This document shows positions 1-64,000 of a stretch of DNA of 64,000 nucleotides, piece after piece. Every line of letters begins with the position of its first letter. Within the stretch, counting starts at the first letter, position 1. The notes under the pieces were generated by a model. It was given only the letters and a program-made list of their open reading frames with translations, searched no databases and was not told the DNA's origin. The stretch spans positions 1 to 64,000 of the forward strand of contig NZ_JABFVK010000054.1 of the NCBI RefSeq assembly GCF_013362815.1, in the 5' to 3' direction. The translations under genes were made by a program, and so were the position numbers. Origin of the DNA: Hamadaea sp. GTDB taxonomy: Bacteria; Actinomycetota; Actinomycetes; Mycobacteriales; Micromonosporaceae.

Positions 1-52
1 GCTCGGGGGCGCGGCTCGGCGCGCGGCCCGGCGCTCGGGGGCGCCGTCCGGC
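1..52. repeat. GC-rich short repeats at window edge
   Basis: The 11-mer GCTCGGGGGCG occurs at 1-11 and again at 33-43 in an otherwise G/C-only stretch. No reading frame is credible here. It lies directly beside a copy of the GCGTTATCC palindrome, as does the other repeat-rich locus at 59895-60051. Confidence 0.5.
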
Positions 53-71
53 GCGTTATCCCGGATAACGC
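53..71. repeat. Family C palindrome, copy 1
   Basis: Nine-base arms GCGTTATCC and GGATAACGC surround a single central C. The same 19-mer recurs twice near 59.95-60.01 kb. It lies downstream of mazG, so it could be a bidirectional transcript end, although no U-run follows. Confidence 0.7.
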
Positions 72-114
72 TGCTTAGATCGCGGAGAAGGCGACGTCAT
101 CCGGCATACTGCGA

Positions 115-154
115 TGATCTTGAAATGCCGGTCTCAAGGTGATCTTGAAATGCC
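115..154. repeat. 15-bp direct repeat 3' of mazG
   Basis: TGATCTTGAAATGCC occurs at 115-129 and 140-154, a period of 25 bases, and the bases after each copy are also similar. The repeat is non-coding and ends 15 bases from the mazG stop codon. Confidence 0.65.
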
Positions 155-169
155 AGGCCCAAGGTACGG

Positions 170-1057
170 TCAGGACTCGACCTGCCGGAGCGCCTCGCGA
201 AGCGCGGTCACCGCGTCCTCGTCCCGGGAGGACTGCGCCAACGTAGCGAGCGCGCTCGCCAGCGACGTGGTCGCCCGAGGCGGGTACGCCGCACGCTCGG
301 CGGCCTTGGCCGCCTGCCAGTTGGTCATGATCTCGGCGATGTCGTCGGTCGCGCGGCCGGGCTCGAAGACGTGCGGATTACGCCGGATCATCTTCTCGAC
401 GAACTCGCCGGCGACGTCGTCGATCGTCCAGCGCTCGTCTTCGGGGAGCTCCTCGGCCATCCGCGCGTGCAGCAGGACCTGCAGGAGCACGTCGCCGATC
501 TCGCCCCGCAGCGCGTCCAGGTCGTCGGCGACGATCGCGTCGTACGCCTCGTATGCCTCCTCCAGCAGGTAGCGCGCGAGAGTCTGATGGGTCTGCGAGC
601 GTTTCCAGGCGTCCTCGGCGTGCAGGCGATCCATGACGGCGACCGCGTCGAGCAGCCGGGCGCCGGGCGGATCCCACGAGCCGTAGAGCAGCTCCATCTC
701 GGCGAGCTGCGGGTTGCTCGCCAGTTTCAGGCCGAGTTCCCGGGCGAGCCGCTGATCCCCGTCCGGCCCGGCCAGCCAGATGACCGTGCCGTCGACCGCG
801 CTAGTGCCGTCAGCCGCGCTCGTGCCGTCAGCCGCGCTCGTGCCGTCCGCGCTAGCGGCAGCCGCGTGAAGCAGGGCCTCGGCGGTCGGCGACGGCAGGA
901 TCGTGACGTCGACCCCGTTCGCCCGGAGGGCAGCGGTCTGCGCGTTCTCCGCCTTCGTCAGTACCGGGTACGCGCGGACGAGATCCCAGGCCGGGGCGGT
1001 GAGCAGTCCGGCGGGCAGCCTCGGGGAGGTAACGAGCAGGACGATGCGTGCCGTCAT
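170..1057 (-). CDS. mazG: MazG nucleoside triphosphate pyrophosphohydrolase
   Basis: Predicted cytosolic house-cleaning enzyme that hydrolyses non-canonical NTPs to NMP and pyrophosphate (family knowledge). The 295-residue protein has an actinobacterial N-terminal domain (about 1-65), a low-complexity linker and a MazG domain (about 115-250). Metal-binding EExxE is at 166-170 (LLEEAYE) and ExxD at 186-189 (GEIGD). The linker at 71-91 is a tandem array of DGTSAA units encoded by an 18-bp repeat at about 781-846. The ATG shares one base with the stop of the upstream lipoprotein gene (TGATG), which suggests translational coupling. Longer upstream reading in this frame only shadows that gene. The pair precedes eno, as in M. 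tuberculosis. Confidence 0.93.
   Translation of the reverse strand: MTARIVLLVTSPRLPAGLLTAPAWDLVRAYPVLTKAENAQTAALRANGVDVTILPSPTAEALLHAAAASADGTSAADGTSAADGTSAVDGTVIWLAGPDGDQRLARELGLKLASNPQLAEMELLYGSWDPPGARLLDAVAVMDRLHAEDAWKRSQTHQTLARYLLEEAYEAYDAIVADDLDALRGEIGDVLLQVLLHARMAEELPEDERWTIDDVAGEFVEKMIRRNPHVFEPGRATDDIAEIMTNWQAAKAAERAAYPPRATTSLASALATLAQSSRDEDAVTALREALRQVES
781..846 (-). repeat. 18-bp tandem repeat inside mazG
   Basis: The unit GCCGTCAGCCGCGCTCGT and close variants are repeated about three and a half times. They encode DGTSAA hexapeptides between the two MazG domains. The array is in frame, so copy-number change would only alter linker length. Confidence 0.85.
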
Positions 1058-1755
1058 CAGCTCTGGACGGCGCCGGCTCCACCAGCGGCGGGCTGGGTCG
1101 GAGCGGGCGTGGGCGCGTCCACGACGCTGTCGTTGGCGGAGTCGCCGAGCTGCAGGACGACCGGCACGTTCTTCGGGCTGCCGACCGAGATGCTCAGCGA
1201 GCGGTATCGCGGGCTCACCGAGATGTCCTGCTTGGTGGTGGCGTCGGCCCACATGCGGCGGAGCGCCAGTGTCTGCACGATCTCCTGGCTCCCGACGATT
1301 TCCGGCTTGACCTGCTCGAAGGTCACGTCGGGCGAGAGCGCTCCGACCCTGATCGCATCCTCGTAGAACCAGTGGAGATCCGCGTCGCTGACCTTCGTCC
1401 CGGCGTCGGGCGCACCGTAGATGCAGCTGTGCATCTCCAGCCGGATACGGCCGATCTCGGTGGACTGGTCGAGCCCTTCGGAGGCCAGCGCCTGGGCGCC
1501 CTGTTGGGTGTTCGGCTGGAAGCCCTTGTCCGCCGCGAACTGCTTGCACGCCTCGGAGAGCACGAAGCTCAGCACGACGCCCTCCCGGCTGATCTTGCCG
1601 CCGGTGCTGTCGACCATGTCGGTCACCTGGGCTTCGGTGAGCCGCTCGTCGCCGACGTACGCCGCCGCGGTCGGTGCCGAACGGCAGCCGGCCAGGGCGA
1701 GCGCGGCGAGGGCGCCGGCCACGGCAACGGTGATCAGACGGCGGTGGGTACGCAC
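1057..1755 (-). CDS. SurA-N-like lipoprotein
   Basis: Predicted membrane-anchored extracytoplasmic protein of 232 residues. It has a basic N-terminus, a hydrophobic stretch and a lipobox LALAGC with acylated Cys at about 23. The body starts with YVGDERLTEAQV, the opening typical of SurA/PrsA-type foldase N-domains. No parvulin catalytic domain is evident, so enzyme activity is doubtful. The tail is rich in Pro, Ala and Gly. The GTG start has a GGAGG site five bases upstream, and a possible -10 TAAGCT lies at 1788-1793. It is co-transcribed and overlaps mazG by one base. M. tuberculosis also has a lipoprotein gene between mazG and eno, but I cannot say it is the same family. Confidence 0.8.
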   Translation of the reverse strand: MRTHRRLITVAVAGALAALALAGCRSAPTAAAYVGDERLTEAQVTDMVDSTGGKISREGVVLSFVLSEACKQFAADKGFQPNTQQGAQALASEGLDQSTEIGRIRLEMHSCIYGAPDAGTKVSDADLHWFYEDAIRVGALSPDVTFEQVKPEIVGSQEIVQTLALRRMWADATTKQDISVSPRYRSLSISVGSPKNVPVVLQLGDSANDSVVDAPTPAPTQPAAGGAGAVQS

Positions 1756-1906
1756 AGCGGCCTCCAGGAATCGACGGTCCGGCAGCGAGCTTACTCATGG
1801 ACGGGATCTCAGGGAGAGTTCGGGGACGCGGTGGATACCCAAGCGGCGTGTCGCACGGCAGAATTCCCTGAACGTCCGTCCCCTTCTATCGAGACGAGCT
1901 GACCCA

Positions 1907-3031
1907 GTGACGATCTTGACGTTGCCGCCCACGGACTGGGCTCGCATCGCCATCTCCGGGCCGACCGAGGAGCAGCGTCCTGCCACGGTGCTGCTGGTCT
2001 ACCGGTTGTGGCTGGTGGCGTTCATTCTCAAGATGCTGGGCTCCACCTGGGACATGTCGTGGCATTTCAAGTGGCTGCGCGACGACCTGGCCCCGCCGCA
2101 TCTGCTCAACACCGTCGGCACCGTTCTCGCCGTCGCGCTCGCCATCTTCCAGGTGCGTACGGGAGTCGGCGTGGACAAGCGGGCGCGCAATCTGATCGTC
2201 GCGGGCACCGGACTGTTCCTGCTGGCCATCCCGATCGACGTGCTCAACCACCGGATCAACGGGCTGGACATCACCGCCTGGTCGCCGAGCCACGCGCTGC
2301 TCTACATCGGCACCGCGCTGATGATCCTCGGCGTCGCGCACGGCTTCGGGATCAGCACCGCGCCCGGCCGCGTACGCACCGTCGGACTGAGCCTGGCCTG
2401 GTTCTTCTTCCTGGAGAACGTGCTCTTCCCGAGCCAGCATCAGGAGTACGGCGTGCTCTCGCTGAAGGCGTACCTGGCCGGCACGCCCTATGCGGAGCCG
2501 ATCCTGCTGAAGTTCGCCGCCGACCAGATCGGCCGTCCGGTCGACACGATCGCCATCACGAACTTCACGTTGCCTGTCGACTCGTGGGTCTACCCGCTGT
2601 GGCTCGTCGGGGCGGCCATGCTGACCCTGGTCGCGGCGCGGATCTTCGTCGGCGCCCGGTGGACGGCGACCATCCTCACGGCGGCGTACCTCGCCTATCG
2701 GTGCGTCGTCTGGGGCCTCCTCTACGGCACCGGCTTCCCGCCCTCGGCGGTGCCGTTCGCGCTGCTCGCCGGGGCTGCGGCCGTCGACGTGGCGTTCCTC
2801 GTCGGAGCGCTGAGCGGCGCTGAGCGCACGCTTCCCGGCCGGGTCGGCGTGGCGGTCGTCGGCGCGATGCTGACCGCTTCGGCCCTGGGTGCGGGGCTGT
2901 ACGCCCAGGCCGAGCTGGCCGCCCCGCCTGTCCGGTACGCCGTCCTGCCGCTCGCTGCGCTCGCGCTCGCCGCCGGCTGGATCGCGCTGACCGTACGCCG
3001 CGCTCCGGTGAGCGAGTCCGCCGAGGGATAG
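1907..3031 (+). CDS. Polytopic membrane protein, unknown function
   Basis: A 374-residue protein with about eight to nine predicted transmembrane helices. I do not recognise the family. Conserved-looking polar motifs sit at membrane edges: STWDMSWHFKWLRDD (about 50-65), PPHLLNTVG just after, and SPSHALLYIG (about 120). These histidines and acidic residues may bind a metal or cofactor. The GTG start at 1907 was chosen because the hydrophilic N-terminus begins there; no strong Shine-Dalgarno sequence is visible, so a nearby start is possible. It is divergent from the SurA-like lipoprotein gene across about 150 bases and is followed by a family A palindrome. Confidence 0.75.
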   Translation: MTILTLPPTDWARIAISGPTEEQRPATVLLVYRLWLVAFILKMLGSTWDMSWHFKWLRDDLAPPHLLNTVGTVLAVALAIFQVRTGVGVDKRARNLIVAGTGLFLLAIPIDVLNHRINGLDITAWSPSHALLYIGTALMILGVAHGFGISTAPGRVRTVGLSLAWFFFLENVLFPSQHQEYGVLSLKAYLAGTPYAEPILLKFAADQIGRPVDTIAITNFTLPVDSWVYPLWLVGAAMLTLVAARIFVGARWTATILTAAYLAYRCVVWGLLYGTGFPPSAVPFALLAGAAAVDVAFLVGALSGAERTLPGRVGVAVVGAMLTASALGAGLYAQAELAAPPVRYAVLPLAALALAAGWIALTVRRAPVSESAEG

Positions 3032-3035
3032 CACC

Positions 3036-3096
3036 AGATCACGGTTCTCGGCCGAATCATGCGTCAAGATTCGACCGAGAACCCTGATCCAGCGCT
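3036..3096. repeat. Family A inverted repeat, copy 1
   Basis: The left arm, starting AGATCACGGTTCTCGG (3036-3058), pairs with the right arm GATTCGACCGAGAACC...GATCC (3068-3090), followed by AGCGCTC. The left end resembles family B (AGATCACGG) and the right end resembles family A, so this copy looks hybrid. It separates two genes of the same orientation and ends about 18 bases before a -10 hexamer. Confidence 0.8.
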
Positions 3097-3113
3097 CAAA
3101 GACGGGCGACCGG

Positions 3114-3125
3114 TAGGGTCGGGGC
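3114..3125 (+). promoter_or_regulatory. Leaderless -10 of the DUF885 gene
   Basis: TAGGGT at 3114-3119, then six bases to the ATG at 3126. Confidence 0.65.
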
Positions 3126-4727
3126 ATGGAGTTCGCGCCGCTGGCCGAGAAGATCGTGGACGCCGTCCTGGAGTCCGACCCCGTCGCCGCCTCGTACGCA
3201 GGCGACCACCGGTTCGACCACCGGCTGCCCGATCTGAGCACCGACGGCGTGGCCGCCGACGTGATGATGCTGCGCGAGGCCGCGCACGCGTTGTCCCAGG
3301 TGGACGCGGACGGGTTGGAGCCCGCCGATCAGGTCGACCACGAGATCTTGTCCAGCATCGTCGACCGGCAGATCTTCGAGCGGTCCGACGTGCGCGAACA
3401 CGAGTGGAATCCGCTCGTGCACAACCCGGGCGCGCTGCTGCACGCGTTGATGTCCCGCCCGTTCGCCCCGGTCGAGGAGCGGCTGGAGTCGCTCGCGATG
3501 CGGCTCGCCTTCGTGCCCGATGCGCTGGCGACCGCGCGTACGTTGCTCGACGGCTGTCCGCAGATCCACCTGGAGACCGCGGTCGGGCAGTTCCAGGGCA
3601 CCGCCGAGCTCATTCGCGACCAGCTGCCGTCGATGATCGCGCAGGTCCCGGCGATGGAGTCGGTGGTCGGCCCGGTCGCCGACCGCGCGGTCCGCGAGCT
3701 GGAGGACTTCGCCGCCTGGCTGCGCGAGCAACGTCCGGCGCGCGATCCGCGCCTGGGCCGCAAACTCTTCGAGGCCCGCCTCTGGCACACCCTCGACACC
3801 CAGCTGTCCGCGGCCGAGATCCTGGACCGTGCGGAAGCCAACCTCGAGCGGGTCACGGCGGAGATCCGCGAAGCCGCGTCCCAGGTCGAGGGTGGTCCCG
3901 CTACCGACCAAGGGGTACGCGCAGCGCTGCGGTCGTTGTCCGAACAGCGGCCGGCGAACGACACGATCGTGGAGCTCGCCCGGCTGACGATGGACGAGAC
4001 CACCGAGTTCGTCCGCGCGAACGACCTCGTCTCCCTGGTCGGCGACCCGTGCGTGCTGGAGGAGATGCCCGAGTTCGCGCGGGGGGTGGCGGTCGCGTAC
4101 TGCGACGCGCCGGGTTCGCTGGAGACGGCGGACGTGCCGACTTTCTACTGCATCGCGCCGACGCCCCGGGACTGGACGCCGGACCTCGTCGACTCGTTCT
4201 ATCGCGAGTACAACGACCATATGATCCGGAACTTGACCGTGCACGAGGCGATGCCCGGTCATTTCCTGCAGCTGGCGCACGCCCGCCGATACCGGGGGTC
4301 GACCCGCGTACGCGCGCTGGGCTCGTCGGGTCCGTTCGTCGAGGGTTGGGCGGTGTACGCCGAGGAGGTCATGGCCGACCACGGCTTCGGCGGTCTCCCC
4401 GTACGCCTACAGCAGCTCAAGATGCAGCTGCGGATGACGATCAACGCTCTGCTGGACCAGCTCGTGCATTGCGAGGGGCTGGCCGAGGTGGACGCCATGG
4501 CGCTGATGACCGAGCGCGGCTTCCAGGAGGAGGGTGAGGCGGCCGGCAAGTGGCGGCGGGCTCTGCTGACCTCGACGCAGCTGTCGACCTATTTCGTCGG
4601 CTGGTCGGAGGTGTCGGCGATCGGGCGGGCCCGGCCGGCGGGCACCCCGATCCGGCAGTGGCACGACGCGATGCTGGCGCACGGCTCACCGTCGCCCCGG
4701 CACCTGCGTACGCTGCTCGGCGCCTGA
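3126..4727 (+). CDS. DUF885 family metallohydrolase
   Basis: A 533-residue protein of the DUF885 family, predicted zinc-dependent peptidase-like enzymes with a mostly helical fold; substrate unknown. The family signature HEAMPGHFLQ is at about 377-386, followed by FVEGWAVYAEEVM, which supplies the third metal-binding Glu (family knowledge). No signal peptide or membrane segment is seen, so it is probably cytosolic. Length is normal for the family. It is a single-gene unit between a family A palindrome and a convergent lipoprotein gene. There is no Shine-Dalgarno sequence because the ATG lies six bases after the -10. Confidence 0.9.
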   Translation: MEFAPLAEKIVDAVLESDPVAASYAGDHRFDHRLPDLSTDGVAADVMMLREAAHALSQVDADGLEPADQVDHEILSSIVDRQIFERSDVREHEWNPLVHNPGALLHALMSRPFAPVEERLESLAMRLAFVPDALATARTLLDGCPQIHLETAVGQFQGTAELIRDQLPSMIAQVPAMESVVGPVADRAVRELEDFAAWLREQRPARDPRLGRKLFEARLWHTLDTQLSAAEILDRAEANLERVTAEIREAASQVEGGPATDQGVRAALRSLSEQRPANDTIVELARLTMDETTEFVRANDLVSLVGDPCVLEEMPEFARGVAVAYCDAPGSLETADVPTFYCIAPTPRDWTPDLVDSFYREYNDHMIRNLTVHEAMPGHFLQLAHARRYRGSTRVRALGSSGPFVEGWAVYAEEVMADHGFGGLPVRLQQLKMQLRMTINALLDQLVHCEGLAEVDAMALMTERGFQEEGEAAGKWRRALLTSTQLSTYFVGWSEVSAIGRARPAGTPIRQWHDAMLAHGSPSPRHLRTLLGA

Positions 4728-4747
4728 CCTCCCGCGCAGAGCACAGC

Positions 4748-5440
4748 TCAGAGCGCGGAGATCGACGGGCTCGGCTCGCTCGTGGCGAACGCGTCCGGAG
4801 CCGCGTTCGGGCTGTACTGAGTCATCGCGAACTCGATCGGCGCGCCGTCGACCATCCCGGTGAAGCTTCCGAGCACGTTGTCGGTGGTCACACAGGCTTC
4901 GATGTCGTAGTTCTTGCCGTTGCGCTCGCCACTCACCTCGACGCAGCTCGCCGGACGGCCGGCGATGGTGGTGTCCCGCTGCTCGATCTCGCTCCGCAGG
5001 TCGAGGGCGGCCGCCGTGAGCAGCGCGCTCACCTTCTGTGCCGGGACGAGGCCGTGCTTGAGCAGCTCGGAGGCGTCCGGTTGAGGCGTGGCCGAGGCGG
5101 GGGCGGCCGTCATCGTGCAGACCGCCGGTGCGCCGGAGCACCTCGTCGTGGCCTGCGGGGTCAGGATCAGCGCCCCATCAGTCCACCGGTACGCCGTCCG
5201 CCGCGGTTCCTTCGACTGCGTCACCGTCGCGATCGTCCCGCCCGCCAGCTGGTAGCGAGCCGTGTAGTCGGCGGCCGGCGGCTGGTTGAGCCGGGCGGCG
5301 AGGTCGTTCACGAGGTCGGTGCGGTCGATCGGCGGCGTCGTGCCGCCGCAGCCGGCCAACGCCAGTAGACCGGCCGTGATCGGGCCGGTCAAGAAGAGCA
5401 GAATCGCGTGCCGCCGTAACCGGCGCTCCCCGGGTCGCAC
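4748..5440 (-). CDS. Putative lipoprotein
   Basis: A 230-residue protein with a basic N-terminus, a hydrophobic helix and lipobox LALAGC (Cys at about 31), so probably lipid-anchored on the outer face of the membrane. The mature part has four other cysteines (TTRCSGAPAVCTM and two later), which could form disulphides. The layout (YTARYQLAGG..., AYRWTDG...) resembles LppX/LprAFG-type or DUF4352-like lipoproteins, but I cannot assign a family. The GTG start has AGGGTAAG just upstream. It is convergent with the DUF885 gene and divergent from eno. A lipoprotein beside eno also occurs in M. tuberculosis (lpqU). Confidence 0.75.
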   Translation of the reverse strand: MRPGERRLRRHAILLFLTGPITAGLLALAGCGGTTPPIDRTDLVNDLAARLNQPPAADYTARYQLAGGTIATVTQSKEPRRTAYRWTDGALILTPQATTRCSGAPAVCTMTAAPASATPQPDASELLKHGLVPAQKVSALLTAAALDLRSEIEQRDTTIAGRPASCVEVSGERNGKNYDIEACVTTDNVLGSFTGMVDGAPIEFAMTQYSPNAAPDAFATSEPSPSISAL

Positions 5441-5557
5441 GCTACTTACCCTGGCTCATGAGATCGATTCGCCGCAACGGGGATGTCCGATTCCCGAAAC
5501 AATGCGGAGAAACTGACGTTCGCGTATCTCGGTTCCCGGCCGGGTCCCCGTCTGGCG

Positions 5558-5585
5558 TTGGGCGATCACCCGGCCGCGATAGGCT
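5558..5585 (+). promoter_or_regulatory. Likely eno promoter
   Basis: -35-like TTGGGC at 5558-5563 and -10 TAGGCT at 5580-5585 with a 16-base spacer. They are followed by a leader of about 55 bases and a GAGGAG site before the GTG start. Confidence 0.5.
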
Positions 5586-5593
5586 GCGGGTGA

Positions 5594-6928
<1,335 letters not shown>

Positions 6929-6968
6929 CTCACCGGAAAGACAAGACCGCCGGAGAGATCGATCCGGC

Positions 6969-6980
6969 TAAGGTGAACGC
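6969..6980 (+). promoter_or_regulatory. Leaderless -10 of the ftsB-like gene
   Basis: TAAGGT at 6969-6974 and six bases to the ATG at 6981. This suggests a promoter independent of eno. Confidence 0.6.
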
Positions 6981-7511
6981 ATGACGCAGCGCCGGACGCC
7001 GAGTGGGCAGGGTCCCGCACGGCGCTCCGGCGCGCGTACGACCCGGGACGGGCGGTCGGCGGCACGTCCGGCCACCGCTCGCCGCACGGTGTCGGCCGGG
7101 GCGGCTGCGCGTACCACCGCCAAGGGGCAGCGCCGGTTGACGGGGCGCGCCGTGATCCTGCTGGTCGTCCTGTTGGCGCTGGCTTTGGCGTACGTGTATC
7201 CGCTGCGGGTCTACTTCGGTCAGCAGGACGAGATCTCGGCAATCCAGGCGGAGCAGGCGCGCCAGCGGGCGCACATCGCGGAGTTGGAGCAGACCCGGCA
7301 GAAGTGGGACGATCCGGAATACGTCCGGATTCAGGCCCGCCGCCGGTTGTTCTACGTCCGCCCGGGCGAGGTGCCGCTGGTCCCGATCTGGGCGCCCGAG
7401 TGGGCCGCGCGGGAGGCGGGCGTACAACCCGAGCCGTCGCAGAACACCGGGCGACCTTGGTACGAAACGCTGTGGGGGAGCGTCGGCGCCGCCGGCTCGA
7501 AGACCGATTAG
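6981..7511 (+). CDS. FtsB/DivIC-type septum formation protein
   Basis: A 176-residue single-pass membrane protein. It has a long basic cytosolic N-terminus (about 1-55), one transmembrane helix (about 58-80, AVILLVVLLALALAYVY), then an extracytoplasmic coiled coil (about 84-115, QQDEISAIQAEQARQRAHIAELEQ) and the DivIC-family segment WDDPEYVRIQARRRLFYVRPGE. The family forms the FtsQ-FtsB-FtsL complex that controls septal peptidoglycan synthesis. The actinobacterial context eno - this - DUF501 - ppx is conserved. The extended Arg/Ala-rich N-terminus is typical of actinomycetes. Confidence 0.88.
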   Translation: MTQRRTPSGQGPARRSGARTTRDGRSAARPATARRTVSAGAAARTTAKGQRRLTGRAVILLVVLLALALAYVYPLRVYFGQQDEISAIQAEQARQRAHIAELEQTRQKWDDPEYVRIQARRRLFYVRPGEVPLVPIWAPEWAAREAGVQPEPSQNTGRPWYETLWGSVGAAGSKTD

Positions 7512-7591
7512 CGTCAAGGACCGAGCGGCGCCGCATGTCACAGCGCAGCGGGTTCGGAAGAGCAGAAGTAGCAGATTCGATGGGGGACTAG

Positions 7592-8107
7592 ATGGATCGG
7601 GACCTCGTCCCGCCGCCGGTGCGTACGCCCGCGACCGCTGACGACCTGGATGTCGTCGGCCGCCAGCTCGGCCGTCCGGCCCGGGGCACGCGAGCCGTCG
7701 CGCATCGCTGCCCGTGCGGCAACCCCGACGTCGTGGAGACCACGCCTCGCCTGGACGACGGCACTCCGTTCCCCACGCTCTACTACCTGACCTGTCCCCG
7801 GGCGGTCGCGGCGTGCAGCCGGCTGGAGTCGGCCGGGCTGATGAAGGACCAGCAGGCCCGGCTCGCCATCGATCCCGAGCTGGCGACGGCGTACCAGAAG
7901 GCGCACGAGGACTATCTCGCCCAGCGCGAGGCGATCATGCACGTCGGCGAAATCTCGGGCGTCTCCGCGGGCGGCATGCCCAACCGCGTGAAGTGCCTGC
8001 ACGTCCAGCTCGGTCACGCGCTCGCCGCCGGACCCGGGGTCAACCCGATGGGCGACGAGGTGATCGAGCTGATCGAGCCGTGGTGGAGCGGCGGACCCTG
8101 TGTCTGA
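7592..8107 (+). CDS. DUF501 family protein
   Basis: A 171-residue protein of the DUF501 family, whose function is unknown. It contains a CPCG motif (about 45-48), a central TLYYLTCPRAVAACSRLE segment and a C-terminal GMPNRVKCLHVQLGHALA block with conserved Cys and His residues, which might bind a metal. It has no membrane segment. The ATG at 7592 follows a GGGGGA site. The coding end overlaps the next gene by eight bases. It always sits next to exopolyphosphatase in actinobacteria, which hints at a shared role, but that is inference. Confidence 0.88.
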   Translation: MDRDLVPPPVRTPATADDLDVVGRQLGRPARGTRAVAHRCPCGNPDVVETTPRLDDGTPFPTLYYLTCPRAVAACSRLESAGLMKDQQARLAIDPELATAYQKAHEDYLAQREAIMHVGEISGVSAGGMPNRVKCLHVQLGHALAAGPGVNPMGDEVIELIEPWWSGGPCV

Positions 8108-8609
8108 GGCGGTCGTCCGGCGGGCCCGGACCGGCGACGTGCGCGGCATCCGCCGCCTGATCGACGTGTACGCACCCCAGCGCCGCCTGCTCAGCAAGGC
8201 GACGGTGACGCTCTTCGAGGACGTGCAGGAGTTCTGGGTCGCCGAGCTCGACGGCGAGGTCGTCGGATGCGGGGCGATCCACGTGATGTGGGAGGACCTA
8301 GCCGAGGTACGCACCGTCGCGGTGGACCCGGCCGCGCGCGGGCGCAAGATCGGTCACGCCATTGTGAGCGCTCTGCTTGATCAGGCCCGGGAGCTGGGCG
8401 TACGCCGAGTCTTCGCGTTGACCTTCGAGACCGATTTCTTCCGCTCCTTCGGTTTCGTCGAGATCGACGGGGCGCCGGTTCCCCCCACCGTCTACGAGCA
8501 GCTTCTCCGGTCGTACGACGAAGGCGTGGCCGAGTTCCTCGCGCTGGAACGGGTCAAGCCCAACACTCTCGGCAACACCCGCATGCTGTTGCACTTGGAG
8601 CCCCGATGA
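8100..8609 (+). CDS. GNAT N-acetyltransferase, ArgA type
   Basis: A 169-residue single-domain GNAT enzyme. The acetyl-CoA loop is in VRTVAVDPAARGRKIGHAIV (about 70-90), followed by ALTFETDFFRSFGF. It looks most like the short actinobacterial amino-acid N-acetyltransferases (M. tuberculosis Rv2747 type) that make N-acetylglutamate for arginine synthesis, so ArgA function is likely but not certain. The GTG start lies inside the end of DUF501, and its stop overlaps the ppx start as ATGA, so it is translationally coupled on both sides. It is an addition to the DUF501-ppx pair known from mycobacteria. Confidence 0.85.
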   Translation: MSEAVVRRARTGDVRGIRRLIDVYAPQRRLLSKATVTLFEDVQEFWVAELDGEVVGCGAIHVMWEDLAEVRTVAVDPAARGRKIGHAIVSALLDQARELGVRRVFALTFETDFFRSFGFVEIDGAPVPPTVYEQLLRSYDEGVAEFLALERVKPNTLGNTRMLLHLEPR

Positions 8610-9520
8610 CGAGGGTCGCTGCGATCGACTGTGGCACCAACTCGATCCGCCTGCTCATCGCCGATTTCGACGGCGGACGCAGCACCGATGTGAGCCGCCG
8701 GATGGAGATCGTCCGGCTGGGTCAAGGCGTGGATGCGACCGGCCGGCTCGCCCCCGAGGCCATCGAACGGACTCGGGTGGCTCTTTCGGCGTACAAGTCG
8801 GAAATCGACGAAGCCGGTGTCACCGCGGTACGCATGGTCGCGACCAGCGCGACCCGGGACGCCGCGAACGCCGCGGACTTCCACGACATGGTGGTGGCGA
8901 CGCTGGGGCGCGAGCCGGAAGTGGTCAGCGGCGAGGAGGAGGCGCGGCTGTCCTTCACGGGCGCGGTGCGTGGGCTGACCGCGGAGCCGCCGTTTCTCGT
9001 CGTGGACATCGGCGGCGGATCGACCGAGTTCGTGCTCGGCGACGGCAGCGGCGCGCGCAGCGCGATCAGTGTGGACATCGGCTGCGTCCGGATGACCGAG
9101 CGCCACCTGCACAGCGACCCGCCGGAGCTGGACGAGCTGGCGGCCGCGACGGCCGACATCGGCAAGGCGGTCGACCACGCGCTCACCGTCGTCCCCGGCA
9201 CGCAGGCCCGCACGTTGGTCGGCCTGGCCGGATCGGTGACCACGGTGACCGCGATCGCGCTCGGGCTGACGAGCTACCAGCCGGAGCGGGTCCACCACGC
9301 TCGGGTGACCCAGGAGGAGGTCGCACTCGTGACCGCCGGGCTGGCCGAGATGACGCGCGACCAGCGGGCCGGGATCGGCGTGATGCACCCCGGCCGGGTC
9401 GACGTGATCGTCGCCGGCGCGCTCATCCTCCGGACGATCATGGAGAAGACCGGGGCGTCCTCCGTCCTCGCCTCCGAGCACGACATCCTCGACGGGATCG
9501 CGCTCTCCCTCCTCCCGTGA
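8606..9520 (+). CDS. ppx: Exopolyphosphatase, Ppx/GppA family
   Basis: A 304-residue protein with the ASKHA-fold phosphate motifs AIDCGTNSIRLLIAD (residues 6-20) and VVDIGGGSTEFVLG (about 130-143), and the conserved ATSATRDAAN and SGEEEARLSF segments. It is the short, two-domain form, lacking the C-terminal extension of E. coli Ppx. The family cleaves terminal phosphate from polyphosphate or pppGpp; the actinobacterial homologues degrade short-chain polyphosphate. The ATG overlaps the acetyltransferase stop by four bases. It ends just before a family A palindrome. Confidence 0.93.
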   Translation: MTRVAAIDCGTNSIRLLIADFDGGRSTDVSRRMEIVRLGQGVDATGRLAPEAIERTRVALSAYKSEIDEAGVTAVRMVATSATRDAANAADFHDMVVATLGREPEVVSGEEEARLSFTGAVRGLTAEPPFLVVDIGGGSTEFVLGDGSGARSAISVDIGCVRMTERHLHSDPPELDELAAATADIGKAVDHALTVVPGTQARTLVGLAGSVTTVTAIALGLTSYQPERVHHARVTQEEVALVTAGLAEMTRDQRAGIGVMHPGRVDVIVAGALILRTIMEKTGASSVLASEHDILDGIALSLLP

Positions 9521-9534
9521 CCCCCTTTTGGGAG

Positions 9535-9597
9535 CGCTGGATCAGGGTTCTGGGTCGAATCTTGGTGTGTGATTCGACCCAGAACCCTGATCCAGCG
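9535..9597. repeat. Family A inverted repeat, copy 2 (perfect)
   Basis: Perfect 27-base arms at 9535-9561 and 9571-9597 with a 9-base loop. The outer end reads CGCTGGATCAGGGTTC and the inner end GGGTCGAATC. No U-run follows. It separates ppx from the MFS gene, both on the plus strand. Confidence 0.9.
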
Positions 9598-9606
9598 GTA
9601 TGCGGG

Positions 9607-9620
9607 TAGGGTGCGTGATC
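9607..9620 (+). promoter_or_regulatory. Leaderless -10 of the MFS gene
   Basis: TAGGGT at 9607-9612 and eight bases to the ATG at 9621. Confidence 0.55.
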
Positions 9621-10868
9621 ATGAGCGCGCTCACCCCGCTGCGCCACGCCCCGTTCCGATACCTGCTGCTCGGTCGCACCACCAGCATGCTGGGCAATTC
9701 GGTCGCCCCGATGGCGCTGGCCTTCGCCGTCCTCGACCTCACCGGGTCGGTCCGTGACCTCGGCTTCGTGGTCGCCGCCCGATCTCTGACGAACGTCGTC
9801 TTCATCCTCTTCGGCGGCGTGCTGGCCGACCGGCTGCCCCGGCGGCTCGTCATGATCGGCTCGAACACGCTCGCCTTCGCCACCCAGGGCGCGGTCGCGG
9901 TCCTGCTGTTCACGCATACGGCGACGTTTGGGCTGCTCATGGGCCTCGCCGCGGTGAACGGACTGGTCGCGGCGTTCTCCTTCCCCGCGATGTCGGCCAT
10001 CGCCGGGCAGGTCGTCCCGGACGAGATCCGGCAGCAGGCCAACGCCCTGATCCGGCTCTCGGTGAACTTCGTCGGCATCGGTGGCGCGGCCGCCGGTGGT
10101 CTGCTCGTGGCGGCGTTCGGGTCCGGGTGGAGCATCGCCATCGACGCGGCGTCGTTCGCACTGGCCGCGGTGTTCTTCTCGTTCATCCGGGTGCCTTCGG
10201 TGCGGGCTGCCGCCGCCGGGAAGTCGACCCTGCGCGAGCTGCAGGTCGGCTGGCGGGAGTTCGTGGCCCGGCCCTGGCTGTGGTCGGTGGTCGCCGGGTT
10301 CTGCGTACTCAACATGATGCTGAGCGCCGGGCTGTCCGTCCTCGGGCCGTCCGTCGCCGACGAGACCTTCGGGCGTACGGCGTGGGGTCTGGTGGTGAGC
10401 GCCGAACTCGCCGGACTGGCCCTCGGCGGACTCGTCGCGCTGCGGCTCCGCGTACGCCGATTCCTGCTGGTCGGAGTGATCGCGATGGCTCCGGTGGCCC
10501 CGGTTCTCCTGGCGCTCGGTCTCGCCCCGTACGCCCCGCTGCTGATCGCGCTGAACCTGCTGGCCGGGATCGGCATCGAGATTTTCGGGGTCTCCTGGGA
10601 GACGAGTATGCAGCGCCACGTCCCCGCCGATCTGCTGGCCCGGGTGTACTCGTGGGACATGCTCGGCTCGATCGTGGCGGTGCCGATCGGCCAGGCGATC
10701 GCCGGTCCGGTGGCCGCCGCGGTGGGCACGTCGACTGCGCTGGTCGGAGCGGGTGTGCTGAGCCTGCTCGCCGTGCTCGGCATGGTCGTCGTCCCCGCCG
10801 TACGCAGCCTGGACAACACGCCCGTGCCCGCCCCCGAGGCCACGGAAGAGCCCGCAACAGTTTCGTGA
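9621..10868 (+). CDS. MFS transporter, EntS/MFS_3 type
   Basis: A 415-residue polytopic membrane protein with about 12 helices. The opening PLRHAPFRYLLLGRTTSMLGNSVAPMALAF matches the EntS-like branch of the major facilitator superfamily. The loop between helices 2 and 3 carries the motif-A-like GVLADRLPRRLVM. Members export siderophores or drugs; the substrate here is unknown. The start at 9621 was preferred to the ATG at 9600 because 9600 lies at the edge of the palindrome while 9621 lies correctly after a -10. It stands alone, with no adjacent regulator. Confidence 0.88.
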   Translation: MSALTPLRHAPFRYLLLGRTTSMLGNSVAPMALAFAVLDLTGSVRDLGFVVAARSLTNVVFILFGGVLADRLPRRLVMIGSNTLAFATQGAVAVLLFTHTATFGLLMGLAAVNGLVAAFSFPAMSAIAGQVVPDEIRQQANALIRLSVNFVGIGGAAAGGLLVAAFGSGWSIAIDAASFALAAVFFSFIRVPSVRAAAAGKSTLRELQVGWREFVARPWLWSVVAGFCVLNMMLSAGLSVLGPSVADETFGRTAWGLVVSAELAGLALGGLVALRLRVRRFLLVGVIAMAPVAPVLLALGLAPYAPLLIALNLLAGIGIEIFGVSWETSMQRHVPADLLARVYSWDMLGSIVAVPIGQAIAGPVAAAVGTSTALVGAGVLSLLAVLGMVVVPAVRSLDNTPVPAPEATEEPATVS

Positions 10869-11007
10869 CACAAAGTAGGCACGTGAGGACCGCGACTTTT
10901 ACCTCAGACGCCTTCCCCTGGGTGGGCCGCCCATGGTTGGCTACGCCCAACACGTCCGGACCCTGGGCGAACGGCCAACGACGTCTGACCGACAGGAGGA
11001 CCCATCC

Positions 11008-11682
11008 GTGGGCGAAAAGGTGAGCTTCGGCGAGGGCAGCGAGGGCTACCTCGCGCTGCCGACCGCAGGCGACGGCCCAGCGGTGCTGGTCGTCCAGGAG
11101 TGGTGGGGGCTGGTCTCGCACATCACCGGGTTGGCCGATCGCTTCGCCGAGGCCGGTTTCGTCGCGCTCGCCCCGGATTTCTACCACGGTGAGAACACCA
11201 CCGAGCCGGACGAGGCTCGCCGTCTGCTGATGCAGCTGGCGTTGCCGCAGGCGGCGGCCGACATCGCGGATGCGGCGACCTACCTGCGGGGTCTGGAGCA
11301 GGTCACCGGCAAGGTGGGCGTCGTCGGATTCTGCGCCGGGGGCAGCCTCGCGCTGTGGTCGGCGACGGTCGCACCCGAGCAGATCGCCGCTGTGACGGCG
11401 TTCTACCCCGGTGGGTACACCGAGAAGCTCGCTCCCCAGTGGTCGGCGTACGCGGGCAAGCCGGCGCTGATCCACTGCGCCGAGGGCGACGGCACCTCGA
11501 CCGCGCCGCACATTCAAGCCGTGGTCAAGGGCATCGAGGACGCGGGCGGCACCGCGACGGTGTACGACTACCCGGGCACCGACCACGCGTTCTTCAACGA
11601 CGACCGGCCGGAGCACTACCACCGCGAGGCGGCGACCCTTTCCTGGGCCCGCACCCTGGACTTCTTCCGAAACGCGCTATAG
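11008..11682 (+). CDS. Dienelactone hydrolase family protein
   Basis: A 224-residue cytosolic alpha/beta hydrolase. The catalytic Cys is at 109 in GFCAGG, the Asp at about 161 (EGDGTS) and the His at 193 (TDHAFFND). The early EWWG (31-34) supplies the conserved Glu that controls the Cys. The family opens dienelactones in chlorocatechol breakdown, but many actinobacterial members have other unknown substrates, and no catechol genes are nearby. The GTG at 11008 was chosen because AGGAGGA lies seven bases upstream; an in-frame ATG at 10933 has no site. A strong terminator follows. Confidence 0.9.
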   Translation: MGEKVSFGEGSEGYLALPTAGDGPAVLVVQEWWGLVSHITGLADRFAEAGFVALAPDFYHGENTTEPDEARRLLMQLALPQAAADIADAATYLRGLEQVTGKVGVVGFCAGGSLALWSATVAPEQIAAVTAFYPGGYTEKLAPQWSAYAGKPALIHCAEGDGTSTAPHIQAVVKGIEDAGGTATVYDYPGTDHAFFNDDRPEHYHREAATLSWARTLDFFRNAL

Positions 11683-11708
11683 AAAGCGACATAGCGCGCT
11701 ACGAACTT

Positions 11709-11743
11709 GCGGCCCCCGAATCTCCTTCCCCGGGGGCCGCTTT
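11709..11743 (+). terminator. Rho-independent terminator
   Basis: A ten-base-pair stem GCGGCCCCCG / CGGGGGCCGC with an 11-base loop (actually 12 unpaired bases), followed by TTTA, 27 bases after the hydrolase stop. Confidence 0.85.
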
Positions 11744-11779
11744 ACGTGCATGGGGGCACGTGCCGCCACGGGCGACCGT

Positions 11780-11791
11780 TAGGCTGTGCCG
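11780..11791 (+). promoter_or_regulatory. Leaderless -10 of the uracil-DNA glycosylase operon
   Basis: TAGGCT at 11780-11785 and six bases to the GTG at 11792. This favours 11792 over the GTG at 11786. Confidence 0.65.
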
Positions 11792-12496
11792 GTGACCGCC
11801 GCCGACCTCGCCCTGTTGGACGAGGAGGTCACCCATTGCCGGGCCTGCCCGCGACTGGTCGAGTGGCGCGAGCGGGTCGCCCGCGAGAAGCGCGCCGCGT
11901 TCCGCGATCAGACGTACTGGGGCCGCCCGGTGCCGGGCTTCGGTCCCGCCGACGCCCGCATCCTGATCCTGGGCCTCGCGCCGGCCGCGCACGGCGCGAA
12001 CCGGACCGGTCGCATGTTCACCGGCGACCGCAGCGGTGAGGTGCTCTATGCGGCGCTGTATCGGGCCGGCTTGGCGACTCGGCCGGTCAGCGTCAGCGCC
12101 GACGACGACTTGCGGCTGATCGGCACGCGGATCACCGCCCCGGTCAAGTGCGCGCCGCCGGCGAACAAGCCCGAGCCGGCCGAACGCGACAATTGCGCGC
12201 ATTGGCTTCGCCGCGAACTGCGCGACCTCGCCGAGCTCAAGGTCGTGGTGACGCTCGGCGCGTTCGCCTGGGCGGCGTGGTGGATGGCGCTGGAGCCGGT
12301 CTACGGCGTCCGGCCGCCGACGCCGCGCCCGCGATTCGGTCACGGCGTCGTTCACCAGATGCCCGGGCTGCCCGCGGTTCTGGGTTCCTACCACGTGTCG
12401 CAGCAGAACACCTTTACCGGACGTCTCACACCCGCCATGCTGGACGACGTGTTCCGGCAGGCACGGTCGCTCGCCGGAGAGGAGTCGCGGGGGTGA
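11792..12496 (+). CDS. Family 5 uracil-DNA glycosylase
   Basis: Predicted base-excision repair enzyme with a 4Fe-4S cluster, in the cytosol or nucleoid. Of 234 residues, Cys16 and Cys19 (CRACP), Cys120 (VKCAPP) and Cys135 (RDNC) match the cluster ligands of UDG families 4 and 5. The motif [19 protein letters not shown] (61-79) is the family 5 (UdgB) active-site signature, with Ala in place of the catalytic acid as in that family. Late HQMPG...GSYHVSQQN supplies the second catalytic loop. Its stop overlaps the next start (GTGA), so it heads the MoxR operon although DNA repair seems unrelated. Confidence 0.9.
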
Positions 12497-13182
12497 AGGT
12501 GCTGCGCCGCTTCTGGCCGCTGACGGCGGTGGTGGCCTTGCTGGTGATCGCGGGGTTCGCCGCGGCCACCGGCTCGTTGCCGCTGCGTCCGGCGCCGTTG
12601 CAGGGCGACTCCGCGAACGAGCCGCCGCCGACCTGGGACCCGCATCTCGCCTCGGCGAAGCCGCCGAACACGCCCGGCGCCGCGGCTCAGCGCATCGAGG
12701 TCTCCCCGGTGCTGATCGCGGTGGTCCAGGCCGTCTGCCTGCTCGTGGTGGTCGGGGTGATCGTCCTGCTCGTCGTGCTGCTGGTCCGGGGGGTGGTCCA
12801 GCGCCGAGTCGCCTTCGAAGCTCCAGGGGTACGCCCAACGCAGCGACAGACGACCGAGGAGATGCTGGCCGCAGTCGACCAGGGACTCGTCGAGCTGGAC
12901 GACGACGGTGATCCCCGGCGGGCGGTCATCGCCTGCTGGGTCCGCCTGGAACGGGCCGCCCAGGCGGCGGGAGTGGAACGCAAGCCGGGCGACACCTCGA
13001 CCGATCTGGTCGTACGCCTCTTCAGCACCCGGTCGGTGAACCACACGGTGCTCAACGACTTCGCCGCCGTCTACCGCGAGGCGCGCTACTCGCCGCATCC
13101 GGTCACCGCAGCCACCCGTGACGACGCGCGCGCCGCCCTGCGGCTGCTGCGAGACGAGCTCGGAGCGGAGCGAGCAGTATGA
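12493..13182 (+). CDS. DUF4129 domain membrane protein
   Basis: A 229-residue protein with an N-terminal helix (about 9-28), an extracytoplasmic Pro-rich stretch, a second helix (about 73-100) and a cytosolic DUF4129 domain (about 130-225). The core of that domain is [17 protein letters not shown]...[11 protein letters not shown]...[11 protein letters not shown]4129 proteins are regular partners of MoxR and DUF58; their role is unknown, possibly in membrane-complex maturation. The GTG start overlaps the glycosylase stop and the gene end overlaps the next start, so the operon is tightly coupled. Confidence 0.88.
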
Positions 13183-13736
13183 GTTCCAGCATTGATGAGC
13201 TTCTCGGTGGGGCGTACGAGGACGAGGAGCGCCCGCAACGCTCCGGCCGGTCGGCCAGTGCGTACGCGAAGGCGATCGGAGCTGCGCTGGCGTTGACCGC
13301 CGTCGGTTCGGCGGCGCTGCGTACGGCCAAACTCGACGCGCCCGTGTGGTTCCTGTTCCTCGTGAGCTGTGCTCTCGTCCTCGTCTACATCGCCGTACGC
13401 CGAGTGCGCCCGCCGTTGCCGCCTCGCGCCGCCGGTCGCCGCCATCTGCCGGACACCGCGCCGGACGGGCTGCGGCACGCGGTGAAGCGGTGGGAGGCCA
13501 GGCTGGACTGGTGCCATACCGACGCGAGCGCGTTCAACCGTAAGGTGATCCCGGCGCTCGGCGAGATCGTCGACGAACGGCTGCGCCAGCGCCACGGGAT
13601 CACGCGGGAATCCGCCCCGGCTCGGGCCCGGCAGCTCGTCGGCGAGCCGCTGTGGAGCTTCCTGTCCACGCCGGTACGCCGGCCGCCGGCCCCACGGGAG
13701 CTGGCCAATCTGATCGCCTGGATGGAGCGGATATGA
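13179..13736 (+). CDS. MoxR-operon membrane protein
   Basis: A 185-residue protein with a polar N-terminus, two hydrophobic segments (about 33-50 and 56-74) and a basic cytosolic C-terminus with the motifs LDWCHTDASAFNRKVIPALGEIVDERL and PLWSFLSTPVRRPPAP. I do not recognise a named domain, but proteins of this shape occur between DUF4129 and MoxR genes in many actinomycetes. Both ends overlap neighbours by four bases (ATGA). Confidence 0.78.
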   Translation: MSSSIDELLGGAYEDEERPQRSGRSASAYAKAIGAALALTAVGSAALRTAKLDAPVWFLFLVSCALVLVYIAVRRVRPPLPPRAAGRRHLPDTAPDGLRHAVKRWEARLDWCHTDASAFNRKVIPALGEIVDERLRQRHGITRESAPARARQLVGEPLWSFLSTPVRRPPAPRELANLIAWMERI

Positions 13737-14824
13737 CGAAGAACCTCACCCCGGCCGAGGTCGGCCGGGTCGCGGCGCAGGTGCTCGACCGGGTCGGCAC
13801 CGTCGTGGTCGGCAAGCGCGCCGCGTTGGAGCTGGTCTTCGCGGGCATCCTCGCCGGTGGTCACGTGCTGCTGGAGGATCTGCCCGGGTTGGGCAAGACG
13901 CTGACCGCCCGGATGTTCGCCCAGGCGCTGGGCCTGGACTTCCGGCGGCTCCAGTTCACGCCGGATCTGCTGCCCGCCGACGTGACCGGGTCGTTCCTCT
14001 ACGACCAGCGCAGTCACGACTTCACCTTCCGGGCCGGTCCGATCTTCACGAATCTGCTGCTCGCGGACGAGATCAACCGGACGCCCCCGAAGACGCAGGC
14101 CGCTCTGCTCGAGGCGATGCAGGAGAAGCAGGTCTCCGTCGAGGGCGTGACCTACCGTCTGGAAGCCCCGTTCCACGTGCTCGCGACGGCCAACCCGATC
14201 GAGTACGAGGGCACTTATCCGCTGCCCGAGGCACAGCTCGACCGGTTCCTGCTGCGGGTCAGTTTCGGCTACCCGGACGCCGCGGAGGAATGGGCGGTGC
14301 TGCGCCGCCGGATGGCCCGGCAGCGCGAGGAGGCCGTCGTCGAGGCGGTCGTCGATGCGCCGACCCTGCTCCAGATGCAGGCCGCGCTGGAGACCGTCGA
14401 GGTCGAGGACTCCATCGGGCAGTACATCGTCGCGCTGACCGCGGCGACCCGCTCCCACCCGTCCGTGCTGGTCGGCGCCTCGCCGCGGGGTTCGCTCGCG
14501 TTGATGCTGCTGGCCCGGGCGCGGGCGGCGATGGCCGGGCGCGACTACGTCATCCCGGAGGACGTCAAGGAGGTCGCCGTCCCGGCGCTGGCCCACCGGA
14601 TCACGCTGCGCCCGGAGATGTGGCTGAAGCGGGTCGACCCCGGCTCGGTCGTCACCGACGTTCTGGCGTCGACGCCGGCTCCGGCCAGCGGGGCGCTGCC
14701 TGCATACGGGAACACCGGGGCACCTGGTCCCCGCCCGAGTCCCGCCCGTCCGCAGAACGAGGAATGGGAGTACGCGGAGCCGGAGGAGCCCGCCGACCCC
14801 TACCGTTACACGGCACGGGGCTGA
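13733..14824 (+). CDS. MoxR family AAA+ ATPase
   Basis: A 363-residue cytosolic AAA+ chaperone-like ATPase. Walker A LPGLGKT is at about 50-56, Walker B LLLADEINR at about 108-116, and the MoxR motifs TPDLLPADVTG and ANPIEYEGTYPLPEAQLDRF follow. The lid domain carries the sensor-2 region GASPRGSL. MoxR proteins act with DUF58/VWA-type proteins in complex assembly or cofactor insertion (family knowledge). The C-terminal 45 residues are Pro-rich and acidic, an extension beyond the usual core. The start overlaps the previous stop (ATGA). Confidence 0.94.
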   Translation: MTKNLTPAEVGRVAAQVLDRVGTVVVGKRAALELVFAGILAGGHVLLEDLPGLGKTLTARMFAQALGLDFRRLQFTPDLLPADVTGSFLYDQRSHDFTFRAGPIFTNLLLADEINRTPPKTQAALLEAMQEKQVSVEGVTYRLEAPFHVLATANPIEYEGTYPLPEAQLDRFLLRVSFGYPDAAEEWAVLRRRMARQREEAVVEAVVDAPTLLQMQAALETVEVEDSIGQYIVALTAATRSHPSVLVGASPRGSLALMLLARARAAMAGRDYVIPEDVKEVAVPALAHRITLRPEMWLKRVDPGSVVTDVLASTPAPASGALPAYGNTGAPGPRPSPARPQNEEWEYAEPEEPADPYRYTARG

Positions 14825-14826
14825 CC

Positions 14827-16200
14827 TTGGCGCTGCGACCGGCCGTTCCGCGTACGCCGCCGCCGGCTCCCCCGGAGGAGACGGCGGCCCAGGACTGGCA
14901 GCCGACCCGGGCGCTGGGCCGTGCCCTGCTGCTCATCGGGTTGCTGCTGGTCGCGGCGGCCTTGTTCGGCCGAGTGGACCTGGTCGTGCTGGCGGTCCCG
15001 TTCGCCGTCAGCGTGGCGTGGGGGCTGTCGCGACGGCCGACCGCCGTGCCCGGCCTTCGCCTCGCCACCAGCGAGGAGTACGCGACCGAGGGCAGCTCGC
15101 TGACGACGACCCTCACGATGGCCAACCGCGACGTGGTGGCGTACGACATCGCGATCGCGCGAACCCAGCACTCGGCGTGGCTGGACCTGACCGCGGAGGG
15201 TTCCGGCGCGAAGCCTGACCGGCCGGTAGTGGCGGCATTGGACCGCAACGAGGCGGCGGCGGTCGTGCTGGCGGGACCGGCGAAGCGTTGGGGCCGGCAC
15301 AGCATCGGCCCGGCGGCGGCGGTCGCGGCGGCCTGCGGCGGTCTGCTCGCCTGCCGCGCGGTCGTGACGGGATCCCTGGGTTTCAAGGTGTTCCCGGTGA
15401 CCGATCCCTTCGCCGCCGAAGACGCCATGCCGCGGGCCGCGGGCCTGGTCGGGCAGCATCGCTCGCGGCGGCAAGGCGAAGGCGGCGAGCTGGCCGGAGT
15501 ACGCGTGTTCGGGCCGGGCGACCGGCTGCGGCGCATCGACTGGCGGACCACGCTGCGGACCCAGCAGTTGCACGTCGCGCGCACGTTGTCCGACCGGGAC
15601 GCCGATGTCGTCCTCGTGCTCGACCTGCTCGCCGAGGCCGGAACTTCGGGCGGCACCGGCGGGGCATCCAGCGTGATGGATATCACCGTACGCGCGAGCG
15701 CCGCCATCGCCGAGCACTACCTCACGGTCGGCGACCGCATCTCGATGATCGAGTACGGGTCGTCGGCCCGCCGCCTCCGGCCAGCCTCCGGGCGACGGCA
15801 GTACATGACGGCGCTGGAATGGCTTCTCGACGTCTCCTCCCGTCAGGTTGTACGCACACCCGGGGAGAGCCGCATGTCGGAGGCGATCTCCCCGAACGCC
15901 CTGGTCGTCGTGATGACGCCGCTGCTCGACGCCCGGTCGGCCGACATGGTCGCCGGACTGGCTCGGGCCGGGCGCTCGGTGGTCACCGTCGACACCCTGC
16001 CCCCGGGGCTGGTGCCGACGGTCACCGGCCCGTGGACCTCCTCGGCTCTCGGCATCTGGCAGCTCGAACGCGCCAACACCATCGGCCAGCTGCGCGAACA
16101 CGGCGTACCGGTGGTGGCGTGGGCCGGCGCGGGCAGCCTCGACCTCGTCCTGCGAGACGTCGCCCGCATGGCCGGCCGGGCCCAGGGAGCGCGCCGATGA
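14827..16200 (+). CDS. DUF58 domain protein
   Basis: A 457-residue membrane protein with two N-terminal helices (about 33-70) and a cytosolic DUF58 domain. Its signature VRVFGPGDRLRRIDWRTTLR (about 228-247) is followed by a VWA-like region beginning DADVVLVLDLLAEAG (metal-site-like DxDx). It is the standard MoxR partner. The TTG start two bases after the moxR stop was chosen because it keeps the operon spacing and no ATG or GTG lies near. Function beyond the MoxR/DUF58 partnership is unknown. Confidence 0.88.
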   Translation: MALRPAVPRTPPPAPPEETAAQDWQPTRALGRALLLIGLLLVAAALFGRVDLVVLAVPFAVSVAWGLSRRPTAVPGLRLATSEEYATEGSSLTTTLTMANRDVVAYDIAIARTQHSAWLDLTAEGSGAKPDRPVVAALDRNEAAAVVLAGPAKRWGRHSIGPAAAVAAACGGLLACRAVVTGSLGFKVFPVTDPFAAEDAMPRAAGLVGQHRSRRQGEGGELAGVRVFGPGDRLRRIDWRTTLRTQQLHVARTLSDRDADVVLVLDLLAEAGTSGGTGGASSVMDITVRASAAIAEHYLTVGDRISMIEYGSSARRLRPASGRRQYMTALEWLLDVSSRQVVRTPGESRMSEAISPNALVVVMTPLLDARSADMVAGLARAGRSVVTVDTLPPGLVPTVTGPWTSSALGIWQLERANTIGQLREHGVPVVAWAGAGSLDLVLRDVARMAGRAQGARR

Positions 16201-16754
16201 ACGCGTACTTCGAGCGGATCGTCACCGCCCTGTCCCGGATCACCCCGGCGACGCTGCTGGCCCGGGGTGCGGTGTTCATCCTGACCACGGCGGCACTGGT
16301 CATGGCCATCCCGTCGTTCCTGTTCGGGCCGCGGCCGATCTTGGCGGCGGCCGTGCTGGCGCTGGTCGTCGCGCTCGCGCCGGGCAGCCGGATCGTCACG
16401 GTGGTGCTGGCCCTGGCCGCGGTGGGCTGGGGCGCGACCTGGCTCGGGCGGCTGGCCGAGATCTCGCCGCTCCAGCTCGTGGCCTTCGGCAGCCTGCTAT
16501 ACCTGGCCCATTCGGCGGCCACGCTCGCTGCACTCATCCCGTACGACGCCGTGGTGACCCCTGAGGTGTTCGTCCGCTGGTACGTCCGGGCGATCGCGAT
16601 CGTGGCGGCATCGGCTGTGATCTCTCTCGCTCTGCTCGTGGGCGTCTGGGCGCTCGCCGGGTTCAACGGGGCGGCGATCGCCTCGCTGCTCGGTCTCGCC
16701 GCCGCGGTCGCCCTGGTCGCGGTGGGTGTGAAGCTGGTACGCGCACGCGCCTGA
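16197..16754 (+). CDS. Membrane protein ending the MoxR operon
   Basis: A 185-residue protein with five to six predicted transmembrane helices and almost no soluble part. No family recognised. The ATG overlaps the DUF58 stop by four bases, so it is part of the same mRNA. A short GCGCCG/CGGCGC hairpin lies about 27 bases after the stop and may end the transcript, but it has no U-run. Confidence 0.78.
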   Translation: MNAYFERIVTALSRITPATLLARGAVFILTTAALVMAIPSFLFGPRPILAAAVLALVVALAPGSRIVTVVLALAAVGWGATWLGRLAEISPLQLVAFGSLLYLAHSAATLAALIPYDAVVTPEVFVRWYVRAIAIVAASAVISLALLVGVWALAGFNGAAIASLLGLAAAVALVAVGVKLVRARA

Positions 16755-16812
16755 CCTGCGTGTGCGTGGTCACAAGTTGCGCCGCTGAATCGGCGCTGAC
16801 ACAAAGACGCGG

Positions 16813-16825
16813 GAAAATGGTTCTC
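16813..16825 (+). promoter_or_regulatory. Possible leaderless -10 of ndh
   Basis: GAAAAT at 16813-16818 and seven bases to the GTG at 16826. The ATG at 16817 has only a weak site before it. Confidence 0.4.
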
Positions 16826-18226
16826 GTGAAGCCTCAGCGCATTCTTGTAGTCGGTGCCGGACACGTCGGGCTGTACGCCGCCCTGCGACTGTCTCGCAAG
16901 CTCAGTTCCCGCGAGGCTGAAGTGATCATCGTCGATCCCCAGCCGCACATGACGTATCAGCCGTTCCTTCCCGAGGCGGCGGCCGGCAACATCTCCCCGC
17001 GCCACTCCGTCGTGCCGATCCGGCGCGAGCTGAAGAAGTGCAAGATCGTCGCGGGTGAGGTCACCAAGATCACGCACGCTACCAAGACGGCGACCGTGCA
17101 GCCCTACGTCGGCCCGGCGCTGGAGCTGGAGTACGACCACGTCATCGTGGCCCCCGGCAGCGTCTCGCGTACCCTGCCGATCCCGGGCCTGCGGGAGACC
17201 GGCGTCGGCTTCAAGACCATCGGCGAGGCCATCTGGCTGCGTAACCACGTCCTGGACCGGCTCGACGTCGCCGCCAGCACCAGCGACCCCGATGTCCGCA
17301 GCCGGGCGCTGACCTTCGTCTTCGTCGGCGGCGGCTTCGCCGGCATCGAGGCGCTCGCCGAGATGGAGGACATGGTCCGCGACGCGATCAACCGCTACTA
17401 CCCGGAACTGTCCCCGAACGACGCCCGCTGGGTGCTCGTCGAGGCGGCCCGGCGCATCCTGCCCGAGGTCGGGCCGGAGATGGGCGCGTACACCGCGGAG
17501 CAGCTGACCAAGCGCGGCATCGACGTCCGGCTGGACACCCGGCTCGAGTCCTGCGTCGACGGGGTGGCCAAGCTGTCCGACGGCGACGAGTTCGTGACCG
17601 ACACCCTGGTCTGGACGGCGGGCGTCAAGCCCAGCCCGATGCTGGAGGCCACCGACCTGCCCCGCAACCAGCGCGGCGCGGTCACCTGCCTGCCGACGCT
17701 CCAGGTCGTCGACGGCGACCGGATCATCGACGGTGCCTGGAGCGCGGGCGACTGCGCGGCCGTCCCCGACATCACCGGTACGCCGGACCAGAACGGGCAG
17801 CTCCCATTCTGCTCGCCGAGCGCCCAGCACGCCGTACGCCAGGCGAAGCGGATGGCCGACAACATCCGTGCCGCCGTCCGGGGCAGCGCGCTCAAGCCGT
17901 ACCGGCACAAGCACGTCGGTAGCGTGGCCAGCCTCGGCCTGCACAAGGGCGTCGCGCACGTCTACGGCGTGAAGCTCAAGGGCTGGCCGGCCTGGATGAT
18001 GCACCGCACCTACCACATGAGCCGGATCCCCTCGCTCAACCGGAAGGTCCGCGTCGTCGCCGACTGGACCCTGGCGCTCTTCCTCCGCCGGGAGGTCGTG
18101 CCGCTGGGCAGCCTGCACACGCCGCACCAGCCGTTCGACGAGGCGGCTGCCACGACTCCGCCCCGGCTCGCGGCACCGATCGCTCCGCCGGCTGCTCCTC
18201 GCGTACGCGAGAAGGTCGGGGTCTGA
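16826..18226 (+). CDS. Type II NADH dehydrogenase
   Basis: Membrane-associated single-subunit flavoenzyme that passes electrons from NADH to menaquinone without pumping protons. The 466-residue protein opens with the FAD motif RILVVGAGHVGLYAA. The NAD motif TFVFVGGGFAGIEALAE is at about 155-171, and WSAGDCAAVPD plus SAQHAVRQAK (second FAD contact and quinone side) follow. The C-terminal amphipathic region WTLALFLRREVVPLGSL is the membrane anchor. The start at 16826 makes the protein begin KPQRILVVGAG, normal for the family; 16817 is the alternative. It is a single gene ending at a family A palindrome. Confidence 0.92.
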   Translation: MKPQRILVVGAGHVGLYAALRLSRKLSSREAEVIIVDPQPHMTYQPFLPEAAAGNISPRHSVVPIRRELKKCKIVAGEVTKITHATKTATVQPYVGPALELEYDHVIVAPGSVSRTLPIPGLRETGVGFKTIGEAIWLRNHVLDRLDVAASTSDPDVRSRALTFVFVGGGFAGIEALAEMEDMVRDAINRYYPELSPNDARWVLVEAARRILPEVGPEMGAYTAEQLTKRGIDVRLDTRLESCVDGVAKLSDGDEFVTDTLVWTAGVKPSPMLEATDLPRNQRGAVTCLPTLQVVDGDRIIDGAWSAGDCAAVPDITGTPDQNGQLPFCSPSAQHAVRQAKRMADNIRAAVRGSALKPYRHKHVGSVASLGLHKGVAHVYGVKLKGWPAWMMHRTYHMSRIPSLNRKVRVVADWTLALFLRREVVPLGSLHTPHQPFDEAAATTPPRLAAPIAPPAAPRVREKVGV

Positions 18227-18247
18227 CCAGTTCGCTTTCGCCCTTGG

Positions 18248-18312
18248 GCGCTGGATCAGGGTTCCGGGTCGAATCATGCAGCAAGATTCGACCGCGAACC
18301 CTGATCCAGCGC
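18248..18312. repeat. Family A inverted repeat, copy 3
   Basis: 28-base arms at 18248-18275 and 18285-18312 with two mismatches and a 9-base loop. Here it lies between convergent genes. Confidence 0.88.
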
Positions 18313-18329
18313 TTTCGCGTTGAGGGGGC

Positions 18330-20144
18330 TCAGCGCTTGATGCGCCACACGGTGGCGTCGGCGATCTGTTCGCCCGGACCGAGCAGCCGGTTCATCGTCA
18401 GCCGCAGCGCGTCCTCGCTCGGGGTCTGGGTCAGCACGACGCAGTCGGCCTTCCAGTACGCGAAGTCGCGCCGGGCCAGCGCCCGATCGGTGTCGTTGAC
18501 GTCCCGAGCCCGGCCGGTCTTCGTCACATCCGCGATGAGCAGCGACGTCGGCCGCTTGTACGTGCCGATGGAAGCTCGGCGAGCGCGCCCGTAGGGCCCG
18601 ATGAAGAAGCCTTCCGGCATTCCGAAGGCCACGTTGGTGGCGACGGCGTACCGCATCGGCTCGGGAGCCGGGGGAGTGGCGATCGGCAACGGCACGATCA
18701 CCCCGCCTTCGGGCGCGCACTGCCGCCAGTAGCCCTCGCGGTAGAACACCGGGACGGGATCACGTTCCGTCGTCGGCAGCGGCGTGGGCAGGATCGGGGC
18801 CAACGCTGCCAGCACCAGCGCCGGTACGCCGTACCGCAGCGCCGAGGTGGGCCGGGTGCGGACGTCTTCGATGAGGTAGACCAGGAGGATCGCGATGAGC
18901 GGCACCGCCGCGAGGGCGAACCGCATCGGCAGCGCGCCGTCGACGACGGGAAGCCCATGGATGATCCGATACAGCCCCGGGATGCCGGTGCTCTCCCGGT
19001 CGATGACGACCCGCGGCCCGAGCGACAGCAGGCTCATGATCAGCGCTGCGACGGCGCAGGCGACCGCGACCGCCTGGCGGCGTAGCCAGATGATCGCCAC
19101 GACCGTCATGATCAGCAGTGGCCAGCCGAGGAAGGTGTTCAGCTCGGTGTAGCCCGTCGAGAGCCGCAGGCTATCCGGCGAGCCGGCGATCGACAGCGGG
19201 GAGAACGCGCCGAAGCTAGCCAGGTCGGCGTAGAAGTAGTCCGGGCTGAACGGACCGTCCGGCACGCTCTGCCGCCCGGCGAACTGGGTGAGCAGCGGCC
19301 CGGCCAGCAACGCCGCGGCGACGCCGATCGCGGTGCCCAACCCGGCCAGGAACCGGCCCATGTCCGCCCGCGACGGCCGGCGCATCACGGCGTACACGAT
19401 GGTGACGACGACCAGGGTGAGCGCCGTGAGGAAGAGGGTCTCCTCGCCGATGAGGACCTGGAGGCTGACCAAGACCGCGAGCAGTAGGCCGCTGGTGACC
19501 GAGCGATGGCGGTCGCCGGCTTGCGCCGCGCGCCACATTCGCACGACCGCCCAGATCATGGCCGGGACCAGCCACTGAGCCGTGATGTGGAGATGGGCGT
19601 TGGACTGGGAGATCATGCCGGGCGCGAACCCGCACAGCGCCGCGCCGACCGCCGAGGCGAACCGGCCCGCTCGCACCGTACGCGTGAACAGCAGATACCA
19701 GGCGATCGCCGTGCCGGCCAGGTTGACCGGGACGAGCAGCGCGAACGTGACGGGTGCGCCGAAGATCAGGGTGATCGGGGCCAGCACGACCCCCAGCGCG
19801 ATCACGGTGGTGTTGGCGAGCAGGTTCACGCCGTCCGGCGAGTTGAGCCGGTCGGTGACGAGACTGAAGTCGCCGGTCCAGACGTGAGTGTCGTAGGACA
19901 GGAACCACTCGTACAGCGCCTGATCGGTCGGGTTCTGCCCGAGCGCGCGCCCGTGGGGGTCGGCGAGCAGGTCGTGGACGAGCCAGAGGGCGAACGCGAC
20001 GAACGCCGCCAGCACCGCGACGTCACGCAGCCACGGTCGGCGGACCGCCCGGATCAGGCGGTCACGCGTTCCCTCGGTGATCTCGGGAGCCGGAGCCGCC
20101 ACCGAATCCCGGAGTGGCGTGCGGAGCGGAGCGGTGCGCGTCAC
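18330..20144 (-). CDS. Large membrane protein, GT-C/YfhO-like
   Basis: A 604-residue protein with about 11-12 transmembrane helices and a C-terminal extracytoplasmic domain of about 150 residues (DPVPVFYREGYWRQCAPEGG...). Helix 1 is followed by a long outer loop with acidic residues (NPTDQALYEWFLSYDTHVWTGDFS). This is the layout of GT-C lipid-linked sugar transferases and YfhO-type proteins, so it may transfer sugars outside the membrane; no catalytic residue can be proven. The GTG start lies six bases after a TAGGGT -10. It is divergent from tRNA-Leu and convergent with ndh. Confidence 0.75.
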   Translation of the reverse strand: MTRTAPLRTPLRDSVAAPAPEITEGTRDRLIRAVRRPWLRDVAVLAAFVAFALWLVHDLLADPHGRALGQNPTDQALYEWFLSYDTHVWTGDFSLVTDRLNSPDGVNLLANTTVIALGVVLAPITLIFGAPVTFALLVPVNLAGTAIAWYLLFTRTVRAGRFASAVGAALCGFAPGMISQSNAHLHITAQWLVPAMIWAVVRMWRAAQAGDRHRSVTSGLLLAVLVSLQVLIGEETLFLTALTLVVVTIVYAVMRRPSRADMGRFLAGLGTAIGVAAALLAGPLLTQFAGRQSVPDGPFSPDYFYADLASFGAFSPLSIAGSPDSLRLSTGYTELNTFLGWPLLIMTVVAIIWLRRQAVAVACAVAALIMSLLSLGPRVVIDRESTGIPGLYRIIHGLPVVDGALPMRFALAAVPLIAILLVYLIEDVRTRPTSALRYGVPALVLAALAPILPTPLPTTERDPVPVFYREGYWRQCAPEGGVIVPLPIATPPAPEPMRYAVATNVAFGMPEGFFIGPYGRARRASIGTYKRPTSLLIADVTKTGRARDVNDTDRALARRDFAYWKADCVVLTQTPSEDALRLTMNRLLGPGEQIADATVWRIKR

Positions 20145-20156
20145 GGTGCGACCCTA
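20145..20156 (-). promoter_or_regulatory. Leaderless -10 of the large membrane protein gene
   Basis: On the minus strand, TAGGGT (20156-20151) is followed by six bases and GTG. Confidence 0.65.
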
Positions 20157-20204
20157 CCGTGACTACGGAGATCCCGTCGTTCTGCGTTACGGTGATTGCG
20201 CTGC

Positions 20205-20285
20205 GCGCAGGTGGTGGAATGGCAGACACGGCTGGCTTAAACCCGGCTGCCGCAAGGCGTGCGGGTTCGAGTCCCGCCCTGCGCA
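20205..20285 (+). tRNA. tRNA-Leu (anticodon UAA)
   Basis: The acceptor stem GCGCAGG (20205-20211) pairs with CCTGCGC (20278-20284), with discriminator A at 20285. The anticodon loop CTTAAAC gives UAA between stems GCTGG and CCGGC. A long class II variable arm (about TGCCGCAAGGCGT) and the T-arm GCGGGTTCGAGTCCCGC are present. CCA is not encoded. Folding was done by eye. Confidence 0.95.
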
Positions 20286-20286
20286 C

Positions 20287-20580
20287 GTGGAGAGCGACAC
20301 TTTGGCGGGTCAGGCGGAGCTGCTCGTCCGGCAGGTCGCGCACTGGACTCCGGCGCGCTGGGCCGGACGCGGCGACACGGTGTACGCCCTCGTGCAGCGC
20401 TTGGCGGACGCCGCCGCCGTCGCTGAGGGGCAGCCGAGCCGACCGGTGCCCCGGCTGGCCGACACCGCCCTGCCCGACCAGGTACGCGTCATCGTCGCCG
20501 ATCTGCTTGCGGCTGCTCCTGAGGCCGCCGTGGCCGACGCGCTCACCGCGGATGTTCGCGCTACGCGGCTGGCTCTCTAG
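20287..20580 (+). CDS. Small hypothetical protein after tRNA-Leu
   Basis: A 97-residue soluble, Ala-rich, probably helical protein. It contains HWTPARWAGRGDTVYALVQRLADAAA and a Pro-containing middle (RPVPRLADTALPDQVRVIVADLL). No family recognised, but the sequence reads as a real globular protein. The GTG start lies one base past the tRNA, so the mRNA would begin within or right after processed tRNA. A TTG at 20302 is an alternative start. The gene ends before a family B palindrome. Confidence 0.6.
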   Translation: MESDTLAGQAELLVRQVAHWTPARWAGRGDTVYALVQRLADAAAVAEGQPSRPVPRLADTALPDQVRVIVADLLAAAPEAAVADALTADVRATRLAL

Positions 20581-20590
20581 CCTTTTCCCT

Positions 20591-20648
20591 GCAGATCACG
20601 GTTACGCATGCTTTCCAGCCGGATTTGGCATGCGTAACCGTGATCTGC
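20591..20648. repeat. Family B inverted repeat, copy 1 (perfect)
   Basis: Perfect 21-base arms at 20591-20611 and 20628-20648 with a 16-base loop. The left arm is GCAGATCACGG plus TTACGCATGC. It lies between convergent genes. Confidence 0.88.
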
Positions 20649-20653
20649 CGGTC

Positions 20654-21901
20654 TCAGCTGAGGCGCTCCAAGATCATGGCCATGCCCTGACCGCCGCCGA
20701 CGCACATCGTCTCGAGCCCGATCTGCTTGTCGTGCCACTGCAACGAGTTGATCAACGTGTTCGTGATGCGAGCGCCGGTCATGCCGAACGGGTGCCCGAC
20801 CGCGATCGCACCACCGTTGACGTTCACCTTGTCCAGCGGCAGGCCGAGTTCCCGGTACGACGGGATCACCTGAGCCGCGAAGGCTTCGTTGATCTCGGCC
20901 AGATCGATGTCGTCGATGGACATCCCGGCCCGGGCGAGCGCCTGCCGCGTCGCGCCGACCGGCCCGATGCCCATGATCTCCGGGCTCATCGCGGTGACGC
21001 CGGTGCTGACGATCCGGGCCAGCGGCGTGATGCCCAGCTCGCGGGCTTTCGTGTCCGACATGATCACCACGGCGGCCGCGCCGTCGTTCAGGGGGCAGCA
21101 GTTGCCTGCCGTGACTCGCCCGTCCGGCCGGAAGACCGGCTTGAGGCCGCTGACCGCTTCGAGGGTCACCCCCGGCCGAGGACCGTCGTCGCCGCTGACG
21201 ACCGTGCCGTCCGGCGTCGTCACCGGGGTGATCTCGCGGGCCCAGAAGCCGTCCGCGATCGCCTTCTCGGCCAGGTTCTGGCTGCGTACGCCGAACTCGT
21301 CCATGTCGGCCCGAGTGATTCCGCGCTGCTCGGCGAGGTTCTCCGCGGTCTGCCCCATGGCCATGTAGATGTCGGGCAGCTCGCCGTCCTCGCGGGGGTC
21401 GTGCCAGGCTTCCGCGCCACCCTGCGCCCGTTGGGCGGTCCGCTGGACGGCCGCGTCGAACTTCGGATTCCGCCACGAGCCGCCGACCAGCGCCTGAGCC
21501 TCCGGCGGCAGACCGTCGGAGCTGCCCCGGGCGAAGCGGGAGACCATCTCGACGCCGGCCGAGAGGAAGATGTCGCCTTCACCGGCCTTGATGGCGTGGA
21601 AGGCCATCCGGGTGGTCTGCAACGACGAGGCGCAATACCGGGTGACCGTCGCGCCGGGCAGGAAGTCCATGCCGAGCAGGGTCGAGACCACCTTCGCCAT
21701 CTGATGGCCCTGCTCGCCGCCGGGCATACCGCAGCCGAGGTAGAGGTCGTCGATGGCACGCGGGTCCAGCTGCGGCACCTTGGCCAGCGCCGCCTGGATG
21801 ATCGTGGTGGTGAGGTCGTCCGCGCGCAGATCGCGCAGCGAGCCCTTGACGGCCCGGCCGATGGGAGAGCGGGCGGTGGCGACGATGACGGCTTCAGTCA
21901 T
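20654..21901 (-). CDS. Acetyl-CoA C-acetyltransferase (thiolase)
   Basis: Condenses or cleaves acetoacetyl-CoA-type thioesters. The 415-residue protein has the nucleophile Cys90 (RYCASSLQT), the NEAFA motif, the catalytic His in [16 protein letters not shown] and the second Cys at about 400 (CVGGGQGMA), so all catalytic residues are present. It corresponds in position to M. tuberculosis fadA3, which also sits beside a GDSL hydrolase and cbs. It is probably used in beta-oxidation rather than butanol or PHB synthesis, by context only. The ATG follows a leaderless -10. Confidence 0.95.
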
Positions 21902-21914
21902 GGTTCCAACCCTA
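21902..21914 (-). promoter_or_regulatory. Leaderless -10 of the thiolase gene
   Basis: TAGGGT on the minus strand (21914-21909), then seven bases to the ATG. Confidence 0.6.
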
Positions 21915-21939
21915 CTGGCGAGTAACTAACCTGCCAAGG

Positions 21940-22734
21940 TCAGGGGAGTGTCGGGCTGACCCCGGCCGCGTGCGCAACCGCCGGGAGCAGGGCGTACGCC
22001 CAGACCCGGTAGCCGTCGGCCGACGGGTGGTAACGATCTTCGCAGAGGGTGGCGGGATCGGCCCGGAACACCGGCCCGGTCTCGGCGGCGAGGTCGACGA
22101 CCGCACCGCCGGCGCTGTGCACTGCGCGTACCTGCGCGCGGGCGATCCTCCGGCCCAGCCAGCCGACCAATTGCCGGAGCGGCGGGGCGATCGCCCGCGC
22201 GGCGCCCATGTCGGGGCACGTTCCGACGACCACTTCGACGCCCGCTTCGCGGAGTCGGCGTACGGCCGCACCGAGGTGCGTGGCCGCCTCGCCCGGTGAG
22301 CGCAGTCCGACGACGTCGTTCGCGCCGACCAGAATGACCGCCACATCGGGGCGTACGCCCAGCAGAGACCGCGCGACCTGGGTGGCGAGATCGGAGGACC
22401 GGGAACCGGAGACCCCGACGCTGGACAGGTCCACCCGTCGGCCCGGCTCCCCGCCGACCGGGTTGGACAGCAGCTCGGCGAGCTGACCGCCGACGGTGTC
22501 GGCGACCCGGTCGACGCCTACGCCGAGCGCAGCCGAGTCACCGAGCATCACCAGGCGCAACGGCGGAGCGGCGTCGGCCCCGATGCTGGCCCGCACGTTG
22601 AGCCCGAGCGCGGGCTGGGCGTACGTGCGACGGCGCGCCATGATCGCCTCGGCGGTCAGCAGCGCGGCACCGCCGACGGTCCCGGCGACCAGGGTGATCA
22701 CCGTCGCCTTCCCGACCCGCTTGAGCAGGCTCAT
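21940..22734 (-). CDS. SGNH/GDSL hydrolase (second of tandem pair)
   Basis: A 264-residue predicted esterase or lipase with an N-terminal membrane helix (about 8-30), so probably anchored or exported. SGNH blocks: LVMLGDSAALGVG (catalytic Ser), VGVSGSRSSDL (Gly block), LVGANDV (Asn block) and CEDRYHPSADGY (Asp-His pair). It is translationally coupled (ATGA) to the upstream paralogue, with which it shares the same architecture and wording. M. tuberculosis has one GDSL protein (Rv1075c) at this place, so the pair looks like a local duplication. Confidence 0.9.
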   Translation of the reverse strand: MSLLKRVGKATVITLVAGTVGGAALLTAEAIMARRRTYAQPALGLNVRASIGADAAPPLRLVMLGDSAALGVGVDRVADTVGGQLAELLSNPVGGEPGRRVDLSSVGVSGSRSSDLATQVARSLLGVRPDVAVILVGANDVVGLRSPGEAATHLGAAVRRLREAGVEVVVGTCPDMGAARAIAPPLRQLVGWLGRRIARAQVRAVHSAGGAVVDLAAETGPVFRADPATLCEDRYHPSADGYRVWAYALLPAVAHAAGVSPTLP

Positions 22735-23831
22735 GTCGGCTGTCCCTCCACTCCGTCCAGACTCGTTGCCAGATCCTCGGCGGCGGTGGCGGCGTGGCCG
22801 TCATGCCGGGCCGCCGCCTCGGCGGGTACGCCGGCCTCCTGCGCAGCCTCCACGGGCAGCCGAAGCACTTCCCAGACCCGGTGACGCAGTTGGGCCCATC
22901 GACCGGCCGGGCCGCGATCCCGCCCGCCGACGGAGACCCCGCTGACCTCCGTGCCAGGCAGGCGCACCGCCTCGGCAGCCGCCTCCGGCAGCGACCGTAC
23001 CCCCTTACCGGCGGTATGCGCAGCCGGGCGGAGGTCGCCTCGGTGCACGGCGGCGATCGCGGTCGGCAGGAGAGCGGCGCTCGCGATGGCGTATCCCTCG
23101 GCGGACGGGTGGAACCGGTCGCTGCCGAACATCCGCTGCGGCTCGCTGGCGAACCGAGGCCCGAGCAGGTCGCCGAGCGACACCGTCCAGCCGCCCGCCT
23201 CGACTACTGCGACGGTCTGCGCCATCGCCATCTGGCGGCTCCAATGGCGGGCCAGCCAGCGCAGCGGCGGCCGGATCGGCTGAACGGCACCAAGATCGGG
23301 ACAGGTGCCGACGACTACCTGGCAGCCCGCCGCCCGCAGCTGGCGTACGGCGTCGGCGAGGTAGCGGACGGCGGAAGCCCGGCTGCCCGCGTGGGTCACG
23401 TCGTTGGCCCCGATGAGGATGACCGCCAGGTCGGGCTGGACCTCGAGGGCCTGCTCGACCTGCGGGCGCAGTTGCGCCGACGTCGCGCCCACGACGGCGA
23501 ACGTATGCGCGACGACCGGCCGGCTCAGCCGCCGGGCCAGCCCGGTCGCGATGAGCGCCGTCGGCGTCTCCCGGGGGCGGTATACGCCGAAGCCGGCCGC
23601 CGACGAGTCACCCAGCACCACCATGGTCAGCGCAGGACCCTCGTTACGCTGCCCGTACCGCCCGTCCGGCCGGGGTGGTGGCGCCTCGGCGAGCGGGATG
23701 ATCCGCTTGGCCTGCTCCGCCTGCGCGTACATGACACCTGCCGCCACCAGACCCGCCGTGACAGCGAAACCGCCGCTGTACGCGACGGCCCGCCCGATGG
23801 TCTTGACGGCCTTCTTTCCTGCGGTGCTCAT
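22731..23831 (-). CDS. SGNH/GDSL hydrolase (first of tandem pair)
   Basis: A 366-residue protein with an N-terminal membrane helix (about 17-38). SGNH blocks: MVVLGDSSAAGFGV, LIGANDVTHAG, VVVGTCPDLGAV and SDRFHPSAEGYA; the catalytic triad is complete. Compared with its downstream paralogue it has an extra C-terminal region of about 100 residues, Ala/Glu-rich and probably disordered or helical (RLPVEAAQEAGVPAEAAARHDG). The start has CGGAGT five bases upstream. It is divergent from the DUF1232 gene. Confidence 0.9.
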   Translation of the reverse strand: MSTAGKKAVKTIGRAVAYSGGFAVTAGLVAAGVMYAQAEQAKRIIPLAEAPPPRPDGRYGQRNEGPALTMVVLGDSSAAGFGVYRPRETPTALIATGLARRLSRPVVAHTFAVVGATSAQLRPQVEQALEVQPDLAVILIGANDVTHAGSRASAVRYLADAVRQLRAAGCQVVVGTCPDLGAVQPIRPPLRWLARHWSRQMAMAQTVAVVEAGGWTVSLGDLLGPRFASEPQRMFGSDRFHPSAEGYAIASAALLPTAIAAVHRGDLRPAAHTAGKGVRSLPEAAAEAVRLPGTEVSGVSVGGRDRGPAGRWAQLRHRVWEVLRLPVEAAQEAGVPAEAAARHDGHAATAAEDLATSLDGVEGQPT

Positions 23832-23895
23832 GGCGGACTCCGAGTAACGTGAGGCTCGTACCCTTCGGCGTGTGACTCAAGGTTAGCGAGATCAA

Positions 23896-24294
23896 ATGGG
23901 ACGGACCATCAGGCGTACCGCAGCCTTCACAGCCTTGTGGAAAGCAGTGACCGCGTCGCATCGCGGCGGACCTGGACTGGCCGACCGCGTGTTCAGCGTG
24001 CCGCGGCTGGCCTGGGCCTCGTTGCGGGGTCAGTATGACGGCTCCGGCCGGTTCCTGATGATGGCATTGGCGACCTTGTACGTGATCTCGCCCATCGACC
24101 TGATGCCCGAGATCCTGCTCGGCCCGCTCGGCCTGATCGACGACGGCATCGTCGTCGCGTGGATCGCGGGCGCGTTCCTCTCCGAGACCGACCGCTTCCT
24201 GCAATGGGAGCGCCTGTTCCCGAAGGGCCGCCGCCGGGAACGTCCCGGCACCGCCCGGCCGGGCGAGTTCATCGACGGCCAGGTCGTCGACTGA
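23896..24294 (+). CDS. DUF1232 (YkvA-like) membrane protein
   Basis: A 132-residue protein with the DUF1232 core MMALATLYVISPIDLMPEILLGPLGLIDDGIVVAWIAGAFL (two helices joined by the SPIDLMPE turn, about 58-98). The family function is unknown, although many members are near cell-envelope genes. A TAGCGA sequence lies six bases before the ATG but is a poor -10. The stop is 46 bases before cbs. The C-terminus is basic and cytosolic. Confidence 0.85.
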   Translation: MGRTIRRTAAFTALWKAVTASHRGGPGLADRVFSVPRLAWASLRGQYDGSGRFLMMALATLYVISPIDLMPEILLGPLGLIDDGIVVAWIAGAFLSETDRFLQWERLFPKGRRRERPGTARPGEFIDGQVVD

Positions 24295-24328
24295 TCCCCG
24301 GCCGGTCCACATGATCAACCACAGGTAA

Positions 24329-24340
24329 TAGGCTCTGGCC
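24329..24340 (+). promoter_or_regulatory. Leaderless -10 of cbs
   Basis: TAGGCT at 24329-24334 and six bases to the ATG at 24341. Confidence 0.65.
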
Positions 24341-25708
24341 ATGCGATATGTCGACAACGTTGTTGACCTGATCGGCGACACCCCGCTGGTCCGGCTGCAC
24401 AGCGTGACCGAGGGAATTCCGGACGGCGGCCCGATCGTGCTGGCGAAGGTCGAGTACCTCAACCCGGGTGGGTCGGTGAAGGACCGCATCGCCGAGCGGA
24501 TGATCGACGCGGCCGAGCAGGAGGGCCTGCTGAAGCCGGGCGGCACGATCGTCGAGCCGACCAGCGGCAACACCGGTGTCGGGCTGGCTTTGGTGGCGCA
24601 GCGCCGCGGCTACCGCTGCGTGTTCGTCTGCCCTGACAAGGTCAGCGAGGACAAGCAGAACGTGCTCCGGGCGTACGGGGCCGAGGTCGTGGTCTGCCCG
24701 ACCGCGGTCGCCCCGGAAGATCCGAGGTCCTACTACTCGGTCTCCGACCGGCTCGTCCGCGAGATCCCCGGCGCGTGGAAGCCCGACCAGTACTCGAACC
24801 CGAACAACCCGCGGTCGCACTACGAGACGACCGGTCCCGAGATCTGGGCCCAGACCGAGGGCCGCATCACGCACTTCGTGGCGGGCGTCGGCACCGGCGG
24901 CACCATCTCCGGCGTCGGCCGCTACCTCAAGGAGGCGTCGGGCGGCCAGGTGAAGATCATCGGCGCCGACCCCGAGGGCTCGGTCTACTCCGGTGGCACC
25001 GGCCGGCCGTACCTGGTCGAGGGCGTGGGCGAGGACTTCTGGCCGACGACCTACGACAAGGGCGTCTGCGACGAGATCATCGAGGTCACCGACCGCGAGT
25101 CGTTCGAGATGACCCGCCGCCTGGCCCGCGAGGAGGGCCTGCTGGTCGGCGGATCCTGCGGGATGGCGGCGGTCGCGGCGATCCAGGTCGCCCGCTCGGC
25201 CCCCGCCGACGCGGTGATCGTGGTCCTGCTGCCGGACGGCGGTCGCGGCTACCTCTCCAAGATCTTCAACGACGACTGGATGTCGCGCTACGGCTTCCTC
25301 GCGGCGGAGGGCCCGACCGTCGCCGACGTGCTCGCGGCCAAGGCCGGCGTGATGCCGTCGCTGGTCCATGTGCATCCGACCGAGACGGTACGCGACGCGA
25401 TCGACATCATGCGTGAATACGGGGTGTCGCAGTTGCCGGTGCTCAAGGCGGAACCGCCGGTGGTGACCGGTGAGGTGGCGGGCTCGATCGCCGAGCGCGA
25501 CCTGCTCGACGCCCTTTTCGCCGGGCAGGCCCATCTGCACGACATGCTTGAGAAGCACCTGGCCCCGTCGCTGCCCATGGTCGGGGGCGGCCAGCCGGTC
25601 GCCGAGGCGGTCGCGTTGCTGGCGAAGGCGGATGCCGCGATGGTCCTCATCGACGGCAAGCCGGCCGGCGTACTCACTCGGCAGGACCTGCTGAACCACC
25701 TGGCGTGA
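24341..25708 (+). CDS. cbs: Cystathionine beta-synthase
   Basis: PLP enzyme that joins homocysteine and serine to make cystathionine (reverse transsulphuration). The 455-residue protein binds PLP at Lys47 (NPGGSVKDR). The phosphate-binding loop is EPTSGNTGVGLAL, and GVGTGGTISGVGRYLK is the second PLP loop. A C-terminal Bateman module of two CBS motifs (about 335-455) is present, which in some homologues senses S-adenosylmethionine. No N-terminal haem domain is seen, as in other bacterial forms. With metB 3 kb downstream it connects methionine and cysteine metabolism, as in mycobacteria. Confidence 0.95.
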   Translation: MRYVDNVVDLIGDTPLVRLHSVTEGIPDGGPIVLAKVEYLNPGGSVKDRIAERMIDAAEQEGLLKPGGTIVEPTSGNTGVGLALVAQRRGYRCVFVCPDKVSEDKQNVLRAYGAEVVVCPTAVAPEDPRSYYSVSDRLVREIPGAWKPDQYSNPNNPRSHYETTGPEIWAQTEGRITHFVAGVGTGGTISGVGRYLKEASGGQVKIIGADPEGSVYSGGTGRPYLVEGVGEDFWPTTYDKGVCDEIIEVTDRESFEMTRRLAREEGLLVGGSCGMAAVAAIQVARSAPADAVIVVLLPDGGRGYLSKIFNDDWMSRYGFLAAEGPTVADVLAAKAGVMPSLVHVHPTETVRDAIDIMREYGVSQLPVLKAEPPVVTGEVAGSIAERDLLDALFAGQAHLHDMLEKHLAPSLPMVGGGQPVAEAVALLAKADAAMVLIDGKPAGVLTRQDLLNHLA

Positions 25709-25830
25709 CTAGCTCGTCTAACTGACTGCACTCCTGGCGGCTCGCCCGAGAGGCTCCCCGGCAACCGCGTCACCGTTTGGAGCGACCCGCGCGCACTCTG
25801 CGCGCGGGTCGCACAGTTTGTCCGAGTGTG
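25709..25830 (+). other. Structured leader or terminator region after cbs
   Basis: Contains CGAGAGGCTCCCCGGCAACC (25747-25766), similar to the core of SAM-binding riboswitches, a GGCG-GCT-CGCC hairpin just before it, then the long hairpin at 25782-25812. GCACTC (25729-25734) could pair with GAGTGT (25824-25829) to close the structure. The riboswitch reading is weak because the GGTGC segment of SAM-I is absent. Confidence 0.3.
25782..25812 (+). terminator. Strong hairpin after cbs
   Basis: Perfect 14-base arms GCGACCCGCGCGCA and its complement with a three-base CTC loop, followed by ACAGTTTG. Probably the cbs transcript end. Confidence 0.75.
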
Positions 25831-25893
25831 ACGCTTGACCGGGGCGTTGACTTCCATGTCAGGAGCACACCGCTCCTCCTTGGGGGGGAAGTC

Positions 25894-26274
25894 GTGATCA
25901 GCGTCGCCGAACCTGCAAACCGGGCCGCCTCCGGCGAGTCCGAGATCCTCGACCCACTGCTCTGGCAGGACGCGCAGCTCATGCTCGCCCGCCACGCACC
26001 ACGGGACGGGATCGGCACCGACGACGACACCTGTGCCTGGTGCGGCCTGCAGTGGCCGTGCCCGCCGCGACGGCTCGCCGAGCGCGCCGCGGCCGCGTCG
26101 ACGCGGACCTGGCAGCACGCCTGGACCGCGCGGCACGACCTGAACAGCCTCCGTTCGCTGCCGAGCGTGCGGTCGCAGTCGGGCGGTCGGAATTCCGGCA
26201 GCCTGCTCGGGCTCGACGCGCCGGGCGCGGACGAGGTCGGGCGGGCCGGCACCAACCGGGCCCTCTTCGACTAG
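25894..26274 (+). CDS. Small CxxCG/WPC protein
   Basis: A 126-residue soluble protein of unknown function. The notable motif TCAWCGLQWPCPPRRLAERA (about 47-66) has three cysteines and could bind zinc or a thiol. The rest is Ala/Arg-rich, and a Ser/Gly-rich tail looks disordered. The GTG start was chosen for the long G-run (GGGGGGGAA) just upstream; a weak AGGAG/CTCCT hairpin (25861-25877) precedes it. It lies between the cbs terminator and a convergent MarR gene. Confidence 0.65.
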   Translation: MISVAEPANRAASGESEILDPLLWQDAQLMLARHAPRDGIGTDDDTCAWCGLQWPCPPRRLAERAAAASTRTWQHAWTARHDLNSLRSLPSVRSQSGGRNSGSLLGLDAPGADEVGRAGTNRALFD

Positions 26275-26463
26275 CCGAACAACGGACGCCCTTCCCGCCG
26301 GACCCGTCCCCCGGCAAGGCGGGAAAGACGTCCGGCATAGCGGCGACGCGCCGTGCCCGCCAGCGCGCGCGTCCCGCGAACACCCGCCCGTCGCGGTGAT
26401 CGGCTGCCTCCGCCGATGTCGACGCCTCCGGCCAGGCGTCGCAGACCGCGAGACGGCGGGAAA

Positions 26464-26526
26464 GTTGGGCGGGAGTACGCGATCAACCGGTTCCCCCGCA
26501 GTCCGGTCGCGATACTCCCGCCCAAC
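26464..26526. terminator. Long imperfect hairpin between convergent genes
   Basis: GTTGGGCGGGAGTA...CGCGATCAACCGG (26464-26490) faces CCGGTCGCGATACTCCCGCCCAAC (26503-26526 after the loop), about 22 paired bases with small bulges. It could stop transcription in both directions. The rest of the 257-base gap (26275-26531) shows nothing else convincing. Confidence 0.55.
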
Positions 26527-26531
26527 GCATG

Positions 26532-27023
26532 TCAGCTCTTCTTGACCGGACGAGCCGGTTTCATCGCCCGGAGCCGGTCGATCTGCCGCTCCTGGATGCC
26601 GATGGCGCGCTCGAAGAAGTCCAGCAGCAGCGTCAGGTCGGCGTCGGAGTAACCCGCGATGCTGCGGGTGGAGTCCTCGATCAGGGGCAGCATGACCTGC
26701 CAGGCCTGGTCGGCGATCTCCGGCCGGGCCTGGACCACCACCTTCCGCCGGTCGCTCGGGTCGGGCGTACGCGTGATGTAGTCGCTCTTCTCCATTCGGT
26801 CGAGCATCGCCGTGACGCTGCCGGTGGTGAGCCCGAGTTCGGTGGCGAGCCGTCCGGGCGCGGTCGGCCCCTCTTGCAGGAGGAGATCCAGGCAGCGCAG
26901 GTCCGTCCGGTTCAGCCCGAGCAGCCGGGCGATCTCGTCGTCGCCTTGATCGACCGCCCGCTGAAACGCTCTGACCTGCTCGCCGAGCCGCTGTTCAAGA
27001 TTTTCCCGAGAATCACTTGACAT
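26532..27023 (-). CDS. MarR family transcriptional regulator
   Basis: A 163-residue DNA-binding protein with a winged helix at about 40-110 (LDLLLQEGPTAPGRLATELGLTTGSVTAMLDRMEKSDYITRTPDPSDRRKVVV) and N- and C-terminal dimerisation helices. It is divergent from a beta-rich protein across 70 bases that contain a TCTTGA-GAG-TCAAGA palindrome. It therefore probably represses itself and its neighbour; the inducer is unknown. The C-terminus is Lys/Arg-rich. Confidence 0.92.
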   Translation of the reverse strand: MSSDSRENLEQRLGEQVRAFQRAVDQGDDEIARLLGLNRTDLRCLDLLLQEGPTAPGRLATELGLTTGSVTAMLDRMEKSDYITRTPDPSDRRKVVVQARPEIADQAWQVMLPLIEDSTRSIAGYSDADLTLLLDFFERAIGIQERQIDRLRAMKPARPVKKS

Positions 27024-27053
27024 TCGAGTATCTCGTCCTTCAAGCTATATGTG

Positions 27054-27068
27054 TCTTGAGAGTCAAGA
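27054..27068. promoter_or_regulatory. Probable MarR operator
   Basis: Palindrome TCTTGA GAG TCAAGA in the divergent region. Similar halves (CTTGAC, TCAAG) recur at 27016-27021 and 27079-27083. Confidence 0.6.
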
Positions 27069-27093
27069 TATCAGATCGTCAAGGGAGTTGGCC

Positions 27094-27558
27094 ATGAACA
27101 CCGTTACGAACACCGAGACCGTCCGCGTCGAGGCGTACTCGGACACCGTGAAGAAGCTGGGCGACTGGACCGACGCCCACCAGTTCGAGGTACGCGGCCG
27201 CAACGGCTACGCGCTGCTGGATCTGCGTTCGCCCCGCATCGCCGGCGACGTGGAGATCCGGGTTCACGCCTCGCGGTCGACGATCAAGCTGCTGGTTCCC
27301 GAAGACTCCGTCATCGACCAGTGGGATCTGACCTTCCGGGGTCGTGGCTCGGTCAAGGACTGGGAGCACACCAAGGCCACCGGCACCCGCCGCATCCGGA
27401 TCGTCGGCGAGATCGAGAACGGCGAGGTTCGCATCGTCCGCGGCGGCATCGCGATCCTGACCGCCATGTTCTCGCGGGAATTCGTCGAGGACGCCCGCCG
27501 GGCCCACCGCGAGGGCGGCCGGCCGACCGTGCACGACCCGGCCGACACCCACGCCTGA
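27094..27558 (+). CDS. Beta-rich protein controlled by MarR (LiaF/toastrack-like)
   Basis: A 154-residue soluble protein of alternating short beta strands (FEVRGRNGYALLDLRSPRIAGDVEIRVHASRSTIKLLVPEDS...). It ends with a helical, basic FSREFVEDARRAHREGG tail. The pattern resembles the LiaF C-terminal/toastrack fold used in envelope-stress proteins; this is inference from strand pattern, not a motif match. The ATG at 27094 has AAGGGAG six bases upstream and is preferred to an ATG at 27049 inside the operator. A good terminator follows. Confidence 0.7.
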   Translation: MNTVTNTETVRVEAYSDTVKKLGDWTDAHQFEVRGRNGYALLDLRSPRIAGDVEIRVHASRSTIKLLVPEDSVIDQWDLTFRGRGSVKDWEHTKATGTRRIRIVGEIENGEVRIVRGGIAILTAMFSREFVEDARRAHREGGRPTVHDPADTHA

Positions 27559-27566
27559 TCGACCAT

Positions 27567-27600
27567 GGAAAAGCCCCGCCTCACTGGGCGGGGCTTTCCT
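27567..27600. terminator. Bidirectional rho-independent terminator
   Basis: AAAGCCCCGCC and GGCGGGGCTTT with a short loop. A-run on one side and T-run on the other serve both convergent genes; it overlaps the 3' end of the minus-strand gene. Confidence 0.88.
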
Positions 27601-28174
27601 GTTGGTACGGACGCCCCGACGCGAGCAGTAGATCGCGCCAGGCGTTCGGCTCCGACGAAAGCGCCGACCAGCCGGGGCTCGCCCACATCGGCCAATCCCG
27701 GGTGTGCGCCCGGAGGCGTTCGCACAATTCGGCCGGCGGCTCGAACGGCACGCCCAACCCCCGGCATATGTCATACGCGTGCAGGATGAGTTCGAGACCG
27801 GCGCGGGGCGGGAAGTCCATCGGCCCGCGGATCTCCACCTGCGGCCTCCGCCAGATCACCGCTCGCACGTCAGATTCCGCCGCGCGTACGACGGCGGTCA
27901 GAATGCGAGTAGCGGTCGCCAGCGCCTCGATGAGGACCGAAGGCGACGCGTCCGGTCCCGGAGTGCTGATCCCGTACGCCGGATAGCCATCCAGCTTCCG
28001 GGAGGCGAGGAAGATCGCCGGTGCCAGTACGGTGTCCACGGTGTGGTCGGCGGTCCGGAGACAGCTCCAGGTCAAGGTGCCGGCCGGAGCCGACCAGTCC
28101 CGGTCGAGCCCGGTACGCCAGGCCGCGATCACGAAACCGGTCAGCTCCTCGAGATCACCGAGCGTGAATGCCAT
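27581..28174 (-). CDS. DinB/maleylpyruvate isomerase-like protein
   Basis: A 197-residue protein of the mycothiol-dependent maleylpyruvate isomerase N-domain/DinB fold. Segments LTWSCLRTADHTVDTVLAPAIFLASR and ELILHAYDICRGLG supply the three-histidine metal site typical of the fold (His in ADH and LILHAYD). The reaction is unknown; family members use mycothiol or bacillithiol as cofactor. It overlaps the bidirectional terminator at its 3' end and lies 18 bases downstream of msrA. Confidence 0.75.
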   Translation of the reverse strand: MAFTLGDLEELTGFVIAAWRTGLDRDWSAPAGTLTWSCLRTADHTVDTVLAPAIFLASRKLDGYPAYGISTPGPDASPSVLIEALATATRILTAVVRAAESDVRAVIWRRPQVEIRGPMDFPPRAGLELILHAYDICRGLGVPFEPPAELCERLRAHTRDWPMWASPGWSALSSEPNAWRDLLLASGRPYQQESPAQ

Positions 28175-28192
28175 CCGCTCAGTGTGAGCGAC

Positions 28193-28846
28193 TCAGCCGA
28201 GCGTGGCGACCCCGGTCTGGCAGGTCAGCCCGTTGGGGCCGATGCCGCAATACCCGTCCGGGTTCTTGGCCAGGTACTGCTGGTGGTAGTCCTCGGCGTA
28301 GAAGTACTGGCCGAGCCGGCCGATCTCGGTGGTGATGTCGTCGAGACCGGCCGCCTTCACGACGGGTGCGAAGCCGTCTCGCGAGGCCAGCGCCTCTTCG
28401 AGCTGCGCCGGGGTGGTGGCGTAGATCGCCGAGCGGTACTGCGTACCGACGTCGTTGCCCTGGCGCATGCCCTGGGTCGGGTCGTGGTTCTCCCAGAACG
28501 CCTTGAGCAGCTGCGCATAGCTGATCTTGGCGGGGTCGAACACCACCATGAGGACCTCGGTATGCCCGGTGAACCCGGAGCAGACCTCGTCATAGCTGGG
28601 ATTCTCGGTAAGCCCACCGGCGTACCCCACCGAGGTGGAGTAGACCCCGTCGAGCTTCCAGAACAGCCGCTCGGCACCCCAGAAGCAGCCCATTCCGAAG
28701 ACCGCCGTCTCCAGGCCGGCCGGGAACGGGCCGGTCAACGGCGTACCAAGGACGAAATGGGACGAAGGTACCCGCATCGCCTCGGCGCGACCCGGCAGAG
28801 CCTGCTCGGGCGTGGGAAGGTCGAGCATCTTGCGGCGTAGGAACAT
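28193..28846 (-). CDS. msrA: Peptide methionine sulfoxide reductase MsrA
   Basis: Reduces methionine-S-sulfoxide in proteins, in the cytosol. Of 217 residues, the catalytic Cys54 is in [36 protein letters not shown] and [11 protein letters not shown] are the substrate-site blocks, and the C-terminal [14 protein letters not shown] carries the resolving cysteines. An N-terminal extension of about 45 residues is normal for the long form. The ATG has GGAGG eight bases upstream. It is divergent from metB, as in streptomycetes. Confidence 0.95.
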
Positions 28847-28886
28847 GAATTACACCTCCGGTGACATGAACGCCGGTCCAGTGAGA

Positions 28887-28898
28887 GAAAATCCCAGC
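28887..28898 (+). promoter_or_regulatory. Possible leaderless -10 of metB
   Basis: GAAAAT at 28887-28892 and six bases to the ATG at 28899. Confidence 0.4.
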
Positions 28899-30038
28899 AT
28901 GTCTTACGGATTCGAGACGCTCGCCATTCACGCCGGTCAAGAGCCGGACGAACGCACCGGTGCGGTGATCCCGCCGATCTTCCAGACCTCCACGTACGCC
29001 CAGGACGCGGTCGGCGCGCCGCGGTTGGGGTACGAGTACTCCCGGAGCGGCAACCCGACGCGGGACGCCCTGCAGGAGTGCCTGGCGGCGCTGGAAGGCG
29101 GGCGCTTCGGGCTCACCTTCGCCAGCGGTCTGGCGGCGGAGGACACGCTGCTCCGGTCCGCCCTGCGACCGGGGGACCACGTGGTGATCCCCGACGACGC
29201 GTACGGCGGCACCTATCGGTTGTTCGCGCGAGTTGCGCAGCCGTGGGGCGTACAGTTCACGCCCGCGAAGCTGACCGACGCGGACGCCGTGCGGGCGGCG
29301 GTGACTGCGCAGACGAAGATGATCTGGGTCGAGACCCCGACGAACCCGCTGCTGGGCGTCGCGGACATCGCCGCCATCGCGCAGATCGCGCGCGAGGTCG
29401 GTGCGATCCTCGTGGTGGACAACACCTTCGCCAGCCCGTACCTGCAGCAGCCGCTGGCGCTGGGCGCGGACGTCGTCGTGCACTCGACGACCAAGTACGT
29501 CGGCGGACACTCCGATGTGGTCGGTGGTGCCCTCGTGATCAACGAGGCCGAGCTCCATGAGAAGGCGAAGTTCCACCAGAACGCGATGGGTGCGGTGAAC
29601 GGCCCGTTCGATGCGTGGCTGACCCTGCGCGGCCTCAAGACCCTCGCGGTACGCATGGAGCGCCACTGCGACAACGCCGAGCGCGTGACGGAGTTCCTCA
29701 GTGGACACTCTGCGGTGACGCAGGTGCTCTACCCGGGCCTGGCGGAACACGCCAACCACGACGTCGCGGCGAAGCAGATGCGCCGGTTCGGCGGCATGGT
29801 GAGCTTCCGGGTCGGCGATCCGGCCAAGGCCGAGCGGATCTGCAACAGCACCAAGGTCTTCACGCTCGCCGAGTCGCTCGGCGGCATCGAGTCGCTGATC
29901 GAGCACCCCGGTCGCATGACGCACGCCAGCGTCGCCGGTTCGGCCCTCGAGGTCCCGGCGGATCTCGTGCGCCTGTCGGTCGGCATCGAGACCATCGACG
30001 ACCTGCTCACGGATTTGGGCAATGCGCTGAGTGCCTAG
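28899..30038 (+). CDS. metB: Cystathionine gamma-synthase or gamma-lyase
   Basis: PLP enzyme of the Cys/Met metabolism family. Of 379 residues, the PLP Lys is 199 (HSTTKYVGGHSDVVGG). YEYSRSGNPTRDALQE, DDAYGGTYRLF and SLGGIESLIEHPGRMTHA are the family blocks. It could make cystathionine from O-acyl-homoserine or split it; the position beside cbs fits gamma-synthase/lyase of M. tuberculosis Rv1079. The first ATG that yields a family-like N-terminus (SYGFETLAIHAGQ) was taken. Confidence 0.93.
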   Translation: MSYGFETLAIHAGQEPDERTGAVIPPIFQTSTYAQDAVGAPRLGYEYSRSGNPTRDALQECLAALEGGRFGLTFASGLAAEDTLLRSALRPGDHVVIPDDAYGGTYRLFARVAQPWGVQFTPAKLTDADAVRAAVTAQTKMIWVETPTNPLLGVADIAAIAQIAREVGAILVVDNTFASPYLQQPLALGADVVVHSTTKYVGGHSDVVGGALVINEAELHEKAKFHQNAMGAVNGPFDAWLTLRGLKTLAVRMERHCDNAERVTEFLSGHSAVTQVLYPGLAEHANHDVAAKQMRRFGGMVSFRVGDPAKAERICNSTKVFTLAESLGGIESLIEHPGRMTHASVAGSALEVPADLVRLSVGIETIDDLLTDLGNALSA

Positions 30039-30040
30039 CA

Positions 30041-30092
30041 ACTCACTCCTCCCCGGTAGAGTGTGCGCACGCACTGCTGGGGAGGAGTGGGT
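30041..30092 (+). promoter_or_regulatory. Hairpin covering the amidase ribosome-binding site
   Basis: ACTCACTCCTCCCC (30041-30054) pairs with GGGGAGGAGTGGGT (30079-30092) at 13 of 14 positions. The right arm contains the amidase Shine-Dalgarno sequence. A -10 TAGAGT (30057-30062) lies in the loop. Confidence 0.6.
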
Positions 30093-30094
30093 AC

Positions 30095-31486
30095 ATGCCC
30101 GAGACATGGGTCGGCGCGACCGCGAAGCAGATCGCCCGGGCCGTGCGCCGCGGTGACGCGTCGGCGACCCAGGTCGTCGCCGACCACCTCGATTACATCC
30201 GGGCGAACGACGACCAGGTCCACGCCTTCCGCGCGCTGCGCGAAGCCGAGGCGGCGTTCGAGGCGGCCGAGGTCGACGACCAGCCCGACCTCGGCCACCT
30301 GCCGCTCGCGGGGGTCCCGGTCGCGTTGAAGGAGAACACCTCCATCGCGGGCCTGCCGATCTGGCGCGGCTCGGCTGCCGCCAGGTCCGATGTGGCCGAT
30401 GCCGATCACGAGGTGGTACGCCGTCTGCGCGGAGCCGGCGCGGTGATCGTCGGGGTGACCCGGATGCCGGAACTGGGCCTCTGGGCGACCACCGACGACG
30501 ACACCGCGATCACCCGGAATCCCTGGAATCTGGAGCGTACGCCGGGCGGCTCGTCGGGCGGATCGGCGGCGGCGGTGGCAGCCGGGCTCGTCCCGATCGC
30601 GCACGGCAACGACGGACTCGGCTCGATCCGCATCCCGGCGGCGTGCTGCGGACTGGTCGGGTTGAAGCCGGGCCGGGGCGTCGTCCCGGCGCAGTTGGGC
30701 CGGGAGGATTGGTTCGGCCTCGTCGAGCACGGCATCCTGGCCACCACGGTCGCCGACGCGGCGGTCGGATTCTCCGTCCTAGCTGGACGTACGCCGGGCA
30801 AATTGGAGCACCCGCCGCGGCTGCGGGTCGCCGTCTCGCTCCGCTCGCCGGTCGCGGGCACGGCCGCTGACGCGGCCAACCGCGAAGCCGTGTCCGCCGC
30901 GACCAAACTGCTCGTCGAGGCGGGCCACGACACCGTTTCCGCCGATCCGGCGTACCCGGTCGGGTTGGGCCTGCGGGGGATGGCGACCTGGTTCGCCGCG
31001 GCCTATCGCGACGCCGAGGACGCCGGTCTGCTCGACGCTGGACTGCAACGACGGTCGCGCCGCCATCTGCGGATGGGTCGCTGGGCGTGGAACCGCGGGC
31101 TGATCCGCGAAGAAGACCGCGAGGGCTTCCGGGAGCGGTCGATCGCCTTCTTCGGCGACCGGAACTTCGACGTCCTGCTCACCCCGGCGTTGGCGCGTAC
31201 GCCGTTGCCCGCCCGCTCCTGGTCGTCCCGGAGTTGGCTGTCCAACGTGACGGCCTGCCTCCGGTTCGCCCCGTACGCCGCACCGTGGAACGTCGCCGGG
31301 CTGCCCGCGTTGACCGTGCCGGTCGGCGTACGCCCCGACGGCCTGCCCGCCGCGGTGCAGCTCGTCGGCCCGCCCGGCAGCGAACTCACGCTGCTGGCCA
31401 TCGCCGGGCAGTTCGAACTGCTGCATGCCTGGCGGCGGCACGCACCGGGGTTCCCCGTCGCGGCCGCCCCCGCGCGTGCGCGTTAG
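30095..31486 (+). CDS. Amidase signature family protein
   Basis: A 463-residue cytosolic hydrolase of the amidase signature family. The Ser-cisSer-Lys triad is visible: Lys in VPVALKENTSIAG (about 78), cis-Ser in TPGGSSGGSAAAVAAGL (about 152) and nucleophile Ser in GNDGLGSIRIPAACCGLVG (about 176). The substrate is unknown; there is no sign of GatA partners. It is separated from metB by a hairpin that could prevent translation on read-through mRNA. Strong GGGGAGGAG site six bases before the ATG. Confidence 0.9.
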   Translation: MPETWVGATAKQIARAVRRGDASATQVVADHLDYIRANDDQVHAFRALREAEAAFEAAEVDDQPDLGHLPLAGVPVALKENTSIAGLPIWRGSAAARSDVADADHEVVRRLRGAGAVIVGVTRMPELGLWATTDDDTAITRNPWNLERTPGGSSGGSAAAVAAGLVPIAHGNDGLGSIRIPAACCGLVGLKPGRGVVPAQLGREDWFGLVEHGILATTVADAAVGFSVLAGRTPGKLEHPPRLRVAVSLRSPVAGTAADAANREAVSAATKLLVEAGHDTVSADPAYPVGLGLRGMATWFAAAYRDAEDAGLLDAGLQRRSRRHLRMGRWAWNRGLIREEDREGFRERSIAFFGDRNFDVLLTPALARTPLPARSWSSRSWLSNVTACLRFAPYAAPWNVAGLPALTVPVGVRPDGLPAAVQLVGPPGSELTLLAIAGQFELLHAWRRHAPGFPVAAAPARAR

Positions 31487-31489
31487 CGC

Positions 31490-32158
31490 TCAGGCCTTGC
31501 TCGGGGTCGCCACGACGAAGGCCTGCGCACCCAGGAACCGCCATGCCAGCGGAATCTTGAGGTAAAGGCGGACGAGCCCGGGGCCACTGGGCAGCCGGCT
31601 CTTGGTCGTGTAGGGGAGGAACCGGGGGATACAGGTGTCCACGTCGTAGCCGGTCGCGTGTAGGGCCTCCACGAGCGCACGATCGTCCACCGGCGTGATG
31701 TGGTCGAAGAACATCCAGTAGTCCTTCGCGCAATACCGGACGTTGGGCTGGAGGATCATCAGCTTGCCGCCCGGCTTGAGCACACGGCGTACCTCGACGA
31801 GCGTCGACACGATGACCTCGCGGGGAACATGCTCGAAGAAGTTGCTGATGAAGACCCGGTCCACGGAAGCGTCCGCGATCTCGGTCATCGCGTCCGAGCG
31901 TACGTTGTGGGTCTCCACGTCGGCGGCGGCCCGGACTTTGACATCGGGGTTCAGGTCCACGGCGATCTTGCGACCGGCCCGGATGTTGTTGATGAACTCG
32001 CAATGGCCGGCCGCCACGTCGAGGACGACCGCATCCCGGGGCACCCATTTCTGGAAGAAGTCCGAGCAGAGAACCTGCCAGAGATCCGTACGCTGCGCTT
32101 CTTCCTGGCCGAAGCGATTCGTGTAGAGGACCTTCAGGTCCTCCGACTCGTTACTCAT
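31490..32158 (-). CDS. Class I SAM-dependent methyltransferase
   Basis: A 222-residue soluble enzyme. The SAM-binding motif I is VVLDVAAGHCEFINNI (about 44-59), the acidic post-I residue is in KIAVDLNPD, and RVFISNFFEHVPREVIVSTLVEVRRVLKPGGKLMILQPN is the methyltransferase-11 core. The C-terminus has two hydrophobic stretches. Similar proteins occur in polysaccharide or glycolipid clusters, and sugar genes follow 2 kb downstream, so a sugar or lipid substrate is likely (inference). The ATG has GAAGGG upstream. The stop is three bases from the convergent amidase stop. Confidence 0.85.
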   Translation of the reverse strand: MSNESEDLKVLYTNRFGQEEAQRTDLWQVLCSDFFQKWVPRDAVVLDVAAGHCEFINNIRAGRKIAVDLNPDVKVRAAADVETHNVRSDAMTEIADASVDRVFISNFFEHVPREVIVSTLVEVRRVLKPGGKLMILQPNVRYCAKDYWMFFDHITPVDDRALVEALHATGYDVDTCIPRFLPYTTKSRLPSGPGLVRLYLKIPLAWRFLGAQAFVVATPSKA

Positions 32159-32240
32159 GGGGTGCCCTTCGTCAGCCTCGCCACGGACAACAGGCCGGTC
32201 GGTTCCGGCATTGCGCGCTGGGCATCTTATCCCCCGGCGG

Positions 32241-32735
32241 TCAGAACGGGCGGATCACCATCAGGAGCGTGATCACTGCGAACACGAGGAGAACGAGGAG
32301 CCCGGCGCCGGCGACCCGCCCGGTGATGGCGTCGAGGTGCTCCTTGAGCCGCAGATCGTCGGCGGTCGCGGTCAAGGCCGAGGCCTCGGGCTGAGCGTCG
32401 ATGACGCCCTCGGAGACCATCCGGGCCGCCTTGAGCAGCGCCGGCACGGCGTAGAAGAAGACGAGGGCGAGCGCGACGACGTAGAGCGTCATCGAGATGA
32501 TCACCCATGGCGTTCGGAACTCGTATTTGCCGTCGCTGGCGAGGAGCGTGGCGACCCCGAGAAGGGCGGTGAGCAGTGTTCCCGCTCCGAAGAGGCGAGT
32601 CTGATTCGCCGCCATGCGAACGCCGTCCGCGCTGCGTCGCTGAATGGCCCGCCGTCCGATGAACGGGGCGGACATGAGCGGGCCGACCAGCATCACCGCG
32701 GTGAGCACGTGCAATGCCTTCAGGAACGTCATCAC
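32241..32735 (-). CDS. Four-helix membrane protein (DUF2269-like)
   Basis: A 164-residue protein with four predicted helices. The first starts at once (TFLKALHVLTAVMLVGPLMSAP), and a polar GRRAIQRRSADGVRMAANQTRLF loop precedes the second. The His in helix 1 and the overall spacing match predicted integral membrane proteins of the DUF2269 type, related to haem or copper-linked membrane proteins; function unknown. The GTG at 32735 was chosen because a TATGAT -10 lies seven bases upstream; ATGs at 32732 and 32747 are alternatives. Confidence 0.7.
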   Translation of the reverse strand: MMTFLKALHVLTAVMLVGPLMSAPFIGRRAIQRRSADGVRMAANQTRLFGAGTLLTALLGVATLLASDGKYEFRTPWVIISMTLYVVALALVFFYAVPALLKAARMVSEGVIDAQPEASALTATADDLRLKEHLDAITGRVAGAGLLVLLVFAVITLLMVIRPF

Positions 32736-32748
32736 AAAAACGATCATA
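32736..32748 (-). promoter_or_regulatory. Leaderless -10 of the DUF2269-like gene
   Basis: TATGAT on the minus strand (32748-32743), seven bases to GTG. Confidence 0.55.
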
Positions 32749-32811
32749 GGCACCAAAAGGTGTGAAACACGCAAGGATTGAGCCGGTCGCCGGAAGCCAG
32801 GGCGGTGGTGC

Positions 32812-32823
32812 AACGATCAGGGC
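32812..32823 (+). promoter_or_regulatory. Possible leaderless -10 of ilvA
   Basis: AACGAT at 32812-32817 and six bases to the GTG. Confidence 0.4.
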
Positions 32824-34032
32824 GTGACACACCTCGTCAGCGTCGACGACATCCGGGCTGCCCGGGAGCTGCTTCAGGACATCGTGCGTACCACTCCGAT
32901 CGAGCCCTGCCGGCCGTTGTCGGCCAAGCTCGGCGGTCAGGTCTGGCTCAAATGCGAGAACCTGCAGCGGGCGGGCGCTTACAAGGTGCGGGGTGCGTAC
33001 ACGCGGATCGCCCGGCTGACCGACGCGGAGCGTGCGCGAGGCGTGGTGGCTGCGAGCGCCGGTAACCATGCGCAGGGTGTGGCGGTCGCTGCGACGGCCC
33101 TGGACGTGACGGCGACGGTCTTCATGCCGGTGGGTGCGCCCTTGCCGAAGGTGGCGGCAACCAAGGGCTACGGCGCGTCTGTGCAGCTCATCGGGGCGAA
33201 CGTGGACGAGTCGCTGGTCGCGGCGAAGGAGTTCGCCGACGCGACCGGCGCCATCTTCATCCACCCCTTCGACCATCCGGACGTGATCGCCGGGCAGGGC
33301 ACCGTCGGGCTGGAGATCCTGGAGCAGGTTCCGGACGTCAAGACGATCATCACCGGGATCGGCGGCGGCGGCTTGATCTCCGGGGTGGCGGTCGCCGTCA
33401 AAGCATTGCGGCCCGATGTTCAGATCATCGGCGTGCAGGCGGCTGGAGCGGCGTCGTTCCCGCCGTCACTGCGCGCCGGCCACCCGGTCAAGCTCGATCA
33501 GCTCAACACCATCGCCGACGGCATCGCCGTCCTCCGGCCCGGTGATCTCACGTATCAGCACGTCAGCAAGCTCGTGGACGAGGTCGTCACGGTCACCGAC
33601 GAGGAGATCTCGCGGGCGCTGCTCATGTTGCTCGAACGAGGCAAGCTCGTCGTCGAGCCGGCCGGGGGCGTCGGGGTCGCAGCGCTGCTCAGCGGGGCCG
33701 CCAAGGTCGAGACACCCGCAGTCGCGATCCTCTCGGGCGGCAACATCGACCCGCTGCTCATGCTTCGAGTCATCGAGCATGGACTATCGCTGGCGGGCCG
33801 CTTCCTGCGGTTCACCGTCCGGTGCGCGGACCGTCCGGGCCAGCTGGCCTCGCTCCTCGCGCTCATCGCGGAGCATCGAGCCAACATCGTCGACGTGGCG
33901 CATCAGCGCCATGACCCGCAGCTCCGTCTCGGTGAGGTCGCGGTCGCGCTCTCAGTGGAGACGAGGGGGTCCGAGCATTCGGATCGCCTACTGTCCGCGC
34001 TCAAGTCCAACGGGTACGCCGTATCAGCCTGA
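32824..34032 (+). CDS. ilvA: Threonine ammonia-lyase
   Basis: PLP enzyme that deaminates threonine to 2-oxobutyrate, the first step to isoleucine. Of 402 residues, the PLP Lys is 54 (RAGAYKVRGAY); the phosphate loop is SAGNHAQGVA, GIGGGGLISG follows, and a C-terminal ACT-type domain (about 325-402, FTVRCADRPGQLASLLALIAEHRANI) provides amino-acid control. The length is that of the short single-ACT form. The RAGAYK motif replaces the usual TGSFK but occurs in actinobacterial homologues. GTG start with no ribosome-binding site. Confidence 0.92.
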   Translation: MTHLVSVDDIRAARELLQDIVRTTPIEPCRPLSAKLGGQVWLKCENLQRAGAYKVRGAYTRIARLTDAERARGVVAASAGNHAQGVAVAATALDVTATVFMPVGAPLPKVAATKGYGASVQLIGANVDESLVAAKEFADATGAIFIHPFDHPDVIAGQGTVGLEILEQVPDVKTIITGIGGGGLISGVAVAVKALRPDVQIIGVQAAGAASFPPSLRAGHPVKLDQLNTIADGIAVLRPGDLTYQHVSKLVDEVVTVTDEEISRALLMLLERGKLVVEPAGGVGVAALLSGAAKVETPAVAILSGGNIDPLLMLRVIEHGLSLAGRFLRFTVRCADRPGQLASLLALIAEHRANIVDVAHQRHDPQLRLGEVAVALSVETRGSEHSDRLLSALKSNGYAVSA

Positions 34033-34143
34033 CGTCGTGCACCGGTGAGTTCGGCTGTACGGCCATGGTCGAGGTAAAACGGCCGGGCTATTATCGCCGG
34101 GCGTCTTTCCGGCGGCGACCCGCCGAGAGGATTCGCCACCGGG

Positions 34144-35517
34144 ATGAGACGGGGACGGTCGATGAGTTCAGCGACGTTGACGCCGAGTAGCACGGCGCGG
34201 GTACGCAGAAGTCTGCCCGGCGGCCTGCGCGGGGCGCTCACGCCGCTGTTTCCTCCGGCGACCGAGTATCGCCGCAGCTGGCGAGCGATCGCCCTGGCCG
34301 TCGTCACGATCGTGGCCGGTGCCGGGCTGAGCATGACGCGCAACGGCGGCGCCGGCGCGTGGAACACCATCTGGGCCGAAGACGGCACCAACTTCCTCAC
34401 CGATGCGCTGAACGAGAGCGTGCTGCGGACCGTCTTCAAGCCCATCAACGGCTACTTCCTCGTCCTGCCGCGCCTGCTCACCGAACTGACGACGCTCTTC
34501 CCGATCGAGTGGGCCGCCGGCGTCATGTCGGCGACCGCCGCGTCAGTGGGCGCGTTCCTCGCCGTCTTGGTCTACACCGCTGCTGGTGCACACGTGCGAT
34601 CGTGGATCGTGCGGGGCCTCGTCGCCGCACCGCTGATCGTGGCGCCGGTCGGGCAGGGAGCTTCCGGCCCCAACGGCGGATCGGTGATCAACAATCTCGC
34701 GACGCTCCAGTTCCTCCTGGTGTACGCCGTCTTCTGGCTTGTTCTGTGGACGCCGGCCAGTCGAACCGGCCGCATCGTGGCGTCCGCGGTAATCGCTCTC
34801 ACCGCGTTCAGCACGCCCCTGTCGATCGTCGTGATCCCCCTCGCCGCAGCGCGCCTCCTCGTCCGCCGTGACCTGCTGGGCTGGTCGAACCTCGCCGGCC
34901 TCGTCGCCGGGGCCGCCCTGCAATTCGGTGCGCTGGGCCTCGGCCTGACAAGCCGGTCCGCAATCGGCCACACCCGGATGGATCCGTTCTGGATCCTCGG
35001 GGAGTACGCCCAGTGGCTCGTCCCCAACGCGGTGCTCGGTGAGGCGTGGAACCACTCCGGCGAGGTCGTGATCGTCGTGGCGGCCTGGGTCGTGGTCGCG
35101 GCGGGCATTGCCCTTGCTCTGACCAAGGTCACCAGTCCTCGGCTGCTCCTCTCAGCCGTCGCGCTAGTCGTCAGTATCGGTCTCACCGCGTTCCAGATCG
35201 GTACCCTCGGAGCCGTGGCCGACCGGTACCTCTACACGCCAGGTCTGCTGGTCATCGCGGCGCTCGCGTTGTTGCTGGAACCGCGGCGTCCGACCGTGGC
35301 GGCCTTGGCCCCCGCCGTCGGCCTGGCATTCCTGCTCGGCGTGGTCTGCCTGGCCAACTGGCAGGCGGACAACCACCGATCACATGCCTACTCGTGGCAG
35401 AGCGTCGTCGCACAGGCTCGCGACAAATGCGCGGTCGGCGAACCGAAGCGGGTCACAGTCAGAACCAACCCCGCGTTGAGCTGGCGGGTAGTGTTCCCCT
35501 GCCGAGTACTGCGTTGA
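34144..35517 (+). CDS. Polytopic membrane protein of the sugar locus
   Basis: A 457-residue protein with about ten helices. After helix 1 comes a first outer loop with acidic residues (AGAWNTIWAEDGTNFLTDAL), then a RLLTEL segment, in the manner of GT-C glycosyltransferases. The C-terminal tail (ARDKCAVGEPKRVTVRTNPALSWRVVFPCRVLR) has two cysteines outside. It may be a lipid-linked sugar transferase, but no catalytic residue can be confirmed. It begins the plus-strand sugar genes. An ATG at 34162 with GGGGAC upstream is an equally good start. Confidence 0.72.
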   Translation: MRRGRSMSSATLTPSSTARVRRSLPGGLRGALTPLFPPATEYRRSWRAIALAVVTIVAGAGLSMTRNGGAGAWNTIWAEDGTNFLTDALNESVLRTVFKPINGYFLVLPRLLTELTTLFPIEWAAGVMSATAASVGAFLAVLVYTAAGAHVRSWIVRGLVAAPLIVAPVGQGASGPNGGSVINNLATLQFLLVYAVFWLVLWTPASRTGRIVASAVIALTAFSTPLSIVVIPLAAARLLVRRDLLGWSNLAGLVAGAALQFGALGLGLTSRSAIGHTRMDPFWILGEYAQWLVPNAVLGEAWNHSGEVVIVVAAWVVVAAGIALALTKVTSPRLLLSAVALVVSIGLTAFQIGTLGAVADRYLYTPGLLVIAALALLLEPRRPTVAALAPAVGLAFLLGVVCLANWQADNHRSHAYSWQSVVAQARDKCAVGEPKRVTVRTNPALSWRVVFPCRVLR

Positions 35518-35620
35518 CGCGGGCGTGGCGAAACCGGCCGTGCATGGTAGCGTCCGGCGACGTCGCATCTGCCTCTCTCAGGCTTCACCCCCTCTCATGC
35601 TTCGAAGAAAGGACCGGATC

Positions 35621-36829
35621 GTGACGGACGCGAACGGCGACCACTTCCCCCGTGACGTCGTGATCGTGGGCGGATGCGGCCGAGTCGGACTGCCGCTCGG
35701 CGTGGCATTCGCGGCACGTGGGCTCAAGGTCACGCTCTACGACATCAACCAGGCAGCGGTCGATGTCGTCAACTCGGGGCGACTGCCGTTCACCGAGGAG
35801 GGCGCGGGAGACCCGCTCGCCGAGGCGGTGGCGACCGGTCTGCTGACCGCGACCACGAACCCCGCGAGCGTCGGTTCGGCCCAGAATGTTGTCGTCATCG
35901 TCGGTACGCCGGTGGACGAGCACCTGAACCCGGATCTCGCGGCGGTGCCCCGAGCCATCGAGCGTTGTGTGGAGTTCCTCCGGGACGGCCAGTTGCTCGT
36001 CCTGCGGTCGACCGTGCACCCCGGCGTGACTGCGCTGACCGAGAAACTGCTGGTCAAGAGCGGCCTCAAGGTCGACGTGGCGTTCTGCCCGGAGCGCATC
36101 GCCGAGGGCAAGGCGATGACTGAGCTGTTCGAACTGCCGCAGATCGTCGCGGCGCGGTCCGACGCCTCGCTCGCCCGGGCCGAGAAGCTGTTCCGCAATC
36201 TGACCGACCAGATCGTGCTGCTCGAGCCGGAAGAAGCCGAGCTCGCGAAGCTGTTCACCAACACCTGGCGGTACATCAAGTTCGCGGCGGCCAACCAGTT
36301 CTGGATGATGGCCAACGACATGGGTCTGGACTTCGAGCGGATCCGGCACGCGATCCGCTTCGACTACCCCCGTGCCGCGGACATGCCCGGCCCCGGCTTC
36401 GCCGCCGGCCCGTGCCTGTTCAAGGACACCATGCAGCTTGCCGCGTTCAACCGGAACAACTTCATCCTCGGCCACTCCGCGATGCTCATCAACGAGGGCC
36501 TGCCGCTGTACCTCGTGTCGAAGATCGAGGAGAAGTACGACCTCTCGGCGATGACGGTCGGCATCCTGGGGATGGCGTTCAAGGGCGGCAGCGACGACCC
36601 GCGCGAGAGCCTGGCTTACAAGCTGCGCAAGATCCTCATGACCAAGGCGGCGGAGACGCTCTGCAGCGATCCGTATGTTGCCGACGACCGCTTCGTCTCC
36701 CAGGATGAGGTGATGCGCCGAGCCGACCTGCTGATCATCGCCGCGCCGCACCCCGAATACCGGGAGCTGAAGAGCGACAAGCCGATCGCGGACATGTGGA
36801 ACATCGTCGGCGACGGGGTCTTGATCTGA
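35621..36829 (+). CDS. UDP-sugar dehydrogenase (WecC/UDP-ManNAc type)
   Basis: A 402-residue NAD-dependent enzyme that oxidises a UDP-sugar C6 to the uronate. N-terminal NAD motif VVIVGGCGRVGLPLGVAFA, catalytic block LVLRSTVHPGVT, VAFCPERIAEGKA, ELAKLFTNTWRYIKFAAANQF, and the catalytic Cys in AGPCLFKDTMQL (about 266). The last third is the UDP-binding domain (VGILGMAFKGGSDDPRESL). Closest in wording to UDP-N-acetylmannosamine dehydrogenase; the substrate is not proven. GTG start with GAAAGGA upstream. The stop overlaps the next start (TGATG). Confidence 0.9.
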   Translation: MTDANGDHFPRDVVIVGGCGRVGLPLGVAFAARGLKVTLYDINQAAVDVVNSGRLPFTEEGAGDPLAEAVATGLLTATTNPASVGSAQNVVVIVGTPVDEHLNPDLAAVPRAIERCVEFLRDGQLLVLRSTVHPGVTALTEKLLVKSGLKVDVAFCPERIAEGKAMTELFELPQIVAARSDASLARAEKLFRNLTDQIVLLEPEEAELAKLFTNTWRYIKFAAANQFWMMANDMGLDFERIRHAIRFDYPRAADMPGPGFAAGPCLFKDTMQLAAFNRNNFILGHSAMLINEGLPLYLVSKIEEKYDLSAMTVGILGMAFKGGSDDPRESLAYKLRKILMTKAAETLCSDPYVADDRFVSQDEVMRRADLLIIAAPHPEYRELKSDKPIADMWNIVGDGVLI

Positions 36830-37641
36830 TGGATCTCGCTGTCTCGATCGTCATCCCCGTCTACAACGAGGGTGACAACATCGTCAAATGTCTTGAGCGC
36901 ATCCTCCGCGAGGTCACCCTGGACTGCGAGGTGCTCGTCGTTCACGACACGCCGGACGACACGACGGTTCCGTACGCGGAGAAGGCCGCCGCCCGGGATT
37001 CCCGCGTACGCCCGGTGCTGAACACCTTCGGTCGCGGTCCCGCCGCCGCCATCCGGTTCGGGATCCTCGCCGCCGCCGCGCCGGTCGTCGTGGTGACGAT
37101 GGCCGACGGCTCCGACGACCCCCGTCAGATCGACGACCTCGCCCGATTGGTCGACCGGGGTGTCGTGGTCGCCGCCGCGTCCCGTTACATGCCGGGCGGC
37201 CAGCAGGTAGGCGGTCCCTTCCTCAAGCGGACGTTGTCCCGGCTGGCCGGGCGTCTGCTGCGTACCTTCGCCCGAGTCGGCACGCGGGATGCGACGAACA
37301 GCTTCAAGGCGTACTCGACGGAGTTCGTCCGAGCCGTAGGCATCGACAGCCGGGCGGGCTTCGAGATCGGGCTGGAGCTGACGGCCAAGGCGAACCGGCT
37401 TCACCAGCCGGTCGCCGAGATCCCGACCATCTGGCTCGATCGTGCCTTCGGCGTCACCAACTTCCAGTTGTCGAAATGGCTGCCGGCCTACCTGCGATGG
37501 TTCTGGTTCGCCTTCGGCGGCCGGATGACTCCGCAGCGGCTGACCGACTGGCGCCGCAAGCGCGGATATCTCACCGAATCGACAGCTCAGGTCGAGAGCA
37601 CGACATCGTCGGTCGCAGTGCCCGCCGACGCGATCAGGTAG
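36829..37641 (+). CDS. GT2 family glycosyltransferase (DPM1-like)
   Basis: A 270-residue cytosolic, membrane-associated enzyme with the GT-A fold: VSIVIPVYNEGDNIVKCLE (residues 4-22), ADGSDDPRQI (metal-binding DxD-like DGSDD, about 86-90), and RDATNSFKAYSTEFVRAVG with FEIGLELTAKA. The wording is that of polyprenol-phosphate mannose/glucose synthases, so it probably loads a sugar onto a lipid carrier. There is no C-terminal membrane domain. It is coupled to the dehydrogenase by one shared base and is ten bases before the epimerase. Confidence 0.9.
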   Translation: MDLAVSIVIPVYNEGDNIVKCLERILREVTLDCEVLVVHDTPDDTTVPYAEKAAARDSRVRPVLNTFGRGPAAAIRFGILAAAAPVVVVTMADGSDDPRQIDDLARLVDRGVVVAAASRYMPGGQQVGGPFLKRTLSRLAGRLLRTFARVGTRDATNSFKAYSTEFVRAVGIDSRAGFEIGLELTAKANRLHQPVAEIPTIWLDRAFGVTNFQLSKWLPAYLRWFWFAFGGRMTPQRLTDWRRKRGYLTESTAQVESTTSSVAVPADAIR

Positions 37642-37651
37642 GAGTAAGGGT

Positions 37652-38674
37652 TTGAAGGTCTTGGTGACCGGATCGGCCGGATTCATCGGTGGCTACGTCG
37701 TGGAGGAGTTGCTCCGCCGCGGTCACGACGTCGTCGGTCTGGACAACTATTCGAAGTACGGCCCGGTGTCGCGCAGTTATGACGATCACCCTCGATACAC
37801 GTTCGTCGAAGGCGACGCGCGCGACGTCGAGCTGATGACCCGGCTGCTGGCCGACTGCGACCATCTCATCGCAGGTGCGGCGATGATCGGGGGCATCTCC
37901 TACTTCCACGCGTACGCCTACGACCTGCTCGCTACGAACGAGCGGATCATGGCGTCGTCGTGCGACGCGGCGATCCGTGCTCATCGTGAAGGCCGGCTGC
38001 AGAAGGTCACGTACATGTCGTCCTCGATGGTCTTCGAGTCGACCACGACGTGGCCGTCGGCGGAGGGCGACGAGCGGAAGATTCCGCCACCCCTGTCCTC
38101 GTACGGCTTCCAGAAGCTCGCTGTGGAGTACTACGCTCGCGCGGCCTGGGAGCAGTATCAGCTGCCATACACCATCGTCCGGCCGTTCAACTGCGTCGGC
38201 GTGGGTGAAGGCCGGGCCATCGGCGACGTGGAAGTGCTCTCCGGCAACGTGAAGCTGGCGATGTCGCACGTCGTGCCCGACCTCGTCCAGAAGGTCATCA
38301 AGGGCCAGGACCCGCTGCACATCCTGGGCGACGGCAGCCAGGTCCGGCACTACACGTACGGCGGCGACCTCGCCCGCGGCATCGTGACGGCGATGGAGCA
38401 CCCGGCGGCGCTGAACGACGACTTCAATCTCTCGACTGCGGAGTCCACGTCGGTCCGGGAACTGGCCGAGGTCATCTGGCGCAAGATCAAGGGCGCAGAT
38501 GTGCCGCTCGCGCTCATCAGCGACGACCCCTACGAGTACGACGTGCAAAAGCGCGTACCGGATGTGGCCAAGGCTCGCGACGTGCTCGGCTTCGAGGCGA
38601 CCACCGGCCTTGAGGAGATGCTGGACGAGGTCATCCCGTGGGTCGTGGAGGCAGTCCGGGACGGGCGTCTCTAG
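37652..38674 (+). CDS. NAD-dependent sugar epimerase/dehydratase
   Basis: A 340-residue extended SDR enzyme. Rossmann motif VTGSAGFIGGYVVEELLRRGH (about 5-25), catalytic Tyr-Lys in SSYGFQKLAVEYYAR, Ser/Thr in YMSSSMVFES, and VRPFNCVGVGEGRAIGD. It acts on a nucleotide sugar, probably UDP- or GDP-linked; the substrate is unknown. A TTG start was chosen because GGAG lies eight to nine bases upstream and no ATG or GTG fits. It is the last plus-strand gene of the sugar unit and is followed by a 17-bp hairpin. Confidence 0.88.
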   Translation: MKVLVTGSAGFIGGYVVEELLRRGHDVVGLDNYSKYGPVSRSYDDHPRYTFVEGDARDVELMTRLLADCDHLIAGAAMIGGISYFHAYAYDLLATNERIMASSCDAAIRAHREGRLQKVTYMSSSMVFESTTTWPSAEGDERKIPPPLSSYGFQKLAVEYYARAAWEQYQLPYTIVRPFNCVGVGEGRAIGDVEVLSGNVKLAMSHVVPDLVQKVIKGQDPLHILGDGSQVRHYTYGGDLARGIVTAMEHPAALNDDFNLSTAESTSVRELAEVIWRKIKGADVPLALISDDPYEYDVQKRVPDVAKARDVLGFEATTGLEEMLDEVIPWVVEAVRDGRL

Positions 38675-38697
38675 CCGTACCGCAAAGATCCGTACAC

Positions 38698-38733
38698 GTG
38701 AAGGGCGCCGGGAGAACTCCCGGCGCCCTTCAC
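38698..38733. terminator. Perfect hairpin between convergent genes
   Basis: Perfect 17-base arms GTGAAGGGCGCCGGGAG and complement around two bases. It is suitable for both the epimerase and the exported-protein gene. Confidence 0.8.
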
Positions 38734-38766
38734 GGTTGGTCTTCCTTCAGCTGACGCCGAAGGGTT

Positions 38767-39675
38767 TCACCACTTGCGCGGGGTCTTCGCCCGCAGGTCG
38801 GCCCGAGCAGCACGAGCGTCCTGCGCGGAACGAGCGCCCTGGACGGAACCGGTGGGGGTGACGTCCCAGTAATCGCTGACCGCGAAGCCGAAGACGTCGA
38901 GGATCACGTGCGTGGTGACATTGGCGAAGATCGCCAGGCCAGTCGTGCGGATTGCGCCGGCGACGTTGGCCGACCCGGTGGCGCCGAAGAACGAGTTCGA
39001 GACGTTCTGGTTGGCCGCGAAGCCCAGGTTCGCCGTCGCCGGCCGGGTCTCGCCCAGCGGGTAGGCCGTCATGAAGCCGGCCGCGGTCGGGGAGATCGCG
39101 GCCAAGGTGCCGAAGACACCCCACGCGAAGTACGCGTAATCGCTCAGGTCCACGAACAACGACTGGCCCTTGACGAGGCGGCCCGCCGCGTCCAGCACGC
39201 CCGGGTTGAGCACGAGGCCGCGGGTGTTCGCGTAGCGGGTGTCCAGCACACGCTGGGGCACGTCGAGCGGCACGGGCATGGACGACCAGCTGGTGTCGTA
39301 GGTCTTACCCACCAGGCCGTGCTTGGTGGTCGTACCCCAGGTGCTGTAGTGGTAGCCGTCGTCGCCGTACGCCAGCGAACCGTCGGGCATGCCGGTCTGG
39401 CCGAGTTCGTCCCATTCAACGGACTTGGCGGTCAGCGTCAGAGGCGCGCCGGCACCGCTGTTGGTGAGGTTGAGTGTCGACGTCCCAGCCGAGCTCGAGA
39501 TGTTCGTGGCCACGGTGCCGGCGGCGTTGTCGCCCTGGATGAGCGCTACGCCGTCGGAGGCGGACGCCGGGCTGGACACGATGGCGGACGCGACACCCGC
39601 CGCACCCACGCCGGCCGCGACGGTTCCGGCTCGGCGAAGCAGCTTGCGACGGTTGACAGCGTTGTCTTCGGACAT
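38767..39675 (-). CDS. Tat-exported protein with RVLDTR-type beta domain
   Basis: A 302-residue secreted protein. A twin-Arg signal NRRKLLRRAG then a hydrophobic region ends in PASASD (about 40), so Tat export is likely. The first part (about 42-110) is beta-rich (AGTVATNISSSAGTSTLNLTNSG). The second has the actinobacterial extracellular module wording PQRVLDTRYANTRG...GQSLFVDLSDYAYFAWGVFGTLAAISPTAAGFMTAYPLGE...NVSNSFFGATGSANV...THVILDVFGF. Such modules occur in cell-wall-associated proteins; function unknown. Convergent with the sugar operon. Confidence 0.8.
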   Translation of the reverse strand: MSEDNAVNRRKLLRRAGTVAAGVGAAGVASAIVSSPASASDGVALIQGDNAAGTVATNISSSAGTSTLNLTNSGAGAPLTLTAKSVEWDELGQTGMPDGSLAYGDDGYHYSTWGTTTKHGLVGKTYDTSWSSMPVPLDVPQRVLDTRYANTRGLVLNPGVLDAAGRLVKGQSLFVDLSDYAYFAWGVFGTLAAISPTAAGFMTAYPLGETRPATANLGFAANQNVSNSFFGATGSANVAGAIRTTGLAIFANVTTHVILDVFGFAVSDYWDVTPTGSVQGARSAQDARAARADLRAKTPRKW

Positions 39676-39794
39676 GTAGAGGGATCCTCCCGTGGAAGGC
39701 TCGCATGGAACGCGAGCGGCAAGCCAGCCTGCCAGGCGGATCCCTTGATCTTCAATGGCCCGAAGGGATGATTGAGATCATCCCTTGACGACGC

Positions 39795-40286
39795 TCAGCC
39801 CGCGAAGGGCTCGAATTTGACGATCGTCACAGTGATCGTGGCCCCGCTCGGCGCGGTGTAGCTCACGGTCTGGCCGTTCTTGGCGCCCATGATGGCCGCG
39901 CCCAGCGCCGACTCGGGGCTGTAGACGGTCAGATCCGTGGTCGCGGCGATCTCCCGCGAGCCGAGCAGGAAGGTCTCGGTGTCGTCAGGGTCGTCGTCGA
40001 ACTGGATCGTCACGACCATGCCGGGGGAGACCGCGTCGGCCGAGGGCGCGTCGCCGACCCGCGCCGTCCGCAGGAGCTCCTGCAGCTGGCGAATCCGGGC
40101 CTCCTGCTTGCCCTGCTCCTCGCGGGCGGCGTGGTAGCCGCCGTTCTCCCGGAGGTCGCCCTCCTCGCGGCGGGCGTTGATCTCCGCCGCGACCGCGGGC
40201 CGAGCCGCGATCAGCTCGTCGAGCTCACCCTGCAGCCGGTCGAACGCATCCTGGGAGAGCCAGGTGTTGGTCTCGGTCGATGGCAC
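39795..40286 (-). CDS. greA: Transcription elongation factor GreA
   Basis: Binds RNA polymerase and stimulates cleavage of backtracked RNA. The 163-residue protein has an N-terminal coiled coil (about 12-80) with the tip acidic pair in [19 protein letters not shown], and a C-terminal FKBP-like domain ([22 protein letters not shown]...[23 protein letters not shown]). GTG start with AAGGAGT upstream. Located before DUF4307 and mca as in M. tuberculosis (Rv1080c-Rv1082). Confidence 0.95.
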
Positions 40287-40346
40287 GGCGGACTCCTTGA
40301 CTAGATCGGACAGAAGTTCAAACTTAACAGCGTACGCCCACTGTGG

Positions 40347-40778
40347 TTAACGGCTGGTTTCCGCGTCGCGGGCGTAACAGCGCTCGACTTCTCCGGTCAC
40401 GGGCCGGCCGGTGGTGGTCAGGTGGTACCGGACGACCGTCCGCCCGGGTTCGGTCCCGGCGGTGACGGCGACCGTCGCCCGGCCGATCTCGGTTCCCGCC
40501 TCGTTCCGCGCCCGGACGACGCAGGTGGCCTGGCCGCCTTCGGGCAGCCGGACCACGAACTCGACGTCGACAGCGCCGTCGGCGGTGGTGAACCGCGAGA
40601 CGCTGGCGCTGTAGTCCTGTTCGCCATATGCCCGATAGAGGCGGAACCCGACAAATGTCATGATCACCAGCAGCACGACGGCCACGGTCGCCTTCACCGG
40701 CCGGGGTACGCGGCGCGGCGCTCGCTGCCGCCCGTAGCGGCCGGGCGGGAATACCGGGTGGGTCGTCTCAGCTGTCAC
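40347..40778 (-). CDS. DUF4307 membrane protein
   Basis: A 143-residue single-pass protein: cytosolic basic N-terminus with PPGRYGR, one helix (about 28-48, KATVAVVLLVIMTFVGFRLYRA), then an extracytoplasmic beta-rich DUF4307 domain with conserved CVVRARNEAGTEIGRATV and a late Cys (VERCYARD) that may pair with it. Function unknown. It matches the small membrane protein Rv1081c between greA and mca. Divergent from mca. Confidence 0.9.
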   Translation of the reverse strand: MTAETTHPVFPPGRYGRQRAPRRVPRPVKATVAVVLLVIMTFVGFRLYRAYGEQDYSASVSRFTTADGAVDVEFVVRLPEGGQATCVVRARNEAGTEIGRATVAVTAGTEPGRTVVRYHLTTTGRPVTGEVERCYARDAETSR

Positions 40779-40925
40779 AGTGCAGGGTCCTCAGCGCGAT
40801 CAGGTCACCCGCGGCGAGGCCGGTGACCACGTTGTCGGTGGTCGGAGTCAGAATGGCTGCGAACCATCATCGCACTGGACCGAAAGTCTGGACCGAGGTG
40901 CAGTAGATACCCAGGGGGAGATCCG

Positions 40926-41816
40926 GTGAGTGAGCAGCTTCGCCTGATGGCCGTGCACGCCCATCCCGACGACGAGTCGAGCAAGGGCGCGGCCACTATG
41001 GCCCGTTACGTCCGCGAGGGCGTCGACGTGCTGGTGGTGACGTGCACCGGTGGCGAGCGCGGCGACATCCTCAATCCGAAACTGGCCGGCGATCCGGAGA
41101 TCCTGGCCAACATGACGCAGATCCGGCGGGCCGAGATGGACCGGGCCCGCGAGATCCTCGGCGTACGCCAGGAGTGGCTGGGCTTCGTCGACTCCGGCTG
41201 GCTGGAGGACTACCGGCCCGAGCACGCCGACAAGCTGCCCGACGGGTGCTTCGGCCGCGAGGATGTGGCGACCGCCGCCCAGCCGTTGATCAAGCTGATG
41301 CGAGAGTTCCGCCCGCATGTCGTGATCACGTACGACGAGGAGGGTGGCTACCCGCACCCGGATCACATCCAGTGCCACCGGGTGAGCGTCGCCGCTTTCG
41401 ACGCGGCCGGTGACGCCCAGGTCCACCCCGAGCTCGGGGAGGCCTGGCAGCCGCTGAAGCTCTATTACCACGTCAGCTTCACCCGTTCGCAGTTCACCGC
41501 GTTGCACGAGGCCTGCCTGGCGGCCGGCATCGACAGCCCGTACGCCGAGCTGCTGGCCGACTGGCCGGCCGACCGGGACAAGGGCGACCGGGTCACGACG
41601 CGGGTGGAGTGCGGCGATTACTTCCCGATCCGGGACGACGCGCTGCGGGCGCACGCCACCCAGATCGATCCCGACGGCGGCTGGTTCCGCGCGCCGCTGT
41701 CGATTCGTCAGCAGGGCTGGCCGACCGAGGACTACCAGCTCGCTAAGTCGTTGGTGGACAGTCCGACGCCGGAGAGCGACCTGTTCGCCGGCATCCGGAA
41801 GGAGGGGCTGGTCTGA
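40926..41816 (+). CDS. mca: Mycothiol S-conjugate amidase
   Basis: Zinc enzyme that cleaves mycothiol S-conjugates to mercapturic acids for export, a detoxification step. The 296-residue protein has the LmbE/PIG-L motifs VHAHPDDESSKGA (zinc ligands His13 and Asp16) and YPHPDHIQCHR (third ligand His). CTGGERGD and WLGFVDSGW are typical of Mca rather than MshB. The GTG start has a GGGGGAG site. It shares one base with the following small gene. It implies the cell makes mycothiol. Confidence 0.95.
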   Translation: MSEQLRLMAVHAHPDDESSKGAATMARYVREGVDVLVVTCTGGERGDILNPKLAGDPEILANMTQIRRAEMDRAREILGVRQEWLGFVDSGWLEDYRPEHADKLPDGCFGREDVATAAQPLIKLMREFRPHVVITYDEEGGYPHPDHIQCHRVSVAAFDAAGDAQVHPELGEAWQPLKLYYHVSFTRSQFTALHEACLAAGIDSPYAELLADWPADRDKGDRVTTRVECGDYFPIRDDALRAHATQIDPDGGWFRAPLSIRQQGWPTEDYQLAKSLVDSPTPESDLFAGIRKEGLV

Positions 41817-42085
41817 TGGTGGTCCAATTCTTGGCCGACAACAATTTCGGGGACACCCGTTCGGGCGGTCTGGCCGGGCCGATGGGCCTGCTTCTGATCG
41901 TCGTGCTGGGCATCGCGACGGTGCTGCTCATCCGCAACATGAGCAAGCGCATCAAGCGGCTGCCGACCTCGTTCACCGGCGAGCGGCCCGAAGGTCTTCC
42001 GGCTCAGGCGATCGAGCACGAGAAGTCTTCCGGCTCGGCTGACGTGGTCGAGCAGGTTAAGCCGCGACAGGACAATTCTCGATGA
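41816..42085 (+). CDS. Small membrane protein coupled to mca
   Basis: An 89-residue protein with one helix (about 22-41, MGLLLIVVLGIATVLLIRNM), then a basic cytosolic part (SKRIKRLP) and a Glu/Lys-rich tail. It corresponds to Rv1083, always next to mca; function unknown. Start and stop share a base with mca (TGATG). Confidence 0.85.
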   Translation: MVVQFLADNNFGDTRSGGLAGPMGLLLIVVLGIATVLLIRNMSKRIKRLPTSFTGERPEGLPAQAIEHEKSSGSADVVEQVKPRQDNSR

Positions 42086-42201
42086 TCCATGCGGTTTTTG
42101 GCTGCGGAGACTGTCGCCCGCCTCGATAACGTCGTAGCCTTCCCAGCGGGATTCGCGTCAGTGTGCCAGTCAGCCGGGAACCCACGAAGAGGGGGTGCGG
42201 T

Positions 42202-44748
42202 GTGCTGATGAACAGCGTGGTTCACCGCATCACCGAGGGGCTGCGGTCCGGTCTGGACCGATCGCGGGTGGCACTGCGGCGGGCATACCTCGCCAGTGGC
42301 GCGGCTGAACTTCCCCGGCGCGCCCGGACCTTCGTCGCGTTCGCCGTCGGTGCGGCCCTCGTCATCTCGATCGGCGGCGTCCTCTTCTCCCCAGTCGACG
42401 ACTGGCCGCGGTTCGGGATCGTCGTCGGCCTCGTCGTGGCCAGCCACCTCGGCCGCCTCCGCGTCCGGATCTCCGGGTCCAACTTCGCCACCGCCTGGGG
42501 CGACGCCGCCTTCATCGTGGCGGTCTGGATCGGACCGGACGGCTGGCTGCCCGCCGCCATGGGGCTCGGCGTGCTGCTGGCCAACTTGTTGCTGCAGGCC
42601 TTCGCCGACGAGTGGAAGCCGTTCGTCGAAACCATCCGCCGCTCGGCCAGCCTCACCATCGCCGCCGGGCCTGCGGCCCTCGTCGCCCACCTGCTTCTGC
42701 AAGGCGACGGGTACGACCAGATGGTGACGCCGGACGACGGCTTCGCCCTCGCCGCGACGGCCCTCGGCTACTCACTGCTGACTGTCGTCATCACCTGTGT
42801 CTACACCGCACTGCGCGACGGGCACGCCTTCGGGACGTTGATGCGGCGGGCACTGAGCAGCATCTGGATGATGACCCTCGGCAACCTCGCGGTGGGCCTG
42901 GGCATCGTCGGTCTGCTCGGGGTGGACCTGCGCTGGCTGATCGCCCTGCCGCCGGTGCTCTGGGCGTTCCAGCAGGCGTACACCCATCGGCTGCTCGACT
43001 CGCAGGAACGGCAGGGCTGGAACCGGTACGCCGATGCCATCCGGGCGTTGCGCCGCCACGGTGACATCTCGGGGATCGCCAACGCCGGCGCGCGCAGTGC
43101 ACTGAGTCTCTTCCGGGCCAACGAAGTCGTCGTCGAACTGCTCAACGCGGACGGCCCCACGATGCGATACACCGCAGGCGGTGGTCCATTGCGCCGCAAC
43201 TCCGGGGTGATCGCCTCCGTGACCCGGCCGTTGGAGGTCGCGGGCGAACCAGTCGGCACGTTGACCCTGCACTTCGCCGGCACCGTCGGGCTCCGCAGCC
43301 GGGACCGTGCGGCCCTTGCGGCGTACGCCGACGCGCTCGGAGTGGCGCTGCACGACGCGGCGACGCACGCCGCGTTGCGGCACGCCACCGAACGAGCGGT
43401 CGACGAGGCGGTCCGAGATCCGCTCACCAAACTCTTCAACCGGGAGGCGTTGCTCCGCCGCGGCGACGAGACGCTGCGCGGGCTCGACCGGTCGGCCGTG
43501 GTCGCCCTCCTGATGCTGGACGTCGACAACTTCAAGGACGTCAACAACACCCTCGGACACGTCGCGGGCGACCAGTTGCTGCAGATCGCGGCCGGCCGGC
43601 TCGGCGATGTCGTCTCCGATGTGGAGCTGCTGGCCCGGCTGGGCGGCGACGAGTTCGGGCTGCTGCTGTTCGACCTCCCCGAAGACGGCACAGAGCAGGC
43701 CATGCGCCAGGCCGAACGGCAGGCGCTGCGCCGCGCCCGCCGGCTGGCTGCCGCGCTCGCGGAGCCGACCGAGATCGCCGGCGTCACCGTCTCGGCCGAG
43801 ACGTCGGTCGGCGTCGTCGTGGCAGCGGCGGGCCGGGTCGACATGCCGGAACTGCTGCGCCGCGCGGATGTCGCGCTCTACCAGGCCAAGGACGGCCAGT
43901 CCTCGGTCGTCGCGTACGACCCGTCCCATGACGGGGCGAGCACGGATCGGCTGGCGCTCGTCGCCGAGATGCGTACCGCGCTCAGTCTGGACGATCAGCT
44001 GCTCGTGGCGCTGCAACCGGCGATCGACCTGTCGACCGGGGCGGCCACCGGGGTCGAGGCGCTCGCCCGGTGGGAGCATCCGCGCCGCGGTCGCCTGCAT
44101 CCCAAGGACTTCGTCCGGGCGGTCGAGGCCAGCGAACTGCTCGCCCCGTTCACTCGGTACATTGTGGACAAGGCGTTGACGGCGGCGGCGTTGTGGCGGG
44201 CCGAGGGCATCGACGTTCCGGTCTCGGTCAACCTGTCGGCTCGCAACCTGCTCGACGCCGAACTGCCGGCCGACATCGGCGTACTGCTGCACAAGCACCG
44301 TATTCCGGCCGCGCGACTCGTCCTCGAGATCACCGAGACGGTCGTCATGAGCGATCTCCGAGTGATCGACGAGGTGCTCAGCGATCTGCGGGAGATGGGC
44401 GTACAGCTGTCCGTGGACGACTTCGGCACCGGCTATTCGTCGCTGACGTTCCTCACCCGCATCGCCGTCGACGAGGTCAAGGTGGACCGCAGCTTCGTCC
44501 GGGCGATGGGCGACTCACCCCAGGCCGCGGCGATCGTGCGTACCACCGTCGATCTGGGCCGGCAGCTCGGCCTGCGCGTCGTCGCCGAAGGCGTCGAGAC
44601 GCACGAGCAGCGCCGAGTCCTCGCCGAGCTGGGGTGCACGGCCGCGCAAGGCTTCCACTTCTTCCGGCCCATGCCCAGCGAGGAGATCACCGCCGCGCTG
44701 CGCAGCCTGCCCGATCCGCCGACCGGCGCTATCGCCCACGTGGGCTAG
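42202..44748 (+). CDS. Membrane GGDEF-EAL protein
   Basis: An 848-residue cyclic-di-GMP turnover protein. About eight helices at the N-terminus (residues about 35-280), a linker or degenerate GAF-like part (about 290-400), GGDEF (ARLGGDEFGLLLF) and EAL (GVEALARWEHP, VNLSARN, LEITETV, SVDDFGTGYSSL, VKVDRSF, VAEGVET, AAQGFHFF). Both catalytic motifs look intact, so it may make or degrade c-di-GMP. The RxxD inhibitory site before GGDEF is absent. The GTG at 42202 with GAGGGGG six bases upstream was chosen; ATG 42208 is possible. It overlaps the convergent gene by 20 bases. Confidence 0.9.
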   Translation: MLMNSVVHRITEGLRSGLDRSRVALRRAYLASGAAELPRRARTFVAFAVGAALVISIGGVLFSPVDDWPRFGIVVGLVVASHLGRLRVRISGSNFATAWGDAAFIVAVWIGPDGWLPAAMGLGVLLANLLLQAFADEWKPFVETIRRSASLTIAAGPAALVAHLLLQGDGYDQMVTPDDGFALAATALGYSLLTVVITCVYTALRDGHAFGTLMRRALSSIWMMTLGNLAVGLGIVGLLGVDLRWLIALPPVLWAFQQAYTHRLLDSQERQGWNRYADAIRALRRHGDISGIANAGARSALSLFRANEVVVELLNADGPTMRYTAGGGPLRRNSGVIASVTRPLEVAGEPVGTLTLHFAGTVGLRSRDRAALAAYADALGVALHDAATHAALRHATERAVDEAVRDPLTKLFNREALLRRGDETLRGLDRSAVVALLMLDVDNFKDVNNTLGHVAGDQLLQIAAGRLGDVVSDVELLARLGGDEFGLLLFDLPEDGTEQAMRQAERQALRRARRLAAALAEPTEIAGVTVSAETSVGVVVAAAGRVDMPELLRRADVALYQAKDGQSSVVAYDPSHDGASTDRLALVAEMRTALSLDDQLLVALQPAIDLSTGAATGVEALARWEHPRRGRLHPKDFVRAVEASELLAPFTRYIVDKALTAAALWRAEGIDVPVSVNLSARNLLDAELPADIGVLLHKHRIPAARLVLEITETVVMSDLRVIDEVLSDLREMGVQLSVDDFGTGYSSLTFLTRIAVDEVKVDRSFVRAMGDSPQAAAIVRTTVDLGRQLGLRVVAEGVETHEQRRVLAELGCTAAQGFHFFRPMPSEEITAALRSLPDPPTGAIAHVG

Positions 44749-45547
44749 CCCCGAGGCGCGCCAGCAGGTCCGCGTGTTCCCTCCGCACAGCAGCGTGTAC
44801 GCGAGAACCGAAGCTGATCCGGGCCACCCCGCAAGCGGCGAGGTCGCCGATTCCGGGGTTGCCGTCCAGATTGCCGAGGATGTTGACGGGCCCACCGGCC
44901 TCGTCGACGAAGGTACGCACCGTCGCCGGGTCGTCGAGCAGGATCGGGTAGACGCAGTCCGCTCCGGCCGCGAAGTATCGGCGAGCCCGGTCGACCGCGT
45001 CGGCCAGTGCGTTGTGCGTACCACTTGATCGGAAGAAGGCGTCGATGCGTGCGTTGACCACGAGATCGACCCGCGCGGACCGGGCTGCCTCGCGGACCGC
45101 GGCCAGGAAGTCGGCTTGGCGGCCGGGGTCGACGAGCGAGCCGGTCGCCGGATCGGAGTCCTCGAGATTGCAGCCTGCCGCGCCGGTAGCCGCGAGACGT
45201 TCGACCAGCTCAGCCGGGGCGAGCCGGAAGCCGCGCTCGAAATCCGCCGTCACCGGTACGCGCACTGCCCGCACGATCCGCGCGATGGCGTCGAGGATCT
45301 CACCGACGGGCGCGGTCTCCCCGTCCGCATGGCCGAGCGTCTCGGCGAGGGCGGCGCTGCTGGTCGCGACGGCGGGAAAGCCGGCCGCCTCCACCGCCTG
45401 AGCCGACGGCACGTCCCAGACGTTGGGCAGCACGAGCGGATCGCCCGGGCGATGAAGCGCGCGGAGCGTGGTGGCCGCCGTGACCAGGTCGGGCCTGGTG
45501 CCGGACCAGTCGCCGGCACCAGGAGCCCAGGAGGACGGGGGAGTCAC
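44729..45547 (-). CDS. Isocitrate lyase/PEP mutase superfamily protein
   Basis: A 272-residue cytosolic TIM-barrel enzyme: VLPNVWDVPSAQAVEAAGFPAVATSSAALAETLGHADGE (barrel start), VTADFERGF (metal Asp), GCNLEDSD, VVNARIDAFF and ADCVYPIL. Small members lyse 2-methylisocitrate or oxaloacetate, or cleave C-P bonds; the KKCGH lyase loop is absent, so the reaction is unknown. The GTG start overlaps the AhpD stop (GTGA). With the AhpD gene it forms an operon divergent from a MocR regulator. Confidence 0.85.
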   Translation of the reverse strand: MTPPSSWAPGAGDWSGTRPDLVTAATTLRALHRPGDPLVLPNVWDVPSAQAVEAAGFPAVATSSAALAETLGHADGETAPVGEILDAIARIVRAVRVPVTADFERGFRLAPAELVERLAATGAAGCNLEDSDPATGSLVDPGRQADFLAAVREAARSARVDLVVNARIDAFFRSSGTHNALADAVDRARRYFAAGADCVYPILLDDPATVRTFVDEAGGPVNILGNLDGNPGIGDLAACGVARISFGSRVHAAVRREHADLLARLGASPRGR

Positions 45548-45984
45548 GACAGCGGCCACGGGTGAGCGGTCGCGCCGAGCCGGTTCCAGGCGTTGATCAC
45601 GGTGATCGCCCAGATGAGCTCGGCCAGCTCGACCTCGGTGAACTGTTCGGCGGCCCGAGCGAAGACCTCGTCGGTCACCGGGCCCTCGGTCAGCCGCGTC
45701 GCCGCCTCGGTCAGTTCGAGCGCGGCACGTTCCCGATCGGTGAAGAACGGGGTGTCGCGCCAGACCGTGATGGCGAACAGGCGGCGCGGGTCCTCGCCGC
45801 CTTTGACGGCGTCGGCGCTGTGCTGGTCGACGCAGTATTCGCAGCCGTTGAGCTGCGAGGCGCGCAACCGGACCAGCTCCAGCAGCGGAGCCTCCAGCTG
45901 GGTCTTGCGGACGGCGGCGTCGAGCGCGTTCATCGCCTTGTTCATGTGGGGGGCCAGGGTGTCGACTGCAAGACGAATGTTCAT
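45544..45984 (-). CDS. AhpD/carboxymuconolactone decarboxylase-like protein
   Basis: A 146-residue helical protein with the redox motif NGCEYCVDQHSADA (Cys48, Cys51, His55), typical of the AhpD-like peroxidase family; then LTEAATRLTEG and LIWAITVINAWNRLG. It may reduce peroxides or act on a small lactone; the substrate is unknown. The start lies seven bases after TACCGT. It is the first gene of the two-gene unit divergent from the MocR gene. Confidence 0.88.
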   Translation of the reverse strand: MNIRLAVDTLAPHMNKAMNALDAAVRKTQLEAPLLELVRLRASQLNGCEYCVDQHSADAVKGGEDPRRLFAITVWRDTPFFTDRERAALELTEAATRLTEGPVTDEVFARAAEQFTEVELAELIWAITVINAWNRLGATAHPWPLS

Positions 45985-45997
45985 GTCGTTGACGGTA
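45985..45997 (-). promoter_or_regulatory. Leaderless -10 of the AhpD-like gene
   Basis: TACCGT on the minus strand (45997-45992), seven bases to ATG. Confidence 0.5.
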
Positions 45998-46004
45998 CGG
46001 GCCG

Positions 46005-46052
46005 ATTGGCTCTGCGCTAAGGTCCAATATCATGGCGATTGATTGGGCCAAT
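46005..46052. promoter_or_regulatory. Probable MocR operator repeats
   Basis: ATTGG at 46005-46009, CCAAT at 46024-46028, and ATTGG-G-CCAAT at 46042-46052: four half-sites in 48 bases across the divergent promoter and the start of the MocR gene. Confidence 0.55.
46018..46031 (+). promoter_or_regulatory. Leaderless -10 of the MocR gene
   Basis: TAAGGT at 46018-46023, eight bases to ATG; it lies between two ATTGG/CCAAT half-sites. Confidence 0.5.
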
Positions 46053-47399
46053 TTCGGCGTCGACCTGCATCTGGAACTCGCTGCCTCTGCGGGTCGCCGG
46101 ACGGCGTTGGAGGAGGCGCTCCGCGAGGCGATCCGGTCCGGCCGGCTCGCACCGGAGACCCGGCTGCCCGCGACGCGTACGCTCGCCGCCGAGTTGGGGC
46201 TCGCCCGGGGAACGGTGAGCGCCGCATACGACCAGTTGATCGCGGAGGGCTATCTGACGGCCCGCCAGGGTTCCTTCACGACCGTCGCCTCGCTGGCGGC
46301 CACCACATCGCCGGTTTCCGTGGAGCCCGCCTCGACCGGTACGCCGCGCTACGACCTGCGGCCGGGCAGCCCGGACGTCTCCACCTTCCCGGTCGCGGCC
46401 TGGATTCGGGCGGTACGCCGAGCGCTGTCCCGGGCGCCGTCGGCTGCCTTCGATTACGGCGATCCCCGGGGGAGCCTTGCGCTCCGCACCGTGCTCGCGG
46501 AGTACCTGGGCCGCGCGCGCGGCGTACTGGCCAGTCCGGATCGGATCGTGGTGACATCGGGTTACGTCCAGGCGCTGTCCCTGCTCGCCACCGTCTACAA
46601 GGGACGCACCTTCGGCCTGGAGGATCCCGGGCTGGACTTCCACCGCGAGGTCGTCCGGGCGGCCGGGACAGCCGTCGTCCCGGTCTCGGTCGACTCCCTC
46701 GGTGCGAGGCTGCCGATCCCTGGGGCCGATGCCGTCGTGCTGACCCCGGCACATCAGTACCCGATGGGCGTCACGCTGCACCCCGAGCGACGGCGTACGG
46801 CGGTGGAATGGGCGCGATCCGGCGATCGGCTGATCATCGAAGACGACTACGACGGCGAGTTCCGCTACGACCGGCAGCCCGTCGGCGCACTACAGGGCAC
46901 CGCACCGGATCACGTCGTCTACATCGGAACTGCGGCGAAGACGCTGAGCCCGGCGCTGCGCCTGGCCTGGATGGTGCTTCCGGCATACCTCGTCGAGCCG
47001 GTGGTGCGGCTCAAACGGCTGACCGATCTGCATACCGAGATCGTCGGGCAGCTGGCCCTCGCCGACCTGATCAGCGAGCACGCGTACGACCGGCACATCC
47101 GCGCCGGGCGGCTGCGGTATCGGCGTCGCCGCGACGAACTCGTCGCCCGGCTTCCGGGGGCCGACCTCGGTGGTATCGCCGCCGGACTGCACGTCGTGCT
47201 GAGGCTGCCGGCCGGAGTCACCGAGCGGGAGGTCCTGGCTGCCGCCGCCGCGCGGGGACTTGCGATCGGTGCGCTCGGAACCCATTGGCACTCGCCGGGT
47301 GCGCATCCGCAAGGGCTTGTGCTCGGATACGGGACTCCTCGCGACGGGGTCTACTCCGCTGCGCTCGACACCCTCGCCCGGCTGTTGCGCGGGTTCTAA
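46032..47399 (+). CDS. MocR/GntR aminotransferase-like regulator
   Basis: A 455-residue transcription factor with a GntR winged helix (about 20-75, EEALREAIRSGRLAPETRLPATRTLAAELGLARGTVSAAYDQLIAEGYLTARQGS) fused to a fold-type I aminotransferase domain. The PLP Lys is in YIGTAAKTLSPALRLAW (about 300), with EDDYDGEFRYD before it. MocR proteins sense PLP or amino compounds and control a divergent gene, here the AhpD/PEP-mutase pair. The PLP site looks complete. Confidence 0.92.
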   Translation: MAIDWANFGVDLHLELAASAGRRTALEEALREAIRSGRLAPETRLPATRTLAAELGLARGTVSAAYDQLIAEGYLTARQGSFTTVASLAATTSPVSVEPASTGTPRYDLRPGSPDVSTFPVAAWIRAVRRALSRAPSAAFDYGDPRGSLALRTVLAEYLGRARGVLASPDRIVVTSGYVQALSLLATVYKGRTFGLEDPGLDFHREVVRAAGTAVVPVSVDSLGARLPIPGADAVVLTPAHQYPMGVTLHPERRRTAVEWARSGDRLIIEDDYDGEFRYDRQPVGALQGTAPDHVVYIGTAAKTLSPALRLAWMVLPAYLVEPVVRLKRLTDLHTEIVGQLALADLISEHAYDRHIRAGRLRYRRRRDELVARLPGADLGGIAAGLHVVLRLPAGVTEREVLAAAAARGLAIGALGTHWHSPGAHPQGLVLGYGTPRDGVYSAALDTLARLLRGF

Positions 47400-47416
47400 C
47401 TTTCCCTTGCTTCCTG

Positions 47417-47472
47417 CAGATCACGGATATGCATGCTTCCCGCGCGCGAGAAGCATGCATATCCGTGATCTG
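47417..47472. repeat. Family B inverted repeat, copy 2 (perfect)
   Basis: Perfect 22-base arms at 47417-47438 and 47451-47472, loop 12. CAGATCACGG at the outer end and TATGCATGCTT inside. It lies between convergent genes. Confidence 0.88.
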
Positions 47473-47484
47473 GTGCCTACGAGG

Positions 47485-48063
47485 TCACGGCTTCCACTGC
47501 GGGTCGCGACCAAGGTGCCGCAGCAGCTGGGCGGTGGCGTCGTCGTTCTCCAGGCCCGCTAGGGCATCGGCGTACGCGAAGCCGCGCAGCGGGTCGGCGG
47601 TCGCGTGTGCGATCGGCAGTAGAGCCTGCGAAAGCTCCGGCGTCAGGGGCGACGCCTGCCCGGTGGCCACCGCGATGTCCCAGGCGTGGACCGCCGCATC
47701 CAAAGCGGCCGCTGCGACGACTTCCTCGGCCGACATCGGCGGGAGCGGAAGCGGCTTGGGCACATCCTGCGTACCGGTCTCCACCGCGGCGAACGCCGCC
47801 GCCGAGGCCGCCAGCGCCTGCTCGGTGAAGGTGGCGGGGTCCTCGTCGAGCTGCCCCGACGGTGCGAACGGGTTGTACGCCGGGCCGGTGCCGACCCCCA
47901 GAGTTCCGGCGTAGCCGAGCTGGTCACCGGCGGCGTGCTGGAGGACCTGGGTGACCGTCCACTGGTCGCACGGGGTGGGCAGGTCCCAGCCGTCCGGGCC
48001 GACCCCGGCGATCGCGGTACGCAGAGCCCGGTGAGCGTCGTCGAGCAGAATCCAGGTGGTCAT
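47485..48063 (-). CDS. TIGR03086-type DinB-like protein
   Basis: A 192-residue protein of the DinB/mycothiol-dependent fold: PTPCDQWTVTQVLQHAAGDQLGYAG (first His) and ALDAAVHAWDIAVATGQ (second His pair). Enzyme activity unknown; such proteins occur in many copies in actinomycetes. The ATG follows GGAGG. A GGAACGTTCC palindrome lies 36 bases upstream of the start. No operon partner except the remnant beyond. Confidence 0.82.
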   Translation of the reverse strand: MTTWILLDDAHRALRTAIAGVGPDGWDLPTPCDQWTVTQVLQHAAGDQLGYAGTLGVGTGPAYNPFAPSGQLDEDPATFTEQALAASAAAFAAVETGTQDVPKPLPLPPMSAEEVVAAAALDAAVHAWDIAVATGQASPLTPELSQALLPIAHATADPLRGFAYADALAGLENDDATAQLLRHLGRDPQWKP

Positions 48064-48098
48064 CAGAGCCTCCGTCGGCGTCCAAGTATCTGTGGAGC

Positions 48099-48108
48099 GG
48101 AACGTTCC
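48099..48108. promoter_or_regulatory. GGAACGTTCC palindrome
   Basis: Perfect ten-base palindrome, followed by another GGAAT half on the minus strand, between the TIGR03086 gene and the pseudogene. Possible operator; the partner is unknown. Confidence 0.35.
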
Positions 48109-48114
48109 ATTCCA

Positions 48115-48208
48115 CTATAGCTCCAGCACGACCTTCCCCGCAACCTTCCGCGCCTCCAACGATCGCATCGCCTCTGCGGCGTCACCGAGCACGGACGATC
48201 GCCTTCAT
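48115..48208 (-). pseudogene. Remnant of a quinone oxidoreductase/zinc alcohol dehydrogenase gene
   Basis: The ATG at 48208 starts MKAIVRAR then stops. In another frame the sequence continues with VLGDAAEAMRSLEARKVAGKVVLEL and a TAG at 48115-48117. The first piece is the usual N-terminus and the second the usual C-terminus of MDR-family oxidoreductases, so about 300 codons between them appear deleted. The ATG shares a base with the stop of the XRE gene (TGATG), so the intact gene was the third gene of that operon. Confidence 0.8.
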
Positions 48209-48438
48209 CACTCCTCCTCGGAGCCGTCGGGGTAGTGGAAGACCGAGTCGAGCGGCATCCCGAAGATCCGCGCGATCTGAAAGGCCATCTCGAGCGACGG
48301 CGAATACCGCCCCTGCTCGATGGCGATGACGGTCTGCCGGGTCACGCCGATCCGGTCGGCCAGCTCGGCCTGCGTCATCTCGCCCTGCGCGAACCGCAGC
48401 GCGCGAATCGAATTGGTCACCCTGGTCGGTTTCACCAT
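48208..48438 (-). CDS. XRE family regulator
   Basis: A 76-residue helix-turn-helix protein: TNSIRALRFAQGEMTQAELADRIGVTRQTVIAIEQGRYSPSLEMAFQIARIFGMPLDSVFHYP. Short single-domain type, as in YozG/plasmid-type regulators that pair with a membrane protein. Its ATG lies inside the end of the upstream membrane-protein gene (seven-base overlap). It probably binds the 39-bp dyad at 48869-48907. Confidence 0.9.
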   Translation of the reverse strand: MVKPTRVTNSIRALRFAQGEMTQAELADRIGVTRQTVIAIEQGRYSPSLEMAFQIARIFGMPLDSVFHYPDGSEEE

Positions 48439-48860
48439 GTCTGGAAGGCCTTGTGGTACGCGATGATCCGGGCCGCGGAGCCGACCGTCGCGGACAGGAA
48501 GAACCCCAGATAGATGATGTTGGCGATCCAGAAGTAGTCGGCCTCGATCAGTGCCAGCAGCATCCCGGCGACGCCGCCGAGCACGACGAACGACTGACCG
48601 ATCCGATCGCCGAGCCGGCCGATCTCGCGATCGCGCTCGTCGACGGTGCTCCGCGTACGCGGTGACAGGATCCCGGCCACGATGGACACCACGATCGTCG
48701 AGACGATGGCCGCCCCGATCGTGGTGACCATCAGCCACGCGTACGGGACGTCGGTCAGCCACGAATCGCGTGCGCGGCCCAGGACGACGGCCACATAGAT
48801 GGCGTACGCGACCGCACTGACGACGCCCATGATCCAGGCGCGTTTCTCTTCGTATGGCAT
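48432..48860 (-). CDS. Four-helix membrane protein paired with XRE regulator
   Basis: A 142-residue protein with four predicted helices (about 9-30, 42-65, 89-108 and 112-132). A cytosolic charged loop TRSTVDERDREIGRLGDRIGQ separates helices 2 and 3. The pair of a small membrane protein and a short XRE regulator resembles DUF2178-type modules; function unknown. The ATG lies six bases after a -10 TACATT within the large dyad. Confidence 0.82.
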   Translation of the reverse strand: MPYEEKRAWIMGVVSAVAYAIYVAVVLGRARDSWLTDVPYAWLMVTTIGAAIVSTIVVSIVAGILSPRTRSTVDERDREIGRLGDRIGQSFVVLGGVAGMLLALIEADYFWIANIIYLGFFLSATVGSAARIIAYHKAFQTW

Positions 48861-48866
48861 GACATC

Positions 48867-48895
48867 AATGTAAAGCTATCTTGACACCGTGTCAA
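48867..48895 (-). promoter_or_regulatory. Consensus promoter of the membrane protein-XRE operon
   Basis: On the minus strand: -35 TTGACA (48895-48890), 17-base spacer, -10 TACATT (48872-48867), six bases to the ATG at 48860. It is entirely inside the 39-bp dyad. Confidence 0.75.
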
Positions 48896-48907
48896 GAATT
48901 CTTTACA
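48869..48907. promoter_or_regulatory. Nested 39-bp dyad (likely XRE operator)
   Basis: TGTAAAG (48869-48875) and CTTTACA (48901-48907) flank a 17-bp palindrome CTTGACACCGTGTCAAG (48880-48896). All share the centre 48888, with four-base spacers. Confidence 0.75.
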
Positions 48908-48911
48908 TGCG

Positions 48912-50144
48912 CTATCCCAGTTGGTCGCGGCGGCGCGTCAGGTACGCGACCTCGGCGGAGTTTCCGGCCAGCTCGATGGCCTTGTCGTACGCGGCCCGGG
49001 ATTCGTCGCTGCGGCCGAGGCGGCGCAGCAGGTCGGCCCGGGCGGCGTGGTACGCGTGGTAGCCGTCCAGTCGGTCGGCCAGCCGATGGGTCTCGGCCAA
49101 CGCCACTTCGGGCCCGTCGAGCTCGGCGACGGCGACTGCTCGGTTGAGCGCGACGATCGGGGAGGTGTCGAGGCGTACCAGATGGTCGTAAAGGGCGACG
49201 ATCTGCGACCAGTCGGTGTCGCGCACGTCGCGGGCGGAGGTATGCACGGCGCCGATCGCCGCGAGGACCTGGTAACGCCCGGGGGCCACGCGGGCGGCCA
49301 GCCGCTCGCGTACCAGTTGATGTCCTTCCGCGATCAAGGTCTGGTCCCAGGAGCCGCGATCTTGCTCGGCGAGGGTGACCAGTTCGCCGCTCGCCGAGAC
49401 GCGCGCGGCGCGACGGGCCTCCGTGAGCAGCATGAGCGCCAAGAGGCCGGCCACCTCGCCGTCTTGCGGGAGTAGCGCGCGGATCAGGCGCGTGAGCCGG
49501 ATCGCCTCGGCGGTCAGGTCGTGGCGCACGGGGTCGGCGCTCGGGCCGGTCGCGAGGTAGCCCTCATTGAACACCAGGAACAAGACGGCGAGCACACCGG
49601 AGACGCGGCCGGGAAGGTCCTCTGTAGACGGCACTCGATACGGAATGCCGGCGGCCTTGATCTTGACTTTGGCCCGGGTGATCCGCCGCTCCATGGCGGT
49701 CTCCTGCACGAAGAAGGCGCGGGCGATCTCGGCGACGGTCAGGCCGCCGAGCATCCGGAGAGTCAAGGCGACGCGAGCCTCCAAGGCGAGCGCCGGATGA
49801 CAACAGGTGAAGATCAACCGGAGCCGGTCGTCGTCGATCGCACCGAGAGGCTCGGGCGGACTGTCGTCGTGCAGCATCTGAGCCTCCTTCTGCTTGTCGT
49901 CGCGCTTGTTCTCGCGACGAATCCGGTCAATTGCCTTACGGTGGGCGGTCGTCGTCAGCCAAGCGCCCGGGTTCGGCGGTACGCCGTCCACCGGCCACCG
50001 CTCCACGGCGGTCGCGTACGCCTCGGCTGCGGCTTCCTCGGCGATGTCGAGATCGCCGAATCGCCGGGCCAGAGCGGCGACCACCCGAGCCCACTCGTCG
50101 CGATGGGCTCGGGCGACCGCCTCCCGGACGTTGGTCACGTTCAC
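48912..50144 (-). CDS. ECF42-type RNA polymerase sigma factor
   Basis: A 410-residue sigma factor: sigma-2 (AHRDEWARVVAALARRFGDLDIAEEAAAEAYATAVERWP...PGAWLTTTAHRKAIDRIRRE), sigma-4 (RVALTLRMLGGLTVAEIARAFFVQETAMERRITRAKVKIK), then a large C-terminal extension (about 185-410) with the TPR-like end characteristic of ECF42 (DUF6596). It has no anti-sigma neighbour; ECF42 genes instead sit next to DGPF-domain proteins, as here. GTG start overlaps the DGPF gene stop. Confidence 0.92.
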   Translation of the reverse strand: MNVTNVREAVARAHRDEWARVVAALARRFGDLDIAEEAAAEAYATAVERWPVDGVPPNPGAWLTTTAHRKAIDRIRRENKRDDKQKEAQMLHDDSPPEPLGAIDDDRLRLIFTCCHPALALEARVALTLRMLGGLTVAEIARAFFVQETAMERRITRAKVKIKAAGIPYRVPSTEDLPGRVSGVLAVLFLVFNEGYLATGPSADPVRHDLTAEAIRLTRLIRALLPQDGEVAGLLALMLLTEARRAARVSASGELVTLAEQDRGSWDQTLIAEGHQLVRERLAARVAPGRYQVLAAIGAVHTSARDVRDTDWSQIVALYDHLVRLDTSPIVALNRAVAVAELDGPEVALAETHRLADRLDGYHAYHAARADLLRRLGRSDESRAAYDKAIELAGNSAEVAYLTRRRDQLG

Positions 50145-50494
50145 GCGCTGGGGGAGGGATCGAGGTCGACGCCGGCGAACGGCCGTACCTCCACCTTGCG
50201 ATTGCACGCCTTGGAGCCGTCCGCGGCGAGTTTGAGGGCCACGTCGAGGTCGGCGGCTTCGATGATCCAGAAGCCGGCGAGGTACTCCTTAGTCTCGACG
50301 TATGGACCATCGGTGACCAGCGGATCCCCGCCGCGGTTGTCGATGACGGTCGCGGTGCTCGGCCCGGCCAAGCCACCGGCGAAGACCCAATGGCCCTCGG
50401 TCTTGAGCCGGTCGTTGAACACGTCGATGGCGGCCATCTCGTCCTCCGTGGCGAGGTCGAGACGGTCGTGCACGACGGAAACCAGGTAATGCAT
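50141..50494 (-). CDS. DGPF/YCII-domain protein
   Basis: A 117-residue ferredoxin-like-fold protein with YLVSVVHDRLDLATEDEMAAIDVFNDRLKTEGHWVFAGGL, the conserved Asp-His-type pair, and TDGPYVETKEYLAGFWIIEAADLDVALKLAA (DGP motif, about 62-92). These are the partners of ECF42 sigma factors; the ligand is unknown. It is 27 bases after the DHFR-like gene and overlaps the sigma gene by four bases. Confidence 0.9.
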   Translation of the reverse strand: MHYLVSVVHDRLDLATEDEMAAIDVFNDRLKTEGHWVFAGGLAGPSTATVIDNRGGDPLVTDGPYVETKEYLAGFWIIEAADLDVALKLAADGSKACNRKVEVRPFAGVDLDPSPSA

Positions 50495-50521
50495 GTCAGC
50501 TCATCTCGGGTAGAAACTGGA

Positions 50522-51127
50522 TCAGTCGGCGGCGTACTGGGGTTTCCCAGCGGCTCGATAGGTCTGGAGAACGACGCCCTGGGGAAACACGCGCGACTGG
50601 ACCAGGTCGAGCGCGAGGTCCGGTCCATTGCCGGGAAACAGCCGCGCGCCCTGGCCGACGATGACCGGGAAGACGAGAAGGTTCAGCTCGTCGATCAGGT
50701 CGTTCGCCAGCAGCCACTGGACCAGCGTCCCGCTGCCGTGCACCTGAAGCTCGCCGCCCGGCTTCGCCTTCAGCTCGCGTACGGCTTCGGCGAGATCGCC
50801 GGACAAGACCGTCGTGTCCGCCCAGCCCGCCTCGGTCATCGTGGTCGACGCGACGTACTTGGGCCGGGTGTTCATGGAATCGGCGATCGGTCCGCTGCCC
50901 AGTTCCTGGACACCCCAATAACCCGCGAACAGATCATAGGTACGCCGTCCGAACAGGAACGCGTCGGCGCGAGCGAACACCTCCCCGACGTAGGCCGCCG
51001 ATTCGGGATGGAAGTAGGGCCGGGCCCAACCGCCTCGCTCGAACCCGCCGCTGCGGTTCTCGTTCCGCCCGCCGTTGCCCTGCACCACTCCGTCGACAGT
51101 AATCTGCGTCAGGGTTGTCAGCTTCAT
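50522..51127 (-). CDS. Dihydrofolate reductase-like (RibD C-domain) protein
   Basis: A 201-residue protein: LTQITVDGVVQGNGG (N-terminus), AFLFGRRTYDLFAGYW (NADPH-binding, about 56-71), KYVASTTM, ELQVHGSGTLVQWLLANDLIDELNLLVFPVIVGQGARLF. The family is related to RibD reductase domain and DHFR; the substrate is unknown. ATG with AAGGAAG upstream. It heads the ECF42/DGPF operon. Confidence 0.88.
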   Translation of the reverse strand: MKLTTLTQITVDGVVQGNGGRNENRSGGFERGGWARPYFHPESAAYVGEVFARADAFLFGRRTYDLFAGYWGVQELGSGPIADSMNTRPKYVASTTMTEAGWADTTVLSGDLAEAVRELKAKPGGELQVHGSGTLVQWLLANDLIDELNLLVFPVIVGQGARLFPGNGPDLALDLVQSRVFPQGVVLQTYRAAGKPQYAAD

Positions 51128-51204
51128 GATCGTGGCTTCCTTCTGCTGCCGGGCGCTCCTCGCGAGCGGCCTCTCAGCAGTACCACGAACGCGTACGCCC
51201 CGAT

Positions 51205-51210
51205 CCGACA
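51205..51210 (-). promoter_or_regulatory. Possible ECF -35 before the DHFR-like gene
   Basis: TGTCGG on the minus strand, with CGTT about 13 bases downstream. Suggestive of an ECF promoter; weak. Confidence 0.25.
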
Positions 51211-51227
51211 CGACTCTGCAGAATTTT

Positions 51228-52697
51228 CTAGGCCGGTTCGTAGAGCTGATGGAGATCGACGAGCAGTATGCGCCGATCCTTGGCTGCTGCGGCGATGAGT
51301 TCGGGAGTGAATCCTGCGCCTCCGTAGCAGGCCAGGACGGTGTCGTCAGTGGCATAACCCTTGAGCGTCAGCAACTCCCGGGCCCGCGCCAGGCGATCGA
51401 GGTGATGAGTGCCCATCACTTCGCCCCACTTCGCCTCGCCGAGGGACAGGACTCGTCGTGAGCCATGTGAGTCTTGCGCGGCGAGGACAGCCACATCGAT
51501 CTCGATCTGCGTCCGGTTCGCCGGATCGTTGACGACGCCGGATCCCACCTCGGAGGCGAAGCCCTTGAAGAGATCGGCTCCGTTTTCGAGCGCGTACTCG
51601 CGACAGAGCCCTTCGAAATGCGGGCCGACCACCTGCGTGAGGAACGTCTGGCGTACCGAGGCCCACACCGCTTCGGCCCGATGGATTTCCAGCTCGGACC
51701 AGCGCTTGCGCATGATCGCCTCGTAGAACGTGATCAGCGGTTCGACGATGCGATAGTGCGAGCGCCCGGGACGGAACAGGTCGGGCTCGCGGCGGATCAG
51801 CGCACAATCCTCGAGGACGTTGAGCGGGTGAGATATCTGATCTGACTTGCGGCCGATGTAGTTTGCGATGCCGCCGTTGGTGGTGTTGCCCGTGGCGATC
51901 GCGGCCAACACCGAGTGGTAGAGCGCCGGATCGCGGATGTCCGCCTCTTCCGCCAGGAGGTAACGAGCCTCCCGGAAGAGCGGAGTCTGCGGATTCAGCA
52001 CCGTCCGTACGACCCAGGCGTCGAAATCGCCGAGGTCGGCCGGCGCGTCTCCCTGAGTGAACTCGTAGCGGTACGCAGGAGTTCCACCTAGGACGGAGTG
52101 GACGAGGACGGCTAGTCGTGGATCGGCGAGGCCCCAGAACTCGGCTGCGTCACGGTAGCGGAACGGCTGGACGACGAGTTCGAGGCCGGCTCGACCGCGC
52201 AGCGGCGATTGGCCGGACAGGAGACCCCCCATGACCGACATCGCCGATCCGCACAGCACCAGGCGTACGGAGCTTTCCTGTCCGCTGCCACCGGGGCCGA
52301 GCTCCCGCTGAATGATGGACGGCAGGGACGGTGACACCCGGGTCATGAACGGGAACTCGTCGATGACGAGCAGCGTCGACCGCTCCCGAACAGCCTGGAA
52401 CATCTGCTTTATCGCGCTGTTCCAGTCATGGGGCGCTGGATCCCACGGCTCGCGCGTGAACTTGACGAACGCGTCGGCGAAAAGACGAAGCGACTCGGCC
52501 TCGGCGGCCTCGGTCGCGGCAAAGTACATCCCGCCGGTCGCTTCGGTGAGCGCCTGCAGGAGAAAGCTCTTGCCCTGCCGTCGGCGGCCGCTGACGACGC
52601 CCAGCGTCGCACCGGGGCGGGCCAGCGGTTTGGTGGCGAAGGCCGTCAACCCTTCCCACTCGCGACTTCGATCGAAGACGCGCGCCGGCTTGTCCAT
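51228..52697 (-). CDS. ATPase with nuclease-like C-terminal domain
   Basis: A 489-residue protein: AAA/STAND-like ATPase with Walker A GVVSGRRRQGKSFLLQA (about 33-49), Walker B TLLVIDEFPFM (about 110-120), a sensor-like RLVLCGSAMSVM, a winged-helix region (about 250-310) and a DUF234-type C-terminus. There, IEIDVAVLA followed by VLSLGEAKWG looks like the Asp...Glu-x-Lys motif of PD-(D/E)XK nucleases. Such ATPases often come with mobile elements or prophage; function unknown. Start at 52697 with AAGGGG six bases upstream; ATG 52703 is an alternative. Confidence 0.82.
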   Translation of the reverse strand: MDKPARVFDRSREWEGLTAFATKPLARPGATLGVVSGRRRQGKSFLLQALTEATGGMYFAATEAAEAESLRLFADAFVKFTREPWDPAPHDWNSAIKQMFQAVRERSTLLVIDEFPFMTRVSPSLPSIIQRELGPGGSGQESSVRLVLCGSAMSVMGGLLSGQSPLRGRAGLELVVQPFRYRDAAEFWGLADPRLAVLVHSVLGGTPAYRYEFTQGDAPADLGDFDAWVVRTVLNPQTPLFREARYLLAEEADIRDPALYHSVLAAIATGNTTNGGIANYIGRKSDQISHPLNVLEDCALIRREPDLFRPGRSHYRIVEPLITFYEAIMRKRWSELEIHRAEAVWASVRQTFLTQVVGPHFEGLCREYALENGADLFKGFASEVGSGVVNDPANRTQIEIDVAVLAAQDSHGSRRVLSLGEAKWGEVMGTHHLDRLARARELLTLKGYATDDTVLACYGGAGFTPELIAAAAKDRRILLVDLHQLYEPA

Positions 52698-52737
52698 TTT
52701 CATCCCCTTACGACGGGCAACACAGTGACTTGAGACA

Positions 52738-52768
52738 CGGAACTATACTTCCCGGAAGTATAGTTCCG
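52738..52768. promoter_or_regulatory. 31-bp perfect palindrome upstream of the ATPase gene
   Basis: 15-base arms CGGAACTATACTTCC and complement around one C at 52753. TATACT and TATAGT -10-like elements lie inside in both directions. About 40 bases upstream of the ATPase start. Confidence 0.7.
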
Positions 52769-52822
52769 TCTTGCCGCGTGGTGGGACACATGGCTGGTCA
52801 GGCGTCCAACGGCTGGCCTCGA

Positions 52823-52859
52823 TACCCATTTCATGCAGCGCTCAGTACCTATTTCATGC
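52823..52859. repeat. 14-bp direct repeat in the yyaL upstream region
   Basis: TACCCATTTCATGC (52823-52836) and TACCTATTTCATGC (52846-52859), period 23. In the 267-base gap between the ATPase gene and yyaL; no gene is seen in that gap. Confidence 0.6.
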
Positions 52860-52970
52860 GGACGGTTGCCACCCCCGACCAGGTCAACTCCCAGAATTGC
52901 CAGGCTGCGTTCCTGAGACTGCCAGGCGGGGGTGAGGAGACCTGAGCCGAGTCTGTGGGAGAGTCTGAGA

Positions 52971-54974
52971 GTGAATCGGCTCGGCAGCTCGACCTCGCCC
53001 TACCTCCGTCAGCACGCGGCCAATCCGGTGGACTGGTGGCCTTGGTCTGATGCGGCGCTCGCCGAGGCCCGCGAGCGTGACGTTCCGGTGCTCATCTCGG
53101 TCGGGTACGCGGCCTGCCACTGGTGTCATGTGATGGCGCACGAGTCGTTCGAGGACCCGGTGATCGGGGCGAAGATCAACGCGAACTTCGTGGCGATCAA
53201 GGTGGACCGCGAGGAGCACCCGGACGTGGACGCCGTGTACATGGCTGCCACGCAGGCGATGACGGGACAGGGTGGCTGGCCGATGACGGTCTTCGCCACT
53301 CCCGACGGCGAGCCTTTCCTGTGCGGGACGTACTTCCCGCGGGCGAACTTCGACCGGCTGCTCGACGCGGTGGGCGAGGCTTGGCGGGATCAGCGCGAGG
53401 CGGTGCTGCGGCAGGGTGCGGCGGTGGTCGAGGCGATCACTCCGACGGCTTTGAAGGGCGCTCAGCCGATCACTTCGGAGCTGCTCGGGCAGGCCGCGCA
53501 ACGGCTGGTCGCCGCGCACGACGTGACCTATGGCGGCTTCGGGGAGGGCGGCCCGAAGTTCCCGCCGCACCTGGCGATGATCTTCCTCTTGCGGCACTTC
53601 CAGCGTACGAAGGATCAAGAAGTGCTGGAGGTCGTGCAGCACACCGCCGAGGCGATGGCTCGGGGTGGCCTCTACGACCAGGTCGGCGGCGGGTTCCATC
53701 GGTACGCAGTGGACGGCCACTGGGTGGTGCCGCACTTCGAGAAGATGCTGTACGACAACGCGCTGCTGCTGCGGGCGTACGCCGATCTGTGGCGGCTGAC
53801 CGGGGACGAGCTGGCCGGACGGGTCGCCCGGGAGACGTATGAGTGCCTCGTCCGGGACTTCGCCACGCCGGAGGGCGGATTCCGGTCGGCGTACGACGCG
53901 GACACCGAAGGTGTCGAGGGCCTGACCTATGTGTGGACTCCGGCGCAGCTCGTCGAGGTGCTCGGCGAAGAGGACGGCCGGTTCGCCGCCGACGTCTTCG
54001 GGGTGACCGCTGCGGGCAACTTCGAGCACGGTACGACCGTTCTCACGCTGGCTCGCGACATCGACGCGGCCGACCCTGAGGTGCGGGATCGGTGGCTGCG
54101 GGTCAAGGCCAAGCTGTTCGCGGCGCGTCGGGATCGGCCGCAGCCTGCGATCGACGGCAAGGTCGTGGCAGCTTGGAACGCGCTGACGATCACGGCGTTG
54201 GGGGAGTACGCCCGGGTGGCCGAGGCGATGGGCGAAGATCCCGGCGAGGCGGCGGAACAGGCTGAACGTGCGGCGACGTTGCTGGCCGAACTGCACCTCG
54301 TGGACGGCAAGCTGCGAAGGGTGTCGCTCGACGGTGTCGTAGGCGAGCCGGTCGGCGTACTCGAAGACTATGGCTGCGTGGCCGAGGCGTTCAGTCTCGT
54401 TCATCAGCTCACCGGCGAGGCGGTCTGGCTCGACCGGGCCGGTGCGTTGATCGACACCGCGTTGACGAAGTTCGTTCAGGACGGCCGGGTGTTCGACACG
54501 GCGTCCGACTCGCAGCGCCTGGTCACCCGACCGGCGGACCCCACTGACAACGCCACGCCGAGTGGGGCGTCCGCGCTGGCCGGCGCGCTGTCGGTGTACC
54601 ACGCGCTGACCGGCGAGCCGGCTTTCCGGGAGCGGGCCGAAGACATCCTCGGTCAGGTGGCCGACGTCATCGCCCGGCATCCCCGGTTCGCCGGCTACTC
54701 GGCAGCGGCGGCGGAAGCCCTGCTCAGCGGCCCGGTCGAGATCGCGATCGCCACGCCCGATCGGGATCAGGCCGCCGATCTCGTCCACACCGCGGTCAAG
54801 AACGCGCCCGGGGGAGCGGTGCTCGTCGTCGGCGAACCCGACCGGCCCGGGGTTCCGTTGCTGGCCGGGCGTCCCCTGATCGAGGGCCGGCCAGCGGCCT
54901 ACGTGTGCCGGGGTTTCGTGTGCGATCGCCCGGTCACCGACGCTGTCGGTTTGTCGACAGTGCTCACCGCATAG
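52971..54974 (+). CDS. YyaL-type thioredoxin-domain protein
   Basis: A 667-residue protein of the DUF255/YyaL (spermatogenesis-associated 20) family. N-terminal thioredoxin-like domain with the redox pair VGYAACHWCHVMAHESF (Cys44, Cys47) and GQGGWPMTVFATPDGEPF, then an (alpha/alpha)6 barrel with HPHFEKMLYDNA-like VPHFEKMLYDNALLLRAYADLW. Its reaction is unknown; an epimerase-like fold is predicted. Homologue of Rv1084, after mca and Rv1083. GTG 52971 was taken because it gives the family start NRLGSSTSPYL. Confidence 0.92.
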   Translation: MNRLGSSTSPYLRQHAANPVDWWPWSDAALAEARERDVPVLISVGYAACHWCHVMAHESFEDPVIGAKINANFVAIKVDREEHPDVDAVYMAATQAMTGQGGWPMTVFATPDGEPFLCGTYFPRANFDRLLDAVGEAWRDQREAVLRQGAAVVEAITPTALKGAQPITSELLGQAAQRLVAAHDVTYGGFGEGGPKFPPHLAMIFLLRHFQRTKDQEVLEVVQHTAEAMARGGLYDQVGGGFHRYAVDGHWVVPHFEKMLYDNALLLRAYADLWRLTGDELAGRVARETYECLVRDFATPEGGFRSAYDADTEGVEGLTYVWTPAQLVEVLGEEDGRFAADVFGVTAAGNFEHGTTVLTLARDIDAADPEVRDRWLRVKAKLFAARRDRPQPAIDGKVVAAWNALTITALGEYARVAEAMGEDPGEAAEQAERAATLLAELHLVDGKLRRVSLDGVVGEPVGVLEDYGCVAEAFSLVHQLTGEAVWLDRAGALIDTALTKFVQDGRVFDTASDSQRLVTRPADPTDNATPSGASALAGALSVYHALTGEPAFRERAEDILGQVADVIARHPRFAGYSAAAAEALLSGPVEIAIATPDRDQAADLVHTAVKNAPGGAVLVVGEPDRPGVPLLAGRPLIEGRPAAYVCRGFVCDRPVTDAVGLSTVLTA

Positions 54975-54982
54975 GGGTCACT

Positions 54983-55010
54983 TATCCAGCTATGTCGGAA
55001 TAGCCGGATA
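54983..55010. promoter_or_regulatory. Imperfect dyad before the AsnB-like gene
   Basis: TATCCAGCTAT (54983-54993) and ATAGCCGGATA (55000-55010), one mismatch, six-base centre. It overlaps the -10 region. Confidence 0.4.
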
Positions 55011-55020
55011 GCATCGGCGC
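55009..55020 (+). promoter_or_regulatory. Leaderless -10 of the AsnB-like gene
   Basis: TAGCAT at 55009-55014, six bases to ATG. Confidence 0.6.
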
Positions 55021-56907
55021 ATGGCCGGCCTAGCCGCACTGATCTCCCGCCCACCGAGCGCGGCCGACGCAGTCGCCGACGCGCTCGCCGCTCGCGGCTC
55101 CGACGTCGCCCGTCATCGCGCCGGCTCGGCGACCCTGATCGTCCGGGCCGCCCTGCCCATCGTCCATGAACTGGACGGATGCGTGGCGGTCGTCGACGGC
55201 GTCGCCGAACTCAGCACGCTGCTTTCGGCGTATCGCCAGAAAGGTCCGAGCGGGCTGCTCGGCGGTCCGGACGCCTACGCGCTGATCTTGCGCGACACGA
55301 AGCGCCACGGCCTCGTGCTGGCCCGGAACGGTGACGGACCGCCGCTTTACTACGCGCAGAGCGTGACTGGCATGCTCGTGGCCTCGGAGCCCGAGGCCTT
55401 GCTCGCGGCCGGCGTGCCCGCGGACCCGGACCCGCAGGTGGTGGCCGCGTTTCTCGAGACCGGCGCGTGCGACGCGAGCGATCGGACCTTCTACGCGGCC
55501 ATCCGCCGCGTGCTGCCGGGTCAAGCCCTCGCGCTGGACATCGAGGTCACCGACCACACGCCCGCGGCGATGCGTCGACAGCGGTCAATCTCCGCGCGGA
55601 TGGCGCTGCGGTGGGCGGTCGTTCCGGGTCGCTTAGGGGTACGCCTGACGCCGGGACCGGTTTCGGCGGCCATTTACGGGGCGATTGCGGCCTCGGGAGC
55701 CGCCGTGGTGAGTGAGATTCCGACGGCGCTCGACCTCACGGAATACCTGGCCGATGTCGGCGAACCGTTGCCTGACCTGGAGAGTTACCTGATCTGGGCG
55801 ACCGCGCGGACGGTCGCGGGCGAGATCGACACGCTGCTCGACGCGGCACCGCCCGGGACTCACCTCGCCCGGCTGGCCGACCGGGTGAGCAGCCGATACG
55901 GCGTCGAGCTGCGGTTTCCGCAGTGCGACGCAGCGGCCGGCGCCGACTGGGCGGAACTCGCCGCGCCGACCCCGCCCGTCCGGCCGCTGCCGTCGACGGC
56001 GGACGTGCTGCGACGGATCGGGCCCGAGCTGGCGGCCTCTGTGTTGCACAGCTTGCCGAGTCCGGCGGCGGTTTCGCAGCTCGGGGCGCTGCTGGCCGGA
56101 GATCCATCAGCGGCGGAGGCCTTGTTCCGGCGGCACGTGCTGGCGTACTGGCTGGCTCGGCATGCTCCGGCGACCCAGGCCGCGCCGCCGCCGGACGACG
56201 TCGTGGCGGGCGGCCGGACTTGGCGGCGTACGCCGGTCGAAACCGACCTCCTTCAACCCGGTGATCCGCTGCCCGAGAAGCTCGCCTGGTATGTCGCCGA
56301 AGCCGCCGCCGGCAGCACCGAACCCTGGTACGTCCTGGTGTCGGCGAAGGCGGTCGCGGTCACCCAGAGCCGGGTGCGGCCGGTCTGGGAGATCACGCCC
56401 GGATTCGCCGCCCGCTGCGTGTCGGCGCTGACCGGCGAGCCGCCGTGGGTCGCGCAGTCCGTGATCGCGTACGGGTCGGGCAGCCGCGCGATCATGGCCG
56501 GGATCTGCGGTCGACTTCGCCTGCGCGGTTTGGCCGACCGCTTCGTCACGCCTGCCATGCGGGCGGTGCGGCCGCCCCGGGATGCGGCAGTCGGCGTCGC
56601 CCGGATCGGTGTCGCGGGCCCGCCCCGAGGTGGCGACGCGGTGGCCCAGGAGGTGCTCGACACCCTCGCCAAAGTCCTCACCGACACCGAGTACGCCCAG
56701 CTCGCCGGGTGCGCCGTCGTCGGGCCGACCGGACTGTGGGGGTGGGCCGGACCGGGCTCGCCCTCGCCGTCCTCTGAGCTTGTCGGCGCGCTCGGCTCCG
56801 GCGATCCCTTCGGGGATCGGCGTACGCCGGTCGTGCTCGCTCTCGCTCAGCCCTTGCGGGCTGCGCGTACGCCCGCTCGCAAGGCTTCGCGGCGCTCTCG
56901 CCGCTGA
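55021..56907 (+). CDS. Degenerate asparagine-synthetase-like protein with extra C-terminal domain
   Basis: A 628-residue protein. Residues 1-175 follow the class II glutaminase half of asparagine synthetase B (LARNGDGPPLYYAQ, LVASEPEALLAAG, RTFYAAIRRVLPGQALALD). However, the catalytic Cys2 is Ala (MAGLAAL instead of MCGI...). The following synthetase half has LTPGPVSAA (209-217) where the ATP loop SGGxDS should be. The part from about 400 on (LPEKLAWYVAEAAAGSTEPWYVLVSAKAVAVTQSR...GCAVVGPTGLWGWAGPG) is not from AsnB; a weak likeness to CofE-type F420 ligase is possible. The reaction is unknown; it may bind rather than catalyse. ATG after a leaderless -10. Confidence 0.75.
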   Translation: MAGLAALISRPPSAADAVADALAARGSDVARHRAGSATLIVRAALPIVHELDGCVAVVDGVAELSTLLSAYRQKGPSGLLGGPDAYALILRDTKRHGLVLARNGDGPPLYYAQSVTGMLVASEPEALLAAGVPADPDPQVVAAFLETGACDASDRTFYAAIRRVLPGQALALDIEVTDHTPAAMRRQRSISARMALRWAVVPGRLGVRLTPGPVSAAIYGAIAASGAAVVSEIPTALDLTEYLADVGEPLPDLESYLIWATARTVAGEIDTLLDAAPPGTHLARLADRVSSRYGVELRFPQCDAAAGADWAELAAPTPPVRPLPSTADVLRRIGPELAASVLHSLPSPAAVSQLGALLAGDPSAAEALFRRHVLAYWLARHAPATQAAPPPDDVVAGGRTWRRTPVETDLLQPGDPLPEKLAWYVAEAAAGSTEPWYVLVSAKAVAVTQSRVRPVWEITPGFAARCVSALTGEPPWVAQSVIAYGSGSRAIMAGICGRLRLRGLADRFVTPAMRAVRPPRDAAVGVARIGVAGPPRGGDAVAQEVLDTLAKVLTDTEYAQLAGCAVVGPTGLWGWAGPGSPSPSSELVGALGSGDPFGDRRTPVVLALAQPLRAARTPARKASRRSRR

Positions 56908-56929
56908 CTCTTTTCGCGCTGTCGTTTGG

Positions 56930-56994
56930 GCGCTGGATCAGGGTTCGCGGTCGAATCTCGCACCAAGATTCGACCCGGAACCCTGATCTGGCGC
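56930..56994. repeat. Family A inverted repeat, copy 4
   Basis: Arms at 56930-56957 and 56967-56994 with a 9-base loop. The outer right end is GATCTGGCGC instead of GATCCAGCGC. Between two genes on the same strand. Confidence 0.88.
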
Positions 56995-57026
56995 CAGCCG
57001 GAGCGAGCGCCGTTCGGGCAGGTCGG

Positions 57027-57040
57027 TAGGCTTGCCCCCG
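57027..57040 (+). promoter_or_regulatory. Leaderless -10 of purK
   Basis: TAGGCT at 57027-57032, eight bases to ATG 57041. Confidence 0.55.
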
Positions 57041-58198
57041 ATGGACACCCGGACTGGACTGCCGGTGGTCGGCATGATCGGCGGCGGACAGCTCGCCCGC
57101 ATGACCCACCAGTCGGCGATCGCCCTCGGCCAGTCGTTGCGCGTACTGGCCACCTCACCCGACGACGGAGCCGCGCTCGTGGCGGCCGACGTGCAGATCG
57201 GCTCACACCTCGACCTCGCGGCGCTGCGGGACTTCGCCAAGGGCTGTGACGTGGTCACGTTCGACCACGAGCACGTCCCGGGCGAGCACATCCGCGCCCT
57301 CGCCGACGACGGGGTGGCCGTCTACCCCTCGGCTGACGCGTTGCAGTACGCCCAGAACAAGCGCCTGATGCGGGAACGGCTGACCGAGCTCGGCGCGCCG
57401 ATGCCCCGCTGGCGCCCGGTACGCCGCATCGACGACGTCCGAGAGTTCGGCGACGAGGTCGGCTGGCCGATCATCGGCAAGGCCGCCACCGGCGGTTACG
57501 ACGGCAAGGGCGTCTGGGTTCTGCGTACCTGGGAAGCGGCGGTCGAACTGCTGGAGCAGGGCGTCGATCTCATCGTCGAGGAGAAGGTCGCCCTGGACCG
57601 GGAACTCGCCGTCCAGGTCGCCCGATCGCCGTTCGGGCAGGTGGCGGCGTACCCGGTGGTCGAGACCGTGCAGCAGGACGGGATCTGCGTCGAGGTCCTC
57701 GCACCCGCGCCGAACCTCAGCGCCGAGCAGGCCGCCGAGATCCAGCAACTCGGCATCCGGATCGCGACCGAGCTGGACGTGGTCGGCGTACTGGCCGTCG
57801 AGCTGTTCGTCGACGCCGACGGCCGGTTCAGCGTCAACGAGCTGGCGATGCGTCCGCACAACTCCGGGCACTGGACTATCGAAGGTGCCCGCACCAGTCA
57901 GTTCGAGCAGCATCTGCGGGCCGTCCTCGACTACCCGATGGGCGACACCTCACCGGCCGCGCCGGTGGTCGTGATGGCGAACGTGCTCGGTGGCCCCGAC
58001 GGCGGTATGCCGATCGACGAGCGTCTGCATCACCTGTTCGCCGCCGAGCCCGGAGTCAAGGTGCACCTCTACGGCAAGCAGGTTCGGCCGGGCCGCAAGA
58101 TCGGACACGTGACCGCGCTCGGCGACGATCTCGCGCAGACTCGCGCCCGTGCGGCGCGGGCGGCCCATTGGCTGACCTACGGGGAGGAACCGCAGTGA
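57041..58198 (+). CDS. purK: N5-carboxyaminoimidazole ribonucleotide synthase
   Basis: ATP-grasp enzyme that makes N5-CAIR from AIR, bicarbonate and ATP in purine synthesis. The 385-residue protein has [50 protein letters not shown] (ATP loop), [20 protein letters not shown], and [33 protein letters not shown] 57041 was chosen over TTG 57032 because the -10 overlaps the latter. The stop overlaps purE. Confidence 0.96.
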
Positions 58199-58692
58199 GT
58201 GTGCAGGTCGGGATCATCATGGGCAGCGACTCGGACTGGCCGACGATGCAGCCCGCCGCCGAGGCGCTCGCCGAGTTCGACGTGACCTACGAGGCGCACG
58301 TCGTCTCGGCCCACCGCACCCCGGTCAAGATGATCGAGTACGGGCAGGCCGCGGCCGGACGCGGTATCCAGGTGATCATCGCGGGCGCCGGTGGCGCCGC
58401 TCATCTGCCCGGCATGGTCGCCTCGGTCACGCCGTTGCCGGTGATCGGCGTACCGGTGCCGTTGAAGTATCTGGACGGGATGGACTCGCTGATGTCCATC
58501 GTCCAGATGCCGGCCGGCATTCCGGTCGCCACGGTCTCCATCGCGGGCGGCCGCAACGCCGGCCTGCTCGCCGTACGCATTCTCGCCGCGAGCGATCCCG
58601 CTCTCCAGCGCCGCGTCGAGGCGTACCAGCAAGGTTTGATCGAGCTCGTCGAACAGAAGGACGCGGCGCTGCAAGAGCGGCTGCCGAGCTAA
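58195..58692 (+). CDS. purE: N5-carboxyaminoimidazole ribonucleotide mutase
   Basis: Converts N5-CAIR to CAIR. The 165-residue class I PurE shows [67 protein letters not shown] and [16 protein letters not shown]; all substrate contacts are present. GTG start with GGGGAGG upstream; coupled to purK by GTGA. The stop overlaps the convergent thioesterase gene by four bases. Confidence 0.96.
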
Positions 58693-59204
58693 TCCATGTG
58701 CGGAGCCCGGTGTTGCGCGATGGCCTGACGCCGGGCGAGCCGGTGTTCACGCCGGATGATCGCCTCCTGGAAACGACGCCGGTCGGTGTCGCTCTCGGGC
58801 AGGACGGGCGGCACGGAACGGGGCTTGCCGTCGCCGTCGACCCCTACGAAGACCAGGTACGCCGTCGCGACGCGTTCCGGCGTCCGCCCGGCCTCGTTCC
58901 AGCGTTCGGCGAGGACCGTCACACCGATCTCCAACGACGTGGTGCCCGTCCAGTTGACCTGCGCCTTCGCATGGATGAGATCGCCCACGCGGACCGGGAC
59001 CAGCAGCTCGATCTCGTCGATGGCGACGGTGACCGCGTTGAACCCGCAATGGCGGGCGGCGGCCGCCCCGGCGGCATCGTCGACGAACTTCATGATGACG
59101 CCACCGTGGACGGTGCCGTAGAGGTTCACGTCGAGGGCGGTCATGATGCGGCTCAGCGTGATCTGGGAGTACGCGGTCGGCCGGCCGGAGGCGATGTCGT
59201 TCAC
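58689..59204 (-). CDS. Hotdog-fold acyl-CoA thioesterase
   Basis: A 171-residue cytosolic enzyme: [30 protein letters not shown] (catalytic Asn/Asp block), [48 protein letters not shown]. The YciA/BFIT-type thioesterase splits acyl-CoA; chain length unknown. The start lies seven bases after TAGCCT. Divergent from a membrane protein. Confidence 0.9.
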
Positions 59205-59226
59205 GCTGCTCAGGCTAGAGCCTGAG
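59205..59226 (-). promoter_or_regulatory. Thioesterase leaderless -10 in a palindrome
   Basis: TAGCCT on the minus strand (59217-59212), seven bases to GTG; overlaps CTCAGGCT-AG-AGCCTGAG (59209-59226). Confidence 0.5.
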
Positions 59227-59259
59227 GAATCGCTGGGTTGCGGGGCGGCCGGAAATCTA

Positions 59260-59272
59260 TAGGGTGCCTCAC
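59260..59272 (+). promoter_or_regulatory. Leaderless -10 of the 59273 gene
   Basis: TAGGGT at 59260-59265, seven bases to ATG 59273. Confidence 0.6.
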
Positions 59273-59878
59273 ATGCGTCATTTATGGAGTCTGATTGCCG
59301 GAGTAGTCATCGCTCCGCTCGTGTGGGCGGTCGTGGCCTTCGGCCAGACGGTCATGGGCGAGGTTTACACAGCGGGTGCGCCCACGGGTTACTCGTCGAA
59401 GGTGCTGCTCGGGGCAGGTCTTCTGGTGGGTGCGGGTCTCATCGCCGGCCTCATCGCGTCACTCCGGGTCTCCCCGGTGGGGCCCCTGCTCGTCGCCCTG
59501 CTGTACCTGGGCAGCTCCGCGCTGCTGATCTTTGCGCCGAAGACCGGCGCGGACGTCTTCGACCGGGTCCAGAAGGACGTCCTCGGTCACGACGTCATGA
59601 CGATCACTCCGCTGAAGTCGGGCGTCATCCCCGTGCTCGGCGGCGTACTGCTGATCGCCGTGTTCAGCGCCAGCCGTTGGCGTGTGTGGCCGGGCACCGT
59701 GGCGGCCGACTCGGCCACCACCACGACTTCGATCGACTGGACTGCGACTCCGGTTCCGGCGGCCTCGGAATCCACCACCACGACCGAGCCGACGACCTCG
59801 TTCACCCCCGTGAGCCCGGCTGGTACTGGGACGGAGACTTCCTCTTCCTCGCCCTGGGGGCCGACGCCTGGGCGCTGA
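59273..59878 (+). CDS. Membrane protein with Ser/Thr-rich tail
   Basis: A 201-residue protein with four predicted helices (about 7-25, 43-63, 66-86 and 112-132), then a tail of about 60 residues rich in Thr, Ser and Pro (TTTTSIDWTATPVPAASESTTTTEPTT...). The tail is probably disordered and could be a cell-wall or glycosylation region. No family recognised. The ATG at 59273 fits the -10; the first in-frame start at 59264 lies inside it. Confidence 0.72.
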   Translation: MRHLWSLIAGVVIAPLVWAVVAFGQTVMGEVYTAGAPTGYSSKVLLGAGLLVGAGLIAGLIASLRVSPVGPLLVALLYLGSSALLIFAPKTGADVFDRVQKDVLGHDVMTITPLKSGVIPVLGGVLLIAVFSASRWRVWPGTVAADSATTTTSIDWTATPVPAASESTTTTEPTTSFTPVSPAGTGTETSSSSPWGPTPGR

Positions 59879-59894
59879 GCGCTCGCTCTGCGCT

Positions 59895-59954
59895 TCCGGG
59901 TCGCTGGCTTTCCGCTTCGCGGTCGCCTCCGGGTCGCTGGCTTTCCGCTTCGCG
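59895..59954. repeat. 27-bp direct repeat
   Basis: Exact 27-mer at 59895-59921 and 59928-59954, period 33, starting TCCGGGTCGCTGG. Non-coding, between convergent genes. Confidence 0.85.
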
Positions 59955-60012
59955 TTATCCGGGATAACGCGGTCTTGATTTCGTTTGAGGCCGCGTTATC
60001 CCGGATAACGCG
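59951..60012. repeat. Family C palindromes, copies 2 and 3 as an inverted pair
   Basis: Copies at 59952-59970 (central G) and 59993-60011 (central C). Together the 22-base arms 59951-59972 and 59991-60012 are exact inverted repeats with an 18-base loop; each arm is itself a palindrome. Confidence 0.88.
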
Positions 60013-60051
60013 CCGCCTGAGGCAGCGCCCGCGCCGCCTGAGGCAGCGCCC
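60010..60051. repeat. 21-bp tandem repeat
   Basis: Two exact units (60010-60030 and 60031-60051), starting GCGCCGCCTGAGGC. Confidence 0.85.
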
Positions 60052-60072
60052 TGCTGCCGAAGACGGGCGAAG

Positions 60073-61113
60073 TCACGCCCCGAAGTCGTCGATCTCGGCG
60101 GCGAGGTGGGGCCGCCGCCCGGCGAGCAGCAGCGTGCCGACCATCCCGACAACCGCGTACGCAGCCAGCACCAGCAGTGGCGCGAGCAGCTTCGAGTTGC
60201 CGAAGTACACGACGGAGCGAAACGCCGAGAGTCCGGCTCCCGGGGGCAGCCAGGGGCCGATGGCCCGCCAGAAGCCCGGCAGCAGCGGCCAGGCGTACGC
60301 ACCGCCGGCGCTCGGGTTGCCGAGGATCACGAACAGCAGCACCGCCAGTCCGATGCCGACGATGCCGGACACGACCTGCAACGCCATGGTCGCCGCGCCC
60401 ACGCCGAAGACGAGCAGCGCGCCGATGGCGGCCAGTCCGACGTAGTGGTGCGGCATACCGCCGACGATGGCGTAGCTGATCCACGCGCCGACGATGCCCG
60501 ACACGACGGCGTACGCTGCGAGCGCGCCGAGCCGGACGACCGCGCGTTGCCGGGTCGCAGGCCGTGCGCCGAGGCTGACGCTGAGCGCGGAGGCGACGAG
60601 GTAGCCGCCGACGGTCCAGCCGACCACGAGATAGAACCCCGACAGCCCCCGGGGATCGCCGCTGGGCAGGGGTTTCACGTCGGTGACGGTGAACTTCCGG
60701 CCGGTCTGCCCGGAGATCTGCTGGAAGATCTCCTCCAACGTGGTGGTGACGGCGACGCCAGCCGCCGAGGCGACGATCAGCTCATCTTTCTCCGGACCGA
60801 CCACATAGGCCCCGTACGCGTCCTGGTCGTCGATCTCCTGCACGGCCGCCGCCCGGTCCGCCACCACGGTCGCCTTGAGCGGGTCGCCGGGCAGGCCGTT
60901 GAGCTGCTGTGCGACCTGCTCGTTCGTGGTGGTCACGGCGACTTCGTGCGGCTTCGGCTCGTGGAACGCGGCCAGGTAGCTCGCGATGAAACCGGCCTGC
61001 AGCAGGAGGACTCCGATGACCAGCGCCACCGATCGGGTCGACACGCCGCGGTCGGCCAGCCAGCGTACCCAGCGCCAACGTGGCCACGACTCGCGTTCAT
61101 GCCGTCCCGTCAC
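60073..61113 (-). CDS. Membrane permease-like protein (ABC-2/YhgE type)
   Basis: A 346-residue protein: one N-terminal helix (about 27-47), an extracytoplasmic domain (about 50-160, HEVAVTTTNEQVAQQLNGLPGDPLKATVVADRAAAVQEI...), then five to six helices at the C-terminus. This is the layout of YhgE/Pip and ABC-2-type permeases (DUF3533-like). No ATPase is adjacent, so transport is not proven. GTG start seven bases after TACGCT. Confidence 0.75.
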   Translation of the reverse strand: MTGRHERESWPRWRWVRWLADRGVSTRSVALVIGVLLLQAGFIASYLAAFHEPKPHEVAVTTTNEQVAQQLNGLPGDPLKATVVADRAAAVQEIDDQDAYGAYVVGPEKDELIVASAAGVAVTTTLEEIFQQISGQTGRKFTVTDVKPLPSGDPRGLSGFYLVVGWTVGGYLVASALSVSLGARPATRQRAVVRLGALAAYAVVSGIVGAWISYAIVGGMPHHYVGLAAIGALLVFGVGAATMALQVVSGIVGIGLAVLLFVILGNPSAGGAYAWPLLPGFWRAIGPWLPPGAGLSAFRSVVYFGNSKLLAPLLVLAAYAVVGMVGTLLLAGRRPHLAAEIDDFGA

Positions 61114-61126
61114 GGCTTCGAGCGTA
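61114..61126 (-). promoter_or_regulatory. Leaderless -10 of the permease-like gene
   Basis: TACGCT on the minus strand (61126-61121), seven bases to GTG. Confidence 0.45.
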
Positions 61127-61147
61127 CTGTCCTAAATGCCGGAATAG

Positions 61148-61804
61148 TTAGGAACGGCGCAGCACGACGCCGAACTCGTTTCCCTCGGGATCGGCGTAGA
61201 CACCTGGGCTGACCTGCGTGGCTCCCGCCGCCTCCAGCTCCGCGAACGACGGAACGGAGATCTCCCAGCGCACCCGACTGGGCACCGTCTTCGATTCCGG
61301 AACGGGATTGAAGTCCAACGTCAGAATCGGCATGTCCGGCACCTGCTCCACTGTGTACCCGAAGTCCGTCTGCTTGGCCGGGGCGCCGTACAGCCCCGCC
61401 CACCATGAGCCGGCCTTCGCAGGGTCGGCGCAATCCACGACGAGCCCGTGCAGCCGATCCTCCGGCAGCTCCTCACGAAGGAAGGCGCAGAACTCGTTGC
61501 CTTCGGGGTCGGCCATGACCGTCCACGTCCGGCCGTCGCCCTTCGGCAGCACGACCGTCGCGCCCAGCACCTCCAACCCGGCGATGCTCAGGGCATACAC
61601 GTCGAGGTGGACACGGTTCTTCACCGTCTTCGGCTCCGGCGTACGCGTCAGCCAGATCGTGTGCCGCGGAGTGGGTCCGAAGACGCCTCCGGAGTCGGCG
61701 TCGTACGCCTTCCAGGTGCGGCCGAGCACGTCACCCCAGAACGCCCCGATCCGTTCGGGATCCCGGCATTCCATGGTGACCTTCTTGAAGCGGGCGATCG
61801 CCAT
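61148..61804 (-). CDS. VOC family protein with two glyoxalase-like domains
   Basis: A 218-residue protein with tandem VOC half-domains: first about 5-110 (ECRDPERIGAFWGDVLGRTWK...MADPEGNEFCAFL), second about 115-218 (VVDCADPAKAGSWWAGLYGAP...YADPEGNEFGVVL). Both end in DPEGNEF, the metal-site motif. The substrate is unknown; such proteins bind or modify small molecules. Leaderless ATG. Possibly in the same unit as the TetR gene upstream. Confidence 0.88.
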   Translation of the reverse strand: MAIARFKKVTMECRDPERIGAFWGDVLGRTWKAYDADSGGVFGPTPRHTIWLTRTPEPKTVKNRVHLDVYALSIAGLEVLGATVVLPKGDGRTWTVMADPEGNEFCAFLREELPEDRLHGLVVDCADPAKAGSWWAGLYGAPAKQTDFGYTVEQVPDMPILTLDFNPVPESKTVPSRVRWEISVPSFAELEAAGATQVSPGVYADPEGNEFGVVLRRS

Positions 61805-61816
61805 GCGAACACCCTA
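61805..61816 (-). promoter_or_regulatory. Leaderless -10 of the two-domain VOC gene
   Basis: TAGGGT on the minus strand (61816-61811), six bases to ATG; lies at the 3' end of the TetR gene. Confidence 0.6.
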
Positions 61817-62593
61817 TGTGTCAGAACGCCGTTCGATGAGGTCGGCCAGCCCGGCGAGGACCCGGCGCAAGCCGAAGGCGTACGCGTGCTCGGGGTCGTA
61901 GGCGCTGCCGTGGGCCGCCCCGGCCGCAGCACCGACCCGGGACGCCACCGGGAACCGCTCGGCGTCGAACATCTTCGCCAGCAACGGCTGGTTGGCCGCC
62001 CACCACTGCTCGTCGTTCAGCGCCGACTCCTGCTGCGCCGTGCGTACATCGGCGGCGGCACGCGCGCAGGTCTGCACGAAGCCGAGCACGAAGGTCAGCG
62101 CCGCGTCGAGGTCGACGTCGTCCAGCCCGACCCCGTCGAGGGCCTGCAATTCGTAGTCGTACTTCGCGATCGCGCCCGGGCCGAGCGTCGGCCGGTTCGT
62201 GGACACCGCCGCCAGCCAGGGATGCCGCTCGAACAACGCCCGGTTGTCGTCGGCCACCGCCGTCACCCGGTCCCGCCAGTCCGGACCGGCCGGCTCGCGG
62301 CGCGGCATGCGTGCGTACACGGTGTCGAGCATCAAGTCGATCAGCTCGGCCTTGCCGGGCACATAGGTGTAGAGCGACATCGGCGCCACGTCGAGCGCTT
62401 GCGCGACGCGGCGCATCGAGACCACGCCGAGCCCTTCCGCATCGGCCAGCGCGAGGGCCGCGTCGACGATCTTGTCGACGCTCTGCGCGGGTCGCGGGCC
62501 TCGCTGCCCGATCGCGGGTTCGCGGGCCTCTCGCCACAACAACGTGAGAGTACGCACAGGGTCGCCTGCGCTGCTGCGATCGGTTGCCGCCAC
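61814..62593 (-). CDS. TetR family transcriptional regulator
   Basis: A 259-residue protein. The HTH part (about 32-80: KIVDAALALADAEGLGVVSMRRVAQALDVAPMSLYTYVPGKAELIDLMLD) is followed by a ligand domain with a TetR_C-type helix bundle. The start is a GTG with AGAGGA upstream; a later GTG is possible. It is divergent from a small VOC gene over 69 bases that contain a clear dyad, so it probably represses itself and that gene. Confidence 0.92.
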   Translation of the reverse strand: MAATDRSSAGDPVRTLTLLWREAREPAIGQRGPRPAQSVDKIVDAALALADAEGLGVVSMRRVAQALDVAPMSLYTYVPGKAELIDLMLDTVYARMPRREPAGPDWRDRVTAVADDNRALFERHPWLAAVSTNRPTLGPGAIAKYDYELQALDGVGLDDVDLDAALTFVLGFVQTCARAAADVRTAQQESALNDEQWWAANQPLLAKMFDAERFPVASRVGAAAGAAHGSAYDPEHAYAFGLRRVLAGLADLIERRSDT

Positions 62594-62626
62594 GGGGAAT
62601 ATCCTCTCACCCACAATTGTCGTACG

Positions 62627-62648
62627 CTGTACAACGTACGCCGTACAG
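62627..62648. promoter_or_regulatory. TetR operator dyad
   Basis: CTGTAC, then AA, CGTACG, CC, GTACAG; symmetrical about the central CGTACG. It lies just before the ribosome-binding site AAGGAG of the small VOC gene. Confidence 0.7.
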
Positions 62649-62662
62649 ATAAGGAGCCCCTC

Positions 62663-63037
62663 ATGCGAGTAACCGCCGCAGCCATCTCCCTGAACGTCGC
62701 CGACGCCGCGACCTCGGCCAAGTTCGCCCAGGACCACTTCGGGTTCACCGAGGACATGGCGGCCGACGGCTTCGTCTCGCTGTCTCGCCCCGACACCGGG
62801 TTCAACCTGATCTTCCTGCGCACCGGTCTGGAGACTTTCCAGCCGCAGAGCATGAAGGGCGACGTCCACGGGGTGCTCGTGGCGCTCGTCGTGGACGACA
62901 TCGACGCCGAGTACGCACGCCTGCAGGCCGAGGGCGTCGACATCGTGACCCCGCTGCAGACCGAGCCGTGGGGCGAGCGCTTCTTCCAGGTCGCCGACCC
63001 GAACGGAGTGATCATCCAGCTCGTCCAGTGGGCCTAG
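62663..63037 (+). CDS. VOC family protein
   Basis: A 124-residue single VOC domain of the glyoxalase/bleomycin-resistance family: ISLNVADAATSAKFAQDHFGF, NLIFLRTG, VALVVDDIDAEYARLQAEGVDIVTPLQTEPWGERFFQVADPNGVIIQLVQW. The wording is like enzymes that bind small aromatic or antibiotic ligands; the substrate is unknown. AAGGAG six bases before the ATG. Likely induced when the divergent TetR releases the dyad. Confidence 0.9.
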   Translation: MRVTAAAISLNVADAATSAKFAQDHFGFTEDMAADGFVSLSRPDTGFNLIFLRTGLETFQPQSMKGDVHGVLVALVVDDIDAEYARLQAEGVDIVTPLQTEPWGERFFQVADPNGVIIQLVQWA

Positions 63038-63045
63038 CGTTAGTT

Positions 63046-63058
63046 CCGAAAATTTCGG
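63046..63058. promoter_or_regulatory. CGAAANTTTCG palindrome
   Basis: CCGAAA-A-TTTCGG, nine bases after the VOC stop and about 250 before the xylanase start. Shape of sugar-repressor (LacI-type, e.g. BxlR) sites in actinomycetes. Confidence 0.5.
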
Positions 63059-63066
63059 GATTCGGT

Positions 63067-63101
63067 GGCCGCCGTGGCGCTACGACATCACGGCGGCCCC
63101 C
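63067..63101 (+). terminator. Hairpin after the VOC gene
   Basis: Ten-base stem GGCCGCCGTG / CACGGCGGCC, loop 12, followed by CCCCTT; weak U-run. Confidence 0.5.
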
Positions 63102-63106
63102 CTTGA

Positions 63107-64000
<894 letters not shown>

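Follow-up and report, generated by a model that had tools for sequence, protein, structure and literature searches.

The 64,000-nucleotide stretch of Hamadaea sp. DNA analysed here (the window, from an assembly of 7.45 Mb in 124 contigs) carries between yyaL and purK a gene whose product resembles asparagine synthetase (AsnB) and lacks its active-site motifs, which raises the question of what this protein is, from what it descends and what it may be kept for. The gene, like all of its parts and both neighbours described below, lies on the forward strand; it extends from an ATG at 55021 to a stop codon at 56907 (55021..56907) and encodes a product of 628 amino acids. The strings GDGPPLYYA, ASEPEALLAAG and RRVLPGQALALD, which the initial annotation had read as fold markers of AsnB, were all located in this translation. 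Its N-terminus is MAGLAA, so that residue 2, the position of the glutaminase nucleophile Cys2, is Ala, and residues 210-215 read TPGPVS in place of the ATP-loop motif SGGxDS. The motif calls made earlier are thus correct.

Library searches with the single protein gave weak AsnB similarity, confined to part of residues 61-175. The model TIGR01536 matched residues 85-173 with E 7.7e-9 and 35.1 bits against a cut-off of 267.1, a GATase_7 match (0.0014) was likewise under its cut-off, and F420_ligase (PF01996) reached E 0.088 and 12.7-15.0 bits against a gathering cut-off of 25; comparison with PDB chains by phmmer yielded no match. Similarity of the C-terminal part to CinA (0.019-0.093, under the cut-off) occurred in one of 35 aligned family members and was judged to be chance, as were weak matches to ClpA and GrpE near E 1.

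A close homologue with 85% identity was found in locus L001. Among 300 sampled genomes of the bacterial family, strong matches (E 4.1e-33 or better) were obtained from 37, distributed over 15 of 44 genera and separated by a gap from the next best match (E 1.1e-11); at most four candidates were scored per genome, so absences are not proven. The weaker matches that were fetched turned out to be ordinary AsnB proteins or fusions of AsnB with a CofE-like domain. Among 396 genomes of the phylum, with two candidates scored per genome and absence accordingly not proven, no full-length member was detected outside the window genome. We refer to the family of the window protein as class B. Its alignment (A1) comprises 35 of the 37 members from 14 genera; the other two, L047 and L031, are truncated at contig ends. 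L001 and L003 appear to be one and the same locus, which the alignment represents by L003. L026 was kept in the motif counts and, together with L020, dropped from the segment identities. Residues 1-170 and 236-300 are the best conserved segments, and mean pairwise identity is 59% for residues 1-170 and 46% for the CofE-like half. Asn_synthase is still matched by three of the 35 members (best 1.1e-6) and PF01996, at E 0.1 or better, by six (best 0.0053). Judged from these comparisons, class B is a conserved derived subfamily which Pfam and NCBIfam models score only under their cut-offs, and it is in this form that the proposal of a new protein family stands.

The origin of class B became apparent from a second group of proteins, class A, which combine an intact AsnB with a fused CofE-like domain at the C-terminus. 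Seven of these (L032-L038, alignment A2, 926-977 amino acids in the aligned rows) carry the motifs MCG, NGE, SGGLDSS, GQGADE, IDGPT and DAND, and the protein of L032 exceeds the cut-offs of both Asn_synthase (7e-65) and F420_ligase (3.4e-6). Comparison of A1 and A2 by hhalign (100%, E 2.7e-62) aligned 701 columns, colinear from residue 1 into the CofE-like end. By descent, class B thus falls into the AsnB superfamily, both its glutaminase and its synthetase domain being alignable with class A over these columns, and the AsnB-like fold suggested initially, weak in the library searches, is clear with the family profile. The AsnB part is present as annotated and reaches further than had been stated, with the motif R..DR..R.GV at residues 284-300. 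For the C-terminal part a profile (A7) was built from 14 CofE-like domains, three of class A, one paired with a separate AsnB and ten solo, all of which match PF01996. With this profile, three crystal structures of CofE (7uld, 2phn and 2g9i) were matched at about 2e-6, chiefly through the first third of the profile, and the C-terminal part of A1 aligns with it at E 1.5e-37. Taken together, the two matches identify the extra residues, about 220 in number, as a CofE-like domain; by profile comparison the C-terminal part of class B is a degenerate F420-0:gamma-glutamyl ligase (CofE-like) domain. The initial annotation was right that this part is not AsnB. Its view that a dead AsnB had newly gained the domain does not hold, as the sister group already has this domain joined to an intact AsnB.

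In a tree of 62 CofE domains, class B (35 rows, support 100/98) and class A (8 rows, 99/96) each occupy one side of a branch, and the two together are separated with 100/99 from 19 others (14 solo, four other fused and one paired). A tree of the AsnB part (34 rows, including 17 of the 35 class-B rows) agrees with the grouping of both classes, at only 83/74. Further actinobacterial families also have fusions of AsnB and CofE, at L116, L117 and L119 and, with the end of such a fusion, at L131; L118 encodes AsnB and the CofE-like protein as two directly adjacent genes (L118:6717-9458), the unfused form of the pair. The pairing is hence not peculiar to the family of the window genome. The descent of class B from a two-enzyme fusion of AsnB and a CofE-like domain is well supported by these sequence comparisons.

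We know of no assigned product for the intact bifunctional enzyme, which may form a small amide or gamma-glutamyl compound. Class-A genes of L032, L033 and L035 lie near genes of an osmoprotectant-type ABC transporter and those of L034, L036 and L037 near a cysteine-synthase-like gene, all named by sequence reading; six of the seven loci have such surroundings, and no yyaL was called beside a class-A gene. One genome, G074, contains an AsnB half (L048:1-1860) with Ser for Cys2, DGE for NGE, SGRLPES for SGGLDSS and GGDE for GADE, and on another contig a CofE-like half (L040:6146-7006) in which IDGPT and DAND are kept; from the contig ends we infer that these are pieces of one split gene. Both pieces group with class A in the CofE-domain and AsnB-part trees, which suggests that their AsnB chemistry disappeared independently, and the G074 fusion apparently represents an independent intermediate toward a dead fusion, AsnB-dead and CofE-intact by its motifs. 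In genome G054 the class-B gene is accompanied elsewhere by a class-A gene (L185) with the motifs and one in-frame TAG, which indicates that both classes can coexist in one genome.

Residue counts in the 35 class-B members were compared with the seven intact fusions, class-A numbering being used for D381, D812, E816, D863, D866 and T899. The glutaminase-like half (residues 1-170, 55021..55530) carries Ala at position 2 in 31 members, Thr in two and Ser and Pro in one each, as opposed to Cys in all seven class-A proteins, and the two members cut by contig ends lack Cys2 as well. Of the motif NGE, the oxyanion Asn is replaced by Asp (Asp59 in the window protein) in 34 members and by Ala in one, and the Glu is lost in all. 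In the shrunken synthetase half (residues 171-395, 55531..56205) the PP (ATP) loop, SGGLDSS in the intact fusions, reads TPGPVSA (55648-55668); SGGxDS was found in none of the 35 aligned homologues, and the Asp of the loop is kept in one. Asp and Glu of GADE, which the window protein lacks by deletion, have been deleted or replaced in every one of the 35, the Asp just before (D381) being kept in 20; the motif R..DR..R.GV..R.P is retained. In the CofE-like domain (residues 396-612, 56206..56856) the positions of D812 (IDGPT) and D863 (first of DAND) are Asp in none of the members. We take the Asp residues of IDGPT and DAND in class A to be the metal-binding Asp of CofE, and a DAND/DTN match between the A7 profile and the CofE structures was seen. 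Eight of the 35 members still have D866 (the second Asp of DAND), 22 have Glu816 and 29 have Thr899, and to this extent the CofE-like part is less thoroughly changed. What class B otherwise retains is largely structural, namely R..DR (each residue in 34 members), Gln449 (34 of 35) and Lys/Arg443 (33 of 35). The loss of Cys2 and of SGGxDS, noted initially for the window protein alone, thus extends across the family, and homologues with both motifs intact, which would have marked the window copy as simply decaying, do not occur among the 35. As far as residues can tell, class B has lost key residues of three sites, those of the glutaminase, the synthetase and the ligase.

The position of the gene between yyaL and purK was verified. 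The upstream neighbour (52932..54974) encodes a Thioredox_DsbH/DUF255 protein with the motif CHWC (PF03190, 5.1e-67); the downstream gene (57032..58198) is purK by reading of its sequence and of its homologues. The gene-neighbour survey proposed initially revealed that all 29 class-B loci examined have yyaL directly upstream in the same orientation, at a distance of 35-154 bp in 25 loci, 271 bp in one and 620-742 bp in L055, L045 and L046. The gene sits within a conserved block of core genes. Downstream, the order is variable, with purK/purE or other genes. In L066-L069 the outer flanks differ and yyaL and class B stay joined. A yyaL gene also occurs without class B, in 26 of 28 genomes selected for the absence of the latter; at 11 of 20 such loci that were fetched, the called gene that follows yyaL is purK, one other conserved gene lies between them in three, another called gene lies between yyaL and purK/purE in four, and no purK was called in two. 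As the order yyaL-purK is also kept without class B, the gene appears optional in a mostly fixed slot, and its adjacency to yyaL is partly inherited order. Elsewhere in the window genome one Asn_synthase protein over the cut-off and one F420_ligase protein are encoded, and those activities need not rest on the class-B gene. Further upstream of yyaL the window contains an LmbE-like gene (40926-41816), by family reading a mycothiol conjugate amidase Mca, and a GGDEF/EAL gene (42163-44748). Both families recur in other class-B loci, and a thiol-metabolism neighbourhood is possible.

The initial annotation had also assigned a leaderless promoter to the gene. A -10-like box of the leaderless type, TAGCAT (55009..55014), precedes the ATG by 6 nt, both in the window and in three other genomes of the genus, thus in all four examined; across class B a box TANNNT 5-9 nt 5' of the start was seen in 12 of the 32 genes inspected (of 37). 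With such boxes cotranscription with yyaL is not required, and the class-B gene seems, from its start region, to have a promoter of its own. Directly 3' of the gene lies a palindrome (56929-56995) with 30-nt arms, 87% complementary, and a 7-nt loop. It belongs to a dispersed REP-like repeat with further copies in the window at 9534-9597 and 18247-18312 and at least 80 strand matches in the genome, corresponding to at least about 40 places (40 of 249 first-look candidates scored); a family search of the window genome for a Y1 (RAYT-type) transposase found no match.

The reading we favour, with our confidence about evenly divided, is that class B would be a Micromonosporaceae pseudoenzyme that serves, without catalysis, as a binding or regulatory partner, possibly of YyaL. 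By sequence, the features by which a pseudoenzyme is recognised, namely homology to enzymes, loss of catalytic motif residues and retention under selection, were all found. Class B has in addition acquired constraints that class A lacks: Leu22, Pro46, Pro124, Phe144, Gly148, Cys150 and Val531 are invariant in 35 of 35 members, and Asp59 is a new near-invariant residue (34 of 35). Such newly gained constraint speaks for a new role in addition to the loss of function. No Cys other than Cys150 (codon 55468..55470) is invariant in the aligned family; it is followed by an equally invariant Asp151, and where Cys150 stands all seven class-A proteins have His. These residues could also belong to a new active site, in which Cys150 would be the nucleophile or the redox residue or in which the CofE-like domain would act through the well-kept Lys/Arg443 and Gln449, and a re-purposed enzyme of this kind is possible, if doubtful. 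No new conserved set of acidic residues and no nucleotide loop was seen in the class-B alignment, however, and the 33 invariant residues, 23 of them Gly, Pro, Leu or aromatic and six charged, fit a fold with a conserved surface better than a chemistry.

The last part of the protein (56857..56904) forms a basic tail with a net charge of +8 in the last 25 residues. A net charge of +5 or more in this segment was found in 27 of 33 class-B proteins (L020 and L029 (cut) being dropped), many of them near relatives, so that the independent number is smaller, compared with 6.5% of 430 other called locus proteins as background and none of the seven class-A proteins. The tail, together with the CofE-like domain, might make class B a stand-alone binding protein for nucleic acid or the membrane or a ligand sensor, adjacent to yyaL by inherited order, which would also accord with an own promoter and with the frequent occurrence of yyaL without class B. 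We consider this unlikely: the tail is weak or missing in six of the 33 (L024, L027, L028, L042, L043 and L044), the glutaminase-like half is better conserved than the CofE-like half that would do the binding, and the link to yyaL survives where the flanks are rearranged.

For the whole class-B gene dN/dS (NG86) ranged from 0.117 to 0.259 in 11 pairs, which share members and lineages and are not independent, with a highest segment value of 0.40 (L015/L019, middle part); for comparison, yyaL gave 0.122-0.142 (three pairs) and purK 0.126 (one pair). That class B is kept under selection is, on these estimates of constraint, well supported. When presence and absence of class B are mapped onto a tree of 47 YyaL proteins (27 from genomes with the gene, 20 from genomes lacking it), six changes are required, at least three of them forced by the starred branches. 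Given the one fixed slot, class B is best understood as an old gene that was lost repeatedly, the count of changes being unable to tell gain from loss. These changes, the restriction of strong matches to 37 of the 300 sampled genomes and the state of L026, whose initiator column holds Ile and whose synthetase half is incomplete, would suit a decaying pseudogene or the slow loss of a dispensable gene. Such decay is very unlikely, however, in the face of a dN/dS of 0.12-0.26, of the absence of internal stops in the matches listed, and of the same losses and the new invariant residues throughout the 14 genera of the alignment; the pseudogene reading is disfavoured by dN/dS and conservation, and the initial view that the gene is no pseudogene is supported by low dN/dS and by the consistent loss of Cys2 and SGGxDS in 35 homologues. 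That class B retains the activity of AsnB or CofE behind atypical motifs has a practically negligible probability. Homology to both is clear and some positions in the CofE half are partly kept, but all 35 members have substitutions or deletions at the glutaminase nucleophile, in the PP loop, at the acidic residues of GADE and at two Asp positions of CofE, and the scores lie far under the cut-offs (35 of 267 bits for TIGR01536, 12.7 of 25 bits for PF01996).

For the favoured pseudoenzyme the following course of events may be proposed. The ancestral fusion would have combined a glutamine-dependent amide synthetase of the AsnB type with a CofE-like gamma-glutamyl ligase, as it appears intact in the sister group; within Micromonosporaceae one copy would have lost key residues of glutaminase, synthetase and ligase, its synthetase half would have shrunk, and the copy would have been kept in the slot at yyaL. 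The protein would now work without the old chemistry as a binding or regulatory partner. Its position in the yyaL slot makes YyaL the first candidate and probably the most likely partner, and a new invariant Cys encoded beside a CxxC protein suggests thiol chemistry. The glutaminase-like half with Cys150, Pro46, Pro124, Gly148 and Asp59 may accordingly offer a surface for interaction or a thiol switch, and the basic tail could provide a second contact, to nucleic acid, the membrane or an acidic protein. The partnership with YyaL and the redox role of Cys150 are in this sense what we infer from gene order and conservation. Points that speak against this reading are the Asn_synthase matches of three members, the partly kept CofE positions, the weak or missing tail of six members and the low support for the two classes in the AsnB-part tree and, for the link to YyaL, the synteny of yyaL without class B and the apparent promoter of the gene itself. 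In its most specific form, which we regard as rather improbable, the triply dead fusion would be a dedicated thiol-switch partner of YyaL, in which Cys150 forms a mixed disulfide with CHWC and the formerly catalytic domains act as a scaffold and as a sensor mediated by ligand or tail.

Several known systems resemble class B in parts. The AsnB-CofE fusions (class A, L116, L117 and L119, with L118 as the unfused form) share the domain order and are colinear over the whole length; class A differs by its intact motifs and its greater length and is the sister group in the CofE tree. AsnB itself (TIGR01536, PF00733; 1ct9) and the hydroxyamidotransferase 7ylz, which the A1 profile matches at 2.5e-7, have homologous glutaminase-like and synthetase parts, whereas class B is without Cys2, SGGxDS and GADE and its synthetase half is shortened. 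Beta-lactam synthetase (1jgt) and the lasso-peptide cyclases are relatives of AsnB, some with a non-functional glutaminase half, which keep the ATP site and are active. Class B has the dead glutaminase half in common with them but has lost the ATP loop too; 1jgt appeared only as a match of class A, and the lasso cyclase model NF033535 matched the window protein at 3.7e-5, far under its cut-off. To CofE (PF01996; 7uld, 2phn, 2g9i) the C-terminal domain is homologous by profile; it differs in lacking the key Asp residues, in its fusion to a dead AsnB part and in scoring under the PF01996 cut-off. A limited literature search retrieved no paper on an asparagine synthetase in connection with F420, gamma-glutamyl ligase or CofE, or as a pseudoenzyme.

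Pseudoenzymes are usually discussed as single dead domains. A whole two-enzyme fusion in which the key residues of three sites are lost and which is nevertheless kept under selection would be unusual for a conserved pseudoenzyme, and together with the intact sisters and the AsnB-dead, CofE-intact form it offers a series in which to ask what stays useful in such proteins after the chemistry is gone. In the thioredoxin-like YyaL family the role of the Leptospirillum member is called unclear in one study (PMC7084401). If class B is indeed a dedicated partner of YyaL, it would make this question testable and give access to what the widespread YyaL/SPATA20-type proteins do.
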